A stretch of 64,000 nt of DNA from an uncultured SAR86 cluster bacterium. Lineage in GTDB: Bacteria; Pseudomonadota; Gammaproteobacteria; Magnimaribacterales; D2472. Under the pieces are notes generated by a model. The model did not search any database. It saw only the letters and a program-made list of their open reading frames with translations, and was not told the origin of the DNA. Shown here one piece after another: positions 1-64,000 of the stretch (position 1 is its first letter; each line of letters begins with the position of its first letter). The DNA is taken from contig CACJJI010000001.1 of the NCBI GenBank assembly GCA_902593675.1, positions 62,001 to 126,000 on the forward strand. The letters run 5' to 3'. Made by a program: the position numbers and the translations under genes.

Positions 1-1332
1 ATTTGGTAAAATAGTAAGAACATATGGCGTATCATCAATCCATTTAGCAAATGTTACTTTCATTTTTGCTGGGGTTACTTCATCTAGGTATTTGGCGTTT
101 TCTTTGTAGCAGCCAGGATTACCTGTGTAGGTCTGACAAGTAGCAAGCAAATCAGACTTACCACCAAAACCCCCAATGCGTTGAATGCCTCTAATAAATC
201 CGGCCAAGGCCTTTGTTTTTTCTGCTTTAAGTAATTTTGCGTTGGGGCCTCGCTTAATAAATGAGCTCATAACCTCATCCATTGCGTTTTCTACATCCGT
301 AGGATCTTCTCCAGCAACAACATCCACAATTAGAAAAAACATTCCTGCAATTTCTCTATCATAATAAAATGCTGATACATCTGTTGCAATTTGCTTGTCA
401 TAAACTAATTCTTTGTAGAGAGGAGAATTTTTTCCCCCAACGAGAACACTGGATGCAAGATCAAAATGTGCAGCAGCTTCAGTGTCTCGAGGTGGCACAT
501 TCCAGGTTTTGTAAATCCTTGCTTGAGGAACATTATCAAACATAACATCGCGTTTTTCTTCGCTTCTTTTAGCAATCCATATATCAGGCTTAACAAGGGG
601 AGGTCCCGCAGGGATATCTCCAAAAAATTTATTTACTTTCTCTTTAGCTGTCTCTAGGTCAATGTCCCCAGCTAATGCTAAAACTGCATTATTGGGGCCA
701 TAATAAGTTTTAAACCATTCTTGAACATCTTCAAGTGAAGCAGCGTCTAAGTCTTCCATAGAACCAATGACAGACCATGAGTAGGGATGCCCCTCGGGAA
801 AAGCAGATTCAGAAATTCTTGAAAATGCTTTACCGTATGGTTGATTTTCTCCTTGGCGTTTTTCATTCTGCACAACGCCTCTTTGTTCGTCTAATTTTTC
901 TTGATCAACAACGCCCAACAAATGACCCATACGATCAGACTCCATCCACAAGGCTAAATCTAGAGCATTGGTTGGCACATTTTGAAAGTAATTCGTTCTA
1001 TCAGAATTAGTCGTGCCATTTTGATCTGTGGAGCCAATTTTTTCAAAAGGTTCAAAATATTCGCTATTATAATTTTCAGTTCCATTGAACATTAAATGCT
1101 CAAATAAATGAGCAAAACCAGTTTTTCCAACTTTTTCATTTTTTGATCCCACGTGGTACCAAACATTCACTGCAACCATAGGAACTTTCTTGTCCTCATG
1201 CACTACAACAGTTAGCCCATTATCCAGTTTGAATGACTCATATTTAATCTCAGGAAGATCTTCCAATAAAGAAGCTTGTATCGAAAGAATAAATATAAAA
1301 TTAAGTGTTAAAGCATTAAAAAATGTTTTCAT
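1..1332 (-). CDS. M16 family zinc metalloprotease (pitrilysin/insulinase type), C-terminus outside window
   Basis: The reading frame is open from an ATG at 1332 to the window edge (444 codons), so the C-terminus is missing. The N-terminus is hydrophobic and looks like a signal peptide (MKTFFNALTLNFIFILSIQA), so the protein is probably periplasmic. The inverted zinc motif HxxEH is present as HLFEH (residues about 72-76), and the downstream Glu of the family lies in RGVVQNEKR. The order, N-terminal M16 catalytic domain then the start of the second M16 domain, is as in bacterial M16 peptidases, which usually run to 450 or 900 residues. The gene is divergent from the M28 peptidase at 1392, and the two may share the 60-base spacer as a promoter region. 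The family call is firm; the substrate is unknown. Confidence 0.9.
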   Translation of the reverse strand, partial: MKTFFNALTLNFIFILSIQASLLEDLPEIKYESFKLDNGLTVVVHEDKKVPMVAVNVWYHVGSKNEKVGKTGFAHLFEHLMFNGTENYNSEYFEPFEKIGSTDQNGTTNSDRTNYFQNVPTNALDLALWMESDRMGHLLGVVDQEKLDEQRGVVQNEKRQGENQPYGKAFSRISESAFPEGHPYSWSVIGSMEDLDAASLEDVQEWFKTYYGPNNAVLALAGDIDLETAKEKVNKFFGDIPAGPPLVKPDIWIAKRSEEKRDVMFDNVPQARIYKTWNVPPRDTEAAAHFDLASSVLVGGKNSPLYKELVYDKQIATDVSAFYYDREIAGMFFLIVDVVAGEDPTDVENAMDEVMSSFIKRGPNAKLLKAEKTKALAGFIRGIQRIGGFGGKSDLLATCQTYTGNPGCYKENAKYLDEVTPAKMKVTFAKWIDDTPYVLTILPN

Positions 1333-1391
1333 TGATCTTGTACCCATTGAATTGAAAATATATTTTATACTTTAGTTATCTGAATATACAT

Positions 1392-3041
1392 ATGACCATG
1401 AAAATTAATAAAACTCATTCTTTGATGTTATTTCTGGGAATCTCAATACTTTTAACTAGTTGCTCAGATTCTTTAAGTGATACAACAGATGGCAGATTAA
1501 GATATTGGATTTCAACCCTCTCTTCAGATAAGTTTGAGGGAAGGGCGCCTGGGACTGAAGGCGGCCAATTAACTAAAAACTTTATTTCTAAAACGTTTCA
1601 AGATTTGAATCTAGATCCTGTGAATGGTAGTTATTTTTTAGATGTACCCACCTCAGAAATTACTTTAAAAGATTCTTCCTATTTAACCTTGTCATTCAGA
1701 GGCAATGATCGAAAAATGATCACAGGTGACGAGGTAGTTTTTTGGACAAAGCAGGCAAGAGAATACAGAAAAATTAGAGACAGTGAAGTTGTATTTGTTG
1801 GCTATGGAATTGTTGCTCCTGAATACAATTGGAATGATTATGAAGGCATTGATGTCAAAGGTAAAACTGTAGTCATTTTGGTTAATGACCCAGGCTTTGC
1901 TACAGGAAAACTCAGGCTTTTTAATGGTAGATCAATGACTTATTATGGAAGATGGACCTATAAATTTGAGGAAGCTGCACGTCAGGGTGCTGCAGCTGCA
2001 ATAATTGTTCACGAAGAAGAGCCCGCTGCTTATCCATGGTCTGTAGTTGAAAATAGCTGGCAAGGCCCCCAATTGGATCTTCAGAGAGATGATTTGGGTG
2101 CTGATAGGGTTATTTTAGAAGGTTGGATAAGAGACAGCACTTTAAACGATGTGCTTAATTTCACTGGATTTAATTATGATTCATTGAAGGAAATAGCACT
2201 TGAAAAAACTTTTTCTGCTTTTCAATTGAGGGGTCTAACGCTTAGTTCAGAAATTCATAATAAGGTGAGATATCTTCAATCTCATAATATTGCTGCAGTT
2301 AAAAAGGGCTCTACTAATCCAGATGAATATATTTTATTTATGGCGCATTGGGACCATCTTGGCTTTATGGATGGCGCTCAAATGGGAGATGACAATATTG
2401 CTAATGGGGCTGTTGATAATGCAACTGGAGTAGCCGCCGTATTAGAGTTTGCTAAAAGATTTTCAGAAATTAATACTGAAAGATCTGTAATGTTTTTAGC
2501 ACTTACTTTGGAAGAGTCTGGTTTATTAGGTTCTGAGTATTTTGCTAAATACCCACCCATTGATCTATCAAATATAGTTGCTGGTTTTAATTACGACGCC
2601 ATTTTGCCAACTGGTTTAACTAAGGATATGGTTGTTGTTGGTTATGGTGCCTCTGAACTTGAAGACTTATTGGAGGAAGAGTTAAGTAAATCTGGACGAT
2701 ATATCAACCCAGATCCAAATCCTGATAAAGGATATTTTTACAGATCTGATCATATAAGTTTTGCAAAAAGGGGAGTTCCAGTGCTCTATGCTGATGGTGG
2801 TTTTGATCTTGTTGATGGCGGCAAGGAAGCTGGTTTTATAATTGAAGAGCAATATCGTCTTGATGCCTATCATGGTGTTGCTGATGAATACGATGAATCT
2901 TGGAATCTGGATGGCCTTAACCAATCCATTGACGCGATATTTAATATTAGCAATGAACTAGCAAATAATTCACAATGGCCTAATTGGTATGAAGGAAATG
3001 AATTTAGATCAGTTAGGGATATATCTAGATCTGGAAAATGA
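1392..3041 (+). CDS. M28 family metallopeptidase, lipoprotein
   Basis: The 549-residue product is a probable exported lipoprotein aminopeptidase. The N-terminal signal ends in a lipobox (LLTSC, Cys24), predicting lipid anchoring in the periplasm. A PA-like insert lies around residues 130-220. The M28 di-zinc ligands are visible in order: AHWDH (about 317-321), the Asp of GAVDNATG, the Glu pair EESG (about 374), NYDA, and the late His of RSDHISF (about 452). Translation could instead begin two codons later at a second ATG (1398); no clear Shine-Dalgarno decides this. The gene is followed after 9 bases by the flavin monooxygenase gene, so they may be cotranscribed. The exact peptide substrate cannot be read from sequence. 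Confidence 0.9.
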   Translation: MTMKINKTHSLMLFLGISILLTSCSDSLSDTTDGRLRYWISTLSSDKFEGRAPGTEGGQLTKNFISKTFQDLNLDPVNGSYFLDVPTSEITLKDSSYLTLSFRGNDRKMITGDEVVFWTKQAREYRKIRDSEVVFVGYGIVAPEYNWNDYEGIDVKGKTVVILVNDPGFATGKLRLFNGRSMTYYGRWTYKFEEAARQGAAAAIIVHEEEPAAYPWSVVENSWQGPQLDLQRDDLGADRVILEGWIRDSTLNDVLNFTGFNYDSLKEIALEKTFSAFQLRGLTLSSEIHNKVRYLQSHNIAAVKKGSTNPDEYILFMAHWDHLGFMDGAQMGDDNIANGAVDNATGVAAVLEFAKRFSEINTERSVMFLALTLEESGLLGSEYFAKYPPIDLSNIVAGFNYDAILPTGLTKDMVVVGYGASELEDLLEEELSKSGRYINPDPNPDKGYFYRSDHISFAKRGVPVLYADGGFDLVDGGKEAGFIIEEQYRLDAYHGVADEYDESWNLDGLNQSIDAIFNISNELANNSQWPNWYEGNEFRSVRDISRSGK

Positions 3042-3050
3042 GAAGTATTA

Positions 3051-4496
3051 ATGCATAAAGATATTATTGTTGTTGGAGCTGGAATTTCTGGCATTGCTGC
3101 TGGCTACAATCTTCAAAAAAGTTGTCCAAATAAATCATTTGCAATTTTAGAGGGAAGAGACTCTCTAGGAGGGACTTGGGATTTATTTAAATATCCCGGT
3201 ATTCGATCTGACTCTGATATGCATACGCTTGGTTTTCGTTTTAAACCATGGATACATAAAAAATCAATTGCAGATGGCCCCTCTATTCTTGAATACCTTA
3301 ATGAAACAGTAGATGAATATGACTTGAGAAAAAAAATTCATTTTAATCAAAAAGTTGTTGCTTCCAACTGGGTCTCAGAAAAATCATTGTGGGAATTAAG
3401 AATTCTTAGCAACGGTCAAGAGTTAGCTATGACCTGTAATTTTTTATTTTTATGTGGCGGTTACTATAGTTATGACAAACCATACATGCCAAATTTTCCA
3501 AATCAAGATAAATTTAAGGGCAAAATCATTCATCCCCAATTTTGGGATGAAGCCATGGATTATACAAACAAAAAAGTTGTAGTTATTGGAAGTGGGGCGA
3601 CAGCAGTAACCTTAGTCCCTGCTATTGCTGAAAAGGCTGGGCATGTAACCATGTTACAAAGATCTCCAAGTTATGTGGTGTCTGCTCCTAGCGAGGATTC
3701 ATGGAACAAAGCATTAAATAAAATACTTCCAACTCGTTTAACTTATTTTTTGATCAGATGGAAAAACGTTTTAAGAACTAGCTTAGGTTTTTATTTATCA
3801 AGAAAATATCCTAGCAAAGTTAAAGAAAGATTGATTAACTTAGTGCGTGAAGAGCTAGGCGAAAATTATGATGTCGAGAAGCACTTTACACCAAGATACA
3901 ATCCCTGGGATCAAAGGATGTGTCTTGTACCAGACAGCGATCTTTTTAATGCAATCAAAGATGAGCGTGCATCAATTATTACCGATCATATAGATAAATT
4001 TACTGAAGAAGGAATTCAAATTAAATCTGGGGAGGTAATAGATGCAGATATTATTGTTACTGCAACAGGTATTGAAATAAATGCTCTGAATGATATTGAT
4101 GTCTCCATTGATCAGGTGAAAGTCAAACCTCATAACAAACTTTCATATAAAGGAATGATGTTAAGTGGAGTGCCAAATCTTGCTTTTTCTTTTGGCTATG
4201 TGAATGCTTCCTGGACTCTGAGAGCAGATCTTACTTGCGAGTATGTTTGTAGACTTTTAAATCAAATGGATAAGCAGGGTGTAACAACTTGCATTCCTCA
4301 GGAAGATCCAAATGCAATGGTAGATGATGAATATATTGATTTTACTTCTGGCTATGTTCAAAGAGCTCTCGATAGATTGCCTAAACAAGGCAAGAAATCA
4401 CCATGGCGTCAATATCAAAATTATCTAAAAGATATATTTTTAGTTAGATTGTTTTCAATTAAAGATTCGACATTGAGGTTTTATAACCCTAAATAA
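3051..4496 (+). CDS. flavin-containing monooxygenase, Baeyer-Villiger type
   Basis: This 481-residue protein has an N-terminal FAD-binding Rossmann motif (GAGISGIAAG, residues 8-17) and a second, NADPH-binding motif (GSGATA, about residue 180). Between them is FKGKIIHPQFW, which fits the Baeyer-Villiger monooxygenase fingerprint FxGxxxHxxxW. Such enzymes insert oxygen next to a ketone to give esters or lactones, using NADPH and O2. The substrate is not predictable; steroid or cyclic ketones would fit the many ring-degrading genes in this window. The gene starts 9 bases after the M28 peptidase, and its stop lies 4 bases from the 3' end of the convergent tRNA gene. Confidence 0.88.
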   Translation: MHKDIIVVGAGISGIAAGYNLQKSCPNKSFAILEGRDSLGGTWDLFKYPGIRSDSDMHTLGFRFKPWIHKKSIADGPSILEYLNETVDEYDLRKKIHFNQKVVASNWVSEKSLWELRILSNGQELAMTCNFLFLCGGYYSYDKPYMPNFPNQDKFKGKIIHPQFWDEAMDYTNKKVVVIGSGATAVTLVPAIAEKAGHVTMLQRSPSYVVSAPSEDSWNKALNKILPTRLTYFLIRWKNVLRTSLGFYLSRKYPSKVKERLINLVREELGENYDVEKHFTPRYNPWDQRMCLVPDSDLFNAIKDERASIITDHIDKFTEEGIQIKSGEVIDADIIVTATGIEINALNDIDVSIDQVKVKPHNKLSYKGMMLSGVPNLAFSFGYVNASWTLRADLTCEYVCRLLNQMDKQGVTTCIPQEDPNAMVDDEYIDFTSGYVQRALDRLPKQGKKSPWRQYQNYLKDIFLVRLFSIKDSTLRFYNPK

Positions 4497-4500
4497 TATT

Positions 4501-4577
4501 TGGCGCACCCGGAGAGATTCGAACTCCCGACCCCTTGGTTCGTAGCCAAGTACTCTATCCAGCTGAGCTACGGGCGC
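4501..4577 (-). tRNA. tRNA-Arg (anticodon ACG)
   Basis: Read on the minus strand this is a 77-nt cloverleaf with an encoded CCA end. The acceptor stem GCGCCCG pairs with CGGGTGC (one G-U pair). The D arm contains AGCTCAGCTGGATAGAG, the anticodon stem-loop is CTTGG-CTACGAA-CCAAG with anticodon ACG, and the T loop is GTTCGAATC. The sequence closely matches the gammaproteobacterial tRNA-Arg(ACG) pattern, in which A34 is normally edited to inosine. No direct repeat of its 3' end was noticed nearby, so there is no evidence of an integration site. Confidence 0.97.
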
Positions 4578-4663
4578 TTGTTACATCTAATTATATTGTT
4601 TCTTGAGTTTTTCTGCTTGGTAATTTGGACTTATTTGGTTGAGTTCGTATAATAAGTTTAGTT

Positions 4664-5587
4664 ATGAAAGCTAATACACCTATTGATAATTCATCAACAG
4701 AGGAAGCAATTACCAGTCTTGATCTTTGGGAAAACCTTAGTGAAGTTGATAATTTAGGGTATACAGTGATTCCACCTTGCAAGGTTGCTGATGAGAAAAC
4801 TAAAAATACAATACTCGATAAGATTCTTGAAATAGCTGAGGCTAAAACAGGAAACCCACATGATTTATCATTAAATTCTTCGGCAGGAAATTATAAAGCT
4901 TTACCTCAGACTGAAAGCCAATTCATTTTATTTTCACTATTATTTGCAGATAAAATTTTTGAAAAGTGGTTACAAAACCCAGTTGTTGTTGCTCTTTCTT
5001 CATACTTACTGAATGATCAAGCTCAACTTTCAAGCATGTCATCATTTATTAAATGGAAAGGTAAAAACTACAAAGACTCAATGGGGCTCCATGCTGATAC
5101 TCAACCATCCCCAAATGGTTTATTGCCATCTCAATGGGCCGATGCATGTAATAGCGTTTATTGTTTAACAGATTATACTGAAGATGATGGAGCGCTTGCT
5201 GTTGTACCTAAGTCTCATAAGATATGCCGACAACCTAAACAGGATGATTTTAATGATAAAGACGTTGTTCCTGTTGAAGCTGAGGCAGGATCATTAATTT
5301 TTTGGCATGGCAATCTTTGGCATGGCGCATATCCCAAAAAAACTGATGGATTGAGAATTAATTTAACAACCTTTATGACCCACAGAAGAATAAAGACACA
5401 AGAAAATATAAAAGATAAGATCACTCCAGATATGCTAAAAAGAAATCCAAGTAAACAATTTGCAAGATTGGTTGGTTTAAACGATTCAAATGGATATGGT
5501 GAAAATGGTCCTGACATGAATGGGATTATTAATTATGGTACAGAGGATCAGATGAAGCGATTTACTTTTAATGTAAAAGACTTATAA
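4664..5587 (+). CDS. PhyH-family Fe(II)/2-oxoglutarate dioxygenase
   Basis: The 307-residue protein carries the facial triad of the phytanoyl-CoA dioxygenase family: His143-x-Asp145 in GLHADT, the distal His220 in LWHGAY, and Arg231, which would bind the 2-oxoglutarate carboxylate. The family hydroxylates lipids, isoprenoids and small metabolites. The gene is followed after 18 bases by a hydantoinase-B-type gene and then an MFS transporter, all on the plus strand, suggesting one operon. A second PhyH gene (13146-14027) lies next to a paralogous MFS transporter on the other side of the TonB receptor. The substrate is unknown. Confidence 0.85.
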   Translation: MKANTPIDNSSTEEAITSLDLWENLSEVDNLGYTVIPPCKVADEKTKNTILDKILEIAEAKTGNPHDLSLNSSAGNYKALPQTESQFILFSLLFADKIFEKWLQNPVVVALSSYLLNDQAQLSSMSSFIKWKGKNYKDSMGLHADTQPSPNGLLPSQWADACNSVYCLTDYTEDDGALAVVPKSHKICRQPKQDDFNDKDVVPVEAEAGSLIFWHGNLWHGAYPKKTDGLRINLTTFMTHRRIKTQENIKDKITPDMLKRNPSKQFARLVGLNDSNGYGENGPDMNGIINYGTEDQMKRFTFNVKDL

Positions 5588-5605
5588 ATAAGGCTTGAAT
5601 TTATT

Positions 5606-7345
5606 ATGGATGCAATAAGTTTAGAAGTTTTATACGGAAAACTATCTTCAATCTCTGAAGAAATGCAGCTTATTATTTTAAAATCTGCTCATTCAAGGAT
5701 GGTAAATGAGGCATGTGATGCTACATCTGCATTATTAGATTCTGAAGGAAGAAATATATCACAAGCTGTTTCTATACCTATCCATCTTGGCTGTTTAACA
5801 GTTATTGGAAAGTTACTTGCTGACACTTATCCACAAGGCAAAGCTAAAGATGGAGATTGCTATATTATTAATGATCCATATTCTGGTGGAACTCATTTAC
5901 CAGATATTGCTATTGCAACACCAGCATTTTTAGGTACCAAATTAGTCGGATATGCAACAGTCATGATTCATCATCAAGATATTGGCGGGTTATTACCTGG
6001 AAGTGCTTCAGTTTACGCTCATGATCTTTATTCGGAGGGTCTTAGAATCAAATTAACAAAAATTGTTGAAGAAGGAAATATTAATAATGATCTACTAGGG
6101 CTGATGAAATCTAATAGCAGAACCCCTGAAACACTTCAGGGAGATTTACTTGCCCAAATAGCTGCTGGATCTATGGGAGCCAAGAGAATGTCAAAGCTTG
6201 TATCTGAATATGGGATAAATTTTTTTAATAAAGGGGTAGTGGCATTACTTGATTACACTGAAAAGTTAACAAGAGAAGAAATTCGAAATATTCCAGATGG
6301 TGTATATGAGTTTGAAGATTGGGTTGATAATGATGGATCAATTGAAAACTTAGAACCGTTAAAAATATTTGTAAAAATGACAGTTGATAAATCAAATATT
6401 AAATTTGATTTTGAGGGATCTTCTTCTCAGGTCAAAACTGCAATTAACAATGTTCCTTCCTCAGCAACCTCAGCAGTCATGTTCGGAATAAGAACTCTAA
6501 CAGGTGATAACTCTCCTGATAATGAGGGAGGATTTAGACCTTTAACAATTAACTTCCCTGAGGGAAGTATTGTCAATCCTACATTCCCAGCACCTGTTGC
6601 GTCAAGAAGTGTGTCCCTAAGAAGGGTGGTTGATGTAATCCTAGGTGTCTTGTCTCAGGCCTTGCCTGATAGATATCCGGCTGCAAATTGTGGTCAAGCA
6701 TCTGTAATTTATTGTGGAACCGTAGATGATCAAACCAACCAAAGAATTGTTGGTGCAATTGGCGGACCTTGGATGGGCGGAATGGGTGCAAGGCCTAATA
6801 AAGATGGAATTGATACAACAGATCACGATGGTTCTAATGTTTATCATGTTCCCTTGGAGGTCAGTGAAGCTGAACTGCCTATTAGGTTCAATAAAATGGA
6901 ACTGTGGACTGATTCAGGAGGTCCAGGAAAATGGAGGGGAGGCCTTGGGTTTTATTCAGAGGTAGAGTGGTTAAAAGGAAAAGCTTCCGCTTCTTTAAGA
7001 AGAGATCGTCATAAGTTTCGCCCTTGGGGTCTAGCAGGAGGTTATTCTGGTCCTGAATGCAAAACTGCTTTGAAGAAAAAAGATGCTTCAAGAAGTAAAA
7101 TTATCCCTGGAAAAAGTCAAATTGAACTTAACGAAGGCGATATACTTCAATTATGGACTACTGGAAGTGGAGGCCATTCTAATCCATTAGAGAGAGATGC
7201 AAACCTGGTCCTTGATGATTATTTAAACAAGAAAATATCCTCTTCAGCTGCAAATGATATTTATGGAGTAGTCATAGAAAATAACAAAATTAATTCCAAT
7301 AAAACAAACCGTTTAAGACGAAAATTAATCAAAAAAATTGCTTAG
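5606..7345 (+). CDS. hydantoinase B/oxoprolinase family subunit (HyuB-like), no adjacent HyuA
   Basis: This is a 579-residue full-length HyuB-type protein with the family's core features, including DPYSGGTHLPD near residue 93, GGPWMGGMGAR, SGGPGKWRGGLG and the C-terminal GSGGHSNP. HyuB subunits normally pair with HyuA to form ATP-dependent hydantoinases, oxoprolinases or acetone/acetophenone-type carboxylases. No HyuA gene adjoins it; the only HyuA is at 15248-17317 beside a clear paralogue (17317-19047). The two HyuB proteins share much sequence, including the C-terminal run LVLDDYxNKKISSSAA. It may share that HyuA or act alone. The reaction is unknown. Confidence 0.85.
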   Translation: MDAISLEVLYGKLSSISEEMQLIILKSAHSRMVNEACDATSALLDSEGRNISQAVSIPIHLGCLTVIGKLLADTYPQGKAKDGDCYIINDPYSGGTHLPDIAIATPAFLGTKLVGYATVMIHHQDIGGLLPGSASVYAHDLYSEGLRIKLTKIVEEGNINNDLLGLMKSNSRTPETLQGDLLAQIAAGSMGAKRMSKLVSEYGINFFNKGVVALLDYTEKLTREEIRNIPDGVYEFEDWVDNDGSIENLEPLKIFVKMTVDKSNIKFDFEGSSSQVKTAINNVPSSATSAVMFGIRTLTGDNSPDNEGGFRPLTINFPEGSIVNPTFPAPVASRSVSLRRVVDVILGVLSQALPDRYPAANCGQASVIYCGTVDDQTNQRIVGAIGGPWMGGMGARPNKDGIDTTDHDGSNVYHVPLEVSEAELPIRFNKMELWTDSGGPGKWRGGLGFYSEVEWLKGKASASLRRDRHKFRPWGLAGGYSGPECKTALKKKDASRSKIIPGKSQIELNEGDILQLWTTGSGGHSNPLERDANLVLDDYLNKKISSSAANDIYGVVIENNKINSNKTNRLRRKLIKKIA

Positions 7346-8648
7346 AATTTTTAAAAATTTTTCTACTCAAAAATATTATCCCTGGTATGTTGTAGGGGTT
7401 TTAATGTTTGCTTACATGGTTGCATTTATCGATAGACAAATTCTTAGTTTATTGATTCAACCCATAAAAGAAGATTTGGGAATTACTGATACTCAAATTG
7501 GATTATTAGCAGGCTTAGCATTTGCAATATTTTATTCTTTTATTGGTATACCAATTGCAAAACTAGCTGATAAACAAAATCGTGTGACTATAATTTCTTT
7601 AGGCGTTGCACTTTGGACCTTTATGACTGCTTTATGTGGTCTAACTAAAACCTATTTTTATCTTTTTTTAGCAAGAATTGGTGTTGGTGTTGGTGAAGCA
7701 GCTTTATCTCCAGCTGCTTATTCTATGATTGCAGACTACTTTCCAAAAGAAAAGTTAGGAAGAGCAATTGGCATTTATGTAATTGGTTTATATCTTGGTG
7801 CAGGATTAGCCATGCTTGTTGGTAGTGCAGTTATTTCATTAGTATCTAGCTTACCTCCTATTGATTTGCCCTATTATGGCAACATTAAACCTTGGCAATT
7901 AACCTTTTTGCTTGTTTCAATTCCTGGAATATTAGTTTTATTGCTCATGTTATCGGTTAATGAGCCTCAACGAAGTAATTATATGAGTTCAGATATGCCA
8001 AAAGAATCAACTTTTAGGGAGGTAGTGACTTACCTCTGGGGGTTAAGAAAAATATTTATTAATTTAAATATTGGTGTTTGTATTTTTGGCGCAGTTATCG
8101 CCGGATTTATGGTTTGGATACCAGAATGGTTACGGAGAACATATGAAATAAGCATTGTTGATGCTGGAATAATTTATGGTTTTGCTCTTTTAATTTTTGG
8201 AGCTATTGGACCATTTACTGGTGGATGGATTTCAGACTTTTTAGCTAAAAAAAATTATAAAGATGCTCCAATGAGAACCGTTTTGTATGCGACTCTTTTG
8301 TCTATACCTTTTGCAGCCTTGATGCCACTTTCTCCAAATTTAGTTATTGCAGTTTTTTTGTTATGTATTGTTACTTTTTTATTTTCAGTGCCGCAAGGTC
8401 TTCCTCCAGTAATCATTCAATTAATTGCTCCTAACAGCATGAGGGCGCAAACAACTGCGATCTTAATGTTATTTAGTAATCTTTTTTCCTATGCTTTTGG
8501 CGCCGCTATCATTGCTGTGATTACAGACTATATTGGGTATGAATCTGCATTGAAGTACTCAATGTCAATAGTCAGTCTAGTGTTTATTCCAATAGGATCC
8601 TACTTTATTTATTTAACATTGAAGCCTATGCGTGATTTTGATATATAA
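7338..8648 (+). CDS. MFS transporter, spinster-like
   Basis: The 436-residue product is an inner-membrane protein with about 12 hydrophobic segments and MFS signatures (FIDRQ in helix 1, GVGVGEAALSPAAYS in helix 4, DYFPKEKLGRA in the following loop). The open frame begins with a TTG codon that overlaps the end of the HyuB gene by 8 bases, consistent with translational coupling; the next Met (residue 24) lies within the first helix, so the TTG start is preferred. A paralogue with the same signatures lies at 11815-13140. The protein probably imports an organic acid or lipid-like substrate for the neighbouring enzymes; direction and substrate are inferred only. Confidence 0.88.
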   Translation: MLRIFKNFSTQKYYPWYVVGVLMFAYMVAFIDRQILSLLIQPIKEDLGITDTQIGLLAGLAFAIFYSFIGIPIAKLADKQNRVTIISLGVALWTFMTALCGLTKTYFYLFLARIGVGVGEAALSPAAYSMIADYFPKEKLGRAIGIYVIGLYLGAGLAMLVGSAVISLVSSLPPIDLPYYGNIKPWQLTFLLVSIPGILVLLLMLSVNEPQRSNYMSSDMPKESTFREVVTYLWGLRKIFINLNIGVCIFGAVIAGFMVWIPEWLRRTYEISIVDAGIIYGFALLIFGAIGPFTGGWISDFLAKKNYKDAPMRTVLYATLLSIPFAALMPLSPNLVIAVFLLCIVTFLFSVPQGLPPVIIQLIAPNSMRAQTTAILMLFSNLFSYAFGAAIIAVITDYIGYESALKYSMSIVSLVFIPIGSYFIYLTLKPMRDFDI

Positions 8649-8649
8649 A

Positions 8650-9414
8650 TTAAGTAACTTGCCCCCCATTCATTAGAAAGCTCTGACCTTTAAAAAAACT
8701 TGCGTGGTGGCTGCATAAAAAGCAGCAAGCTTTTGCAAATTCTTTAGGATTACCAAATCTACCAGCTGGAATTTTATTTAAAAGCTCTGATTCAATAATA
8801 TTTTTTTTTGATTCTGTTTGATCGTTTAGATATTGTTCAAGGCTATCTGTTAAAAAATAGCCTGGAAGAATTGAATTAATAGTAACGTTAGGAAATTCAT
8901 TTTTTTTAGCAATGCTTTTAATAAATCCTTCTAATGCAGTTCTTGACGCAGTAGATAATTCAAGGTTATTCATTGGATATAAAGTTGTCATACTTGAAAT
9001 ATTTAGAATTGAACCTAATTTTTTTTTGTTCATTTCAGGTAAAGCTAAATTTATAATTTTTATTACTGATACTAAATTGTTATTCAATGCATTTAACCAA
9101 TCTTTTTCATTCCATTGAATGAAATCTCCAGAAGCAGGGCTTGGAGTATGGGTAATTAGTACTTCAGTTTTTTTAATTTGATCTTCGAGTTGATTTATAT
9201 CATTAAAATTTGTTATATCAGCTTCATGGATTTTTAAATTCTTGTGAGATATATCACCATTAAGTTTTTTGAATAATCGCTCAATTTTTTTTATTGAAAG
9301 AGCTGTTGTATTAACTTGTGCATTTTCATTTAGAAATTCAATTACGCAGGCTGCTCCAAGGTCAGTATCTCCACTGCAAATAAATACTTTTTTATCTTTG
9401 AAATTTAGATTCAT
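8650..9414 (-). CDS. atypical SDR-family protein with degenerate active site
   Basis: This 254-residue protein has the short-chain dehydrogenase/reductase fold pattern: a glycine-rich start (SGDTDLGAA, a weak version of TGxxxGxG), NISS in the serine strand, and GGQVT at the C-terminus. The catalytic YxxxK reads STASR where aligned with the usual YSASK before ALEG, so both Tyr and Lys seem replaced. It may have a non-standard activity or only bind a nucleotide. It is convergent with the MFS gene, with one base between their stops, and lies downstream of the TonB receptor gene beyond a terminator. Confidence 0.75.
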   Translation of the reverse strand: MNLNFKDKKVFICSGDTDLGAACVIEFLNENAQVNTTALSIKKIERLFKKLNGDISHKNLKIHEADITNFNDINQLEDQIKKTEVLITHTPSPASGDFIQWNEKDWLNALNNNLVSVIKIINLALPEMNKKKLGSILNISSMTTLYPMNNLELSTASRTALEGFIKSIAKKNEFPNVTINSILPGYFLTDSLEQYLNDQTESKKNIIESELLNKIPAGRFGNPKEFAKACCFLCSHHASFFKGQSFLMNGGQVT

Positions 9415-9424
9415 TTATTTAAAA

Positions 9425-9451
9425 AAAAGGGGATCAATTTGATCCCCTTTT
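9425..9451 (-). terminator. intrinsic terminator after the TonB receptor gene
   Basis: There is a perfect 13-base inverted repeat (AAAAGGGGATCAA and its complement) with a one-base centre; in RNA the inner pairs would open to form the loop. Read on the minus strand it lies just past the receptor stop codon at 9469 and is followed by a T tract, as in a Rho-independent terminator. It separates the receptor gene from the SDR gene that starts at 9414. A-rich sequence on the other side could let it act in both directions. Confidence 0.85.
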
Positions 9452-9468
9452 GGAATATTTTTTTAATA

Positions 9469-11721
9469 CTAGAATCTATAATCAAGACTTAGCCCGTAAG
9501 TTCTGGGCATGCCAGTAACAAACACACCCCAACCCGTTGCGCCACTTGCTCCGAGTGTGTCCATAATATACACATCATCATTTAGGTTTTTACCCCAGAA
9601 TGAAATGCTTGTTTTATCATCTGGAAGATTCCATGTGATCCTTGCATTAAGTAGCTTATTAGTTATTTCTAACATTGGAATGTTTACAACTTCCTTGTAA
9701 TGCTCGCCTTCATAAACATAATCTACAAAGACATTCATTGTGCCACCAACTTCTAATGGTCTTTCATAATCCATGGCAATGTTGTAATTCAACTCAGGAG
9801 CATTTGGGAGCTTTCTTGCAGAGTTACCTAAAGGGCCATCAAAGTTTGTTCCTGGATCATTATTTTTGGTATTTAATTTACCAACCCCAAGTTGCCATTG
9901 TAAATTATCAGTTGCTTGATATTTAAACTCCGCTTCAAACCCTGAAACATCAGCTGTTTCAAGGTTGGTGAGAAAGTTTAGTACTAAACCATCACCAGTT
10001 TCTCTAGCTGTAGCAGCTTGTAAACCTTCATATGAATAGTTAAAAAGAGCGGCATTAAGAGTAGCTCTTCCATCAAGAATGGTTGCTTTGTAACCAATTT
10101 CAACAGATTCTACTTCTTCCTCTTTGAAAGGTTTGTATAGACGAGGGTTTGTATTTAGTCCTCCATTAATACCACCTGGCTTATAACCAGTTGCTAAACT
10201 TAAATACCATAAGGTATCTTCATTTGGCGTGTGATTTAGCGCAGCTTTCCATGTGAAAGCATTCTCATCTAAGCCGCATGGATCAACAAAGGCGTTTGGA
10301 CAGCTTGCTAGTGTTGCTGCAGGTGCTGCTGCAGGATAGCCAAAAGCAATTCCCACTTGAGAGACCATGTTCATTTTATCATTTAGGTATCTTCCACCTA
10401 ACTCAAAACTAGTTTTGTCAGAAAGTTGCCATTTACCTTGAGCATAAATTGCGTTGTTTTCTCTTTCTTGAGTGTATTGCAGCCAAAAATTGAATCCTAT
10501 CCAATCAGAGGTAAAGCCAATCCTTGGCGGAGATTCTGCAACATCGTCCTCTGAAAATTGCACACCAGCTATCCAACTAAAACTTGAGTCGGTAGTTGAA
10601 ACCAGTCTAAATTCTTGAGACCAAGACTCCATCTGAGTATTGAATAGAAAGTCTAAAAATAGAGCAGGGTTACCATCAGATTCTTTTGGTTGAACTCGAT
10701 CATATTCTGTTGTACTTGTAATTGATTTAAACTCAAAGTTCTCAAAACTTTTTGTAATTGTTAGAGTCATCAATTTGTGATCATTTTCTAGAGTTGAATC
10801 TTCATTGATAGGCGTTCCAGCCGCATTAGTATAATCTCCTGCATACCAATCATTATCTGTATCAGAGTATCCTAGAACATCGAAACAGGTATTTGGATCT
10901 AATCTGCCTTGTAAATATGCATCACAGTAACCACCACCAATTTTATTTGTACCTATGTGCTGGAAGTATACTGGTTGTGATCTATCCTCACTCGAGGCTA
11001 TCTTAAGTAACACAGAGGTGTCATCTTTTTCCCAAAGTAGCTGAAGTCTAACCGCCGAGATGTCAACTTCACCTTGTTTGTTGCCTGTCGTTCTATTGTA
11101 AACCCAGCCTTCATTCTGTTGATTGCTAACAAAACTAACTCTAGCAGCCATATTTTCACTAATTTGACCGCCATAAGCGCCCTCTAATTTTCTTTTTTCA
11201 AATTTACCGGTATCTAAATTAACATACCCCTCTGATTCCATTGAAGGTTTTCTTGAGAAATAATTTACAGCACCACCATTAGTGTTTCTTCCGAATAAAG
11301 CACTTTGTGGGCCTTTTAAAACTTCAACTCTTTCCATGTCATATAGTTGAGCGCCCATACTGACAATGGAAGTTTGAAAAACTTCATCAATGAATAATCC
11401 AACGCTTGCAGTATCACTAGCTTGGAAACTATTCATTCCAACTCCTCTAATAGTGTAAATAGGCATCGAATTACCCCATGCGTATTTAACATCTACGTTT
11501 GGTGCTTGGTTTGCTATGTTTGTAATATCCTCCCAACCAAGTTGATCTAAGTCTTGGCCAGTAAAAGCATTCACGGCAATGTTTACATCCTGAAGGCTTT
11601 CATCTCTTTTGGTTGCTGAAACTACTACTTCTTCTATCTCTTGCGCATTGGTTTCCATTGAACTGAAACCTATAAATGCCATAGGCATTGCAATTAAATA
11701 ACTAAGAAAAATTCTCCTCAT
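9469..11721 (-). CDS. TonB-dependent outer-membrane receptor
   Basis: The 750-residue protein has a signal peptide (about 1-26), a TonB-box-like segment (EEVVVSATKRDES, about 30-42), a plug domain with QAPNVDV and IRGVGMNSF, and a long beta-barrel rich in aromatic and Asn/Asp residues. It ends in YRF, a typical outer-membrane C-terminal Phe. A strong Shine-Dalgarno (AGGGGGAG) lies just before the ATG. The plug sequence NTNGGAVNYFSRKP resembles receptors for large hydrophobic or polyphenolic substrates rather than classical siderophore receptors. Its place between two copies of a PhyH/MFS/HyuB gene set suggests that it imports the substrate they process. Confidence 0.95.
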   Translation of the reverse strand: MRRIFLSYLIAMPMAFIGFSSMETNAQEIEEVVVSATKRDESLQDVNIAVNAFTGQDLDQLGWEDITNIANQAPNVDVKYAWGNSMPIYTIRGVGMNSFQASDTASVGLFIDEVFQTSIVSMGAQLYDMERVEVLKGPQSALFGRNTNGGAVNYFSRKPSMESEGYVNLDTGKFEKRKLEGAYGGQISENMAARVSFVSNQQNEGWVYNRTTGNKQGEVDISAVRLQLLWEKDDTSVLLKIASSEDRSQPVYFQHIGTNKIGGGYCDAYLQGRLDPNTCFDVLGYSDTDNDWYAGDYTNAAGTPINEDSTLENDHKLMTLTITKSFENFEFKSITSTTEYDRVQPKESDGNPALFLDFLFNTQMESWSQEFRLVSTTDSSFSWIAGVQFSEDDVAESPPRIGFTSDWIGFNFWLQYTQERENNAIYAQGKWQLSDKTSFELGGRYLNDKMNMVSQVGIAFGYPAAAPAATLASCPNAFVDPCGLDENAFTWKAALNHTPNEDTLWYLSLATGYKPGGINGGLNTNPRLYKPFKEEEVESVEIGYKATILDGRATLNAALFNYSYEGLQAATARETGDGLVLNFLTNLETADVSGFEAEFKYQATDNLQWQLGVGKLNTKNNDPGTNFDGPLGNSARKLPNAPELNYNIAMDYERPLEVGGTMNVFVDYVYEGEHYKEVVNIPMLEITNKLLNARITWNLPDDKTSISFWGKNLNDDVYIMDTLGASGATGWGVFVTGMPRTYGLSLDYRF

Positions 11722-11814
11722 GTCTCCCCCTGAATAAATTTAAGGTTTCCAATAAATTTAGCATACCAAGGTCTAATTGTGCAAGTTTTAGATACAGTTA
11801 TGCAAGGAAGATAC

Positions 11815-13140
11815 TTACATTGTATTTGCCCTTAAAACACTATTCTTATAGGGCTTCAAACAAAGGTAAAGGGCTACTATACAAATAGGAAGAAAAATCG
11901 CTGAAACTGTTGAGATTGAATAATATAATAAGCTTTCATCTTTAAAAATGTAATCTGTGAAAATAGCAACAATGCTGGGCCCAATTCCAATTGAGCAGAA
12001 GCTGGCAATAAAAAAGAAAATTGCAACTACCTGTGCTCTTATATGATTCGGAGCTATCATTTGAATTGCAACAGGCGACATTGCTTGCTGGAGAAACATG
12101 GTAAAAGAAAAAATTCCAAGCATAACAACGGCGAATGTTGAGTTAGTTATAAGCGGGGTGATTGCCATGATGGGAAATAACAATGAGAAGATTATCAAAG
12201 CACATCTTATGGGAGCATCTTTATAACCTTTGCTGAACATATAATCATGAAACTTTCCGCCTAAAACAGCTCCAAAGGATCCGAAAATAGCTAACATTAA
12301 CCCAAAAACATAACCTGCATTACTAATATCCCAGTCAAAAGCACGTCTTAAGTGTTCAGGGATCCAAGTTAAAAAACCATAAAAAACCATACCACCAAAT
12401 GAATATGCAAGAGTAATTAGAGAAAGAGTTTTTTTATTGTTATCAAGAAAAGAAATTAGAGAGGTTTTATCAATTGAGCTACTGTCATTGTCAAAGATAT
12501 TTCTTCTAACAGGTTCTTTTATCGATAGCTTGATTAACAAGGCTAAAAATATTCCTGGCAAACCAACTATTACAAACGTGACTTGCCATGGTCTCAAAGT
12601 GCCCACTATAGGAAAAACAATATCTCCAATATTTGATACATAACTTAAGATTGCGCCCCCAAGAACTAAAGCAAAACCAGTCCCAAAAGACATACCCAAC
12701 ATATAAAAACCAACCGCAGTTCCTAATTTTTCTTTTGGAAAATAGTCTGGAATCAATGAGTATACAGCTGGTGTTAAGGTAGCCTCACCAACTCCAACCC
12801 CAACTCTAGCTAAAAATAGCTGCCAATAGTTTTTTGCAAGCCCGCAAACTGCTGTCATAAGACTCCAGAAAAAAACTCCCAATGATATTATGTTTACTCT
12901 GTTTCCTCTATCTACAAGTCTAGCAATTGGTATAGCCATCGATATGTAGAAGATTGAGAATGCAAATCCAATCAATAAACTTACTTGAGTATCATTGATT
13001 AACAAATCAGATTTTATTGGCTCTATCAGCAAGGTCATTACCTGTCGATCAATAAATGAAACAGCAAATGACAGCGTCATAATTGAAAGAAAATACCAGG
13101 AATACTTTAAATCTATATTATTTTGTGGAGAAATTTCCAT
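11815..13140 (-). CDS. MFS transporter, spinster-like (paralogue of 7338-8648)
   Basis: This 441-residue inner-membrane protein has about 12 hydrophobic segments and nearly the same signatures as the other MFS copy (SFIDRQVMTLL, GVGVGEATLTPAVYSL, DYFPKEKLG). The two are therefore paralogues kept in the same region. It is downstream of the PhyH gene with a 5-base gap and would be the last gene of the minus-strand operon peroxiredoxin, NTF2-like, PhyH, MFS. A role in moving the substrate of the PhyH enzyme across the inner membrane is inferred from position. Confidence 0.9.
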   Translation of the reverse strand: MEISPQNNIDLKYSWYFLSIMTLSFAVSFIDRQVMTLLIEPIKSDLLINDTQVSLLIGFAFSIFYISMAIPIARLVDRGNRVNIISLGVFFWSLMTAVCGLAKNYWQLFLARVGVGVGEATLTPAVYSLIPDYFPKEKLGTAVGFYMLGMSFGTGFALVLGGAILSYVSNIGDIVFPIVGTLRPWQVTFVIVGLPGIFLALLIKLSIKEPVRRNIFDNDSSSIDKTSLISFLDNNKKTLSLITLAYSFGGMVFYGFLTWIPEHLRRAFDWDISNAGYVFGLMLAIFGSFGAVLGGKFHDYMFSKGYKDAPIRCALIIFSLLFPIMAITPLITNSTFAVVMLGIFSFTMFLQQAMSPVAIQMIAPNHIRAQVVAIFFFIASFCSIGIGPSIVAIFTDYIFKDESLLYYSISTVSAIFLPICIVALYLCLKPYKNSVLRANTM

Positions 13141-13145
13141 TATTT

Positions 13146-14027
13146 TTAGGAATGAGATCTATTGAATGTTTTAATTGTTTTGCTTCTATCGGTTCCGCCA
13201 CTAAATTCAGTTGAAGTTCCTAAAAAATCATCCCTGCCAAGCATAGTTCTAATACTTTTAGGTTTTCCTTTAAGCCAAGAATCATTTAAGTGATCATAAT
13301 TTTCAATTGGTCGCATCATTAATCTAGAAAATGAAATATGCAAGACTACTCTCTTACCTTTTTTGAGTCTTGGGTAATTTCCATGCCATGTTGACCCTAA
13401 CCAAAATACCAATGATCCTTTTTTGCACAAAATTGGTATAGCTCCATCTTCACTTTTTACCTCATCTTTATATGGTTGTCTCTTGTGAAGATGGCTTTTT
13501 GGTATTACTTTTGTTGGGCCTGCTTTAAGCGTAAAATCTTCACAGGGCATGCATGCTGTTATCATTAAGGGATAATCTGGCAAAGGAGCAGGGGTCCAAG
13601 CTGAATCAATATGAATGTCAAAGTTGCCACCCCCTTGTGGCCTTATACCCCCAAGCAATTGAGAAAGTAATGCCCCTTTACCAACAGCAAATTCGACAAT
13701 ATTAAGTAATTTTGAGTTTGTTACAACTTCTTCAAATATAGGATCCCTACCAAGCAGCATTGCTGCAGAAAGTCCTTTAAAATCTCCCTCTGACTCTTCT
13801 GCTAAAGAGATTATCTTTTTTCTTATCTCAGCTACAAAACTATCTTCAAAAACATTCTCAATTATGCAATATCCTTCATTTCTTAAAAAAATTAAATGAT
13901 CATACAAACCTAGTTTTTCAGCAGAATTATGTATAGATTTTGATATAGATAGCGGTTCAGGAGAAATATATTTTCTTTTTAGGGATTTATCGGGACCAGG
14001 TGGAAATTCCTTAATTATTTCTTTCAT
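13146..14027 (-). CDS. PhyH-family Fe(II)/2-oxoglutarate dioxygenase
   Basis: The 293-residue protein has the PhyH iron ligands His139-x-Asp141 (FDIHIDS) and distal His215 (TWHGNY), with a basic stretch near residues 222-227 that can supply the 2-oxoglutarate Arg. It would hydroxylate an organic substrate using O2 and 2-oxoglutarate. It shares family and spacing features with 4664-5587, but the sequences are clearly diverged. The gene sits 11 bases after the NTF2-like gene and 5 bases before the MFS gene, consistent with one operon. The substrate is unknown. Confidence 0.85.
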   Translation of the reverse strand: MKEIIKEFPPGPDKSLKRKYISPEPLSISKSIHNSAEKLGLYDHLIFLRNEGYCIIENVFEDSFVAEIRKKIISLAEESEGDFKGLSAAMLLGRDPIFEEVVTNSKLLNIVEFAVGKGALLSQLLGGIRPQGGGNFDIHIDSAWTPAPLPDYPLMITACMPCEDFTLKAGPTKVIPKSHLHKRQPYKDEVKSEDGAIPILCKKGSLVFWLGSTWHGNYPRLKKGKRVVLHISFSRLMMRPIENYDHLNDSWLKGKPKSIRTMLGRDDFLGTSTEFSGGTDRSKTIKTFNRSHS

Positions 14028-14038
14028 TTTAAGTTTTA

Positions 14039-14461
14039 TTATTCAGGTTTTAAAACTTTCATACCGGGTGTATCAGGCATGTAGCTGTGATCGCTAATAA
14101 TTAAGCCTGTTGATTCATCTATTTCAAAGAATACAGCAAAATTCCAAGATTTTTTTTCACCATCAATAGACTCACTATCAATTTGACCTTCAATTGAAAC
14201 TTTATTACCAGAAGCCACAATGTTTGATAAGTTCATTTTTCTTGATTTTGTAATATTTTCAATTTTACTCTCGCCCTTATTCCAAAATTCCCTACTACCA
14301 CCTTTTTTAACAACGTAATGATCCTGAATAGGCGCATAGACTTCAAGGTCGTTATTGTTTGAATAGCATTGCAACATTTCTTGAATAGAGCCACCTGGCA
14401 ATGTCCACGCATTTAACCATTTATTAATTAACTTAATATTTCTTTCTTCAGTTTTAGTCAT
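14039..14461 (-). CDS. NTF2-like/SnoaL-like protein
   Basis: This is a 140-residue protein of the size and pattern of the NTF2-like fold: an N-terminal helical part (IKLINKWLNAWT), a central strand region, and a C-terminal FFEIDESTGLIISDHSY. Members include polyketide cyclases, small isomerases, hydrolases and non-catalytic binding proteins. No diagnostic catalytic residues were recognised. Its start overlaps the end of the peroxiredoxin-like gene by 8 bases, so the two are probably translationally coupled. Function is unassigned beyond the fold. Confidence 0.65.
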   Translation of the reverse strand: MTKTEERNIKLINKWLNAWTLPGGSIQEMLQCYSNNNDLEVYAPIQDHYVVKKGGSREFWNKGESKIENITKSRKMNLSNIVASGNKVSIEGQIDSESIDGEKKSWNFAVFFEIDESTGLIISDHSYMPDTPGMKVLKPE

Positions 14462-15002
14462 ATGTATTTTCTGTTAAATTTTTGAGAATCTGGTTTGCAG
14501 ACGAAGCATCGACCGGACCTCCAGCAATTTCAATATTGAGATCTTTGAGAATCCCATCAAAAATAATCATTGAAAATCTTTCACATCTAAATCCAAGATT
14601 AAATCTCGTACAATCCATTTCTAAACCTACGGAATTAAAAAAATGACAATGAGCATCAGCTAGCATTGTAATTTTTCCCTTTGCTTTGCAATGTTCCGCC
14701 CAGGCATCCATGACAAATGCATCATTTACGGATACACAGATTATCTCATCAATCCCTTGATCAAAAATTTTTTCTGCTAAATTTAAATATCCTGGAATTT
14801 GAACATTAGTGCTTTTTGGGGTGAATGCTCCAGGGACTGAAAATAAAACAATTTTTTTATCTTTAAAAATATCATCAGATAGAATCGATTCTTGTATCTC
14901 GCCTGAGTCAGATAAAACCTTAAATATATTTGTAGGTACTTTTGATCCTATCTTTATTATTCTCTTAGAGTGAGGATAATTTTTTTTGTTTTCTTTCATC
15001 AT
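14454..15002 (-). CDS. peroxiredoxin-5/redoxin family protein lacking the peroxidatic Cys
   Basis: The 182-residue protein aligns with the Prx5-type redoxins: VPGAFTP, a downstream IPGYL, VSVNDAFVMDAWAEH and a C-terminal GGPVDASSA. In active members the peroxidatic Cys follows FTPx (FTPxCS); here the sequence is FTPKST, so a Ser (codon AGC) is in that place. Other Cys residues occur in AEHCKAKG, AHCHFF, MDCTRF and FRCERF but not at the active position. It is the first gene of the minus-strand operon that continues with the NTF2-like, PhyH and MFS genes. Without the Cys, normal peroxidase activity is doubtful. Confidence 0.8.
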   Translation of the reverse strand: MMKENKKNYPHSKRIIKIGSKVPTNIFKVLSDSGEIQESILSDDIFKDKKIVLFSVPGAFTPKSTNVQIPGYLNLAEKIFDQGIDEIICVSVNDAFVMDAWAEHCKAKGKITMLADAHCHFFNSVGLEMDCTRFNLGFRCERFSMIIFDGILKDLNIEIAGGPVDASSANQILKNLTENTYD

Positions 15003-15247
15003 TAAATTAATTGAGTTCTTTAAATATATTAAGTTAAATTTAATAACACAAGTAACAATACGACTTTTTTAAGCGACTTTTTAGGGAAAAGTTATTGTAA
15101 GTTCTATAATAAAAGTTATTATAAAGAAGATGACAATATCAATGGGTCTCGATTTCCCTTAGATTACAAAGATATATATATATTTATTGAGGCCCATGTT
15201 TTTAGCAGTTAACATAAACAATAGATTTATAAATAAATAATTTATTC
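15003..15247. promoter_or_regulatory. divergent intergenic region with short direct repeats
   Basis: This 245-base AT-rich spacer is the longest in the window. It separates the peroxiredoxin/PhyH operon (minus) from the HyuA/HyuB operon (plus). Two direct repeats stand out: AAAAGTTATTGTAA at 15087-15100 and AAAAGTTATTATAA at 15111-15124, 24 bases apart. CGACTTTTT also occurs twice (15061 and 15074). Spacing near two helical turns is what one would expect for a paired operator, but no regulator can be named. No coding potential or RNA gene was seen. Confidence 0.4.
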
Positions 15248-17317
15248 ATGTCTAATAAAATTGAAATTGGTATTGATATTGGTGGAACTTTCACAGACAT
15301 CTTTATAAAAGACTTAGATTCCAATACTTGGATTGTAAATAAAGTACCTTCAACACCTCCAAATTTTAGCGATGGTTTTATGAATGGTGTACATCAAACT
15401 CTTGAGCTTGGATCAAAAGAAACCGCAGATATCCAAAGAATTATTCATGGAACAACTGTAGCCACTAATACAATTATAACTGAATCAGGAGCAAGAGTTG
15501 GCATGCTGCTTACAGAAGGAGTTAGCGATATCCTTCAAATTGGCTATGGTTGGCGACCTAAAATGTATGACCTAAATATGGATCCGGTCGAACCATTATT
15601 TCTTGCCCCGAGAAGAAGGTGTGTTGGAGTGGATGAAAGAATGGATTTTCAAGGCAATGTTATTAAAAAGCTCAATATAGAGAATCTAAAGACAAAAGCA
15701 AAATTTTTGGTTGAAAAAGAAAAGTGTGAAGTATTTGTTGTTTGTTTCCTTCACTCATATGCTAATCCTGAACATGAAATTAAAGCAAAAGATTTTCTAC
15801 AAAAAACATATTCAGATATACCCATAACAATTTCAAGTGAAATTTTACCTAGAAAAAGAGAATATAAGAGACTAGTAGTAAGTGGCTTTGATGGTTATGT
15901 AAAACCTATCGTAACTAATTATCTTAATAATTTAGAATCATCGCTTGAAAAAGACGGGGCGAATTGCTCGTTTCATGTTATGCAGTCTAATGGAGGAGTT
16001 AGCGGAATAACAAACATATGCAAAAAACCCGTTGGAACAGCTTTATCTGGTTTAGCTGCAGGAGTTATAGGGGCGGCAAATGTTGGGTTAAATGCTGGAT
16101 ATCCTAACTGTATTAGTTTAGATATGGGAGGAACTAGCACTGATGTTGCGTTAATAAAAGACGGGCAAGCGATTATTACCAATGATGGAGCTTTTGAAGA
16201 ATATCCTCTTAATATTCCCATGATTGACGTAAGAACTATAGGCGCAGGAGGAAGCAGTATCGCATATGTTGATGCTGGTGGCGCGTTAAAAGTTGGCCCA
16301 GAAAGCGCAGGAGCTTTCCCAGGACCTGCATGTTATTCTCAAGGTGGAGAAAATCCGACTGTCACTGATGCAAGTTTTGTTTTGGGTTATCTCAACAAAG
16401 ATACTTTTGCAGGCTCATTAGATATCGATATTGATAAAAGTAAAGCAGCTATAAGAAATAAAATCTGTAAACCGCTTGGAATTTCCTTAATTGAGGCTGC
16501 TTTAGGTATTCATGAGATAGTCAATTCAAATATGGCGCAAACCCTAAGGTTGGTATCAATAAAACAAGGGCATGATCCAAGAGAGTTTGCATTGATGCCA
16601 TTTGGAGGCGCAGGGCCGATACACAGTGGAAAATTAGCAGAGATCTCGTCCATAAAAGAAATTCTAATCCCCCCTACACCCGGAGTTCTCTCAGCCCTGG
16701 GTTTAATGCTGGCACCGATTCAGCATGAATCAATGGCAAGTTATGAAAAAAATACTAACGATAGTTCGTGGAAAGACATTAAAAGTATTTTTTCTTCATT
16801 GGATAAAGAATGTTTTGACCGCATGAAGGAAGATAGAGTGTTAAAAAAGGATGTTACAAAAAATTATTTCGTAGAAATGAGATATATTGGGCAGTCACAT
16901 GAAATCGAAGTTCCAGTTACGGGTGAAATAAATAAAAATTTAATAGCAAAAGCGCAATCCTTATTTCATGAAATTCATCAAAATACCTATAGTTACAGTG
17001 ATAAATCTGCAGATGTCGAATTTGTAACATTGAGAACTGTGCATCAAAAACTATCTCAAGAGAGTTCAATTTTAGACAGAACTCAAAAACCTAATAAAAA
17101 TAAAGTTGTAAATAAAACTTTTAGGGACGTCTGTTTTTCAAAAAAACTTGGTTTCAAAAAAGTGCCAATATATAAGAGAGCTGATTTATTCAGGGGCTTT
17201 GAATTAAAAGGCCCAGCTATAATCGAACAGCCTGACACTACAACAATTTTACACACTAATCATTTTTTAAAAGTTGATAAATTTAATAATTTATTAATAG
17301 AAGTTCCTATAACCTGA
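15248..17317 (+). CDS. hydantoinase/oxoprolinase A subunit (HyuA-like)
   Basis: The 689-residue protein has the ASKHA-type ATP-binding motifs of the family: GIDIGGTFTD near the N-terminus (about 8-17), a second phosphate loop LDMGGTSTDVAL (about 297), and RTIGAGGSSIA. HyuA subunits use ATP to activate a carbonyl group, and together with HyuB make hydantoinases, 5-oxoprolinases or aryl/alkyl ketone carboxylases. The stop overlaps the start of the HyuB gene (TGATG), indicating translational coupling. The gene order A-B is normal. Substrate class cannot be settled from sequence alone. Confidence 0.9.
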   Translation: MSNKIEIGIDIGGTFTDIFIKDLDSNTWIVNKVPSTPPNFSDGFMNGVHQTLELGSKETADIQRIIHGTTVATNTIITESGARVGMLLTEGVSDILQIGYGWRPKMYDLNMDPVEPLFLAPRRRCVGVDERMDFQGNVIKKLNIENLKTKAKFLVEKEKCEVFVVCFLHSYANPEHEIKAKDFLQKTYSDIPITISSEILPRKREYKRLVVSGFDGYVKPIVTNYLNNLESSLEKDGANCSFHVMQSNGGVSGITNICKKPVGTALSGLAAGVIGAANVGLNAGYPNCISLDMGGTSTDVALIKDGQAIITNDGAFEEYPLNIPMIDVRTIGAGGSSIAYVDAGGALKVGPESAGAFPGPACYSQGGENPTVTDASFVLGYLNKDTFAGSLDIDIDKSKAAIRNKICKPLGISLIEAALGIHEIVNSNMAQTLRLVSIKQGHDPREFALMPFGGAGPIHSGKLAEISSIKEILIPPTPGVLSALGLMLAPIQHESMASYEKNTNDSSWKDIKSIFSSLDKECFDRMKEDRVLKKDVTKNYFVEMRYIGQSHEIEVPVTGEINKNLIAKAQSLFHEIHQNTYSYSDKSADVEFVTLRTVHQKLSQESSILDRTQKPNKNKVVNKTFRDVCFSKKLGFKKVPIYKRADLFRGFELKGPAIIEQPDTTTILHTNHFLKVDKFNNLLIEVPIT

Positions 17318-19047
17318 TGAAGAAGAATAAAGACTCTTTTGATGATCCAATTACTACTGAGGTTGTAAGAGGTTTATTAGATGCTGCAGCTGAAGAAGTT
17401 CAACAAGTTTTATACAAAGTATCTCACTCACCACTAATAACTGATGGAAGAGATTCAACATCTGCTTTATTTGATGCTCAAGGTAGAACGATAGCCCAAG
17501 CCACAGCAGTTCCATGTCATCTTGGTTGTTTGCAAGATTTGGGAAGAATATTTGCAAGTCATTTTAATCATCAGGCAAACGAAGGTGATGTTTATATCCA
17601 TAATGATCCATATAACGGAGGAACTCATTTACCTGATTTAGCAATTGTGTCTCCAGTCTTTTTTAAGAGTAAATTAATTGGATACGTGGCGACTATGTCT
17701 CATCATGCAGATATAGGTGGATTTGCTCCAGGAAGCGTTAATTTTGCAGCAAAAGATTTATATGCTGAAGGTCTAATACTTTCAATGGCAACCATAGTAA
17801 AAAATGGAAAAGTTAATGAGCCGCTCTTTGATACAATTCTAGCCAATAGCAGGGTGCCTGATACTTTAAAAGGAGATCTTGGTGGGCAAATAGCTGCTTG
17901 TCTGACAGGTGTGAAAAGATATAAAGAAATAATATCAAAAATTGGTTTAAAAAAAGTTCAAAAATGTGTTGAATCTTTATTAGATTATTCCGAGCGGATG
18001 ACAAGAAATGAAATAAAAAAAATTCCAAATGGGGAATATTATTTTGAAGACTTTTTAGATGATGATTCTTTAGAAGCAACAGCAAAACCTGTAAAGATTT
18101 GCGTCACACTCAAAGTAAAAGGCTCAAATTTAGAATTTGACTTTGATGGAACAGATAATCAAGTTGAGATTGCTATAAACAATGTTCCATCATGCCCCAA
18201 CTCAGTTGTTTACTATGCAGTCAGAACTTTAACAGGTGATAAGGTACCAAATAATGAGGGTAGTTTTAGGCCTATTACAATTAAATTGCCAAAAGGATCT
18301 ATAGTTAATAGCACTTTTCCTGCGCCTGTAGCTGTAAGAGGTATTACATTAAAACGTGTTGAGGATGTTGTTTGTGGGGTTATGGCTAAGGCATTACCAG
18401 AAAGAATGACAGCAGCACATAGCGGACAATACACAATGGTAAATTTTGTTGGTTTCGATATTGACGGAAAGAGAATTCAAGGTCACATGGGAGGGCCATA
18501 TGCTGGAGGACATGGTGCAAGATCAAATAAAGATGGAATTGATGTGACTGAGCATGGTGCAACGAATGGTTCACCAATTCCAATTGAGGTGAGTGAATCT
18601 AAATTGCCTATTCTTTTTAAGAAAAGTCTCTTATGGACTGATTCTGGAGGAGCTGGGAAGTGGCGAGGGGGTTTAGGGTACACAGCTGAAGTTGAGTGGA
18701 TGGGAGGAGATTGTTACGGATCCTTCAGAAGAGATAGAATGAAATTCAAACCGTGGGGAATTGAAGGCGGGCATGATGCCCCATTGTGTAAAACTCAAAT
18801 AATCTCCAAGAAACAAAAATATTCCCTTCCAGGAAAAATTGATACATCTCTTAAAAAGGGAGACATTATAAAAATACATACAACTGGAAGTGGCGGTTTT
18901 GGAAACCCTGAAAAAAGAGATCCTGAACTAGTTCTAGATGACTATATGAATAAAAAAATCTCATCAAGTGCAGCAAAAAATATTTATAAAGTTATGATAA
19001 AAAATAATCAGATTGATTATAAAAAAACAAATCTTTTAAGAGCATAA
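17317..19047 (+). CDS. hydantoinase/oxoprolinase B subunit (HyuB-like)
   Basis: This 576-residue protein has the same family features as 5606-7345: DPYNGGTHLPD near residue 89, GGPYAGGHGARSNKDG, SGGAGKWRGGLG and GSGGFGNP. It overlaps the HyuA gene by one base and would form the A-B complex. The close paralogue elsewhere in the window indicates duplication of the B subunit. An SDR gene begins 4 bases after its stop, so the operon probably includes it. The reaction (ring hydrolysis or ketone carboxylation) is not decidable here. Confidence 0.9.
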   Translation: MKKNKDSFDDPITTEVVRGLLDAAAEEVQQVLYKVSHSPLITDGRDSTSALFDAQGRTIAQATAVPCHLGCLQDLGRIFASHFNHQANEGDVYIHNDPYNGGTHLPDLAIVSPVFFKSKLIGYVATMSHHADIGGFAPGSVNFAAKDLYAEGLILSMATIVKNGKVNEPLFDTILANSRVPDTLKGDLGGQIAACLTGVKRYKEIISKIGLKKVQKCVESLLDYSERMTRNEIKKIPNGEYYFEDFLDDDSLEATAKPVKICVTLKVKGSNLEFDFDGTDNQVEIAINNVPSCPNSVVYYAVRTLTGDKVPNNEGSFRPITIKLPKGSIVNSTFPAPVAVRGITLKRVEDVVCGVMAKALPERMTAAHSGQYTMVNFVGFDIDGKRIQGHMGGPYAGGHGARSNKDGIDVTEHGATNGSPIPIEVSESKLPILFKKSLLWTDSGGAGKWRGGLGYTAEVEWMGGDCYGSFRRDRMKFKPWGIEGGHDAPLCKTQIISKKQKYSLPGKIDTSLKKGDIIKIHTTGSGGFGNPEKRDPELVLDDYMNKKISSSAAKNIYKVMIKNNQIDYKKTNLLRA

Positions 19048-19051
19048 TCTA

Positions 19052-19924
19052 GTGAAAAATCCGGTTGAAAGAACTGTTGCTATTACAGGTGCAGGCAAGG
19101 GTCTGGGAGCAGCATATGCTAAATATCTTGCGTGTAATGGCATGAATGTTCTTGTGAACAATAGGATTCATAAGAACCAGAAAAGCTCTGCCGAACAAAT
19201 TGTAGAAGAAATTAGAAATATGGGGGGCAATGCATCCGCAAATCATTCAAGCATTGAAGATCCTAATAGTGGCAAGGAGATATTAGAACAATGCTTAGAT
19301 GAATTTGGGTCTTTTGATTATTTAATAAATAATGCAGGAGTCGCAGAAGGCAAAACATTTCATCAAACAACATTACAAGATTTTAATGAAATAATTTCTA
19401 TTAATTTTACTGGGGCTGTAAATGTTTCACATGCATGCTTTCAGCACATGTATGAGAATAACTTTGGGAGTATTTTATTTACTACCTCAGGCGCAGGTCT
19501 GTTCGGCCAACATGGTATGCCGGCATACTCATCATCTAAAGCAGGGCTTATTGGATTAGCACATTCATTGCATTTAGAAGCAAAAACAAAGAATTTAAAT
19601 ATTAATGTTTTATCTCCATTTGCTTTCACTAACATGACCAAGAATTTCTTATCAACATCTCAAAAGCAACAGTTCACAACTGATAAAGTCACTCCGATTG
19701 TAAAATTTTTACTTGAGTCACAAAGAATTTCTGGAAATATTTTTATAGCTGGAGGAGGGCAATTTAAAATTGCAAAAATGATAGAGAATGCTGGAATTGA
19801 CCTCTCCGCATTAAATCAAATTTCTGACGTTGAAATTGATAATAATTTGCAATCGCTGATGAGCCTGGAAGAAGTGGTCACTCGAGAAGATGCAAGTGAG
19901 AGCTTTGAAGCATTAGAAAACTAA
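19052..19924 (+). CDS. SDR-family oxidoreductase
   Basis: The 290-residue protein has the SDR nucleotide motif TGAGKGLG (about 10-17), NNAG, a serine strand ending FTTSGAG, and the catalytic YSSSK. Its N-terminal part resembles the dehydrogenase domain of peroxisomal multifunctional enzyme type 2 and related 3-hydroxyacyl-CoA dehydrogenases, which often end with a longer tail than classic SDRs, as here. The start codon is GTG at 19052, 4 bases after the HyuB stop. The gene runs head-on into the OYE-type gene, overlapping by four bases at their stops. Confidence 0.85.
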   Translation: MKNPVERTVAITGAGKGLGAAYAKYLACNGMNVLVNNRIHKNQKSSAEQIVEEIRNMGGNASANHSSIEDPNSGKEILEQCLDEFGSFDYLINNAGVAEGKTFHQTTLQDFNEIISINFTGAVNVSHACFQHMYENNFGSILFTTSGAGLFGQHGMPAYSSSKAGLIGLAHSLHLEAKTKNLNINVLSPFAFTNMTKNFLSTSQKQQFTTDKVTPIVKFLLESQRISGNIFIAGGGQFKIAKMIENAGIDLSALNQISDVEIDNNLQSLMSLEEVVTREDASESFEALEN

Positions 19925-21090
19925 ATTCCTCTAAATTTAACACCGAGTATATCTCTCCAGCCAAGATAATATTGTCCAGGTATTGATAAGTTTTTTGTTT
20001 GATTGAGTAATTGCGCTGCTTTTATAGGCCAATATGGTTCTCTTAGTAGCTCTCTTCCTAGAAAAACGAAATCAGATTTTTTAGAAGAAACAATATTTTG
20101 TGCATGCTGTGGATCTGTTATTAAGCCAACTGATGCCGTCTTAATTTTTGCCTTTTGTTTAATTAATTCAGCTGCATGAACTTGGTATCCTGGTTCAAGA
20201 GGAATGACGCTTTTTATCTCAACATTGTCTCTGTCTTCAATCAATTCTTTTGCAATAGCAACAGTCTTTGAGGAAGTTCCGCCAGAACTTACATCAATTA
20301 TATCAACACCTATTTTTTTTAACTTTTTACAAAGTTCAATTGAGTCCTCTAAAACCCATCCTCCGTCTATCCAATCAGTGAATGAAATTCTAAAACATAG
20401 TACTTTGTTATGTGGCCAAACTTTTCTTACAGCTTTGGCAACTTCTAATGTTAACTGAATTCTTCCATTGAAATCATTGCCATATGCGTCTGTTCTTTTG
20501 TTTGAGATTGGACTATAAAATTGATGCAATAGATAGCCATGGGCAGCGTGAATTTCAACCAATTCAAATCCAGCTTTATCAGCTCTTGACGCTGCTTTTG
20601 TGAATGAATTGATAACTCTCTTAATATCATTTTTTGTCATTAATTTGGGTTGATTGCCTCCATCTTCAAAAGGGATAGAGCTTGGTCCTAGAGTTTCCCA
20701 GCCACCTTTAGATTTTTTAAGAGGAGCATAGGCTCTAAGCCCTTGTTTATCTAGAGGAGATGAGTAGCTAGCTTTTCTTCCAGCATGAGCTAATTGTATT
20801 CCAGGTACGGAACCTTGATTTTTAATAAATGAGCTAATCTCTAATAATTTTGGAATATGGGCATCTTTCCATATCCCAAGATCATTAAGGGAGATCCTTC
20901 CTTTTTTTTCAACAGCTGTTGCTTCAGTCATTACAAGCCCAGCCCCGCCAACGGCCCTTGAACCCAAATGAACGAGATGCCAATTATTTGCAAACCCATC
21001 ATAAGATGAAGTCTGAACCATTGGCGAGACTCCAATTCTATTTCGAAAATTAATTGATCTAATGCTTATTGGATCAAATAAGTCTGACAC
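19921..21090 (-). CDS. NADH:flavin oxidoreductase, Old Yellow Enzyme family
   Basis: The 389-residue TIM-barrel flavoprotein has the FMN/substrate-binding motif HAAHGYLLHQFYSP (about residues 180-193) and ISFTDW/DVSSGG elements of YqjM-like OYEs. The family reduces activated C=C bonds with NAD(P)H. In many YqjM-like enzymes a Cys in SPMCQ tunes the flavin; here it reads SPMVQ, so that Cys is Val. The gene follows an NTF2-like gene on the minus strand with one base between them and may be part of the operon running from 25179 down to 19921. It would suit reduction of an enone intermediate. Confidence 0.88.
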   Translation of the reverse strand: MSDLFDPISIRSINFRNRIGVSPMVQTSSYDGFANNWHLVHLGSRAVGGAGLVMTEATAVEKKGRISLNDLGIWKDAHIPKLLEISSFIKNQGSVPGIQLAHAGRKASYSSPLDKQGLRAYAPLKKSKGGWETLGPSSIPFEDGGNQPKLMTKNDIKRVINSFTKAASRADKAGFELVEIHAAHGYLLHQFYSPISNKRTDAYGNDFNGRIQLTLEVAKAVRKVWPHNKVLCFRISFTDWIDGGWVLEDSIELCKKLKKIGVDIIDVSSGGTSSKTVAIAKELIEDRDNVEIKSVIPLEPGYQVHAAELIKQKAKIKTASVGLITDPQHAQNIVSSKKSDFVFLGRELLREPYWPIKAAQLLNQTKNLSIPGQYYLGWRDILGVKFRGI

Positions 21091-21091
21091 T

Positions 21092-21535
21092 TTATAAGAC
21101 GAAGAATTTTTTATCCTCTGGCATTAGTTTTTTCCCTTGTTTTGGATCAAATTCTTCAACCCCCATAGCAGCCATTAATGTAGCTCGATTATAATAATCT
21201 CTCCACTGATCTACTTTGCCATCTCTCACAGTCATCACTCGTGCAGTAGGGATATAACCATGACCTCCAGTCTCTGTATCGAAATCATCTATACATTCAC
21301 ACATATAGGTATCACCATTTACAACATAATTTTGAACTTCTATGTTAAGCCTTGTACATGTGGACATTAACCTATTTAAGTGTTCTCTAAGTTTTTCATG
21401 ACCTTGTGTTTTTTCAGTATTCATCATGCTCCATAGATATCCATCTTCATGCCAGTTTTGCAATACAGCCTCCATATCAAGACTTTCCCATGCAGCAAAC
21501 ATAGTTTGAACAACTTCTAATGTTTTATCATTCAT
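21092..21535 (-). CDS. NTF2-like protein, limonene-epoxide-hydrolase-like
   Basis: This 147-residue protein is of the NTF2-like superfamily. The C-terminal pattern VRDGKVDQWRDYYN closely matches the end of limonene-1,2-epoxide hydrolases, where that Asp is catalytic. The partner motif, usually ERxD with Arg and Asp, reads ECIDDF, so the Arg appears to be Cys. It could be a hydrolase or isomerase with changed chemistry, or a binding protein. It sits 1 base upstream of the OYE gene and 72 bases after the thiolase gene on the same strand. Confidence 0.6.
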   Translation of the reverse strand: MNDKTLEVVQTMFAAWESLDMEAVLQNWHEDGYLWSMMNTEKTQGHEKLREHLNRLMSTCTRLNIEVQNYVVNGDTYMCECIDDFDTETGGHGYIPTARVMTVRDGKVDQWRDYYNRATLMAAMGVEEFDPKQGKKLMPEDKKFFVL

Positions 21536-21607
21536 TGATATTTCTCCAATAACTTACTTTGAATTAAATATATATCAGTAAGTTTAGTTGAGCAAGTCTC
21601 TGAATTT

Positions 21608-22807
21608 TTATCGTTCAATCAGAATAGCTGTTCCAGCACCAGCAGCGCCGCTAGTAGATACAATGCCAAGAGAAAGATTCTGTCTCTCCATTTCATCTAA
21701 TAGGGTAGACATCATAATTGAGCCCGTTGCACCCATTGGATGACCTAATGCAATACAACCCCCATTAACATTTAACTTGTCTTGGGGGATTTCAAGAACC
21801 CTTTGAGTATGAATGATTGTAGATGCGAAGGCTTCATGAATTTCAAACATGTCAATGTCATTTACGGTTAATTTCATATCTTTAAGAATTTTTTTTGTTG
21901 CAGCAAGACAACCTGACAATACAAATGCAGGGTCATCATTTACCGTTGCTACAGCTTTTATAGTAGCTCTGTATTTGTATTTATCTGAATCTGAGTGTTT
22001 AGAATTAGATAAAATAGTGATACTGGCAGCATCAGCCATTGCAGGAGAATTACCAGCTGTGTGAATGTGGTTGATTTGTTTTAATTCTGGAAAAAGTTTT
22101 AATTGAAGTTCATCAACACCTCTTTTGCCTAACTCATCAAAGCTAGGATCTAATAAACTTAAATCATCAATAGTAGTTTCATGTCTAATGCATTCATCTT
22201 CTTTACAAATCAAATTCTTATATTGATTTTTTACTGGTATTACTGATTTAAAATAATCATTAGTTTTGGCAAAATATGCTTTTTGTTGACTGCTATATGC
22301 AAGTTTGTCGGCTTCTTCACGTGAAATATTATTTAAAGATGCGATAAGATCTGCTCCACTACCCATCATAAAAATTTTTGATTTAATTGCTATTTTGGGA
22401 TCAATCCAAATTGAGGCTTCATCAGATAACATTGGAACCCTTGACATCATTTCAATTCCACCAGAAAAAACTAAATTACTTTGACCAGAAAGAATTTTAA
22501 GATATCCAAAATTGATTGCATCTAAGCTTGAAGAGCAAAATCTGTTTAAAGTTATCCCATTTACTTTATCTGGTAAATCTGAAAAGAGGGCTGATGACTT
22601 GGCAATATTTCCCGCTTGTTCACCTTGTTGAGTTACACAACCAAGAATTACATCATCTATTTTATTAAAATCAACATACTCGTTTTCTGAAATATAATTA
22701 TATAAAGAATCTAATAGTTCATATGGAGATAATTCATGCAAGCCTCCAGATTTTTTAGCTTTTCCTCTAGGCGTTCTAATCGATTCAAGTATGTATACAG
22801 GGCTCAA
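21608..22807 (-). CDS. thiolase (acetyl-CoA acyltransferase)
   Basis: The 399-residue protein has the thiolase nucleophile Cys91 in NRFCSSSLDA, the EIHEAFAS helix and the catalytic His of ALGHPMGATG. The family cleaves 3-ketoacyl-CoA with CoA, releasing acetyl- or propionyl-CoA. The second catalytic Cys near the C-terminus (usually C followed by a Gly/Ala-rich turn) seems to be Ser: the region reads STSGAAGAG, with an AGC codon. The gene is 3 bases downstream of the carotenoid-oxygenase-like gene, so the two are probably cotranscribed. Confidence 0.88.
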   Translation of the reverse strand: MSPVYILESIRTPRGKAKKSGGLHELSPYELLDSLYNYISENEYVDFNKIDDVILGCVTQQGEQAGNIAKSSALFSDLPDKVNGITLNRFCSSSLDAINFGYLKILSGQSNLVFSGGIEMMSRVPMLSDEASIWIDPKIAIKSKIFMMGSGADLIASLNNISREEADKLAYSSQQKAYFAKTNDYFKSVIPVKNQYKNLICKEDECIRHETTIDDLSLLDPSFDELGKRGVDELQLKLFPELKQINHIHTAGNSPAMADAASITILSNSKHSDSDKYKYRATIKAVATVNDDPAFVLSGCLAATKKILKDMKLTVNDIDMFEIHEAFASTIIHTQRVLEIPQDKLNVNGGCIALGHPMGATGSIMMSTLLDEMERQNLSLGIVSTSGAAGAGTAILIER

Positions 22808-22810
22808 TTT

Positions 22811-24265
22811 TTAAAAAATTTCATTCATTTGGGCCCATGTAGCATGAGTGCCTGAGCAAACTTGATGGGGCAATTCTAGGGTACAAATTGGGCCTGCAGT
22901 TATATTTGTTGCATCGAAAATCAAACAAGCTGATATTTTTTTATTTACGTTTGTAATAATTGAAATTAAGTATCCATCATCTTCATCAATCGAGTTATGT
23001 CTGGGTGCAAAACAAACTTCACTACCAAAAATGCCGTCTCCAAATTTATATATATCGTCATTGTTAGTCTTATGATCATGTTTACAAATGCCATCAAAAG
23101 TAAACCAACCTTTAGTAGGCATCATGCTATAGGTGTATCTGTGTTTTTTGCATGCATATCTTTGGTTAATTGCTCCAAATTCTAGAACTTTATCATCCAA
23201 TCGTTCTTCAACTGTTTTTCCCGTTGTAAGATTGAATCTCCATCTATGAAGTTTAGGTTGCAGTAAATGATTATCTAAAAATGCCATCATTCTTTCTAAT
23301 CCCTTAGGCGCTCCATCATAATTACCTGGCTCAGGATTTTCTTGAAAATATCCTTCTAAAATAATTTCATCACCATTCTCATATGCATTATTCCAGTGAA
23401 GGCAATATGTAGGACTCGCTTCAAACCATTTAATTTCGTCAGCTGAACCGTAACGTGGAATTATTGCAAATCTTGACGGAAGATCGTGTAGTTTTGTTGC
23501 ATGTATGCCTCGTTTAAGCATTTCTGAATCCCAAAATAATGGAAGATCATTTAGAATAGAAAAATTTTCAGTGAATGCCATATCATGAGGCAGTCTAGGT
23601 CCTGGAAGTGGTATCGGTGTGTAATGTTTAAGTTTGCTATCAGAAGCTACAACGCCGTAGTGCATATAGGGCGCCTGTTTTGAATAATTAAAAAATAGAA
23701 GTTCTCCAGTACGAAGATCAACTTTAGTATGAGCTGAAACACCTTCTATAGGTGCCCATGGTACCTTTCCAGCAGAATCTAAAGTTATAGGATCGCAATT
23801 ATAACCATCTCCACATTGATAAAAGGTAGTTAAAGCTTTTCCAGCATGGACAACTACATCTGTTGAAGATGTATCTTTAAGACAACCTTGAGCTCCCCAA
23901 CCAGGTAATATAGATGTTCCAGGACGTTCCATTAATCCCGCCCATTTTGAAGAATTGAATTTTTGCTCTATTTGAAACCCTTCAGTGCGGACAAACTTAT
24001 TTCTGTAATCTGCTTTTCCATTTTGAAAAACAATAGAGTGCAATAAACCATCTCCATCAAAGGGATGAAATCTTCCTATAGGCTCATGGATTTGATTTTC
24101 AGTATTCCTCAAATAGACTCCATCAAAGTCTTTGGGAATAGAGCCAATTGAATCTAAGTTTAAGACTTCAAACTCATCATAAAAAGGCTCCCATGCTCCT
24201 TTCATGTATGGATGGTCTTTATTTTTTAGACTTGATTGAACTGTATTTAGCTTTTTAACTTTCAT
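22811..24265 (-). CDS. carotenoid cleavage oxygenase family protein (RPE65/lignostilbene dioxygenase type)
   Basis: The 484-residue protein shows the four iron-binding His motifs in order: SAHTK, LPHDM, LHWNNAYE and, near the C-terminus, GTHATW. Its length is typical of bacterial carotenoid/stilbene oxygenases, non-haem iron enzymes that cleave C=C bonds with O2. Substrates in the family include carotenoids, apocarotenoids, lignostilbenes and isoeugenol. Its company with thiolase, OYE and NMO-like genes suggests catabolism of the cleavage products rather than pigment making. It lies between the NMO-like gene (8 bases) and the thiolase gene (3 bases). Confidence 0.9.
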   Translation of the reverse strand: MKVKKLNTVQSSLKNKDHPYMKGAWEPFYDEFEVLNLDSIGSIPKDFDGVYLRNTENQIHEPIGRFHPFDGDGLLHSIVFQNGKADYRNKFVRTEGFQIEQKFNSSKWAGLMERPGTSILPGWGAQGCLKDTSSTDVVVHAGKALTTFYQCGDGYNCDPITLDSAGKVPWAPIEGVSAHTKVDLRTGELLFFNYSKQAPYMHYGVVASDSKLKHYTPIPLPGPRLPHDMAFTENFSILNDLPLFWDSEMLKRGIHATKLHDLPSRFAIIPRYGSADEIKWFEASPTYCLHWNNAYENGDEIILEGYFQENPEPGNYDGAPKGLERMMAFLDNHLLQPKLHRWRFNLTTGKTVEERLDDKVLEFGAINQRYACKKHRYTYSMMPTKGWFTFDGICKHDHKTNNDDIYKFGDGIFGSEVCFAPRHNSIDEDDGYLISIITNVNKKISACLIFDATNITAGPICTLELPHQVCSGTHATWAQMNEIF

Positions 24266-24273
24266 GAAAATAA

Positions 24274-25179
24274 TTATGCATCATTCCATTCTTTTTCCAA
24301 CTTTAGTGTAATTTCTTCAGTTGATTCAATTTTGTTTGAAAACCCAACACCTTGACCTGCTGACCAAATATCCTTCCATGCGTTAATCTTTTCTTGAGAT
24401 CCTGAAATATTAAAACCTTTATCATTTGTCTCTAAATTATCAGGATCAAGTCCATTATTAATAATGCTATCTTTTAAATAATAAGCATTTGCACCTGTAA
24501 ATAAATTTGTAAGTCTTAAGTCAGTGCTTGTTGAGTTTGTAACCATGGATTTATACTCATCAACAGCCATGCTTTCTTTTGCTGCTATAAATTTTGTACC
24601 CATGTAACATAAATCAACATCAAGATGCTGAGCAGCCTTGATGTGCTTACCATTTGAGATTCCACCAGCCAAAACAATAAGTCCATCAAAAAATTCTCTT
24701 ACGTGTGATGTAAAAACAAAAGGTGACAATGTTCCTGTATGGCCGCCTGCACCAAAAGTAACCAAAGCAAGCCCATCTGCTCCATAATCAGCACATTTTT
24801 TTGCATACTCAACTGAATTAACATCAGCAATTACAATTCCTCCATACGAGTGAACAGTTTCTAAAACTCTTGCTGGACTTCCTAGCGCTGTAATTACTAA
24901 TGGAGGTTTAAATTGAGAAATTAATTTTAATTCATCATCGAATCTGTCATAAGTTTTATGAGCAATCATATTATATGCCCAGGTCTCTCCATTAAGATTT
25001 TTTACAATTTGGTTCATCCACCTTTCTAGATCCTCAATTGTTCTTGCATTTGGACCAGGAAATGATCCAATTAGACCTGATTTGCAACTTGCAATAACTA
25101 ATTCCGGTCCTGACACTAGAAACATCGGAGCCACTATGACCGGCAATCTCAATTTATTTAAAATGTCTAATTTATCCAT
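24274..25179 (-). CDS. nitronate monooxygenase-like FMN protein
   Basis: The 301-residue TIM-barrel protein has the NMO/2-nitropropane dioxygenase family motifs: PMFLVSGPELV near the N-terminus, GAGGHTG with the conserved His, LAGGISNGKHI and MGTKF for FMN phosphate binding. Many proteins so named act on unknown substrates, including enoyl reductase-like reactions. It would be the first gene of the minus-strand operon NMO-like, carotenoid oxygenase, thiolase. The 82-base spacer to the divergent DUF1295 gene is the likely promoter region. Confidence 0.85.
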   Translation of the reverse strand: MDKLDILNKLRLPVIVAPMFLVSGPELVIASCKSGLIGSFPGPNARTIEDLERWMNQIVKNLNGETWAYNMIAHKTYDRFDDELKLISQFKPPLVITALGSPARVLETVHSYGGIVIADVNSVEYAKKCADYGADGLALVTFGAGGHTGTLSPFVFTSHVREFFDGLIVLAGGISNGKHIKAAQHLDVDLCYMGTKFIAAKESMAVDEYKSMVTNSTSTDLRLTNLFTGANAYYLKDSIINNGLDPDNLETNDKGFNISGSQEKINAWKDIWSAGQGVGFSNKIESTEEITLKLEKEWNDA

Positions 25180-25261
25180 GAATTTATTAGTGAAAGATGA
25201 TTTTTAAAGGATGAAATTATACAATATTATATAACTTGCACAATTAAACTTTCAGAGAAAG

Positions 25262-26044
25262 ATGCTGTTTTATTTATTGTTTCAAACTGCGCTTGTAACA
25301 AGCATTATTGTTCTTTCATTGTGGATAATTTCAATAATTATCAAAGATGTCAGTATTATTGATACTGCATTTGCCCCAATAATATTTATTATCACTTTTC
25401 TATCTATATATTTATCACCAGCTGCATCTATATTTAAATACATTATCTTTGTAATAATTTTTATCTGGGCAGTTCGATTAACTCTTTTAATGCTTCAGAG
25501 AAAGCTTGGTCATGGAGAAGATTCAAGGTACACCAAACTACGTGGATGGAAAAAACCAGGATTAAGTTTTAATATTTTTGCTTTATGGCAAGTTTTCATC
25601 AAACAGGGGATAGTTATATGGCTTGTCACCTTGCCTATCCAATTTTTACTTTTTACAAGTACAACTTCTAGCTTAAATATTTTTAATATTATTGGTTTAA
25701 TTATAATTTCTGTAGGTTTCTTTTGGGAGTGTGTTGCAGACATCCAACTAAATAAATTCAAGAGAAATAAAGTTAATCAGAAAACTTTTCTTCAAAGTGG
25801 TTTATGGTCATTGAGCAGACACCCAAATTATTTTGGAGAAATTATGTTTTGGTGGGGAATCTATATATTTTCTATAGTAAACTCTTTAACCTTAATTTCT
25901 ATTATTGGCCCGATTCTTTTTTCCTACCTAATCATTAATGTAACAGGTGTAAAGACAATGGATAAAAGGATGAGTCAAAATTATAATGGTTATAGCGAAT
26001 ATATTAAGTCATCTAATTCAATAATCCCAAGGATATTTTCATAG
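25262..26044 (+). CDS. DUF1295 / steroid 5-alpha-reductase-like membrane protein
   Basis: This 260-residue protein has about six membrane segments and the C-terminal signature SRHPNYFGEIMFWWGIY, characteristic of DUF1295 and related sterol reductase/methyltransferase-type membrane enzymes. In the wider fold the conserved HPNYFGE region binds the cofactor. A related but frameshifted gene is at 53941-54823. It is followed by the HxlR-type regulator after 2 bases, so the two are very likely coupled. Its substrate is unknown; an isoprenoid or steroid enone would fit the neighbours. Confidence 0.8.
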   Translation: MLFYLLFQTALVTSIIVLSLWIISIIIKDVSIIDTAFAPIIFIITFLSIYLSPAASIFKYIIFVIIFIWAVRLTLLMLQRKLGHGEDSRYTKLRGWKKPGLSFNIFALWQVFIKQGIVIWLVTLPIQFLLFTSTTSSLNIFNIIGLIIISVGFFWECVADIQLNKFKRNKVNQKTFLQSGLWSLSRHPNYFGEIMFWWGIYIFSIVNSLTLISIIGPILFSYLIINVTGVKTMDKRMSQNYNGYSEYIKSSNSIIPRIFS

Positions 26045-26046
26045 TT

Positions 26047-27003
26047 ATGGTTAAAAAAAGATTAAATGCTAAATTTATTGGTAATGCTATTCTTAATAGC
26101 CCTGTTGAATATGCTCTTCAAATTTTAGGCGATAAATCAACGCTGTTAATATTAAAATCAATTTGGCTTGGAAAAAGAAAATTTGAAGATTTCATTTCAG
26201 GCACAGGCGTATCAAGAGGAACGCTTTCTTCAAGATTAAAATTTCTCCTGGATCATGGAATTATCTATAAAGATATCTATCAATCAGGCCCCAGAAGATA
26301 TGAATACAAATTGACTGAAAAAGGTCTTGATACTTATCCTATTGCATCCTATTTATGGGAATGGAACAATCATTGGACTGAAAATTCCGATGTTCCTGAA
26401 GAGCTTGTTCATACATCGTGTGGGAATTACTTAAATCTCTCCAGTAACTGCGAGCATTGTAATAAAATCATCAAGATCAGTGATGTCCAGTTTCAAATTA
26501 AAGAAAATCTAAAATTTTCTAAATTAACATCTTTCAAAGCACGAAGAAGTGAAAATTCGTCTAACAACATAAGTAGCAATATTTTTCAAATTGAGGATTT
26601 GTTGGGCGATAGATGGACTGGTCTAGTTTATGCAGGACTACTTTATGGTTTAAGAAGGTTTGATGAATTTAATGAGGCTTTAGAGATTTCAACAAATATA
26701 CTTGCAAATAGACTAAAAAAATTCCTTGATGCAGGCGTAATAGAGAAAAGAATTTACCAGCACAAGCCAGCAAGATATGAATATAGGCTTACAAAAAAGG
26801 GAAGAAGCGGGTATTTAACTGCTATACATCTTCACTTTTGGGCAAATAAATGGATGTTAAATTCAAAAAATAATCCTATCTCTTTAATCCATGTGCCATG
26901 TGGAAAAGACTTGTCTATTAAAACGATTTGTACATCATGCTCTGAAGTCGTTGAACCATCAAAAGTATCAGTTCCATTAAGTAATGCAGCCACTGCATTA
27001 TGA
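26047..27003 (+). CDS. double-domain HxlR-type transcriptional regulator
   Basis: The 318-residue protein contains two HxlR-like winged-helix domains in tandem (about 15-155 and 175-315). Each has the LGDKST/LGDRWT start, an FxEF/FEDF segment, a recognition region (SRGTLSSRLKFL; STNILANRLKKFL) and RYEYxLTxKG. Each is followed by HxxCG and a CxxC (CEHC, CTSC), a possible metal site. HxlR proteins usually have one domain and bind DNA as dimers, so this looks like a fused pseudo-dimer. It probably controls the catabolic genes around it; the effector is unknown. Confidence 0.85.
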   Translation: MVKKRLNAKFIGNAILNSPVEYALQILGDKSTLLILKSIWLGKRKFEDFISGTGVSRGTLSSRLKFLLDHGIIYKDIYQSGPRRYEYKLTEKGLDTYPIASYLWEWNNHWTENSDVPEELVHTSCGNYLNLSSNCEHCNKIIKISDVQFQIKENLKFSKLTSFKARRSENSSNNISSNIFQIEDLLGDRWTGLVYAGLLYGLRRFDEFNEALEISTNILANRLKKFLDAGVIEKRIYQHKPARYEYRLTKKGRSGYLTAIHLHFWANKWMLNSKNNPISLIHVPCGKDLSIKTICTSCSEVVEPSKVSVPLSNAATAL

Positions 27004-27033
27004 AACTTCAACTATTAAACTTATAATATTTTT

Positions 27034-28269
27034 ATGGAAAAGAGAGTATATATTTTAGGCGGACATCAAACTGATTTTGCTCAGAATTGGGCAAGAAATA
27101 ATCTTGATCTATTCGATGCATTCAGTGATACCGTTCATACTGGATTAGTAAAAACAAATCTTGAGCCTTCAGACATTGATGTTGCCCATGTTGGTAATTT
27201 TACAGCTGAACTTTTTTGTAATCAGGGCCATTTGGGTGGTTTTTTTGCTTCTACTGATAAACATTTTTTCAAAGGAATTCCTGCTTCGAGGCATGAGGCT
27301 GCATGTGCATCAGGAAGTATAGCAACCTTAGCTGCTTCAGCTGAGCTTGAGCTAGGTAGGTATGATTTGGCTGCTGTTATTGGAATAGAGCAAATGAAAA
27401 ATGTTCCTGCTGAAGAAGCTGCTAATAATATTGGAGGTCCTGCAATGTGGTCTGGTCATGAATGTCAAGGTATTCAATATCCATGGCCTCATATGTTTAG
27501 TCTATTAACTGATGAATATGATAAACGTTATGGTATTAATGAGGATCATTTATCACGAATTTCAGAAATTAATCTTACAAATGCAAAGAAAAATCCCAAC
27601 TCACAAACACGCGGGTGGTCATTTGAGAGTGAATCTTTTTCACGTGATGATAAATATAATCCAGTTATTGAGGGTAGAACTAGAAAAACTGATTGTGGTC
27701 AAATTACTGATGGGGCAGCAATTATTTTTCTTGCAAATGAAAGTAGGGCAAAAAAATATGCTCAAGATAATAATTTAAGAATAGAAGATATACCTTATAT
27801 CAAAGGCTGGGGACACAAAACAGGACCCATCACTTTAAAAGATAAAATTGATTATAGTCAAAATAGTGACTATATTTTTCCTCATGTAAAAAGCGCAATT
27901 GATGATGCGTTTAATCGAGCTTCAATTCCTAACCACGAATCTTTAGACGCTATTGAAACGCATGATTGTTTTTCATCTACAGAGTACATGGCTATAGATC
28001 ATTTTGGTATCACTAAACCAGGTGAAAGTTGGAAGGCTATTGAATCTGGTGATATTGAAATGGGAGGCAAGATACCAATAAATGCCAGCGGTGGATTAAT
28101 TGGTTTAGGTCATCCTGTTGGTGCTACAGGAGTTAGAATGTTGCTTGATTCTTTCAAGCAATGCACAAATAATGCTGGTGATTATCAAGTCGAAAATGCA
28201 AAAAATGTTGCTACATTAAACATTGGTGGAAGTGCTACAACAGTTGTCAGTTTTGTTGTTGGGGTTTAA
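27034..28269 (+). CDS. SCP2/SCP-x type thiolase
   Basis: The 411-residue protein belongs to the lipid-transfer (SCP-x) thiolase branch. The likely nucleophile Cys91 lies in HEAACASGS, with ETHDCFSS and GLGHPVGATG supplying the other active-site groups. These enzymes remove side chains from steroids and branched acyl-CoAs or condense acyl units. It begins 30 bases after the HxlR regulator and converges on the acyl-CoA ligase gene (1 base between stops). It is a different thiolase subtype from the one at 21608-22807. Confidence 0.87.
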   Translation: MEKRVYILGGHQTDFAQNWARNNLDLFDAFSDTVHTGLVKTNLEPSDIDVAHVGNFTAELFCNQGHLGGFFASTDKHFFKGIPASRHEAACASGSIATLAASAELELGRYDLAAVIGIEQMKNVPAEEAANNIGGPAMWSGHECQGIQYPWPHMFSLLTDEYDKRYGINEDHLSRISEINLTNAKKNPNSQTRGWSFESESFSRDDKYNPVIEGRTRKTDCGQITDGAAIIFLANESRAKKYAQDNNLRIEDIPYIKGWGHKTGPITLKDKIDYSQNSDYIFPHVKSAIDDAFNRASIPNHESLDAIETHDCFSSTEYMAIDHFGITKPGESWKAIESGDIEMGGKIPINASGGLIGLGHPVGATGVRMLLDSFKQCTNNAGDYQVENAKNVATLNIGGSATTVVSFVVGV

Positions 28270-28270
28270 T

Positions 28271-29953
28271 TTAAGCAAACAAATCTTTTAAATTCCTTCG
28301 TAAAACCTTGCCAACTGGATTTCTTGGGAGCTCATCAATTATCCTAAGTTCTTCTGGATATTTGTATTTAGCAATCCCAGCTTCTTTTAGAAAATTACTT
28401 ATATCAGATAACTCTATAGATTCACCTTCGTTTGGAACAACCACTACGCCAACCTTTTCACCCAACACTTCGTCGTCATAGCCGGTAACTGCCACATCAA
28501 GAATAGAAGGATGAGAGATAAGCAAATAATCAAGCTCTTCAGGAGAGATATTCATGCCACCTCTAATTATTAGGTCTTTGCATCTGCCTTGATACTTATA
28601 AAATCTATTCTTAGTTTCATTTGATGAAATTTCAAACATGTCTCCCGTTCTAAAAAAACCTTCATGATCGAAAACTTCTTTATTTGTTTCAGGTGCATTC
28701 CAATATCCGTCAAAAACAGTCGACCCAGAAATTAATAATTCACCAGGTTGACCTGGAGAAGAAATTTGCTCATTAGTTTCAAGATTTATTAGTTTTGTTT
28801 TAATTGTTTTAGAAATAGGGTTATTCCAGTCAAACTCACTTACACCAAATCTTGGAAAATAAACTGCCCTTAATTTTGGGTCCTCTACATCGTCTCTTGT
28901 GCTAAATAAACTCATACCTTCATTTGAACCGAAAATATTTTGAATTGTTATGCCATGATTATTTTGGAAAGATTCAACCATCCATTCAGACAAAGGAGCT
29001 CCACCACAGCCAATTGAGCGTAAATTAGATAGATCTAAATTTTCAAATAAAGATTTATTATTTAATAACATATTCATTATAGCTGGAGCAGCAATGGTGT
29101 AATTAACTTTTTCTTGAGACATTTGATTTAAAAAAATTCCTAAATCAAATGGATGATGCTGAATAAGCTTACCTTTACAAATTAGCCAGTTAAACAAAAA
29201 GCCTCCTATGCTAGCCATATTAACTAATGGAAATGGATTCAATAAAATGTCTCCTTTTTGTGTGTTAGCTAAATGATAAGCAGCCTTAGCCATTGTTCCC
29301 CATAAGTTATGACTTCTTGGCACCCCCTTTGGGCTTCCAGTTGTTCCGGATGTCCAGCATATTGTGAGTAAATCATTTGCTCCATAATCCATTGAATCGA
29401 CATAATTATTTAGCTCGTCTAAATTCGTAGGATTATTTAAATTTGATATATCAATGAAACCTTCAGATTCACCTAAAGACATAAGCACATGATTAGATGA
29501 AAATGAATCTTTTAAATCATCTATAAGATTTTTTCCATTGAACTCAGAAATTCCTATGAACCCCTTTGGGCTAATATCCTTGATAATCTTTTCAATTTCA
29601 AATTTGCCATACTGAATAGGAGCTGGAGAAATAATCACACCTATTTTTGATAAAGCAATGTATAGAATTGCTAACTCAACAATATTTGGAAGCTGTAAAA
29701 TAACTTTGTCATCTTTTCTAAAGCCTAAATCAAAAAACTTTGAGGAAAACCTATCAACTTCCTTTTTAACATCATTAAAAGTTAATCTCCTTGGATCACC
29801 AATGGTAAATTCATTTCTATTTGGAGGGTCTAAAAGAGCTTCTTTGTTTCCAGCTTCTTCGCAAGCGTCTAAAAAAAGTGTATATAAGGTATCTGAATTC
29901 CACCAGCCATTATCAGTATATTCCTTAATTCTATTTTTTGGAGTAAGTATCAT
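28271..29953 (-). CDS. acyl-CoA ligase, AMP-binding (ANL) family
   Basis: The 560-residue protein has the adenylate-forming motifs in order: TSGTTGSPKG (P-loop-like), NIFGSNEG, GFFRTGD, and the C-terminal catalytic Lys in PVGKVLRR. It should activate a carboxylic acid with ATP and CoA. Acid type (fatty, aryl, steroid side chain) is not evident. Placed opposite the SCP-type thiolase, it could load the acid that enters the thiolytic route. The 198-base spacer upstream (29954-30151) is AT-rich and holds no gene that I can see. Confidence 0.9.
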   Translation of the reverse strand: MILTPKNRIKEYTDNGWWNSDTLYTLFLDACEEAGNKEALLDPPNRNEFTIGDPRRLTFNDVKKEVDRFSSKFFDLGFRKDDKVILQLPNIVELAILYIALSKIGVIISPAPIQYGKFEIEKIIKDISPKGFIGISEFNGKNLIDDLKDSFSSNHVLMSLGESEGFIDISNLNNPTNLDELNNYVDSMDYGANDLLTICWTSGTTGSPKGVPRSHNLWGTMAKAAYHLANTQKGDILLNPFPLVNMASIGGFLFNWLICKGKLIQHHPFDLGIFLNQMSQEKVNYTIAAPAIMNMLLNNKSLFENLDLSNLRSIGCGGAPLSEWMVESFQNNHGITIQNIFGSNEGMSLFSTRDDVEDPKLRAVYFPRFGVSEFDWNNPISKTIKTKLINLETNEQISSPGQPGELLISGSTVFDGYWNAPETNKEVFDHEGFFRTGDMFEISSNETKNRFYKYQGRCKDLIIRGGMNISPEELDYLLISHPSILDVAVTGYDDEVLGEKVGVVVVPNEGESIELSDISNFLKEAGIAKYKYPEELRIIDELPRNPVGKVLRRNLKDLFA

Positions 29954-30151
29954 AAATTTTCTAATAAGAGTGTTACTTGTTTAATAGAACTAATTTAACA
30001 TATTATTTTAATGCTATTAAATTTATATATTTAGGGAATATTTTTGCTCTGAAAACATCGAAATTATCGTTATTTAAATTTATGTAGTTTCTTTACCGAC
30101 TTGTAAAAAAACCTTATATTAAAGTAATAAAAATACACATATAAATTAAAA

Positions 30152-30619
30152 GTGACTTTTGAGAATATTATCCTGGTTCTTCAGACAGTAGGCCCTTTTA
30201 CAGTTTTGGTAACAGTCTACTTTTTAGTTACAGAGTTAAAAGAACAAAATAGGGTGGCTCGCGCAAATGCTCGCCAAAACATAGCAGATTCTCATCAGAA
30301 GGTTGCATTAGCAGGGATGAAACCTATTCTAGTTGATACAAAGATCAAACTTAGAAATAACGAAGAGTTGACCAAGGAGGAGAATGCTGTATATCTAACT
30401 TATTTCAGTGTCATGCTACGTGCTAGAGAGAATCAATTTTATCAATTTAAAATTGGCATGCTTGATGAGGATGAGTGGACAGCAATGTTGGTATCATTTA
30501 AAACTCTCTTCAAGGAACCAAAACATTTAGAAATTTGGGAATTTGTAAAAATTACATTTGCAGAGGATTTTGTCGAGCTTGTAGATGAGCAAATTAAGCA
30601 AAGCAAATTATATGGTTAA
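30152..30619 (+). CDS. hypothetical protein with one N-terminal membrane segment
   Basis: The 155-residue product starts at a GTG codon. Residues about 5-27 form a single membrane segment, followed by a charged, mostly helical cytoplasmic-looking part (coiled-coil tendency around VTELKEQNRVARANARQNIADSHQK). I do not recognise a named domain. It is the first gene of a plus-strand row with EAL, HisKA-REC-GGDEF and receiver genes, separated by 3-5 bases, so it may be part of the same signalling unit. Function unknown. Confidence 0.7.
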   Translation: MTFENIILVLQTVGPFTVLVTVYFLVTELKEQNRVARANARQNIADSHQKVALAGMKPILVDTKIKLRNNEELTKEENAVYLTYFSVMLRARENQFYQFKIGMLDEDEWTAMLVSFKTLFKEPKHLEIWEFVKITFAEDFVELVDEQIKQSKLYG

Positions 30620-30624
30620 CAAAT

Positions 30625-31719
30625 ATGCACACCGATCAAGAGCTTAATTATCTAACAAAATCTTTGCTGCACCATCCTAGTCCCTACATAATCTATGAGC
30701 TAGATGGTTCTATTGCATGGGCAAATATCGCAGCTAATTATATTTTTAATTTGGATTCATTGGATGAGCTTTCTGTTGTAAAAATTGATGAAAAAATTAC
30801 CAATAATTTTGGTGACCTAGATTCAATTGCTCTTTATTACGATACACCAATAGAAATATCACTTAGAAAAATAAATTTTTTTATGCGAACAAGAGTACAT
30901 ATGATTCCAGTTGATCTTTCAAACGGGATTATGTTAATTGAATTATTATGCACTTCAAGATCAGGTCTAGATGCTTTGAGGAAAACTATAGATTGCATAG
31001 AGCATCAGCGAATTGAATTGGCTTATCAGAAACAAGTAAACCTTGAAACAAATGAAATTACTGGAATTGAAGCTTTATTAAGGCTCCAGGATGGAGATGG
31101 GGGATACTTACCAAATGATCAAATTATTCCGCAAATTGAAGGTGAAAGTTTATTCTCTTTGGTCGTTTTAGAGTCTCTTGTTCAATTAGAAAAGTTCTTT
31201 GCAATAAAAGAGGAGATTGGACTCAAAGATGCAACGCTTTATTTAAATGTTTCAGCTCACACTATTATGCATCCTGAGTTTTGCTCTATTTTTACAGATT
31301 TTGTTGAAAAACATAAACTTGGGTCTAATCAATTTGGTCTTGAGGTTACAGAAACTGCAGAGCTTGCAGACATCAATGTTGCCTCTGAATCATTAAGTTT
31401 TTTAAAATCTAAAGGAATAAAAATTGCTTTGGATGATTTTGGTGCGGGCTATGCCTCATTGAAGTATGTGAGGGATTTGCCTATTGATGTTGTTAAATTA
31501 GATAAACATTTCACATTTAATGCTTCAGATCCATCGACAGCTAGACTGATCAGTTTTGTTTCAGAGGTCTGCGCGGATCTTGAATTAGAAATGATTGGAG
31601 AGGGCATTGAGACAGAAGTAGATAAACAAATGATGTTAGATCTCGGTTGTAAAATTGGCCAGGGTTATTTAATGCATCGACCAGATTTCCTGGATTCATT
31701 CAAAAATAAGGAAACTTAA
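30625..31719 (+). CDS. EAL-domain c-di-GMP phosphodiesterase
   Basis: The 364-residue protein has an N-terminal PAS-like region (about 15-110) and a C-terminal EAL domain (about 120-360). The key residues are present: E149 of EALLR, LNVSA, the Glu of EVTETAE, LDDFGAGY, VKLDKHF, and GEGIET before GCKIGQGY. The domain is therefore probably active and would hydrolyse cyclic di-GMP to pGpG. No membrane segment was seen. It is cotranscribed with the HisKA-REC-GGDEF gene that starts 3 bases after its stop, putting making and breaking of c-di-GMP in one operon. Confidence 0.92.
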   Translation: MHTDQELNYLTKSLLHHPSPYIIYELDGSIAWANIAANYIFNLDSLDELSVVKIDEKITNNFGDLDSIALYYDTPIEISLRKINFFMRTRVHMIPVDLSNGIMLIELLCTSRSGLDALRKTIDCIEHQRIELAYQKQVNLETNEITGIEALLRLQDGDGGYLPNDQIIPQIEGESLFSLVVLESLVQLEKFFAIKEEIGLKDATLYLNVSAHTIMHPEFCSIFTDFVEKHKLGSNQFGLEVTETAELADINVASESLSFLKSKGIKIALDDFGAGYASLKYVRDLPIDVVKLDKHFTFNASDPSTARLISFVSEVCADLELEMIGEGIETEVDKQMMLDLGCKIGQGYLMHRPDFLDSFKNKET

Positions 31720-31722
31720 ACC

Positions 31723-33207
31723 ATGGATAAATTGACTCCAAAAGAGACATCCAAGGGTGCAGAAGAAATTGTTCTCACGCAAATTAAACAGGATTTTATT
31801 ACCCCTGCAAACGCTATATTTGATTATGTAGATATGGTTGAGAAAGTACTTGATGAAGCTGATCTTCAATCTGAAGATGAGATAGAGCAAATTAAGTCTT
31901 CTTGTTCTAAATTAATCGATCAATATGAAGTTGCGTTTGTTCAAAATACTGGTGTCAATGCTGACTCATCAAAGAAATCTCCCGAGGAATACTCAGAACT
32001 TCGACACAATTTAAGAACCCCATTAAATGCAATCATTGGATACAGTGAAATTTTGATGGAGGATTATGAAGATGATCTTGAAGAAAATACCTTAGAAGAT
32101 TTTCAACAAATTATTAATCTTGCCAGGGAAACTGAAACCGCAATTGAAAACTTTGTTGACTATATAAGAGGAGAAGCAATTGACCCAAGAAATGATAATT
32201 CCTCTAATCAGTTAGAATCTGCAGAAGCTCTATTTAAATCTTTAGGTGACATAGAGTATTCAATCACTCTTGGTGATGAAATTAAAGAATCGGATATCCT
32301 AATTGTCGATGATAATGTAACAAACTGTGAGGTTCTTCAAAGGCGTCTATCAATGCAGGGGCTTTCCTGCAGAACTGCCTATGATGGCAATACTGCAATT
32401 GCGGAAGTTTTTAAAAAAACTCCAGACTTAATTCTTTTAGATGTTATTTTGCCTGACATTAATGGCCTTGAGCTATTGAAAACATTTAGAAAAGAGCATA
32501 ATTCAGAATCTCTGCCAGTGATCATGGTGTCAGCTTTTAATGATGTTGATAGTATTTCTAAATGTATTCAATTAGGAGCACAAGACTATCTACCAAAGCC
32601 AATTAATGGAACTATCCTGCTCGCTAAAGTAGTAGCCGCCTTGGAAAGAAAGTTTTGGCGCGAGCGTGAAAAAGAGCTAGTAAATAAATTGCATATACAA
32701 GCTACCACTGATCAGCTTACGGGGATTTACAATCGACGGGTAATTTTTGAGGCCTTGGATGAGGCTATGGATAATTCAAAGAAATCAAAGGATCGCCAAT
32801 TCGCAACCATAATGTTTGATATTGATTTCTTTAAACAAGTAAATGACAGCTATGGTCATGCTGGAGGAGATGCCGTATTAATATCTTTTGCGCAATTATT
32901 ACAAACAGAGATTTCTTCGCCGAATATAGTTGGTAGAATAGGAGGGGAAGAGTTTTTGGCAATTCTTTACCTTGATCATGATCAAGCAAAGGAGTTCTGT
33001 GCCAAATTAATTAAAAAGATTAATGATAATATTGTTAATTTTGAAGGTACCGATATTAAAGTAAGTTCAAGCGGTGGCGTTGCATTCTCAACAGAAACTG
33101 AAACTTCTGCTGATTTAACAAACAAAGCTGATGAAAGGCTCTATGAAGCTAAGAAGAATGGTAGGAATAGATTTAAATTAATTGATAGTGAGTTAGTAGG
33201 AGACTAA
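31723..33207 (+). CDS. HisKA-REC-GGDEF protein without kinase ATPase domain
   Basis: The 494-residue protein has an H-box (RHNLRTPLNA, His95) but no following HATPase domain. It goes on to a receiver domain (about 190-305) with the acidic pair VDD, phospho-acceptor Asp240 and Lys of PKP, then a GGDEF domain (about 325-490) with an intact GGEEF (407-411) for diguanylate cyclase activity. No RxxD inhibitory site is evident before GGEEF. A second, degenerate H-box-like stretch (ITPANAIFDYVDMVE, about 26-40) precedes the first. It needs a partner kinase; the hybrid kinase at 33574-36552 is a candidate. Confidence 0.88.
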   Translation: MDKLTPKETSKGAEEIVLTQIKQDFITPANAIFDYVDMVEKVLDEADLQSEDEIEQIKSSCSKLIDQYEVAFVQNTGVNADSSKKSPEEYSELRHNLRTPLNAIIGYSEILMEDYEDDLEENTLEDFQQIINLARETETAIENFVDYIRGEAIDPRNDNSSNQLESAEALFKSLGDIEYSITLGDEIKESDILIVDDNVTNCEVLQRRLSMQGLSCRTAYDGNTAIAEVFKKTPDLILLDVILPDINGLELLKTFRKEHNSESLPVIMVSAFNDVDSISKCIQLGAQDYLPKPINGTILLAKVVAALERKFWREREKELVNKLHIQATTDQLTGIYNRRVIFEALDEAMDNSKKSKDRQFATIMFDIDFFKQVNDSYGHAGGDAVLISFAQLLQTEISSPNIVGRIGGEEFLAILYLDHDQAKEFCAKLIKKINDNIVNFEGTDIKVSSSGGVAFSTETETSADLTNKADERLYEAKKNGRNRFKLIDSELVGD

Positions 33208-33211
33208 TACA

Positions 33212-33577
33212 ATGGCAAAATTACTATACGTTGAAGATAATGAAATGAACCGAGACATGTTATCTCGAAGACTCTCACGAAGAGGATACGACATAATTAT
33301 GGCTTTTGATGGTCAGGCAGGTCTTGATATGATGAGGAGTGAAGCTCCTGATCTTGTGCTCATGGATATGGGGTTGCCGGTTTTGGATGGTTGGGAAGCT
33401 ACAATTCAAGCTAAAGCTGACGAATCTATTAGCTCAATTCCAATTATCGCTTTAACTGCGCACGCTTTAGAATCTGATAAGCAAAAAGCTTTAGAATGTG
33501 GAGCAGATGATTTTGATACCAAGCCAGTAGATTTTAAAAGATTGCTGGGTAAAATTGAGGCTTTTGTAGGATCTTAG
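33212..33577 (+). CDS. single-domain response regulator (CheY-like)
   Basis: This 121-residue protein is a receiver domain alone. It has the acidic pair VEDN (residues 7-10), phospho-acceptor Asp in LMDMGLP (about 52), TAHA (conserved Thr) and the Lys of DTKPVD. There is no output domain, so it would act by protein contacts or as a phosphorelay carrier, like DivK. It ends the signalling operon, 4 bases after the GGDEF gene, and overlaps the stop of the convergent hybrid kinase gene by four bases. Confidence 0.92.
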   Translation: MAKLLYVEDNEMNRDMLSRRLSRRGYDIIMAFDGQAGLDMMRSEAPDLVLMDMGLPVLDGWEATIQAKADESISSIPIIALTAHALESDKQKALECGADDFDTKPVDFKRLLGKIEAFVGS

Positions 33578-36552
33578 TTTTTTACAATCCCTTGGATCAT
33601 TTGTGATAGTTTATCCATAGATACGTCATCTTTTTTAACCAATCCAATTACTCTTTCTTTTAAAAGGTCTTCCTGAACATCAGTTAAATCTTTACCAGAG
33701 AATACTAGAACTGGCGCTCTTTTTTCTTCTGGAACATCTTTAATGTAGTTATCTAAAAACTCAAATCCATCCATTCTAGGCATTTCTAAGTCTAAAATTA
33801 TCAATGCAGGCTCATCCTTTGTTCTTTCAAGGCCTTCTTTACCATCTCGAGCATCGATTGGTCTATAACCCGCATCTTTTAATAGCCTAGATAGAAGTTC
33901 TCTTACATCCTTATCATCATCTATCACTAATACTTTTTGATTTTGAGTGTCTGTGCCCAATATTCTCTTAAGTGTATTAATAAAGTGAGTTCTATCAATT
34001 GGCTTAGTTAGATAATCGTTTGCTCCAAGGGAGGAGGCAAGATTTGATTGGTTAAGTTGGCTAATCATAATGACAGGAATATCTTTTAAATCTTTGTCTG
34101 TTTTACATTCCTTCAACAAAGACCATCCATCTCGACCTGGCATCAATACATCAAGCAATATAAGTTTTGGTTTTACCTCACGGATAAGTTCCATTCCTTT
34201 TTCACTATTCGTTGCACCCAGCAAGGTTAGGTTTAATTTAGAAATTGTCCTTTTGATTAAATCGTGCATTGCAACGTCGTCGTCAACCAATACCACTAAA
34301 TTATCCTGATCATCAAGATTAATTACGCTACCCTCAACCTCATCTTCATTATATTCTGGGCATTCTCTGGGTACTGACATCGTAAAGACTGAGCCAACAC
34401 CTTCTTCGCTAGTTACTATGACATCACCACCCATCATTTCTGCAAATTTCTTTGAGATTGGGAGCCCTAGACCAGTACCACCATAATTTGCTGATGTTGA
34501 ACGTTCTGCTTGAGTGTATTCTTCAAAAACTTTAGCAACGCCCTCTGGACTCATACCTGCACCAGTATCGATGACTGCAAAGTCTATAAACTCAACATCA
34601 CCATCCATCCTAGCTTTTACATCTAATGTAACGGTTCCATTTTTAGTAAATTTGAACCCATTACTTAAAAAGTTTGTTAGACACTGTCTTAGTTTTGTTT
34701 CATCTTGCGACATAGAGCCCATTGCTCCATCAAGATTAATTACAAACCCATTGTCATTTTTTGCTGCTAAAGGCTCAGAAACATCTTTGATCGTTTGAAC
34801 CATATTTTCAATCTCAAAACTTGTAACAAAAAGCTCCATCTTGCCAGCTTCAATTTTTGAAAGATCTAAAATATTATTAATCAGAGATAAAAGGTGGGTG
34901 CCTGATGAGGTAATTTTTTTTAGATCTGGAAGCAGATCGTCGTACCCTAAGTCCTCACAATCTTCATAAAGCATTTCTCCATAACCAAGAATCGCATTTA
35001 ATGGAGTTCTTAATTCATGACTCATATTTGCAAAGAACTTAGTTTTTTGATCACTAGCATCTCTAGCTTCATCTCTAGCAGTTTCCATCTCACTGGTTCT
35101 AGCATCAATTAAACCGTTAACTTCATCAGACATTCTTGAGAAAGCAACTAACATCAATTCTACAGAGGCTTCTTCACTTGAGTTTCTATCAGCATTATCA
35201 GCAAGCTCATTCATCTTTTTAATATCATTTAGAATGAGAGTTCTTGCACTACCATCAAGCTGATCTGCAAGCGCTGTCATTTTCTCAATAATTACTTCAT
35301 CTCTTTCATGCCTTCGTTTTGCTTGTTCCTCTCTAATGGATTCCATTTCAACTAAATGAGATTTATAGGTTCCAAGCGCTGCAGAAAGCTGCCCAACTTC
35401 ATCTTTCTCCGAAGCAAGAACTCCCTTTCTGATTGGCATTTCTTGAGTATGATCACCCTTTGTAAGGCCTTCAAGCACCTCGATAGCTTTCGTTATTCCA
35501 CCAAAGGTTCTTGTGGTGATAAAGGCTATGAGTGAAATAATAAATATCACAAATGATATAGCAGCTATATAGGTTAAATTTAATACATTGGCTGCTCTCA
35601 GGATATTTTCTCTCTCATCTTTAAAAATAAATAATTGAGCCTCGTCTGCTGATAAAAAAGTACTCAAGGGAAGAAGAGTAACTGAAGTTCCAAGTTCAGT
35701 GTCTTTCTCGGAGTGACGTGAGCCATTTAATGCCTTAAATGAAGTTGCCTTATCGGTTAATTTATTGAAGTTCTCTATATCAAATAGGTCATCTTCCGTA
35801 TCACCAAATTGCTGATAGTAATCATTTAGAGATATTAAGCCAGAGTCAGTATTAATTGCAGTTCTAACTTCAAATTCATCCTCAAAAACTTCCAGGCCTT
35901 TTCTAATGTCCACGCCCAAAGCTATTACTGCTAAAGTTTCACCTTCAACCTTAACCGGAAAACTCAACGCCTGATTTAAAGTGGAAGCTTGTTCTTCATT
36001 TTTATCTTTAATTTTTACAATTGACTGCCTTGGTCTAGTTGAAGCATCTTGAAGAAATGAATCTAGATAGCTAAAAAAATCAGGCCGAGCTGCAGGAGAG
36101 CAGGGATCAACTCCCAATAAATCAAGCGCACTACCACAATAAATCCTTTCACCGGAAGGAAAATAAGCCATGACATAACTCAAGTTTCCATAATCAAGCT
36201 CTTCTTCAAAAAATAACTCAATTAGATATTGAGCATCACCAATTCTATCAGCGCTAATAGTATCTAGAAGCGGATTTGTATAGATGTCACTGGAGTCCAC
36301 TTCGTCTAAAAAAATCTCTGACTCAGGATCCCAAAAGGAGGCATTTTCTCCTGTTACTGGAAGCCACTTTGACATTACATCAAAAGATTTATTGTAGGTT
36401 TGATACCAAGCAGATTCGTAAAGCGTTAAAAGCGATTCATTTGATGAGTCTTCTTGAATATTTTCTCTATAGCCAAAAGAAAATATAAATATAGCTGCAA
36501 CAAGAACATTACCAATGACCCCAAACAAAAGTAACTGGAGTCTTATAGGCAT
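33574..36552 (-). CDS. membrane hybrid sensor histidine kinase with two receiver domains
   Basis: The 992-residue protein has an N-terminal membrane segment (about 7-27), a large periplasmic sensor region (about 30-330), a second membrane segment (about 333-356), HAMP, coiled coil, and HisKA with SHELRTP (His about 511). The HATPase domain shows NFLSNGFKFT, DTGAGM and GGTGLGL. Two receivers follow (VDDDV...LLDVLMPG; IDDDKD...ILDLEMPRMDG). All kinase motifs are intact. The periplasmic part looks Cache-like by length, but no ligand is suggested. It is convergent with the c-di-GMP operon and the likely source of phosphate for its receivers. Confidence 0.92.
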   Translation of the reverse strand: MPIRLQLLLFGVIGNVLVAAIFIFSFGYRENIQEDSSNESLLTLYESAWYQTYNKSFDVMSKWLPVTGENASFWDPESEIFLDEVDSSDIYTNPLLDTISADRIGDAQYLIELFFEEELDYGNLSYVMAYFPSGERIYCGSALDLLGVDPCSPAARPDFFSYLDSFLQDASTRPRQSIVKIKDKNEEQASTLNQALSFPVKVEGETLAVIALGVDIRKGLEVFEDEFEVRTAINTDSGLISLNDYYQQFGDTEDDLFDIENFNKLTDKATSFKALNGSRHSEKDTELGTSVTLLPLSTFLSADEAQLFIFKDERENILRAANVLNLTYIAAISFVIFIISLIAFITTRTFGGITKAIEVLEGLTKGDHTQEMPIRKGVLASEKDEVGQLSAALGTYKSHLVEMESIREEQAKRRHERDEVIIEKMTALADQLDGSARTLILNDIKKMNELADNADRNSSEEASVELMLVAFSRMSDEVNGLIDARTSEMETARDEARDASDQKTKFFANMSHELRTPLNAILGYGEMLYEDCEDLGYDDLLPDLKKITSSGTHLLSLINNILDLSKIEAGKMELFVTSFEIENMVQTIKDVSEPLAAKNDNGFVINLDGAMGSMSQDETKLRQCLTNFLSNGFKFTKNGTVTLDVKARMDGDVEFIDFAVIDTGAGMSPEGVAKVFEEYTQAERSTSANYGGTGLGLPISKKFAEMMGGDVIVTSEEGVGSVFTMSVPRECPEYNEDEVEGSVINLDDQDNLVVLVDDDVAMHDLIKRTISKLNLTLLGATNSEKGMELIREVKPKLILLDVLMPGRDGWSLLKECKTDKDLKDIPVIMISQLNQSNLASSLGANDYLTKPIDRTHFINTLKRILGTDTQNQKVLVIDDDKDVRELLSRLLKDAGYRPIDARDGKEGLERTKDEPALIILDLEMPRMDGFEFLDNYIKDVPEEKRAPVLVFSGKDLTDVQEDLLKERVIGLVKKDDVSMDKLSQMIQGIVKN

Positions 36553-36583
36553 AATTATCCTTAGGCTATATTAGAACTAAAAG

Positions 36584-36958
36584 TTAGTTGGCGAGCTTAA
36601 AGGTGAGATCAATCTGCACATTATTAACTTTTACAGAAGTTCCATTGTAAGTAGGTGGTTGATATAAGAATTTTCTTACAGCTTTTATTGCTGCTCTATC
36701 AAAGACTCCAGCTGGACTACTTTCGACTACATACGGATCTAATACTGATCCATCTGTATCTACATCAAATTCTAGGCGCACAGACCCTTCAACACCAAGT
36801 CTTATAGCTCTTCTTGGGTATTCAGGAGCAGGACTAGAAACTCTAGTAACTTCGATTTCAGTACCTTCTTCGCCGACGTATCCTTTGTCACCAGCGTAAG
36901 CAGGTAGAGCAAGTAAAAAAGCAAAAACAAAAATTGGGAGTGAATTTAGTGATTTCAT
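36584..36958 (-). CDS. periplasmic protein with TonB C-terminal domain
   Basis: The 124-residue protein has a cleavable signal peptide (MKSLNSLPIFVFAFLLALPAYA) followed directly by a TonB/TolA-like C-terminal domain (about 35-122): PEYPRRAIRLGVEGSV, VDTDGSV and FDRAAIKAVRKFLYQP are typical. There is no Pro-rich spacer and, if the signal is cleaved, no membrane anchor, so it is unlike a normal TonB energy transducer. It may bind partner proteins in the periplasm. It sits 31 bases upstream of the hybrid kinase gene on the same strand and may be cotranscribed. Confidence 0.85.
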   Translation of the reverse strand: MKSLNSLPIFVFAFLLALPAYAGDKGYVGEEGTEIEVTRVSSPAPEYPRRAIRLGVEGSVRLEFDVDTDGSVLDPYVVESSPAGVFDRAAIKAVRKFLYQPPTYNGTSVKVNNVQIDLTFKLAN

Positions 36959-37100
36959 GTTGGTTTTATGTTGTTATAGTTAAAATATATAAGTATTAGT
37001 TAAACGTACTATATTGTACCTTTATAATACCAAGAAATCAGTTTGGGTGTTAACATCTTTAAAATTATTCTTTCAAAGCTACCATAAACCTTATACATTT

Positions 37101-37502
37101 ATGAAAAAAGTAAAAGATCATTTAAATGAGCAAAAATATTGGGATATATTTACTGTATCAGAAGATTCTAACTTGTTTGATGCAGCAGCTTTGATGAATA
37201 AAAATAAAATTGGAGCCTTGATGATATGTGAAAAAGGCTCTGAAGATCATTTGTCTAAGTCATCTGTTGTAGGCATTTTGACTGAACGGGACCTAGTATA
37301 TGCCTTGTCTGGAGGCTTTAAAAATTTAGAAACTAAAACTGTTAAAGACATCATGACAAGGAAATTGATATTTACATGTCCTGAAACGTCAAACTCTGAG
37401 GCTAAATCAATGATGTTGGAGAATCAAATCAGGCACCTGCCTGTTTTTTCGGGTGAGCACCTAGTTGGCATCATTTCAATGAGAGACGTTTTTAAAGCTT
37501 AG
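37101..37502 (+). CDS. CBS-domain pair protein
   Basis: The 133-residue protein consists of two CBS domains, with VGILTERDLVYAL in the first and VGIISMRDVF in the second, plus VKDIMTR between them. Such stand-alone pairs bind adenosyl nucleotides and act as sensors. The open frame extends upstream to a TTG at 37014, but the added residues do not look like CBS sequence, so I place the start at the ATG at 37101. The gene is 13 bases upstream of the GPH-type transporter gene. The target protein is not known. Confidence 0.85.
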   Translation: MKKVKDHLNEQKYWDIFTVSEDSNLFDAAALMNKNKIGALMICEKGSEDHLSKSSVVGILTERDLVYALSGGFKNLETKTVKDIMTRKLIFTCPETSNSEAKSMMLENQIRHLPVFSGEHLVGIISMRDVFKA

Positions 37503-37515
37503 ACCTTCAAAAACT

Positions 37516-38862
37516 ATGAATTTATTTCAGCGGCTATCATATACCGCATTAAACTTTCCAACCTCTGCGGCTGGGATGCCAATGTTTATCTTTATTTTGC
37601 CTTTTTACGCAGGCGATTTAGGTCTTGGCTTATCGCTTGTTGGTATTATATTTTTCTTTGGCAGGTTTGCAGATGTATTGACTGATCCTATTATGGGGGT
37701 CTTGATTGATAAATTTCCATCAAGATGGGGCAAACATAAACTCTGGATATTTTTATCAGCACCAGTCTTTATGCTTGCTACCTATGTTATTTTTTTACCG
37801 CCTACTGAACAACCCTCAGTAATATATTTTATTGTTGGGCTATTTTTAATGTATTCAGCATTTACTTTAAGCAGCATTACTCAATTGTCCTGGGCTTCTT
37901 TTCTTGTACCAAACTATGATGATAGAACCAAACTCTTAACTCTCAGAGAGTTAATGTCTTTAATGGGTATGTTTACAGTTATAGCGATACCAGCGATTGT
38001 TGAGATTAATGATCCTTCACTGAAGGCTAAGGTAAATGCTATTGGAATGTTTCTTTTATTTTGCATTCCATTAATTACCCTCAATGCATTGAAACAAGTT
38101 CCAGATTCCATTGAACCTGCTTCAAAAGAAAGATTAACCAACCCATTTAGAGCCTTTAGAAGTTTATTTAAGAATAGAATGCTGAATAAAATTGTTTTTG
38201 CTGCTGTTCTTATAGGATTTTGCATGAGCTTAAATGGAGCACTTTATTTAATTTGGATGGAGGTAGTTATCGAATTGCCTGAATACTCATCTAGATTAAT
38301 GCTGGCCTATTATGTAGTGAGTGTTTTTGGGCTCTGGGTATGGAGAAAGTTGGGCATCAAAACATCAAAACACTATGCTGCTGGTATTGCTTGCCTATAT
38401 GCAATTGTGGTTTTGTTGATTGGTTTTGTTGGTTATTGGTTTATAAAAGATTTTGAAGATTTTCCTAAATTGATCGGCGTTGGATCTTTTATCATTTTGT
38501 ATGGTTTTGCTTTTTCAGGACCGCTACCCCTAATTAATGCAATTACTGCCGATATTTCTGATAAATTAAATCTTGAAAGTGGCGAAAATATTTCAGGCAC
38601 GGTTTTTTCATATTTAACCACCTTGACTAAAATTGGCTTTGCTCTTGCCGCAGTAGTTCCCTATGTTGTCCTTGAATTTCTTTGGGGGTTTGATATTAGC
38701 TTGGGAATAGAAAATAGCACCTCATCCAAGATGGCAATTTTTTATATCTATACATTTGTACCAATTGTTAGTTATTCTATAGCTGCATATTTATTATTTT
38801 CGCATTCTCTTTCAAGGGAAGAGCATGCAAAAATAAAGTCGAATTTACAAAAAAGTTTATGA
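37516..38862 (+). CDS. GPH-type MFS sodium/proton:glycoside symporter family protein
   Basis: The 448-residue inner-membrane protein has about 12 segments and the family signature around GRFADVLTDPIMGVLIDK, followed by SRWGKHKLWI, as in glycoside-pentoside-hexuronide:cation symporters (MelB fold). Marine members of this family are not limited to sugars. Its ATG is 13 bases after the CBS gene, and its stop overlaps the rubredoxin start (ATGA), so the three may form one transcript. The substrate is unknown. Confidence 0.85.
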   Translation: MNLFQRLSYTALNFPTSAAGMPMFIFILPFYAGDLGLGLSLVGIIFFFGRFADVLTDPIMGVLIDKFPSRWGKHKLWIFLSAPVFMLATYVIFLPPTEQPSVIYFIVGLFLMYSAFTLSSITQLSWASFLVPNYDDRTKLLTLRELMSLMGMFTVIAIPAIVEINDPSLKAKVNAIGMFLLFCIPLITLNALKQVPDSIEPASKERLTNPFRAFRSLFKNRMLNKIVFAAVLIGFCMSLNGALYLIWMEVVIELPEYSSRLMLAYYVVSVFGLWVWRKLGIKTSKHYAAGIACLYAIVVLLIGFVGYWFIKDFEDFPKLIGVGSFIILYGFAFSGPLPLINAITADISDKLNLESGENISGTVFSYLTTLTKIGFALAAVVPYVVLEFLWGFDISLGIENSTSSKMAIFYIYTFVPIVSYSIAAYLLFSHSLSREEHAKIKSNLQKSL

Positions 38863-39029
38863 ATTACCAAAAATTTGAATGTGTGATCTGCGGTCATATT
38901 TACGACGAAGAGTTTGGTGATCCCGATGGTGGAATTCCTGCTGGCACCAAGTGGGAGGATATTCCAGACGATTGGGTTTGCCCTGATTGTGGCGTCAGTA
39001 AGTTTGACTATGAACCAATGGACTCTTAG
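38859..39029 (+). CDS. rubredoxin (56 aa)
   Basis: This short gene encodes a 56-residue rubredoxin. The two iron-binding knuckles CVICG (Cys8, Cys11) and CPDCG (Cys41, Cys44) are both intact, and the linking region has DPDGGIPAGT and WEDIPDDWVCP as in classical rubredoxins. The start overlaps the transporter stop as ATGA, showing translational coupling. It is a small one-electron carrier of the cytoplasm. Its stop overlaps by four bases the end of the convergent cupin/Rieske operon, so it may serve an oxygenase there or elsewhere, but this is inference. Confidence 0.96.
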   Translation: MNYQKFECVICGHIYDEEFGDPDGGIPAGTKWEDIPDDWVCPDCGVSKFDYEPMDS

Positions 39030-39475
39030 AGGGTATTTTTTTTGATCAATCTATCAAGAGTTGCTTTGCCTATTACAGTCCCATCTTTATCCAAAGATTC
39101 AGCTAGCAATCCATCAGGAGCATAGAGATTAAATAAAACAAGAGCGCCTTTAGAACCACCTTTTTCCATGTGTACATCTCCAGGCTCTTTATGCGCATAA
39201 TCACCTGCAGATCTAATTTTGGTTACGATTTCTTCTCCAGAAGCTAAATCAATATCAATAACATGCAGCTCTCCCTCAAGAACTACAGATGATACTTCGG
39301 CTGTATGTCTATGAAAATGGCAATAACAATCTGGTTCCCATCTGTAAAGAATATCTACATGACCATCTTGGTTTGCATTCAAAAGCGCCGCTGAATAATC
39401 TATTGGATAGTCAAAATCATTACCGCCTTGAAAACGTTTCCAGCGAAGGTCTGTATTTTTAAAAAGGTTGATCAT
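39026..39475 (-). CDS. cupin-domain protein
   Basis: The 149-residue protein is a single cupin: CHFHRHTAEVSSVVLEGELHVID gives the first cupin motif (His, His, Glu), and PGDVHMEKGG the second with its His. Metal-dependent cupins include small dioxygenases, isomerases and anti-sigma-like sensors. Its start overlaps the Rieske oxygenase stop by four bases (same strand), so it is tightly coupled to that gene. A role in processing or sensing the Rieske product is inferred; no specific function can be assigned. Confidence 0.82.
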   Translation of the reverse strand: MINLFKNTDLRWKRFQGGNDFDYPIDYSAALLNANQDGHVDILYRWEPDCYCHFHRHTAEVSSVVLEGELHVIDIDLASGEEIVTKIRSAGDYAHKEPGDVHMEKGGSKGALVLFNLYAPDGLLAESLDKDGTVIGKATLDRLIKKNTL

Positions 39476-40467
39476 TGATCTATATTCAAAGCTTCAATTG
39501 CTTCTGCCTCATTGTATTCGACATAGAAAGATGAGAAATGTTTTCTAAATTTAGCAATGGGCCCATCTGAATCACATAAAACAGGCTTAGATGCATATTT
39601 TTTATTTTCCCAAACAGGAATATCTTCTTTCACTTGTTTGTTTATATCAGCAATTATTGCAGCGCCAACACCGCCTGAAGGAACTTTTCCATCAACTTTT
39701 TTCTGAAGAAAAGAAAATCTTGTAATCACTTCTTCATTTTCTGTTGGAGTAGTTGAGCCTAAGAGCAGGGTATCGCATATACCTTCAAATTTTGTGAAAT
39801 TATCTCCGGGTCCATTTGAGGCGCCTGAAATTTTTCCTTTAACAACGCCTCGAGGTGTTTCCATGTTTGCTTGTTGGGAGAAAAACCTTTTTTGCTTGTC
39901 ATAACTTACTTCAAATTCTGGATAGGACACAACGCCATGAACATACATGAAGTGCGCAGCATCCACTGCATTTTCAGCCATATCCTGAATATGACATTTA
40001 ATTTCATATTCATATTTCTCGAACTCATCTCCCCATTCAGGATCAATAACCTCTGGATATGTTTCCACATCATAATGCGGTTGCTCACCATGCGGATGGT
40101 ACCAAGCATAAATTAAGTTATTTCTTTCAACAGTTGGATATTTGAAAATTTGAGTATCTTTTGCTTTTTGAGGAATATTTTTTGCGTAGGGTATCTCTCC
40201 TATTTTGCCATCAGCTTTCCATCTCCATGCGTGAAAAGGGCATTCAATACATTCTCCATTTACAATGCCTCCATGTCCGAGGTGCGCTCCAAGGTGAGGG
40301 CAGTATGCGTCTAACATGCTAACTTCCCCATTGGTCGTTCTAAAAAGCACTTGATCTTGAGCAAAATAGCGAACCGACTTTACATCACCGGGCTTTAACT
40401 CATCCGCATACTCAACAACATACCAACCAAAAGGAATTGGCATTGGATATCTTTTTTTATTACTCAT
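39472..40467 (-). CDS. Rieske non-haem iron oxygenase, KshA-like
   Basis: The 331-residue protein has the Rieske [2Fe-2S] ligands Cys56-x-His58 (CPHLGAH) and Cys76-x2-His79 (CPFHAW), then the mononuclear iron site in ENAVDAAHFMYVHG. Length and motif style resemble the 3-ketosteroid 9-alpha-hydroxylase oxygenase and cholesterol 7-desaturase (Neverland/DAF-36) branch. These enzymes need electrons from a reductase; none is encoded nearby except the rubredoxin gene, which is not the usual partner. It sits between the amidohydrolase-fold gene and the cupin gene on one strand. A steroid-like substrate is plausible. Confidence 0.88.
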   Translation of the reverse strand: MSNKKRYPMPIPFGWYVVEYADELKPGDVKSVRYFAQDQVLFRTTNGEVSMLDAYCPHLGAHLGHGGIVNGECIECPFHAWRWKADGKIGEIPYAKNIPQKAKDTQIFKYPTVERNNLIYAWYHPHGEQPHYDVETYPEVIDPEWGDEFEKYEYEIKCHIQDMAENAVDAAHFMYVHGVVSYPEFEVSYDKQKRFFSQQANMETPRGVVKGKISGASNGPGDNFTKFEGICDTLLLGSTTPTENEEVITRFSFLQKKVDGKVPSGGVGAAIIADINKQVKEDIPVWENKKYASKPVLCDSDGPIAKFRKHFSSFYVEYNEAEAIEALNIDQ

Positions 40468-40475
40468 TATTTTAT

Positions 40476-41342
40476 CTATAGTTTTAAAATTTTCTGTGCA
40501 TTTTCACCAAGAAATTTTGGCCAAACCTCATCCTTGAATGGCACGCTATCCATTTCTGTAAATATTTTATCCAATGATAATCCCATCGGAAAATAGCCAG
40601 CATACATAATTTTATTAATCCCACGAGTATTAGCAAAATTAATTATGTCTTGGGGGTAATGTTTTGGCGAGAATGCGCTAGTTGAGTAGTATAAATTAGG
40701 ATATTTGAGCATTAATTTACAAGCCAAGGCTGTCCAAGGCTCTGCACCATGACGCATCACAAATTTTAATTCAGGAAAATACCAGCAAACCTCATCAACG
40801 AGTTCCACCTTTTGAGGAGCCATTGGTATTCTAGGGCCTGGCACTCCCACGCAACAAAAAAAAGGTAGATCGAGCTCTACACACATTTCATAAATTGGGT
40901 GCCACTTTGGATCATTAATAGCAATTTGAGGGTACATACCAGACGGAAAAGCACTTACTGCTTTAATCCCAAAAGTTTCATAATGTCTTTTTATATTCTC
41001 AGCTTCATTTTCAATATTTGGATTTACAGGAAGATCAAAAAAGAATCTATCTGAGTGATTTTTTGCAGCTTCAATTTTAACCTCTGATTTCTCATGAAAC
41101 CCTATCATGGCTTGATTGATATGAAATTTATCCATTTGATCAATGGTGTATTGAATAAAATCATCATGCGAACCAGTTTCAGGAATATCTTTGAACATAT
41201 ATTGAGCAGGCATCTTAAACATAGACTTAGATTCTTCATCACGCAGAAGAGGTTCCATGAATTTATACCAATCAGATCTATCTTCTTGCTCAGGAATTCC
41301 TAGCATTAGATCAATGGTATGGATGTCTTGGTTAATTGCCAT
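40476..41342 (-). CDS. amidohydrolase-2 (ACMSD-like) family protein, metal site incomplete
   Basis: The 288-residue protein follows the TIM-barrel amidohydrolase-2 family: FKDIPE, LPVNPNIENEAENIKRH, VMRHGAEPW (conserved His) and a C-terminal FLGENAQKIL. The N-terminal HxH usual for the zinc site is not seen; the first strand reads HTIDLMLG. The late conserved Asp region (usually GSDFP) reads YAGYFP. Catalytic metal binding may therefore be altered. It starts a minus-strand operon with the Rieske and cupin genes. The family includes decarboxylases and ring-cleavage hydrolases. Confidence 0.75.
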   Translation of the reverse strand: MAINQDIHTIDLMLGIPEQEDRSDWYKFMEPLLRDEESKSMFKMPAQYMFKDIPETGSHDDFIQYTIDQMDKFHINQAMIGFHEKSEVKIEAAKNHSDRFFFDLPVNPNIENEAENIKRHYETFGIKAVSAFPSGMYPQIAINDPKWHPIYEMCVELDLPFFCCVGVPGPRIPMAPQKVELVDEVCWYFPELKFVMRHGAEPWTALACKLMLKYPNLYYSTSAFSPKHYPQDIINFANTRGINKIMYAGYFPMGLSLDKIFTEMDSVPFKDEVWPKFLGENAQKILKL

Positions 41343-41442
41343 GATTAGATTTTAAACAATATTTATGTGGAAATTCTTATTTTTTAAAAAAACGATGAAT
41401 ACTTTTATTTAACTTGACGAATAAATATCATTCGATACACCT

Positions 41443-42219
41443 CTATGACATAAACTCTCCACCATTTACATCTAAATTTGCACCAGTGATAACTTTTGCA
41501 AGATCTGAGATTAGAAATAATGCAGCATTGGCGCAGTCACTATCATCTGGAATGATTCCTAATGGAATATCCTTAGTAACACCATCAATTACATCTTTTG
41601 GCTCAACACCCATAGATTCAGCAGTAAAATTTACGTACATTTCAACAGGTGGACCCCACATCCAGCCCATATAGACAGAATTAACTCTTATTCCTTTTGG
41701 ACCGAGCTCTTTTGCAAGAATTTTAGTAGCTGTCGAAAGGGCACCTTTTGATGCAGCATAACCTCCCTGAGTTGGTAAGGGTTTTTTAGTTATTAGGCTA
41801 TTAATCATCACGATTGCACCCTGTTGATTGGGTGCCATCTCCTTAACAGCTGCCATAGTTAAATTCATGGTGCCAAAGAAGTTTGTGTTCATGGTTTCTT
41901 GCCAATCAGAAAAATCAGAATCTTCAATCTCTTTAAAATCACCAGCTCGATAGGCACTATTAATTAATCCATCTAGCTTTCCATATGTTTTGACTGTCTC
42001 ATCAACTAAATTTTTGCAGTCTTCGGATTTAGTAATATCACAAGGAATTGCTATCACATCTGAATGTTTGCCAATCTCATCTTTAAGTTTGTTTAATAGA
42101 TCAGAAGATCTTGCAGCTATAGCAATTTTTGCACCTTCTCTGGCGGCACCATAAGCTAGCTCTTGACCTAACCCAGGCCCAATTCCTGAAACAATTACTA
42201 CTTTATCTTTTAACAACAT
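41443..42219 (-). CDS. SDR-family oxidoreductase
   Basis: The 258-residue protein has the SDR cofactor motif SGIGPGLG (about 10-17), MINSL in the serine strand and catalytic YAASK, and ends in LDVNGGEFM. It looks complete and active as an NAD(P)-dependent alcohol dehydrogenase/ketoreductase. It is 8 bases downstream of the sulfotransferase gene on the same strand, with a 100-base AT-rich gap before the amidohydrolase gene, which may hold a promoter for the latter. The substrate is unknown. Confidence 0.87.
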   Translation of the reverse strand: MLLKDKVVIVSGIGPGLGQELAYGAAREGAKIAIAARSSDLLNKLKDEIGKHSDVIAIPCDITKSEDCKNLVDETVKTYGKLDGLINSAYRAGDFKEIEDSDFSDWQETMNTNFFGTMNLTMAAVKEMAPNQQGAIVMINSLITKKPLPTQGGYAASKGALSTATKILAKELGPKGIRVNSVYMGWMWGPPVEMYVNFTAESMGVEPKDVIDGVTKDIPLGIIPDDSDCANAALFLISDLAKVITGANLDVNGGEFMS

Positions 42220-42227
42220 CTTGATTC

Positions 42228-43367
42228 CTACTTTATATATTGATTAATGTATTCACTGAAATAACTATCAATGAATGAGCTCTCTAAGCCAAATTCCTCG
42301 AGCGAATATTGATGAGCGCCCATTTCATGTTGGTTTTCTTCTTTCCACGCATTCATGGCATTTTCTGCCTGGTCAGTAAAATCTTCATCAATAAAGTTGT
42401 AAACCTCTTCCATTTCAAGAATCGGATCTTTGATCATTTTTTTAAATTCAAGATTAAGAAAATTTTCTTTATTTAAATTGCTAACTTGCATGCAGTGGTT
42501 TAAAACTTTTGCTAATTTATGAGCCCAATGATGACCTATTTCATTTTTATCATATGAATTTGTAAGGGGTTCAAATAAATTTGAGCACATTGAACAAAAT
42601 GAAGGGACAGTTTTTAATGGATCTCTATGTGTTTGAATCACTTTTGAGTCAGGGAATACTTTTAAAAGCTTATCTATAAAACCTAGATGATGAGGAGACT
42701 TTAAGACCCATCGTTTCTTGTTTCTGCCAGGATTTTGCCATTGAAGGTATTGAAGCATTATTTTAAGTTGAGCGTATGCATGAATGTGATCTTGGGATTC
42801 AACCCACTTTGAATAGGTTGGAAGTCTCATAAATGATTCTGGGACCGTGCTAAAAAATGTATGCTCTAAGAGGAGGATTTCCTCATCTGCGCCCTTGTAG
42901 TCCCAAGGATGAATAGTTAGAGCCTCGGGAGAGGCTTGCATGACAGCCTCAACCTCAGCTTTTCCCATCTCCATTCTTTCATCTGGATGACCGCGAACTT
43001 CATTTGCAAGCATTGCTGGATATCTTCCTTCCCACCAAAGCATGGCAGTGTGCCTTGGGTCAGATGCAAGCAACCTGTGAGTCATGGTGCTTCCTGTTCT
43101 TGGAAGACCAACAATTACAACAGGAGATTTAATTTCTTCATTGAGTATTTCAGGGTGTTGAATGCAAGCATCTTCAATCCTTAGCAAGTTAGCCAAAATA
43201 CCTATTAATCTATGTTGCTGTGCCTCCATTCCAATATCATTTAAATCTGCTTCTTGGTTGATTGATTGAACCAGGCATTCAAATCCCTCTAAAAATAATG
43301 GGTTACCGAAATACTCTAAATTTGTTTGATTTTTTGCTGCATCAATTATTTGTTTTGAATCAAGCAT
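42228..43367 (-). CDS. sulfotransferase family protein
   Basis: The 379-residue protein has the PAPS 5'-phosphosulfate loop VGLPRTGSTMTHRLL (about 84-98) and a later PAPS 3'-phosphate segment (VIQTHRDPLKTVPS). Such bacterial proteins are annotated as sulfotransferases, but few have known acceptors. Its start shares one base with the stop of the DUF1214-like gene, so both are translated together. Pairing of these two families was also familiar to me from other marine and actinobacterial genomes, which suggests a joint task on a lipid or sterol substrate. Confidence 0.85.
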   Translation of the reverse strand: MLDSKQIIDAAKNQTNLEYFGNPLFLEGFECLVQSINQEADLNDIGMEAQQHRLIGILANLLRIEDACIQHPEILNEEIKSPVVIVGLPRTGSTMTHRLLASDPRHTAMLWWEGRYPAMLANEVRGHPDERMEMGKAEVEAVMQASPEALTIHPWDYKGADEEILLLEHTFFSTVPESFMRLPTYSKWVESQDHIHAYAQLKIMLQYLQWQNPGRNKKRWVLKSPHHLGFIDKLLKVFPDSKVIQTHRDPLKTVPSFCSMCSNLFEPLTNSYDKNEIGHHWAHKLAKVLNHCMQVSNLNKENFLNLEFKKMIKDPILEMEEVYNFIDEDFTDQAENAMNAWKEENQHEMGAHQYSLEEFGLESSFIDSYFSEYINQYIK

Positions 43368-44449
43368 TAGCTTATCTCCATTGAATCAAGTTTTTTTATT
43401 AAAACCTTAGGGATTGGGTGGTTGGTTGCCCCAATCCATCGCAGGAGCATAGCCCCATTATTACGACCTTCAGTTATAAGATTATTTTTTAAATTTACAG
43501 GTAAATGGCTAACATTTATGGTGATAGATTTATCTTGATTGAGAATAGCTGAAGATTCATTGATATGTATAGGGTAATGCCGATAGTCAAGAGATTCCAT
43601 CCAGTAATTTTCTAATTGAAAGTTCCAATATTCACAATAGGGTATATCAGTTGTAATTTCTAAAAATTCAGTTTCATCGAATTCATAATAACCATGAAGA
43701 TAACAGATTTTTGGATCTCCACCCGCAGCCTGAAAAAATGATTGATCGCCTAATGGCAATTTATTTCTATGATTTTCTTTAAATTCATGAACCCATTTCA
43801 AGAATGTTGATGCAGTTCCTCTTACAAAAGCTAAAGATTGATTTAGTTGAGTTTCCAGTTTTGCAGATGTTAAAAGTTCAGGAGTTGCCGGCGAGCTGGT
43901 AGTTTTTATATTAACTTTCGCATGAATTTGAGAAACTCTATTTGTATATGTTTGTCTAACAATTAGCATGTTTGCATTTTTAGGAAGTGGCAAGAAATTT
44001 TTAGAATCAGTTGTACCACCTATATGCAAAATAAAACCCCCAGAATCATCAACAATCATATCTTTGATATCAATTTCTCCAAGAGAGACCATGGTTCCAT
44101 CTTTGCTATACCTATTTTCTTTTATTCCAAAACTTAAATACTCAACTTCACCAATATTGCCATAAACTTCATAGGTTTGATTTCCGTCTATGTTTGCATT
44201 TAAGTAAATATTATCTGGGTTGTCCGCACCTATTTTTGCAGTTTCATGAGATAGATTATAAAAAGAGGGGGTTGAGGGATTTGAATGCTCCATATTCATT
44301 TCTAGTGACAAGCGCATCAGCCTCAGCAAATATCTGTATCCTTCTGCTTGATCTGTTTCATTAAGCGAAGATTCCGATTCAATAATTGATCCAACTTCTT
44401 TAAGGTTTTCGCAAAATGTATCCCACTTTTCTTTAAACAAATCTGCCAT
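43367..44449 (-). CDS. DUF1214-like protein
   Basis: The 360-residue protein lacks a signal peptide. The C-terminal part (about 250-355) has YCEYWNFQLENYWMES and a strand-rich run ending RWIGA, which resembles the DUF1214 domain; the N-terminal half has helices then strands (TYEVYGNIG, YLSFGI). No catalytic motif was recognised. It is the first gene of the operon with sulfotransferase and SDR, divergent from the phosphotransferase gene with a 67-base spacer. Function unknown. Confidence 0.65.
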   Translation of the reverse strand: MADLFKEKWDTFCENLKEVGSIIESESSLNETDQAEGYRYLLRLMRLSLEMNMEHSNPSTPSFYNLSHETAKIGADNPDNIYLNANIDGNQTYEVYGNIGEVEYLSFGIKENRYSKDGTMVSLGEIDIKDMIVDDSGGFILHIGGTTDSKNFLPLPKNANMLIVRQTYTNRVSQIHAKVNIKTTSSPATPELLTSAKLETQLNQSLAFVRGTASTFLKWVHEFKENHRNKLPLGDQSFFQAAGGDPKICYLHGYYEFDETEFLEITTDIPYCEYWNFQLENYWMESLDYRHYPIHINESSAILNQDKSITINVSHLPVNLKNNLITEGRNNGAMLLRWIGATNHPIPKVLIKKLDSMEIS

Positions 44450-44516
44450 AGTTTTTCTTTTTAATTGATTAAATTTATATTAAGGTTGATGTTTAATCAA
44501 TGAATAGAACAACGCA

Positions 44517-45587
44517 ATGCCAAAGCCACAAGAAAGAGATTTAGATACAACTAAAGTAATTTTTAGTAACTGGATTGAGACAAAACTTGATGGTGTCACT
44601 GATCTTAATGTGGAGTTATTGGGAGGTCCTGAAAACACAGGCTTTTCAAATGAAACATTAAGTTTTAATGTTTCATATAAACTGGATGATGCAAAAATTA
44701 AGACCGGCATGGTGCTGCGATTCTATCCTGAAGGTTTTTTTGTATTTCCTGACTATGATATTCATAAGCAATTTTTGATTATGCAAAAACTAGCTGATCA
44801 TGACATCAAAGTTCCAAAAGTTCTTTGGTATGAGCCCAGTGACGAGGTTTTTGGAACATCGTTTTATGTTATGGAAATGGCAAGTGGCGATGCTCCATCT
44901 GATAATCCTCCGTTTCACCAAGAAGGATGGGTTGCTGATTCCTCTGAAGAGGTTAGGGAAAGGATTTGGTGGGGTTGGGTTGAGCAAATGGCCAAAATAC
45001 ACCAAGTTGATATTACAAATAAAGATTTTGAATTTCTGAATAGACCAAAACTTGCAGAGAACTACCTTGATCAAGAATTAAATTATTACTTTAACTTTCA
45101 TGATTGGGCTATGGACGGTGAAGCTCATCCTGTTGCAGATCAAGCGCGTGAATGGTTAAAAGCTAATAAACCAAAACCAACTCAAGCTTCCATTCTTTGG
45201 GGTGATTGTAGATGTGCTAACATTATGTATGATCCCGATGGGCAAGTTTCAGCTGTTTTAGATTGGGAAATGGCAGCTCTCGGTGATCCTTGTATGGATC
45301 TTGCATGGGGAATCGCTATTGATGATTGCAACTCAAAAGGCGTCCACGTAGAAAGGTTGAGTGGTTTTCCTGGGCCCGTTGCAACCATAGCTAAATGGGA
45401 AGCGCTCACAGGGTTTAGTGCAGATAATTTTGATTACTATTACATTTTAGCGTTATACAAATTCACCGTAATTATGGTAAAAGTTGTTCGCAAACTAGAG
45501 CATTATGAGATTATGCCCATGGGTATGAATGCTCATATCAACAATCACGTAACGCCAATGCTTGAGGCTAAACTTAAGGAGTTATAA
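44517..45587 (+). CDS. phosphotransferase family protein (APH/ACAD10-like)
   Basis: The 356-residue protein has the kinase-like fold of the aminoglycoside phosphotransferase superfamily: ILWGDCRCANIMYD holds the catalytic Asp and metal-binding Asn, and VLDWEMAALGDPCMDLAW the second metal-binding Asp. The subgroup is like the kinase part of ACAD10/11 and bacterial relatives that phosphorylate 4-hydroxyacyl-CoA or similar alcohols. It is followed after 2 bases by the aldehyde dehydrogenase gene. A role in priming a hydroxylated intermediate for elimination is an inference. Confidence 0.85.
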   Translation: MPKPQERDLDTTKVIFSNWIETKLDGVTDLNVELLGGPENTGFSNETLSFNVSYKLDDAKIKTGMVLRFYPEGFFVFPDYDIHKQFLIMQKLADHDIKVPKVLWYEPSDEVFGTSFYVMEMASGDAPSDNPPFHQEGWVADSSEEVRERIWWGWVEQMAKIHQVDITNKDFEFLNRPKLAENYLDQELNYYFNFHDWAMDGEAHPVADQAREWLKANKPKPTQASILWGDCRCANIMYDPDGQVSAVLDWEMAALGDPCMDLAWGIAIDDCNSKGVHVERLSGFPGPVATIAKWEALTGFSADNFDYYYILALYKFTVIMVKVVRKLEHYEIMPMGMNAHINNHVTPMLEAKLKEL

Positions 45588-45589
45588 CA

Positions 45590-47116
45590 ATGGCTATTTT
45601 TTCTATCTCTCATTCAGAGAGCGGCAAAAAACTGTTAACTTTAAAAAGCCCGGTAGATCTCTCTCAAATCGATACTTATGAATGTACTTCATCCGAAGAG
45701 ATTTCATCGATAATGACCCAAGCTAAAGTTGCGCAAAGTGAGTGGAAGAAAACAACTTTAAAAGAAAGAGTTGAATTAATGCATAGGGTTGCTGATGTAG
45801 TTATACAGCAGCAAGATAGAATCATGGATGTTGTAATGAGAGAGACTGGTAAACCTGAGCAAGAAGCTATGTCTATGGAAGTATTTTCAGCTGTAGATTC
45901 TTTGGTATTTTATGCAAAGAGAGCTCAAAAATGGTTAGCAGACAAAAAAATTAAGATGCATGGTCCTATGCAGTTTCTTAAGAAAACGATAATTACTTAC
46001 AAGCCGAGAGGCGTGGTAGCAGTAATTACTCCATGGAACGGTCCATTCATATTATCTATTAATCCAGTTATTCAAGCTGTTCTTTGTGGGAATAGTGTGG
46101 TGGTAAAACCATCTGAAGTTACACCTATGTCTGGAGCATTGGTGGAGGAAATTTTTGCGTTAGCAGAAGCTCCAGAGTATCTTGTTCAAACTGTGATTGG
46201 AGATGGGGAGACGGGTGCTGAGTTAATCGATCAGGGTCCAGATAAAGTTTCTTTCACAGGCAGCGTTACTACTGGTAAGAAGATTGCAGCAAAATGTGGA
46301 GAAATGCTGATTCCCTATAGTCTGGAATTAGGTGGCAAAGATGCCATGATTGTTTGTTCTGATGCAGATATTAAAGATGCTGCCAGTGGTGCTGTTGTGG
46401 GCTCATGTATGAATGCAGGCCAGTATTGCTGTGGCACTGAGAGGATTTACGTCATGGAGGATGTTTATGACGAGTTTGTTGCAGAGACTGTTTCTATAAC
46501 TCAATCACTCATTCAATCCAATGATTGTAAAGGTGATGTTGGCCCTACTTTTTGGGATAAACAAGTTGATATCATCGAAGATCATGTTAATGATGCAGTT
46601 GCAAAAGGCGCAAAAGTATTGGTTGGAGGGAAAAGAAATCCAAATTTTGAAGGTTTATATTTTGAACCAACCGTTCTTGTTGAAGTGACTCACGAGATGA
46701 AGATTATGAAAGATGAAACTTTTGGGCCAATTATCTCAATTATGAAAGTGCAATCAGAAGAAGAAGCATTAATGTTAGCCAACCAATCTCATTATGGTTT
46801 GAATGGAAATGTTTGGACCAAAGATTTAAAAAAGGGTCAGAAACTAGCTAAAGCAATTGAGACAGGAGCCTGCTCCGTCAATGATATGGCAATGAGCTAC
46901 GGTGTTAATGAAGTTCCATTTGGGGGAGTCAAGGAAAGTGGATTGGGCGTGGTTAATGGCAAAGAAGGCTTGTTAGCGTATGCTCACCCTATGCCAATAA
47001 TTATTGGCAAAAAATCAGCATCTGCATATCCCTACACTGATAAATCATTTCAGCAGCTAAAAGGTGCTTTAAAAATATTTTGGGGCAATCGCTTGGTCAG
47101 AAAATTATTTGGATAA
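45590..47116 (+). CDS. NAD(P)-dependent aldehyde dehydrogenase
   Basis: The 508-residue protein has all ALDH landmarks: the cofactor segment TPWNGPF and KPSEVTP, the FTGSVTTG turn, the general base Glu in LELGGKD (about 251) and the nucleophile Cys in NAGQYCCG (about 284). FGPI and a C-terminal FGGVKESGLG are also present. It should oxidise an aldehyde to its acid in the cytoplasm. It is cotranscribed with the phosphotransferase gene just upstream and converges on the hypothetical gene at 47118. The particular aldehyde is unknown. Confidence 0.93.
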   Translation: MAIFSISHSESGKKLLTLKSPVDLSQIDTYECTSSEEISSIMTQAKVAQSEWKKTTLKERVELMHRVADVVIQQQDRIMDVVMRETGKPEQEAMSMEVFSAVDSLVFYAKRAQKWLADKKIKMHGPMQFLKKTIITYKPRGVVAVITPWNGPFILSINPVIQAVLCGNSVVVKPSEVTPMSGALVEEIFALAEAPEYLVQTVIGDGETGAELIDQGPDKVSFTGSVTTGKKIAAKCGEMLIPYSLELGGKDAMIVCSDADIKDAASGAVVGSCMNAGQYCCGTERIYVMEDVYDEFVAETVSITQSLIQSNDCKGDVGPTFWDKQVDIIEDHVNDAVAKGAKVLVGGKRNPNFEGLYFEPTVLVEVTHEMKIMKDETFGPIISIMKVQSEEEALMLANQSHYGLNGNVWTKDLKKGQKLAKAIETGACSVNDMAMSYGVNEVPFGGVKESGLGVVNGKEGLLAYAHPMPIIIGKKSASAYPYTDKSFQQLKGALKIFWGNRLVRKLFG

Positions 47117-47117
47117 A

Positions 47118-47648
47118 TTAATTATTTTCAACCTCAACCTGAATATCAATATCAACATTGCCTAACTGATCTGAGGCTTCAGCTACCGCATCTTCTAATT
47201 CAGATCTTGCATCTTCTAATTTTGACTTCAATTCAGTGTATTCTTCATCACTAAGCTGTATTTGAATTTCATTAAAAATTGATTGAATATCTATATCGGA
47301 GATATTATCTGTATTAACTTTGATTCTTATATCCTTTTTTACTTCCTCTTCATTTTCATTATTTCCATCAATTTTGATTTTAAATATTTTTTTAAATTTA
47401 TCAGAGTTAATCGTTTTCTCTTCCCTAGAATCTAATAAAATAACTTCATGATTTTCTAACTTATTATTAGAGTCAACGCCGTCTAATAGTTTGATGAGTT
47501 GATCGGAATTTTTAGAGTCTTGATCAATTATCTCTATTGAAATAGGCGCATTATTAATAAAATTTTTGGGGCTGATTATATCGTCAATCAGAATTGCAAG
47601 ACCAATAGTACTTCCAAGAATCAGGGCCTGCACATATTTTTCATTCAT
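47118..47648 (-). CDS. hypothetical acidic coiled-coil protein with N-terminal membrane segment
   Basis: The 176-residue protein starts with a hydrophobic segment (about 6-26) that may anchor it or act as a signal. The rest is Asp/Glu/Asn-rich, with a strand-like middle (KIFKIKIDG, IRIKVN) and a heptad-like helix at about 128-162 (DEEYTELKSKLEDARSELED). I recognise no domain. It is one base from the aldehyde dehydrogenase stop (convergent) and stands alone on its strand. Low complexity suggests an envelope or structural role, but function is unknown. Confidence 0.6.
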   Translation of the reverse strand: MNEKYVQALILGSTIGLAILIDDIISPKNFINNAPISIEIIDQDSKNSDQLIKLLDGVDSNNKLENHEVILLDSREEKTINSDKFKKIFKIKIDGNNENEEEVKKDIRIKVNTDNISDIDIQSIFNEIQIQLSDEEYTELKSKLEDARSELEDAVAEASDQLGNVDIDIQVEVENN

Positions 47649-47706
47649 CTTCTTTCTTATTAATTAATCGATACCTATTCTGACATAAGAAATTATTGAA
47701 AGTTCA

Positions 47707-48471
47707 TTATTTTGGCTTTGCAACATCTAAATAGCTCGGCTTTTCACCGCCACCATGAACCTCTAAGGCTGCACCTGTGATCCAATCTGCTAGGTTTGAG
47801 GCAAAAAATATACAGGCATTTGCAATATCTTCTGGTTTCCCCATCCTTTTCATTGGGATTCGCTTAGCAACTTTATTTATCTCTTTTTTGCTTCCGTAAT
47901 GCACTATTGAATTTTCAGTTTCTATATAACCAACAACAATAGAGTTAACTTTAATTTTTGGAGCCCATTCGACAGCTAGAGTTTTAGTAAGATTTACGAG
48001 GGCGCCCTTGGCAGCTCCATAAGCAGCACTTCCGGGTGTAGGTCTAGTTGCTGTAACGCTAGATATATTTATGATATTTGAAACTGTCTTTTGTTTCATC
48101 ATAATTTTTGCAAATTTTTGACTTACGTTCAGTGGCGCCGTTAAGTTTAAATCAATAACTGCTTCATGAAATTTATTGGATACATTCAAGGCATCAGCCA
48201 TTGGAGCACCACCAACATTATTGATCAAAACATCAATCGATTTTGATAATTTTTTAATTTCTTTTACGGCTTTATCTAAGGACTCAATTTTTCTTATGTC
48301 ACATTCAATAAATACGGCTTTATTACCTTTTGCTTGGATAATTCTTTTAGGTTTTTGTCTTGCAAGAACGAAGACTCGGGAATTTTGCTTTAAAAAGGAT
48401 TTAGTGATTTCAACGCCAATACCTTTTGTCCCTCCGGTCACCACTATTGATTTATTTTTTAAATTTATCAT
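47707..48471 (-). CDS. SDR-family oxidoreductase
   Basis: The 254-residue protein is a classical SDR: TGGTKGIG (about 12-19), NNVGG, NISSVTATRPTPGSAAYGAAK with Ser-Tyr-Lys, and a C-terminal ALEVHGGGEKPSYL. It resembles 3-oxoacyl reductases and hydroxysteroid dehydrogenases, between which sequence alone does not decide. It is divergent from the F420 operon across a 142-base spacer. A link with the aldehyde dehydrogenase cluster is possible from position only. Confidence 0.87.
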   Translation of the reverse strand: MINLKNKSIVVTGGTKGIGVEITKSFLKQNSRVFVLARQKPKRIIQAKGNKAVFIECDIRKIESLDKAVKEIKKLSKSIDVLINNVGGAPMADALNVSNKFHEAVIDLNLTAPLNVSQKFAKIMMKQKTVSNIINISSVTATRPTPGSAAYGAAKGALVNLTKTLAVEWAPKIKVNSIVVGYIETENSIVHYGSKKEINKVAKRIPMKRMGKPEDIANACIFFASNLADWITGAALEVHGGGEKPSYLDVAKPK

Positions 48472-48577
48472 TTTTAGTATTTTTCAGATTTAATCATTTT
48501 AATTATAGAGTATGTAAGCTTAATTTATGTTGACAAATTTATTCTTAAAGATACCCATTGATTGGTTGATGAATTTG

Positions 48578-48583
48578 TATAAT
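48578..48583 (+). promoter_or_regulatory. candidate -10 element of the F420 operon
   Basis: The spacer before the F420 operon holds a perfect TATAAT about 30 bases upstream of the first ATG. No good -35 element lies at the usual distance; TTGACA at 48530-48535 is too far away (42 bases). A clear Shine-Dalgarno (AGGAGA, 48602-48607) precedes the ATG at 48614, which fixes that start over the upstream in-frame Met codons. The assignment of the -10 is from sequence alone. Confidence 0.45.
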
Positions 48584-48613
48584 ATTTATTACATATTAAT
48601 CAGGAGATATTTA

Positions 48614-49246
48614 ATGAAAATAGCTATTCTCGGTGGAACAGGCTCTTTGGGTAAGGGTCTAGGCTCAAGATGGATTAAGGCAGGTCATGAGATAATTATA
48701 GGGAGTCGTGATTTGTCAAAAGCTCAAGAAATAGCTGATCAACTAGGCCTTGATCATTCATCTGGTATGCTTAATATTGATGCTGCTAAATCTTGTGAAA
48801 TTGCTTGTTTAACAGTTCCATTTGCCAATCAAGAATCAACGCTCTTGAGCATAGAAAATGCTTTGCATAATAAAATTATGATCGATGCAACTGTTCCCCT
48901 TATGCCCCCTAAAGTAATGAGAGTTCAATTACCTGAAGGGGGGTCCGCAGCATTAAATGCCCAATCAATATTAGGGGAACATACAACCGTAGTATCAGCT
49001 TTTCAAAATATCTCAGCTGAATTACTTCAAACTGATGCAAAAATAGATTGTGATGTATTGGTTGCTGGAGACTTGATAGAGGCAAGAAATATAGTTATTG
49101 ATCTGGCATCAGATGCTGGTCTTACTGGATGGCATGCTGGACCATTATGCAATTCGGTTGCAGCAGAAGCCTTAACCTCAATACTTATTGCAATCAACAA
49201 AAAACATTCACTTGCACATTCAGGCATCAAAATTACAGGCCATTAA
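48614..49246 (+). CDS. fno: NADPH:F420 oxidoreductase (F420-dependent NADP reductase)
   Basis: The 210-residue protein has the N-terminal NADP motif ILGGTGSLGKGLG (4-16), the GSRD segment for the NADP phosphate, TVPF, DATVPLMPPK and AALNAQSI, all as in Fno/NpdG from archaea and actinobacteria. It passes hydride between NADPH and F420. I start it at 48614 because AGGAGA precedes that ATG and the Rossmann fold begins at once; the open frame upstream (to 48527) adds 29 residues of no family character. It is the first gene of an operon with CofE, CofD, CofC and FbiC, which supports the F420 call strongly. Confidence 0.9.
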   Translation: MKIAILGGTGSLGKGLGSRWIKAGHEIIIGSRDLSKAQEIADQLGLDHSSGMLNIDAAKSCEIACLTVPFANQESTLLSIENALHNKIMIDATVPLMPPKVMRVQLPEGGSAALNAQSILGEHTTVVSAFQNISAELLQTDAKIDCDVLVAGDLIEARNIVIDLASDAGLTGWHAGPLCNSVAAEALTSILIAINKKHSLAHSGIKITGH

Positions 49247-49261
49247 AAAAAGAGAAATATT

Positions 49262-50023
49262 ATTAGTTCTATCAACCTCATAGCATTAGAGACACTACCT
49301 CTTATCCAACCCGGACAAGATTTGTCTTTAGAAATTATTAAAGCCATAGAATCAGAAGCACTCCAGATTGATGATGGGGATGTGATAGCAGTTGCCCAAA
49401 AGATTGTTTCTAAGTCAGAAAACAGATATCTAGATATCACAGGGCTTATTCCATCAGATGAAGCAAAAACTTTAGCAACTAAAATTGATAAAGATCCAAA
49501 GTTCATTCAAGCCATTTTGAATGAATCGAAAAAGGTAGTGCGCTATAGAATGGGGGTGTTAATTGTTGAACATAAGTTAGGATTTATTCATGCAAATGCA
49601 GGAATTGATAGATCCAACATTGATCAATGCAAGGATATTGTCTTGCTGCTTCCAGAAAACCCTGATGAATCTGCAAAAAATATTTCAGAATCTATATCTC
49701 AACATTTTAAAAAAAATATTTCTATAATTATTACAGATACCATGGGAAGACCTTTCAGGAATGGGATAGTGGGTTTTACTATTGGCAGTCATAACATTGA
49801 ATGCCTTTTAGATGAACGAGGGAAAAAAGATCTTTATGATAACGAGTTAAGAGTAACTCAAATAGGTATTGCTGATGAATTAGCAGCAGCTTCGTCATTA
49901 TTGATGGGTCAAGCTGCGCAAAAAAAACCTGTTGTATTAATCAAAGGCTATCAATTTAAACAAAATAATATTAGCGACTCTCGATCTTTAATTAGAAGCG
50001 AAGAAGAGGATTTGTTTAGATGA
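49262..50023 (+). CDS. cofE: coenzyme F420-0:L-glutamate ligase CofE, likely ATT start
   Basis: The 253-residue protein matches CofE throughout: DGDVIAVAQKIVSKSE, HANAGIDRSN, IIITDTMGRPFRNGIVGFTIG and the terminal RSEEEDLFR. It adds glutamate to F420-0 using GTP. A conventional start is missing: the first ATG/GTG/TTG in frame is a TTG at 49322, but the sequence before it still reads as CofE (LIALETLPLIQPGQD, aligned with LPLIKxGDD of other CofE). The frame is open back only to the stop of the previous gene (49244-49246). ATT at 49262 (or 49259) with AAGAGA before it is the best candidate start. Confidence 0.88.
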   Translation: MSSINLIALETLPLIQPGQDLSLEIIKAIESEALQIDDGDVIAVAQKIVSKSENRYLDITGLIPSDEAKTLATKIDKDPKFIQAILNESKKVVRYRMGVLIVEHKLGFIHANAGIDRSNIDQCKDIVLLLPENPDESAKNISESISQHFKKNISIIITDTMGRPFRNGIVGFTIGSHNIECLLDERGKKDLYDNELRVTQIGIADELAAASSLLMGQAAQKKPVVLIKGYQFKQNNISDSRSLIRSEEEDLFR

Positions 50024-50949
50024 AAAATTATTTGTTGTTGTGTGGAGGGGTTGGTGGAGCTAAGCTTGCCTTGGGATTTAAAAATTCAATCGATCCAGAC
50101 AATTTAACCATTGCCGTCAATACCGGAGATGATTTTAATCATCTTGGTTTAAAAATTTGCCCTGATCTTGATACTGTGATGTATACCCTTGCAGGCGAAT
50201 CAGACACCTCAAAGGGATGGGGAAGAAAAGATGAATCATGGAATATGCTTGCTGCTTTGTCTGACATGGAGGGAGAGACATGGTTCCAACTTGGAGACAA
50301 AGATTTAGCCACTCACATTCAAAGAACATTTTTAATTAATTCTGGCCAATCTCTTACAGAAGCAACACACAATTTATGTGAATCATTCAATCTGCCAAAA
50401 TATCTTTTTCCAATGAGCAATCAATCTGTTGAAACTTATATACAAACAAAAAATAGGTTGCTTTCATTTCAAGAATATTTTGTTAAATTGAAATGCAAGC
50501 CACCTGTTACTGATTTTGTTTTCAAGGGACTTGATAAAGCAGATTTTAACAAAGACCTTGATTTATCAATTTATGATGAAATCATCATATGCCCATCAAA
50601 TCCCTATGTCAGCATTAATCCAATGCTCCAGTTGCCCAAACTAAAAAATTATTTAAAAGATTGTTCAGATAAAGTTACAACCATCAGTCCAATAGTTAAT
50701 GCTAAGTCATTAAAAGGACCAACAGCAAAGATGATGCAAGAACTAGGCCAAGAAGTAAGCGTAAAAACTATTGCTAAATTTTATAAGAATTATTCTAAAA
50801 GAATTTTCATAGATTCATCTGATATAAGTAAGCGCGATGAATTAAGTAAACTAGGATATGAGGTGCATGTAGCTGATTTAATTATGAACACTCTCGATAA
50901 AAAAAATGCACTTGCCAAGATAATCATTGATGAGCTTGAATCAAAATAA
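50020..50949 (+). CDS. cofD: CofD, 2-phospho-L-lactate transferase-type enzyme (F420-0 synthesis)
   Basis: The 309-residue protein begins LLCGGVGGAKLALG and has NTGDDFNHLGLKICPDLDTVMYTLAG and SFQEYFV, the hallmark segments of CofD/FbiA. It joins a phospholactate-type moiety from a GDP-activated donor to the FO chromophore to give F420-0. The substrate could be 2-phospholactate, phosphoenolpyruvate or 3-phosphoglycerate in different bacteria; I cannot tell which. Its ATG overlaps the CofE stop (ATGA), and the next gene follows without a gap, so translation is coupled along the operon. Confidence 0.92.
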   Translation: MKNYLLLCGGVGGAKLALGFKNSIDPDNLTIAVNTGDDFNHLGLKICPDLDTVMYTLAGESDTSKGWGRKDESWNMLAALSDMEGETWFQLGDKDLATHIQRTFLINSGQSLTEATHNLCESFNLPKYLFPMSNQSVETYIQTKNRLLSFQEYFVKLKCKPPVTDFVFKGLDKADFNKDLDLSIYDEIIICPSNPYVSINPMLQLPKLKNYLKDCSDKVTTISPIVNAKSLKGPTAKMMQELGQEVSVKTIAKFYKNYSKRIFIDSSDISKRDELSKLGYEVHVADLIMNTLDKKNALAKIIIDELESK

Positions 50950-51525
50950 ATGAATGTCTCTGCATTTATACCGATTAAAAAGTTTTCATCCTCAAAGAAT
51001 CGACTAGCAAATATTATTAGCTCAACTGAACGGGAAATTTTAGCTGCTTCAATGGCAAAAAAAACTATTGATACTTTACATAATTCTAAAATCTGTAAAT
51101 CAATAACAGTTGTTACAAATGACAGCAACTTACACTTAGATTACTCAACTTCATATTTTACAAACTCATCATTAAACGATGGCTTGAATGAAGCTATTTA
51201 TGCGCAAACAACTAATGATATTATTTTAATCATGCATGCAGATCTTCCTAAAATAAATGAAGGAGATCTTCACGAGTTAGCTCATTCATTTGATATGAAA
51301 AAAATTAGTATTATTTCTGATCTTTCGAAGCAGGGGACAAATTGTTTGATGTTTAATTCAACAATTTCCTTTGATCTAAAATTTGGATTCAATAGTTACA
51401 ATCTATTTATGCATGAATTTGAAAATAATGGATTAAACTATCAAGATATTTCCATTCAAAGCCTTCAAGATGACCTTGACTCCGAGGAAGATTACTTCAA
51501 ACTAATTAAATACGTTAATAGCTAG
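50950..51525 (+). CDS. cofC: CofC-type nucleotidyltransferase of F420 synthesis
   Basis: The 191-residue protein has the CofC/FbiD pattern: IPIKKFSSSKNRLANII near the N-terminus, VTNDS, and HADLPKINEGDL in the middle, like small MobA/IspD-fold guanylyltransferases. It activates the phospho-acid with GTP for CofD. It is somewhat short for the family but shows no obvious break. Its start abuts the CofD stop. Together with CofE, CofD and FbiC it makes the set of F420 synthesis genes complete. Confidence 0.85.
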   Translation: MNVSAFIPIKKFSSSKNRLANIISSTEREILAASMAKKTIDTLHNSKICKSITVVTNDSNLHLDYSTSYFTNSSLNDGLNEAIYAQTTNDIILIMHADLPKINEGDLHELAHSFDMKKISIISDLSKQGTNCLMFNSTISFDLKFGFNSYNLFMHEFENNGLNYQDISIQSLQDDLDSEEDYFKLIKYVNS

Positions 51526-51529
51526 ATCG

Positions 51530-53944
51530 TTGAAAATTCAAGAACAATCAAACCAAACCTTAAGGCAATTAATTGCTTCTGGATCAATTGAATTTTCTAA
51601 ATTACGTTCTTTGGCTAATATTTGTTTATCTGATACTTTAATAAAGGCTTCCTATGATAAGAAGACAGTACATTATAAAAACTTATTAAGTTATTCACCA
51701 AAGGTTTTCATCCCGTTAACATTTTTATGTCGTGATGTTTGTCATTACTGCACCTTTGCTCAAACTCCCAAGAAAGTTGAATCACCGTATTTATCAATTG
51801 AACAAGTTATCTCAATTGCTAAAGAGGGTGAGGCTAATGGCTGTCATGAAGCCTTATTTACTCTTGGTGATAAGCCTGAATTAAGATATAAAGCTGCAAG
51901 AGATTGGTTGTCAGAAAATGGTTATAGGACAACAAATGATTATTTGGCCGCATGCGCTGAAGCTGTATTAAATGAAACATCTTTAATACCTCATTTAAAT
52001 CCTGGTTGCTTAACTGCAGATGAAATTACTAAACTTAAACCCCTAAGCGGCTCTATGGGATTGATGGTTGAGTCTTTATCACCTCGGCTTACTGAAAAAG
52101 GTCAACCGCATTACGGATCTCCAGATAAAGATCCTATTTTCAGAATGAAGACGCTGGAAGAAGCCGGAAGACAAAAGGTTCCTTTTACAACTGGCATATT
52201 AATTGGAATTGGTGAAACAAGGTTGGAGCGATTAGAGTCATTGCACAAAATAGCTGAATTGCATTTTGCACATAATCATATTCAAGAAGTCATTGTGCAG
52301 AATTTTAGAGCAAAGCCTAATACATTGATGGCAAATGCTAGCGAACCATCATTTGATGAGCTTATGTGGACTATTGCGATGGCTAGATTGATCTTACCTG
52401 GTGACGTTAGTCTTCAGGTCCCACCAAATCTAAATTCAGATCACATTAATCAATTAGCTCAGTCTGGAATTAATGATTTTGGTGGAATATCTCCAGTTAC
52501 AAAGGATTATGTAAATCCTGAAGCGCCATGGCCTGAAATAGCCAAGCTTAATAAAATAATCTCAAGGTCAAAACAAACTTTAAAACCAAGAGCAACTTTG
52601 TATCCAAAGTATTTTACTGATCTTAAGTCTTTTTCAACGCCTAGAATATCTTCTAAACTTCTTCAAATAACTGATTCTCAATCTTTTATTCGGTCTGATC
52701 TTTGGAGATCGGGAATCAGCAATAAAATACCTTCATATCCAGAAGCTGTTTTTACTTCTAATATTCGACAGTCAATTAAGGATGTTGAAAATAATCCATC
52801 TATTGAGAATATCCAGTATCTATTAGAGACATCTGATAATGATTTTAAATATGTTACTGATTATGCCAATGATCTTAAATTACAACTTCATGGATCAGAT
52901 ATTACTTTTGTAGTTAACAGAAATATTAACTACACAAATATATGTTCTTTCAAGTGCAATTTTTGTGCTTTTTCTAAAGGCAGGGGTCATGATGACTTAA
53001 GAGGTAAGCCATATAATATTTCTCACGAAGAGATTATCCGAAGAACAAATGAAGCCATCGAAAGGGGTGCTACGGAAGTCTGTTTACAAGGCGGAATACA
53101 TCCAAAATATTCTGGTGAAACTTACCTTGATATTGTTAGGGCAATTAGATCAGCCTCATCATCAATTCATATTCATGCCTTTTCTCCTTTAGAAATTGAT
53201 CACGGTAGAAAAACTTTAAATATTTCTGTTAAAGAGTTTCTTGTAGAGTTAAAAAAAGCAGGTTTGAACTCACTTCCAGGAACGGCAGCAGAAATTTTGC
53301 ATGATGAAATAAGAGCAATTATTTGCCCTGATAAACTTACCTCCAAGCAATGGATTAACATCATTGAAACTTCGCACTCTGTAGGATTGCCTACAACATC
53401 TACCATGATGTTTGGACATGTGGAGAGAAATTCTCATGTTGCTCATCATTTATTGAAGCTTTTAAATCTTCAACAAAAAACAAATGGTATAACTGAATTT
53501 GTACCTTTGCCATTTGTTGCAGATGAGGCTCCTATATTTAGGCGGGGTCAAGCCAGACCAGGACCTACTTTTAAAGAAACAATTTTGGTTCATTCCGTTG
53601 CCAGAATTCTTTTCCAAGGTCAGATCAATAATATTCAGGGTTCTTGGGTTAAGATGGGCCTACCAGGGCTTAAATTTCTATTAACCTCTGGAATTAATGA
53701 TATCGGAGGAGTGTTGATGAATGAATCTATCACAAGATCTGCTGGCGCTTCTTTTGGTCAAGAACTTAGACTTGAAGAGGTAATAGGAATTGCCGATGAA
53801 TTAAAATTAAATTTACAGCAAAGAAATACATTGTACGATTCATTAAACAATAATCTTCGAGACTTAATTACTTTACAATCTATTCCTCTCATTCCTATTA
53901 AAAATGATTATCATCAACCTAAAAAATTAATTAACATCACATGA
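51530..53944 (+). CDS. fbiC: FO synthase FbiC (fused CofG-CofH radical SAM enzyme)
   Basis: The 804-residue protein is a fusion of two radical SAM domains. The first, CofG-like (about 1-370), has the cluster motif CRDVCHYC (CxxxCxxC); the second, CofH-like (about 395-795), has CSFKCNFC. The order and length are as in mycobacterial FbiC. It makes the deazaflavin FO from tyrosine and 5-amino-6-ribitylamino-uracil. The start is a TTG at 51530, 4 bases after the CofC stop. The stop overlaps the ATG of the following DUF1295 gene (ATGA). Confidence 0.95.
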   Translation: MKIQEQSNQTLRQLIASGSIEFSKLRSLANICLSDTLIKASYDKKTVHYKNLLSYSPKVFIPLTFLCRDVCHYCTFAQTPKKVESPYLSIEQVISIAKEGEANGCHEALFTLGDKPELRYKAARDWLSENGYRTTNDYLAACAEAVLNETSLIPHLNPGCLTADEITKLKPLSGSMGLMVESLSPRLTEKGQPHYGSPDKDPIFRMKTLEEAGRQKVPFTTGILIGIGETRLERLESLHKIAELHFAHNHIQEVIVQNFRAKPNTLMANASEPSFDELMWTIAMARLILPGDVSLQVPPNLNSDHINQLAQSGINDFGGISPVTKDYVNPEAPWPEIAKLNKIISRSKQTLKPRATLYPKYFTDLKSFSTPRISSKLLQITDSQSFIRSDLWRSGISNKIPSYPEAVFTSNIRQSIKDVENNPSIENIQYLLETSDNDFKYVTDYANDLKLQLHGSDITFVVNRNINYTNICSFKCNFCAFSKGRGHDDLRGKPYNISHEEIIRRTNEAIERGATEVCLQGGIHPKYSGETYLDIVRAIRSASSSIHIHAFSPLEIDHGRKTLNISVKEFLVELKKAGLNSLPGTAAEILHDEIRAIICPDKLTSKQWINIIETSHSVGLPTTSTMMFGHVERNSHVAHHLLKLLNLQQKTNGITEFVPLPFVADEAPIFRRGQARPGPTFKETILVHSVARILFQGQINNIQGSWVKMGLPGLKFLLTSGINDIGGVLMNESITRSAGASFGQELRLEEVIGIADELKLNLQQRNTLYDSLNNNLRDLITLQSIPLIPIKNDYHQPKKLINIT

Positions 53945-54823
53945 AAACAAAATTTTTACATCTATTAGTTATTTTAGCTGGGTACATAGCATGCATTTAT
54001 TCCATGCAGTTTACTTGGAACCTTTTTTCTGAATCATCTTTAATATTCAAAGTACTTATTTGCCACATTGAGGCTACAATTTTTTATATATTTTTTTTAA
54101 GTGTAATTTTCAATAATTCTAGCTGGTACGATGCTTTTTTGGTCAGTTATTCCCGTTGTCTTAACAATCATGTGTTGGGCAGATATCTCTGCAGCAGGTG
54201 ATGTTCAAAGGGCATTTTTAATGCATGCATGCTTATTGTTATGGGCTATCCGATTAACCTATAACTGGATAAGATCATGGGAAGGTTTCTCACATGAAGA
54301 TTGGCGATACATAATGATGAAAGGGAAAACAAAGAATAAATTTCAATACTTCATAGTAGATTTTGGTTCTATACATCTTATTCCAACACTTTGTGTTTAT
54401 ATGGCATTACTCCCAATGATTTATGCTCTTGCTTACTCTGGTAACGAATTAAACAATTTAGATATATTTGCAACTTTTTTGGCTGTAGCTGCAGTCATTA
54501 TTCAAATTGTCTCTGATCAGCAAATGTATAATTTTAGAAAAAATCTTTCTGAACCTAGAACTATGAAATCAGGCTTGTGGTATTACTCACGTCATCCAAA
54601 CTACTTTGGTGAAATATTGTTTTGGTTTAGCCTTTTTGTCTTTGCTTTGGCAGCTAATTATTCGTTTGCATGGCTTTTGATAGGTTCTTTAATTATGTAT
54701 GCTTTAATTGCTATTGCATCAGTTGCAATGATGGATAAACGTTCATTAGAAAGACGCCCAGATTTTAAGGAATATATGGATTCTACCCCAGCAATTTTTA
54801 TAAACATTTTTAAAAGGGGCTAA
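53941..54823 (+). pseudogene. DUF1295 membrane reductase-like gene with a frameshift
   Basis: Two overlapping frames together encode one DUF1295 protein of about 290 residues. The first ends NSSWYDA; the second continues FWSVIPVVLTIMCWAD, and joined they give the family's usual YDxxWSVxP. The second part contains SRHPNYFGEILFW. The join lies in a run of six T (54135-54140); five would restore the frame. It may be an inactive copy, a sequencing error, or a slippery site. The start overlaps the FbiC stop, so the intact gene would belong to the F420 operon. A related intact gene is at 25262-26044. Confidence 0.85.
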
Positions 54824-54826
54824 GCG

Positions 54827-56132
54827 ATGAAAAATTTTATCCAATTCTTTTTTTTTAATTTTACTTACAAATCCAATTTCTGCAGATGACCTAAAAACTC
54901 AATTGAATAGAGACATACAAGGGGTTATGACAAAGGTTACTGATTGGAGGCATCATTTTCATCAGTATCCAGAACTCTCTAACAGAGAATATAAAACTCA
55001 GGAATCTATAGTTGAGGCATTAACTGAGATGGGTCTTGAGCCTAATACAGAATTTGGTATCACAGGAGTTACTGCATTTATTAGAGGTCAAAATCCAGGT
55101 CCCTTAATTGCACTTAGGGCTGATATTGATGGACTGCCAGTAACTGAAAAACTGAATCTGCCATTTTCTTCAAAAGTTAAAACTACATACCAGGGAAATG
55201 AAGTTGGAGTCATGCATGCATGTGGTCATGACGCTCACATAGCAGTACTTCTTGGAGTTGCAAGTTTTCTTTCTAGGAATACTGATAAGTTAAATGGTGA
55301 TATTTTGCTAATTTTTCAACCAGCTGAAGAGGGCGCACCTGAGGGTGAGGAGGGCGGCGCTGAGTTAATGCTTAAAGAAGGCCTCTTTGAAATTGAAAAG
55401 CCAGATGCAATTTTTGGATTGCACGTGTCTAATTTTAAAAAATGGTCAAATTTGGACAAAACCTGGACCAATAATGGCTTCAGCTGAAGCTTTTAGAATA
55501 ACTGTCCAAGGCAAGCAAACTCATGGGTCAAGGCCTTGGAGTGGAGTTGATCCAATAATAGCGGCATCTGACATAGCTACAACTTTACAAACCATTGTAA
55601 GTAGAAGGTTGAACCTTTTAGATAGTCAGGCAGTTGTAACGGTTGGAATTATGAAAGCAGGAACAAGAAATAACATAATACCTTCAACAGCTATGCTAGA
55701 AGGAACCATAAGAACATTTAAAGATTCCTATGCTGATCAAATTCGAGATGAGATAAAGCTAATTGCTGAAAACGTAGCTGCTGCCCATCATGCTAAGGCT
55801 ACTACCGAATTTAAAGTTTATGGAGGCTATCCAGTGACTGTTAACGATGAAGAGCTAGCAAAAAAATATTCCTCCTCTCTAATTGAAGCTACAAATGGAG
55901 ATTTTTATGAGGCAAGAGTTCCTCGGACTGGTGCAGAGGACTTTTCATTTTTTGCTCAACAAGTTCCAGGACTATTCTTTTTTTTCTTGGGGTTAATGCA
56001 CCAGGAGTTGAAGACAGTCCAACAAATCATTCACCATACTTTTATGTTGATGATTCTGCTTTAACTAACGGAGTGAAAGCATTTGTTAACTTAGTTCAGG
56101 ACTTCTCTTCAGATTTCAACTCAAGCAACTAA
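54827..56132 (+). pseudogene. secreted M20D-type amidohydrolase gene with three frameshifts
   Basis: Four consecutive segments in different frames together encode a complete M20 amidohydrolase (IAA-amino-acid hydrolase type). Segment one is a signal peptide (joined: ILLTNPISADD). The next has HACGHDAH and EEGAPEGEEGG (metal ligands), the third GPIMASAEAF and THGSRPWSG, and the last GVEDSPTNHSPYFYVDDSAL. The shifts are placeable in T9 (54848-54856), A6 (55437-55442) and T8 or G4 (about 55977-55994). Three shifts in one gene mean decay or local sequence error. The gene begins 3 bases after the DUF1295 gene. Confidence 0.85.
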
Positions 56133-56311
56133 CTAAAAACCCTTATGACTGCATAGAGTATTAAAAAAAACATGATTGTTAAAATAAAAGGGTGCTGACC
56201 AAGTTGATTTGAGAGTTTTTTAGGCAACATCAGCAATCCAACTATAGCAAAAGACACTATCCCAAGACCCCAAAGTAGGTCTTTTAACTCAGAAAACAGA
56301 GTTTCAAGCAT
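56129..56311 (-). CDS. small two-segment membrane protein, hypothetical
   Basis: This 60-residue frame has two hydrophobic segments (about 13-30 and 41-58) joined by a short charged loop (LPKKLSNQLGQHP). It lies 9 bases after the nitronate-monooxygenase-like gene on the same strand, the spacing expected of a cotranscribed gene. Codon use is not distinctive. I recognise no family. Its end just overlaps the end of the M20 gene on the other strand. Confidence 0.5.
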   Translation of the reverse strand: MLETLFSELKDLLWGLGIVSFAIVGLLMLPKKLSNQLGQHPFILTIMFFLILYAVIRVFS

Positions 56312-56320
56312 TGATAAAAT

Positions 56321-57452
56321 TTATTCTTCTGGTAACAAAGAGTTTAGTCGCTCAACTGAATCAAGATATTCATTGATAATTCTATAGATCACATCTTTTA
56401 CTGACTCAATTTGTTTTACTTGGCCAATAACTTGGCCAGCAGCGTTAAAGGAAACATCCTGTGTATTACCTGAGCCAGCATAGATAGAAGTTCGTCTCAT
56501 TGCATCAAAAGTAATCATCCCTTGTAATGGCATTGGTAATGGATCAGGATTGTCAGGATTTTCCCATGCTTCTGTCCATTTATTTTTTAGCATTCTTGCA
56601 GGTTTGCCTGTCCAAGCTCTGCTTCTAATTGTGTCTTCACTGGTTGCATTTAAATATGAATCTTTTTCTGCTGGTTGAGCTGCTGCCTCTTCAACAGCTA
56701 GCCATAATGAACCACACCATACTCCTTGAGCTCCTGTAGACATAGCTGCAGCCATTTGACGACCATTCCCGATTCCACCTGCAGCTAGAACTGGTAGCCC
56801 ATCAACAGCATCAACAATTTGAGGCCACAAAACTATACTTCCTATCTCACCAGTATGTCCTCCACCTTCACCACCTTGTGCAATGATGAAATCAAGGCCT
56901 GCCTCTTTATGTGCAACTGCCTGTTTGATTTTTCCACATAATGCACCAATCAAAACGCCTTTATCTTGAATTTTTTTAATCATATCAGCAGGAGGTGTAC
57001 CCAAAGCATTTGCTATTAATTTTACATTTGGATGTTTTAAAGCCTCTTCTATTTGAGGTTCAGCGGTTGCCTCTGTCCAGCCCAAGAGCCCACCTTTGGG
57101 TCCATTAGATTCTGGTGCTTCTGGAACGCCATTATCCGTTAAAAGAGCATCAACAAATTCTCTATGTCCATCGGGTATCATTTTTTGCAATGATTCTAAT
57201 AATTGCTCGGGATCTTTCTCATCCATACCTTCATATTTTTGTGGAATTACTGTATCAACGCCATACGGATAATCTCCAATATGCTTATCGATCCAATCAA
57301 GCTCTTCTTTCAATTGTTCAGGCGAATAACCCACAGCACCAAGCACGCCGATTCCACCAGCTTTACTAACTGCAACAACAACATCCCTGCAGTGAGTAAA
57401 AGCAAAAAATAGGATACTCAATACCAAGTTTTTTACAAATATCAGTTTTCAT
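56321..57452 (-). pseudogene. nitronate monooxygenase-like gene with one frameshift near the start
   Basis: The main frame (to residue about 365) has the NMO family motifs FTHCRDVVVAVSKAGGIGVLG, IAQGGEGGGHTG with the conserved His, LAAGGIGNG and GVWCGSLW. Its own first codon is an odd TTG (57427), yet another frame upstream encodes MKTDICKKLGIEYPIF from an ATG at 57452, which is the expected N-terminus. The two join at a run of six A on the plus strand (57404-57409); five would restore one frame. Decay or sequence error is possible. It differs from the intact NMO-like gene at 24274. Confidence 0.85.
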
Positions 57453-57622
57453 TTAGTACTCCATTTTTTATAAAACTTGATTATAGACATTAATAAAAAT
57501 AATTTGGGAGTATCAACTGGTAAAAATTTGTCAATCAAAATAAATATATATAACAATTTTTTAAAAAATACCCATTGAGTTATAGTGAATTAGTTACAAT
57601 TTAACAAAAATTAATAAAAATT

Positions 57623-59332
57623 ATGAAATGGGATTATGAATTTGATGTTGTTGTAATTGGTTCTGGTAACGGAGCCTTAACATCTGCTTTGTGCAGCCAC
57701 GATGGTGGTGCAAAAACATTAGTTATAGAAAAAAGTACTCAATTTGGCGGAACCTCGGCTACCTCTGGTGGAGGTGTCTGGATACCTAATAACAGGTATG
57801 CAAAAGCTGAAAATGTCGATGACTCTGATCAAGATGCAAGAGACTACATAAATAGCGTTTCACCTGAGGGAAAAATTAAAGATGAGCTAGTTGAAACTTA
57901 TCTTTCTGAGGGCCCCAAAATGATTGATTATCTTCATGAAAATTCACAAGTTAAATATAGAAATTTACCTCATTATCCAGATTATTTTCCAGATAATCCT
58001 GGAGGAAAGGCAGGAAATAGATCCATGGAGCCTGAGCCCATAAAGGGAACCGATCTCGGAGATGACCTGGGTAAATTAAGAGAACAGCACCCACAAACTG
58101 CCTTTACCATGGGTCCAATAAATATGAATTTTACCCAAGTAGAGGGTCAGCTATTACTTGGAGCTTTGCCTGGCTGGAAATCTTTATTTGCAAAACTATT
58201 TACTAAATATATTTTAGATCTACCAATGAGGCTTAAATGGGGTTGGAAAGACAGACGATTAACAATGGGCAATGCAGGTGTTGCAAGATTAATCTTATCT
58301 TTAAAGGATAGGAACGTTGATTTATGGACAGAAACTGCAATGACGGATCTTATTGATGAAAATGGTTCGGTGATCGGAATTAAGGCTTCAAAAAACAATA
58401 TTGAAATTAATATTAAGGCTAATAAGGGGGTTATTCTTGCTTCCGGGGGATTTGAAAAAGATCAAGCTTTGAGAGATCAATATTTGCCTAAGCCAACAAA
58501 CATAGAGTGGAGTGCTGCTAATATTTATAATACAGGTGATGCATTAAAGGCTGCATTAAAATTAGGCGCTGATACTCATCAAATGGATACAGGTTGGTGG
58601 TCTACTGTAATGAAGGTGCCAGGACAAGACAAAGGCTGGCTATCAATGGTAGATAAATCAATGCCTGGAAATTTTACTGTCAATAAAAATGGTGAAAGAT
58701 TCTCCAATGAATCACAAAACTATGTCAGCTTTGTAAATGATATGTTTGATAAATACGCTGAGGGAAATCCTTGTGCTCCCTGTTACATGATTTTTGATAG
58801 TACATTTAGAAAAAATAGACCTTGTGGCCCACTTCTGCAGGCATCGATGCAACCTGATTCAGCTGTGCCAAAAGAGTGGTGGACCCCAACTTTCTTATCC
58901 AAGGGAGAAACCCTTGAAGAGCTAGCTGAAGTGGCGGGTATTAATGTTGATGGGCTTTTGGCAACTCAGGCAAAAGTTAATGAATATGCTGCCTCAGGTA
59001 AAGATCTTGATCTTCAACGTGGCGATAGTGTTTATGATAGATATTATGGCGATCCATCAGTGACACCAAATCCATGTCTTGCTCCATTAGAAACAGGACC
59101 TTTTTATTGTATGGTTTTGTATCCAGGCGAAATGGGTACAGCAGGCGGTCTAGTAATTGATACACACGCCAGAGTGTTGAACAAAGATGGTAAAGCTATA
59201 CCAGGGCTTTATGCATGCGGAAATTGCTCTACTGCATTGTTGCCAACTTATCCTGGTCCTGGTTCAACACTTGGCCCAGCGATGACTTTTGGTTATTTGG
59301 CTGCAAAAGATATTACCGGTTCAAATTTTTAA
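57623..59332 (+). CDS. 3-ketosteroid dehydrogenase-like FAD protein (KstD family)
   Basis: The 569-residue flavoprotein has the FAD motif GSGNGALTSAL (about 13-23), GGTSATSGGGVWIPNN, YPDYFPDNPGG and a C-terminal TYPGPGSTLGPAMTFGYLAA, the last matching KstD where Tyr and Gly form part of the active site. KstD enzymes desaturate ring A of 3-ketosteroids (delta-1 or, in relatives, delta-4). It is followed, with one shared base, by an SDR gene, then NTF2-like and ketosteroid isomerase genes. That context supports a steroid role, though relatives act on other enones. Confidence 0.88.
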   Translation: MKWDYEFDVVVIGSGNGALTSALCSHDGGAKTLVIEKSTQFGGTSATSGGGVWIPNNRYAKAENVDDSDQDARDYINSVSPEGKIKDELVETYLSEGPKMIDYLHENSQVKYRNLPHYPDYFPDNPGGKAGNRSMEPEPIKGTDLGDDLGKLREQHPQTAFTMGPINMNFTQVEGQLLLGALPGWKSLFAKLFTKYILDLPMRLKWGWKDRRLTMGNAGVARLILSLKDRNVDLWTETAMTDLIDENGSVIGIKASKNNIEINIKANKGVILASGGFEKDQALRDQYLPKPTNIEWSAANIYNTGDALKAALKLGADTHQMDTGWWSTVMKVPGQDKGWLSMVDKSMPGNFTVNKNGERFSNESQNYVSFVNDMFDKYAEGNPCAPCYMIFDSTFRKNRPCGPLLQASMQPDSAVPKEWWTPTFLSKGETLEELAEVAGINVDGLLATQAKVNEYAASGKDLDLQRGDSVYDRYYGDPSVTPNPCLAPLETGPFYCMVLYPGEMGTAGGLVIDTHARVLNKDGKAIPGLYACGNCSTALLPTYPGPGSTLGPAMTFGYLAAKDITGSNF

Positions 59333-60084
59333 TGGATTTTTCAAATAAAACAGCTTTAATTACCGGATCCGGTCAAGGGGTTGGCGAAGGAATTGCAAGA
59401 GCTCTTGCATCATATGGAGCAAGCGTCTGCTTAGTTGGAAGAACCCTTTCTAAAGTAGAAGCTGTTGCCGAAGATATTAACCGACTAGGTGGATCAGCCA
59501 TTGCAATTGAATGCGATGTAAAAAATAACGAATCTATTAATAATTCAATTGAAGCCACAATTTCAAAGTTTAAGTCTCTTAATATTTTAATAAATAATGC
59601 GCAAGAAGTACCTCTAGGAAATATTTTAGATGTAACGGACGAATCCTTTATCAATGGATGGAATTCTGGCCCGTTGGCAACATTCCGCTTTATGAAAGCT
59701 TCATACCCTCATTTAAAAGGGGATGGAAAAGTTATTAATTTAGCAAGCTCTTCTGCTTTACGACCTGATTCAAATTCTTATGGAGCTTATGCAGCTGTGA
59801 AAGAGTCCATTCGATCCTTATCTAGGGCAGCTGCAGTAGAGTGGGGTCAGGACAATATTTTAGTTAATTGCATAATGCCCCTTGCAAAGTCTACTGGGAT
59901 GGAATGGTGGATGAATGAGTATCCTGATGAAGCTAACGAATTTCTTAAAACTATACCCTTGGGTAGAGTAGGTGACTGCAAAAATGATATTGGAGAGGCT
60001 GTCTGTCATATTCTTTCTGATGGAATGAATTACATCACTGGATCGACTATCATGCTTGATGGAGGTCAGGCGTATCTTCGTTAA
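59332..60084 (+). CDS. SDR-family oxidoreductase
   Basis: The 250-residue protein is a complete SDR: TGSGQGVG (about 11-18), NNAQ, NLASSSALRPDSNSYGAYAAVK with Ser, Tyr and Lys, and a C-terminal TIMLDGGQAYL. The frame is open further upstream, but the ATG at 59332 overlaps the KstD stop (TAATG) and starts right at the Rossmann fold, so it is preferred. In the steroid context it could oxidise or reduce a ring hydroxyl. The NTF2-like gene starts 7 bases later. Confidence 0.88.
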   Translation: MDFSNKTALITGSGQGVGEGIARALASYGASVCLVGRTLSKVEAVAEDINRLGGSAIAIECDVKNNESINNSIEATISKFKSLNILINNAQEVPLGNILDVTDESFINGWNSGPLATFRFMKASYPHLKGDGKVINLASSSALRPDSNSYGAYAAVKESIRSLSRAAAVEWGQDNILVNCIMPLAKSTGMEWWMNEYPDEANEFLKTIPLGRVGDCKNDIGEAVCHILSDGMNYITGSTIMLDGGQAYLR

Positions 60085-60091
60085 GGCTAGC

Positions 60092-60577
60092 ATGGATAAA
60101 CTGCAAAAATTAATTGATATAGAAGAAATTAAAAATCTTAAGCATAGATATTTTAGAGCAATAGATATGGCTGATTTTGATTTATTGGATAATGTATTTT
60201 CACAAGATATAACAATTGATTATCGAGGTGGTACATATAGATGGGAATCTGAAGGCAAGGAGACTATCAAGGAAAGTTTAAAACATGCATTTCATAATCA
60301 GACTGCTGCAATGCATACTGCTCATCATCCGGAAATTGAGATTCTCTCAAATATTAAAGCAACTGGAAAATGGTATCTCCAAGACATATTCTATAACTTT
60401 GATTTAGGAAGTATTACTCAAGGCACTGCACTATATGTTGATAAATATATTAAAGAAGATGATCAATGGTTAATTCAACATTCTGAATACGATCGCATAT
60501 GGGAGAAAGTTTCACCCATTAATCCTGATGATAAATTCACTAAAATTTTACTTAAAGAAAAAGGAATACAAAAATAG
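60092..60577 (+). CDS. NTF2-like/SnoaL-like protein
   Basis: The 161-residue protein resembles the SnoaL_4 branch of the NTF2-like fold: IDIEEIKNLKHRYFRAIDMADFDLLDNVF, then a strand region with HTAHHPEIEI and a C-terminal IQHSEYDRIWEKV. In the family the Tyr/His/Asp set in such places often catalyses lyase or dehydratase steps (scytalone dehydratase type). Start at 60092, since the frame upstream only overlaps the SDR gene. It lies between SDR and ketosteroid isomerase genes with short gaps, so is likely part of the same pathway. Confidence 0.75.
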   Translation: MDKLQKLIDIEEIKNLKHRYFRAIDMADFDLLDNVFSQDITIDYRGGTYRWESEGKETIKESLKHAFHNQTAAMHTAHHPEIEILSNIKATGKWYLQDIFYNFDLGSITQGTALYVDKYIKEDDQWLIQHSEYDRIWEKVSPINPDDKFTKILLKEKGIQK

Positions 60578-60585
60578 GAATTAAT

Positions 60586-61014
60586 ATGAAAGAAACGGTA
60601 CAAGCTGCACTAGATAATTATGTTTTAGCATACAAGAATAATGATAAAAACTTATTCAGAAGTCTTTGGGATGATGCTGCTATTTTTGAAGATCCAGTTG
60701 GAGCAGAGCCTTGTAATGGAATTGAAGCGATATGTGCATTTTGGGATTTTGGTCATAGTAATGGAATGGAGATTACACCCACAAATGTTGAGACAGTGAT
60801 TTGTGCAAATGAAGGTATTTTAAAAGCTGTGATGCAGGTTAGAAATATGAATGATAATTCAGGTATGGATATTTCAATTGTTGATCATTTTGTTGTTAAT
60901 GAGAGTGGTAAGATTATCAGTGGTCGGGCTTTTTGGGATGAATCATCTATTTCTCAGCCTCATGACATTAATTCAATTGATATAAATGTTGAAGACTTTA
61001 AAGATAGAGGCTAA
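60586..61014 (+). CDS. ketosteroid isomerase-like protein (delta-5-3-ketosteroid isomerase family)
   Basis: The 142-residue protein aligns well with the Comamonas testosteroni enzyme: ALDNYVLAYKNND (Tyr14 equivalent), FEDPVGAEPCNG (Asp38 equivalent, nearly the same as VEDPVGSEP) and VDHFVVNESGKI (Asp99 equivalent). All three catalytic residues are thus present, which is not usual among loosely related NTF2-like proteins. It should shift a C=C bond from delta-5 to delta-4 in 3-ketosteroids. It is 8 bases after the NTF2-like gene and 14 bases before pdxJ. Confidence 0.85.
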   Translation: MKETVQAALDNYVLAYKNNDKNLFRSLWDDAAIFEDPVGAEPCNGIEAICAFWDFGHSNGMEITPTNVETVICANEGILKAVMQVRNMNDNSGMDISIVDHFVVNESGKIISGRAFWDESSISQPHDINSIDINVEDFKDRG

Positions 61015-61028
61015 TTCATTTCTCCTGT

Positions 61029-61784
61029 ATGAAGCTTAGTGTCAATTTAAATAAAATTGCTTTACTTAGAAATTCCCGAGGCCATGATAATCCTTCTCTA
61101 GTTGAGTATGCGCAAAAATGTATTGATTTGGGGGTTGATGGTTTGACTCTTCATCCCAGGCCAGATCATCGCCATGCAACTTCAGACGATGCTATTAATA
61201 TCTCTAAAATATGCAAAGATCGCGGTATTGAATTTAATTTAGAGGGAAATCCATTCTCTTTGCCTGACGGAGAATTTATTGGTTTTCATGAGTTGTGTCT
61301 TCGCTCAACTCCCGATCAAATAACCTTGGTTCCAGATAATAATGAGCAAATCACCTCTGATCACGGCTGGCAACCAGGTTTTTTAGATAATGAATTAAGA
61401 GATTTTATTAATTTGGTGAAGGGAACTAAGTCAAGGACCAGTCTATTTATAGATGCAAATACAAGCTCAGTTAAATATGCTTCGGACATTGGTTTTGATA
61501 GGATTGAAATTTACACAGGCCCATTTGCAAGTTATTTGTCTGATGAAGATTTTACAAACTTTAATAGTTGTAAAAGTGACATTGCTAAATGTATTAGTGA
61601 TGCGCGTGAATTTAAATTGGGTATTAATGCTGGGCATGATCTTAATCTAGATAATCTTCCCCATTTAATTGAATGTGGAAAAGTTGATGAAGTATCAATA
61701 GGTCATGCAATTATTACAGATGCATTGAAATTTGGCTTTGAGGACACCATAATTAAATACATCGATTCCTTAAGGAAAAAATAA
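61029..61784 (+). CDS. pdxJ: pyridoxine 5'-phosphate synthase PdxJ, divergent (Bacteroidetes-like) subtype
   Basis: The 251-residue TIM-barrel protein has the PdxJ landmarks LRNSRG, LHPRPDHRH, FNLEGNP, LVPDNNEQ, GINAGHDLNL and VSIGHAIITDAL. It condenses deoxyxylulose phosphate with aminoacetone phosphate to make vitamin B6. The early motif reads VNLNKIA where the E. coli type has VNIDHIA, so Asp-His are Asn-Lys, and the LVPD/GW segment is like the subtype I know from Bacteroidetes. It overlaps the glutaredoxin start by one base. The placement next to steroid genes is likely chance. Confidence 0.9.
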   Translation: MKLSVNLNKIALLRNSRGHDNPSLVEYAQKCIDLGVDGLTLHPRPDHRHATSDDAINISKICKDRGIEFNLEGNPFSLPDGEFIGFHELCLRSTPDQITLVPDNNEQITSDHGWQPGFLDNELRDFINLVKGTKSRTSLFIDANTSSVKYASDIGFDRIEIYTGPFASYLSDEDFTNFNSCKSDIAKCISDAREFKLGINAGHDLNLDNLPHLIECGKVDEVSIGHAIITDALKFGFEDTIIKYIDSLRKK

Positions 61785-62098
61785 TGTCAATTGAAGATAA
61801 AATCAAAGAGCAAATAAAAGACAATAAAATTTTAATATATATGAAAGGTTCACCATATGAGCCTAAGTGTGGCTTTTCAGCTAAAACGGTTCAAGCGTTG
61901 ATTGAATGTGAGGCTGAATTTTCATATGTTGATATCTTAGAAAATCAAGACATTAGACAGACTCTTCCAAATATTTCAGATTGGCCAACTTTCCCTCAGG
62001 TCTTTGTTAGCGGCGAGTTAATAGGAGGCTGCGACATTGTGACTGAGATGCATGAAGCAGGAGAACTTAAGTCTATTATTAAAGATGCTGTGTCCTAG
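61784..62098 (+). CDS. grxD: monothiol glutaredoxin, Grx4/GrxD type
   Basis: The 104-residue protein has the CGFS active site (Cys29 in PKCGFSAK), the preceding MKGSP, and FPQVFVSGELIGGCDI for glutathione binding, all typical of the Grx4/GrxD class. These proteins bind a [2Fe-2S] cluster with glutathione and serve iron-sulfur trafficking, not general disulfide reduction. Its ATG overlaps the pdxJ stop (TAATG). The next genes are bacterioferritin and a Fur-box-controlled pair, so it lies in an iron-related stretch. Confidence 0.95.
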   Translation: MSIEDKIKEQIKDNKILIYMKGSPYEPKCGFSAKTVQALIECEAEFSYVDILENQDIRQTLPNISDWPTFPQVFVSGELIGGCDIVTEMHEAGELKSIIKDAVS

Positions 62099-62101
62099 CT
62101 G

Positions 62102-62542
62102 TTAGACAAAATCTTTTAACATAGCTTTCAACTCTAGAGTGTGCTGCTCTTCCTCTCCAATCATACTTCTAGCGTACTCTTCTAAATATACTGATGCATC
62201 TGCAACGCTAGTCAATAATTTTTTATATAAACTCAGTGCATGTAACTCATGCTCAAGGCCTTCTTCTAATATATCTTTTATTGAATGCCTGTGGGTTTCT
62301 TCAATTTTTGCAACCTTAAGACTAGGATGTCCATCAAGTCCTACTAGCAATTCACCAGCTTGCTGAGCATGGAGCATAGATTCAGCGGCTTGTTCTTTCA
62401 AAAATGTCACTATGGGTAATCTATATGGCCCAGATACCATTAATGAGGAGTGTGTATACCTAACAACGCCTGCTAGTTCATATTCCATTATTTCATTCAA
62501 TATATCGCATACTTCATTTGTATTGATTTCTTTCATTTCCAT
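62102..62542 (-). CDS. bacterioferritin-like di-iron protein
   Basis: The 146-residue four-helix protein has the ferroxidase ligands of the bacterioferritin/ferritin-like superfamily: Glu in MEYELAG (about 21), Glu and His in EQAAESMLHAQQ, Glu in EHELHAL (about 95), and Glu and His in GEEEQHTLE. It would store or detoxify iron, though its fairly short length and the missing clear haem Met leave a non-bacterioferritin role open. It is convergent with grxD and divergent from the MBL-fold gene. A near-perfect Fur box lies upstream (62617-62635). Confidence 0.85.
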   Translation of the reverse strand: MEMKEINTNEVCDILNEIMEYELAGVVRYTHSSLMVSGPYRLPIVTFLKEQAAESMLHAQQAGELLVGLDGHPSLKVAKIEETHRHSIKDILEEGLEHELHALSLYKKLLTSVADASVYLEEYARSMIGEEEQHTLELKAMLKDFV

Positions 62543-62616
62543 ATAAATTCCTGGTTTAATTTTTTTTACTTTAATATTGTTTATTAAATATGTAAAGCAC
62601 TGATTTAAGGTATTTT

Positions 62617-62635
62617 TTTAATGATAATCATTATC
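62617..62635. promoter_or_regulatory. Fur box
   Basis: The 19 bases TTTAATGATAATCATTATC match the consensus GATAATGATAATCATTATC at 17 positions, with a complete GATAATCATTATC core. It stands between the divergent bacterioferritin-like gene (start 62542) and the MBL-fold gene (start 62674), 39 bases upstream of the latter. In such a place Fur would repress the MBL gene when iron is plentiful and could act on both genes. No experimental evidence is implied. Confidence 0.85.
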
Positions 62636-62673
62636 AGTTTGGTATTTATTCTCATTTATGAAATTATACATAT

Positions 62674-63399
62674 ATGCAAATTATTAGAGGCGATGATTAC
62701 CAATCATGGGTTTATTCAAATGATGATGATTTGATAGTTGTTGATCCATGGCTAACAAAACGGCAGGTTTTCCCAAAAATGAATTGGTTGTTGAATCGTG
62801 AATCAACAGAGGAAGCCTATCTATTAAAAAATAAGCTTCTTAATAAAGTTACTCATATTATCATCACTGCTCATTTTTCAGATCATCTTGATTTAGACTC
62901 ATTGAAGTTATTCAATAAAAATATCCCTATTTTTACAACTCATGAAGCATCTAAGGTATTAATTAAAGCCGGATTTTCAAGTGTTGTTGTGGTTAATATT
63001 AACAATGAATATGAGCTTAATTCCTTTAAGTTAGATATTCACAAAGCAGGCAAACCTTATAATACTACAACCTTTGCATATTCATTAAGCAGCTCAAGAG
63101 CTAAGGTTTTTCACGAACCTCATATGTTTAATAGAAATTTGGCAATTGATAATGTTGATGCATGCATCATTACTGTTGATATGGTTAAAGTCTTAGGATT
63201 AGTTCAAGTTTCCATGGGTCTTAATCAAGCAAAAATAGCTAAATCTAAATTAAATGCTAAATATTTTATTGCAACAGGTATAGCTCCAAAACGAACCAGC
63301 GGTTTGATTAGTTACCTGTTGTCCATTAAAGAGTCCTATCAGGGAATTAATTTGATGCCTGCAAGCTGTCAACAAGTTGGTGATTCACTAAGTTTATAA
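62674..63399 (+). CDS. metallo-beta-lactamase-fold hydrolase
   Basis: The 241-residue protein has the MBL-fold pattern DDLIVVDPWL, then TAHFSDHLD, which supplies a HxxDH-like metal site (the usual HxHxDH is modified: only HFSDH is seen). The later His regions (IHKAGKPYN, FHEPHMF) could complete the site. It resembles short MBL proteins that act on unknown phosphodiesters or thioesters. Its start lies just downstream of a Fur box, so it is probably iron-regulated. It converges on the RNase T gene. Confidence 0.8.
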   Translation: MQIIRGDDYQSWVYSNDDDLIVVDPWLTKRQVFPKMNWLLNRESTEEAYLLKNKLLNKVTHIIITAHFSDHLDLDSLKLFNKNIPIFTTHEASKVLIKAGFSSVVVVNINNEYELNSFKLDIHKAGKPYNTTTFAYSLSSSRAKVFHEPHMFNRNLAIDNVDACIITVDMVKVLGLVQVSMGLNQAKIAKSKLNAKYFIATGIAPKRTSGLISYLLSIKESYQGINLMPASCQQVGDSLSL

Positions 63400-63403
63400 A
63401 GAT

Positions 63404-63991
63404 TTAGTTTAAATCAAAATCATTGATGATTTTGCAAAATACTTGAGCAGTAACCATCGCATCATAGGAGGCGCTATGGGCTTCATCGTTGTCATAAGAG
63501 ATATCTAATTCTTTACATACTCTAGCTAAAACAGTTTGTTTGGTTGCAAGAACGCCTAAACTTACTGTATCAATTAGAGAGAAGGGATGGAAAGGCGATT
63601 TTTTAATCTTATTTCTAATGCATGCTTCAAGAAGAAAACTATGATCAAAAAATGCATTATGACCAACCAGAATTGCTCTTGAGCACTCATACTTACTTCT
63701 ATGCTTATTGATTATTTTAAAGATTTCAGTCAATGCAAATTTTTCATCAACAGCCAACCGCAGTGGATGGTTTAAGTCCAATCTAAGGAATTCTAATGAA
63801 TCTTTTTCAATCTCCAGGCCCGCAAATGGTTTTATATGATATCTGTGAGATTCACCTAAATCTAGCTTTGAGTCATTCTCCTCAATCAGCTGAATAGCAA
63901 TTTCTAAAATAGCATTTTTTTTAGAATCAAACCCTCCAGTTTCTAGATCCACAACAACTGGTAGAAATTTTCTAAATCTATCTTTTAACAT
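63404..63991 (-). CDS. rnt: ribonuclease T
   Basis: The 195-residue protein is a DEDDh 3'-5' exonuclease of the RNase T type: Exo I VVDLETGGFD (about 13-22, Asp and Glu), Exo II AILVGHNAFFDHSFL (Asp) and Exo III EAHSASYDAMVTA (His and Asp). RNase T trims the 3' ends of tRNAs and other stable RNAs. It is limited to gammaproteobacteria as far as I know, which supports the taxonomic guess. The gene ends 4 bases from the MBL gene (convergent). Confidence 0.95.
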   Translation of the reverse strand: MLKDRFRKFLPVVVDLETGGFDSKKNAILEIAIQLIEENDSKLDLGESHRYHIKPFAGLEIEKDSLEFLRLDLNHPLRLAVDEKFALTEIFKIINKHRSKYECSRAILVGHNAFFDHSFLLEACIRNKIKKSPFHPFSLIDTVSLGVLATKQTVLARVCKELDISYDNDEAHSASYDAMVTAQVFCKIINDFDLN

Positions 63992-64000
63992 TTTAGCCCT

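Follow-up and report, generated by a model that had tools for sequence, protein, structure and literature searches.

The F420 operon and its neighbors

Five genes on the forward strand of the window, as we call the whole stretch of 64,000 nucleotides analyzed, lie in the order fno-cofE-cofD-cofC-fbiC, each at the position where a preliminary description had placed it. The first, fno (npdG; 48614–49246), encodes an NADPH-dependent F420 reductase that scores 186.9 bits with TIGR01915 (cut-off 149.8) and whose closest solved structures are 5n2i and 1jax. It is followed by cofE (49262–50023, given the start discussed below), encoding the F420-0:L-glutamate ligase (TIGR01916, 267 bits against a cut-off of 180.65; E 8e-47 with 7uld/2phn) as a single domain without the FbiB-type reductase part, and by cofD (50020–50949; TIGR01819, 272.8 bits against 257.45; solved relatives 3c3d and 6uvx). 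The guanylyltransferase encoded by cofC (50950–51525) is 1 bit short of the TIGR03552 cut-off (103.9 against 105) but passes Pfam PF01983 (62.4 against 22). Last comes fbiC (51530–53944), which starts with TTG and encodes a fused CofG-CofH FO synthase with CxxxCxxC (radical SAM) in both halves, as read from the translation. TIGR03550 and TIGR03551 are above their cut-offs, with half-model scores of 482.7 against 213.35 for the CofG domain and 494 against 374.1 for the CofH domain, and the full-length CofGH model is narrowly missed (986.4 against 1018).

By gene content, the F420 biosynthesis set is complete (CofC, CofD, CofE and the FO synthase made up of CofG and CofH), and coding conservation between relatives extends over all five operon genes. 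The family scores thus bear out the earlier claim that an AT-rich gammaproteobacterium, namely SAR86, has the full F420 operon. SAR86 is an abundant, uncultured group of the surface ocean, and F420 is a rare redox cofactor. CofE and CofD overlap by 4 bases and the ATG of the following DUF1295 gene overlaps the FbiC stop, both as first described. CofD and CofC abut, and CofC and FbiC lie 4 bases apart, in agreement with the described gaps of 0–15 bases; the 15-base gap between Fno and cofE, however, holds only if cofE starts at ATT 49262.

The DUF1295 gene (53941–54823, forward strand; PF06966, 139.2 bits) and the gene that follows, for an M20 peptidase, have frames that are broken in homopolymer runs in this assembly and open in relatives. 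DUF1295 had been proposed as a partner of F420 and was rejected as such: PF06966 is found in 105 of the 107 genomes of the family, whether CofD is present or not, and DUF1295 is therefore not F420-specific. A steroid-type gene does lie nearby, as had been noted, in the form of a KstD-like FAD dehydrogenase (57623–59332, forward strand), though its score with the best family, 3-oxosteroid 1-dehydrogenase, is below the cut-off (529 bits against 788).

As for the side chain, the C-terminal DF420 reductase of FbiB, which marks the PEP route (FbiD/FbiA/FbiB), exceeded the TIGR03553 cut-off in none of the 107 genomes; weak matches were seen in 51, and an unrelated reductase may act in its place. The marker of 3PG-F420 is a Ser or Thr at the position of S162 in Mrhiz-CofC (PMC8764529). 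Twelve SAR86 rows were tried and 10 could be extracted, and all 10 carry Gly at this residue, which is diagnostic for 3-PG use; the 3PG-F420 route was rejected on this ground.

The start of cofE

As start codons, AUU, AUC and AUA (together AUH) are very rare in bacteria. The start of cofE was readable in 28 of the 29 SAR86 genomes that carry CofD, and none of these 28 copies has ATG, GTG or TTG at the expected position, where ATT, ATC or ATA is found instead. In the 22 rows of the same genus, 13 have ATT and nine have ATC, with codon positions 1 and 2 invariant. The preliminary description made no mention of the missing ordinary start. In the window, the predicted AUU start codon (49262–49264, forward strand) lies behind a ribosome-site-like AAGAGA (49250–49255, forward strand), which is itself weak; across the 28 SAR86 rows, a purine stretch or GGA/GGAG ends about 6–7 nt 5' of the AUH codon, as measured by eye. 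The distance to the Fno stop is variable, with a gap of 10–18 nt within the genus. A codon periodicity of 0.25/0.08/0.54 is seen in the 21 codons that follow ATY, and none in the 15 that precede it. Furthermore, the region after ATT 49262 aligns with the N-terminus of solved CofE, and a moderate structure model (mean pLDDT 64) has a predicted strand at residues 5–8.

In a control of 32 genes, an ordinary start column was common to at least 0.67 of the rows in all 31 others, as compared with 0.29 for cofE, and in a second control set all 13 other genes have an ordinary start. Outside SAR86, an ordinary start was found in 10 of 11 other gammaproteobacterial cofE genes and in all 11 plasmid cofE genes that were fetched, out of 57 matching records. 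The class sample, with our own locus excluded, comprised 15 loci from 14 genomes with CofD over or near the cut-off; the cofE N-terminus is available in 11, is cut in L110, and no cofE was found in L104, L106 and L116. In the phylum sample, cofE was over the cut-off in 4 of 398, our own included; among the remaining three, an ATG lies nearby in one, another resembles by eye a CofC-CofE fusion and the third, L132, is without a nearby ordinary start. L107/L151 (G371), also outside SAR86, likewise lack an ordinary cofE start, with GTG in the congener L152, and were treated as isolated cases.

One should consider that cofE might begin at an ordinary codon elsewhere, be it TTG or ATG downstream or TTG upstream inside fno, which would give an N-terminus unlike that of known CofE. 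Such codons do occur: TTG is found in 10 of the 22 same-genus rows, five of which (the window and four relatives) have it at +20 and the other five at +5, +11 or +13; all four rows of genus g6 have ATG at +12; and 6 of the 28 rows have TTG at −16 to −34 inside fno in another frame, one of them also having ATG at −42. No ordinary-codon place is common to all rows, however; 22 of the 28 copies have no in-frame ordinary start upstream, and 11 have no ordinary codon at all between the previous in-frame stop and codon +21. As, in addition, periodicity sets in only after the ATY codon and the stretch behind this codon aligns with the N-terminus of solved CofE, an ordinary start elsewhere is unlikely. 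A Fno-CofE fusion product arising by stop read-through or frameshift is most improbable, since, although in the window CofE shares the frame of the Fno stop and no further stop lies between, the CofE frame relative to Fno varies among genomes and seven rows (L006–L009, L011, L013 and L098) have an in-frame stop 2–5 codons ahead of the cofE start.

Judging from these sequence comparisons, translation of cofE thus most likely begins at an AUU, AUC or AUA codon that follows a ribosome site immediately downstream of fno, and CofE would therefore be expected to be made in small amounts or in coupling with the translation of Fno. Tentatively, the conserved start, coupled to fno, might keep cofE at a low, IF3-discriminated translation and in this way set the amount of F420 or the length of its glutamate tail, which we regard as a possibility on the doubtful side.

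Distribution in SAR86 and candidate F420 users

CofD was found in 29 of the 107 family genomes, confined to three of ten genera, and in all three the order of the operon is identical and the flanks are largely alike, which speaks against the contig being a chimera. One genome, G036, has no fbiC at the operon. Nor is an actinobacterial donor favored, as the CofD tree places SAR86 among proteobacterial rows and, more specifically, among other Gammaproteobacteria, seven rows of which cluster with SAR86 and eight others of which are scattered among alpha- and betaproteobacterial rows. The tree is of CofD alone; of its 39 rows, 12 were picked from the available SAR86 rows, which are of unusual amino acid make-up. 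When six stretches, taken from six CofD-less genomes, were compared as empty sites, a DUF1295-family gene was present and the flanking order was absent, a pattern compatible with either gain or loss of the operon. The best explanation is that one section of the SAR86 family has retained the F420 operon. Literature searches for SAR86 with deazaflavin and for SAR86 with luciferase-like returned no match; these did not cover the 2012 SAR86 genome paper and the 2017 F420 survey, where an earlier mention is possible.

Luciferase-like oxidoreductases (LLHTs) are present in 35 of the 107 genomes, corresponding to all genomes of the three CofD genera, and in none of the 72 others. A Ddn-type reductase (PF04075) occurs in 22 genomes, all in genera g1 and g6. 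PF01243 (PNPOx/FDOR-B side) was dropped as a marker, as its matches are mostly weak and spread over 81 of the 107 genomes and 9 of the 10 genera. None of the LLHT, Ddn-type and PF01243 genes of the genome lies inside the window, which is in line with the description of the window as devoid of F420-using LLHT or FDOR-type genes. The candidate users that had been expected elsewhere were indeed found: two LLHTs exceed the TIGR03617 cut-off (396.6 and 431.1 against 278.15), one exceeds that of TIGR03619 (193 against 166.9), and the Ddn-type protein scores 117.8–118.3 bits with PF04075 (cut-off 22) and matches solved Ddn (3r5z) at E 1.5e-27. A fourth LLHT does not reach any of the F420 subfamily cut-offs (89.4 against 166.9). 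When two of the LLHTs and the Ddn homologue were searched against the PDB, most of the matches were F420 enzymes. One LLHT gene sits in a steroid-type ring-cleavage cluster outside the window. In six of the 35 LLHT-bearing genomes, CofD was not detected; in two of them CofH lies close to the end of a contig, and the other four, 59–81% complete, have no CofH match over the cut-off. When referring to the co-occurrence of operon and LLHTs, it should be noted that it may reflect a single event, because one clade may comprise all three genera.

The LLHTs and the Ddn-type reductase encoded elsewhere in the genome thus probably use F420, as judged by family assignment, although a family name is no proof that F420 rather than FMN is the cofactor. 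For this reason, and as G036 is without fbiC at the operon, we also considered that the operon is vestigial, or that FO is merely a light-antenna pigment and the LLHTs work on FMN. FO alone, however, would not require CofC, CofD and CofE, coding is conserved in all five genes, and both the LLHTs and PF04075 are absent from every genome of the CofD-less genera, which leaves this alternative quite unlikely.

Proposed pathway and comparison with known systems

In the pathway we propose, FbiC would make FO, CofC and CofD would put the phospho-side chain on it, CofE, read from AUH and hence scarce or tied to Fno translation, would add the glutamates, and Fno would charge F420 using NADPH. F420H2 would then be consumed by the LLHTs, one of them encoded in the ring-cleavage cluster, and by the Ddn-type reductase. 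Taken jointly, an F420 operon of one part of SAR86, the use of F420 by these enzymes and the AUH start of cofE form a reading that we consider likely. If part of SAR86 makes and uses F420, the cofactor would enter carbon turnover in the sunlit ocean, perhaps with steroid-like substrates. The cofE start, if true, would be a rare natural conserved AUH start besides those of infC and pcnB, and gene finders limited to ATG, GTG and TTG can be expected to overlook or truncate cofE.

The plasmids of Paraburkholderia sp. PGU19 and Croceicoccus marinus carry npdG-cofE-cofD-cofC in the same order and encode the same enzymes as SAR86. In SAR86, unlike these plasmids, the operon is on a 385 kb contig of a 1.5 Mb genome and cofE is without an ordinary start. 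In the Mycetohabitans 3PG-F420 system (PMC11104420), as in SAR86, CofE is encoded by a gene of its own with no reductase fused to it, whereas its type of CofC has Ser or Thr at the diagnostic position where SAR86 has Gly. A conserved AUU or AUA start behind a ribosome site, as at SAR86 cofE, is described for infC and pcnB of E. coli and infC, cvfC1 and ccpN of S. aureus; the S. aureus starts reach about 10% of the AUG level, with ccpN attaining up to 30% when grown in rich medium (PMC13009471, PMC9410913). In comparison with the infC-type cases, the ribosome site in our SAR86 genus is weak and the start is predicted from sequence. Unlike infC, pcnB, cvfC1 and ccpN, SAR86 cofE is a cofactor gene within an operon, and AUU, AUC and AUA are all found at its start.

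Enzymes and distribution of the F420 operon

The five genes that the preliminary description had read as a coenzyme F420 operon, encoding Fno (npdG), CofE, CofD, CofC and a fused FbiC, were all recovered as profile matches on the + strand at 48614-53944. Against curated cut-offs, npdG scored 186.9 bits (149.8), cofE 267 (180.65) and cofD 272.8 (257.45), while cofC, with 103.9, lay one bit below its cut-off of 105. The FbiC halves scored 482.7 (213.35) and 494 bits (374.1), the full-length CofGH model gave 986.4, narrowly below its cut-off of 1018, and CxxxCxxC is kept in both halves, as read from the translation. Structure matches were to F420:NADP oxidoreductase, CofE and CofD/FbiA, with that of CofC among solved structures being weak. 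The enzymes of the SAR86 operon are of known kinds.

The metal and substrate residues of CofC are kept in SAR86. The diagnostic position holds Gly in 10/10 SAR86 rows read (the loci L010 and L080, not being extractable, are not among these), as opposed to the Ser/Thr of 3-PG enzymes, a rule taken from the portion of PMC8764529 consulted, and this points to PEP or 2-phospholactate as the predicted substrate. As the SAR86 CofE has no reductase part and none of the 107 family genomes contains an FbiB-type reductase over the cut-off, either 2-phospholactate would be used, or some other reductase would act, or the cofactor would stay in the dehydro-F420 form.

The 1.5 Mb assembly to which the window belongs is 81% complete. 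Searching genome contigs for FbiC found 15 loci, all encoding proteins 70-96% identical, of which 14 are labeled SAR86 cluster (SAR86E included) and one Proteobacteria only. In the family, CofD was found in 29/107 genomes (26 of them over the cut-off), namely in 23/26 of the source genus and in 4/7 and 2/2 of two further genera, g6 and g10, and in 0/72 of the other seven genera. In an even sample across the class, 14/369 genomes, the source genome included, had CofD over the cut-off. Gene order is identical across the three genera and the flanks are largely alike, with the neighboring SDR gene not at its usual position in the g6 genome G048. One genome, G036, lacks fbiC between cofC and DUF1295 (L082, G036:C2:84000-101000, about 9171-9432); its luciferase-like matches nevertheless number eight and its PF04075 matches four, two of the latter being strong.

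In the CofD tree (39 rows, with an arbitrary root and SAR86 rows of unusual composition), SAR86 forms one group (support 100/100), nested in a 19-row group with seven other gammaproteobacterial rows (96/88). Eight more gammaproteobacterial rows fall outside it, interspersed with alpha- and betaproteobacteria; across a 98/95 branch are actinobacteria, Thermomicrobium, the archaeon and a few proteobacterial rows. The preliminary description had considered a chimeric contig with an actinobacterial or other donor; with SAR86 placed among gammaproteobacterial rows, the tree, the common operon order and the flanks speak against both a chimera and direct donation from actinobacteria.

No report of F420 in SAR86 was found in the literature searched, a search that the 2012 SAR86 genome paper lies outside of, and the text of a 2021 F420 review, exclusive of its organism table, does not use the word gammaproteobacteria (PMC8498797).

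Candidate users of F420

As described earlier, no known F420 user lies within the window, and the proposed search of the remaining genome did yield candidates, luciferase-like (PF00296) and Ddn-type (PF04075, an F420H2-dependent family). PF00296 occurs in 35/107 family genomes, comprising 26/26 of the source genus, 7/7 of g6 and 2/2 of g10, and in 0/72 of the other seven genera. Four copies occur in the source genome, none of them within the window; by score, two exceed the cut-off of TIGR03617 and one that of TIGR03619, families named F420-dependent, and the fourth is below cut-off. This fourth gene is clustered with a KshA-type oxygenase (PF19298), a P450 and a Rieske protein; also in the cluster are 4-hydroxy-2-oxovalerate aldolase and acetaldehyde dehydrogenase, which exceed their cut-offs, and a hydratase and an HsaD-like hydrolase, which fall below theirs. 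Steroid catabolism genes were previously reported in SAR86, in a paper whose consulted text does not mention F420 (PMC4810484). PF04075 is found in 22/107 genomes (16/26 of the source genus, 6/7 of g6, none in the rest), and the copy of the source genome is similar to solved Ddn proteins. One Ddn-type gene (L076:8140-8595) adjoins an ABC-transporter/MacB-like cluster, as named by eye, an unexpected neighbor for an F420 reductase gene.

Six genomes have luciferase-like genes without CofD; in two, CofH lies near a contig end, and in the other four the CofH search gave nothing over the cut-off. The presence pattern backs the link to these users but does not prove it, because the co-presence may be one evolutionary event. 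The DUF1295 gene, earlier suggested as a partner, is hardly specific, its family being present in 105/107 genomes. In this assembly, DUF1295 and the following M20 peptidase gene (53941-56064) are frame-broken in homopolymer runs, likely by sequencing error, since two aligned relatives differ there and others keep both frames open.

The start codon of cofE

The start of cofE, predicted at ATT 49262, was readable in 28 of the 29 CofD-bearing genomes (in the remaining one, L019, the contig begins inside cofE). No in-frame ATG, GTG or TTG lies from the Fno stop to the conserved CofE N-terminus. Of the 22 rows of the source genus, 13 have ATT and 9 have ATC at the predicted start, the first two bases being invariant. 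Upstream of this codon, a stretch of purines, AAGAGA in most cases, or a GGA ends at a distance, judged by eye, of about 6-7 bases, while the spacing between the codon and the Fno stop ranges from 10 to 18. In g6 (four rows), ATT lies 1-2 bases past the Fno stop, and in g10 (two rows), ATA lies 2 bases past it, each of them preceded by GGAG at 6-7 bases. Pairwise differences by codon position are 0.56/0.52/0.55 over the 15 codons before the predicted start and 0.25/0.08/0.54 over the 21 codons after it. Neighboring candidates do not hold in every row: the codon preceding ATY (ATT or ATC) is AAG, CCT or ACT in three rows, and GTT or CTT stands three codons downstream of it in two.

That cofE instead begins at an ordinary codon (ATG, GTG or TTG) elsewhere is improbable in our estimation. 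Such a codon is absent between the preceding in-frame stop and the AUH (AUU, AUC or AUA) codon in 22/28 rows; in the remaining six, TTG (joined in one row by ATG) is found 16-42 codons upstream, within fno but out of its frame. Between the predicted start and codon +21, none is present in 14/28 rows; TTG occurs in ten rows of the source genus, at one or two out of four positions, and all four g6 rows carry ATG at +12, which counts in favor of an ordinary start. Neither side offers one in 11/28 rows. When the 64 kb were compared with six relatives (clusters with the window and at least 5/7 genomes, after removal of overlaps and shadow frames), cofE was the only one of 32 genes whose best ordinary start column covered under half of the rows (0.29; next, 0.67). 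In a second set, excluding two antisense shadow frames, 13/13 other genes had such a column common to 71-100% of rows, while that of cofE reached 4/20, with 13/20 rows having none in range. Ordinary starts are found in 10/11 other gammaproteobacterial cofE and in 11/11 plasmid cofE fetched. A read-through Fno-CofE fusion is not the general rule, because cofE does not keep a constant frame with respect to fno, and because in seven rows a stop codon lies 2-5 codons ahead of the start.

Three further loci deserve mention. A CofE homologue (L132, G596:C1:1229530) with no cofD found in the surrounding 3.7 kb has no ordinary start nearby and an ATT behind GGAG. L131 (G653:C13) has a single 472-aa open frame in which cofE apparently follows cofC as a fusion; its CofC portion was recognized by eye. 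In L135-L137 (G656:C156), a cofE-like gene lies in several pieces, one with three TGA, and is probably a pseudogene.

Comparison with known AUU and AUA starts

The conserved AUH start of cofE, as predicted from aligned sequences, is the new element here. By analogy to known AUU/AUA starts, CofE should be made sparingly or coupled to Fno, and low CofE, if true, could restrict the amount of F420 or leave it with a shorter glutamate tail. In the portions of the two sources consulted, AUU starts in E. coli are known for infC and pcnB only (PMC9410913), and AUU/AUA starts in S. aureus yield roughly 10% of the AUG level, with up to 30% for one of them (PMC13009471). It is to these starts that we liken that of cofE in SAR86.
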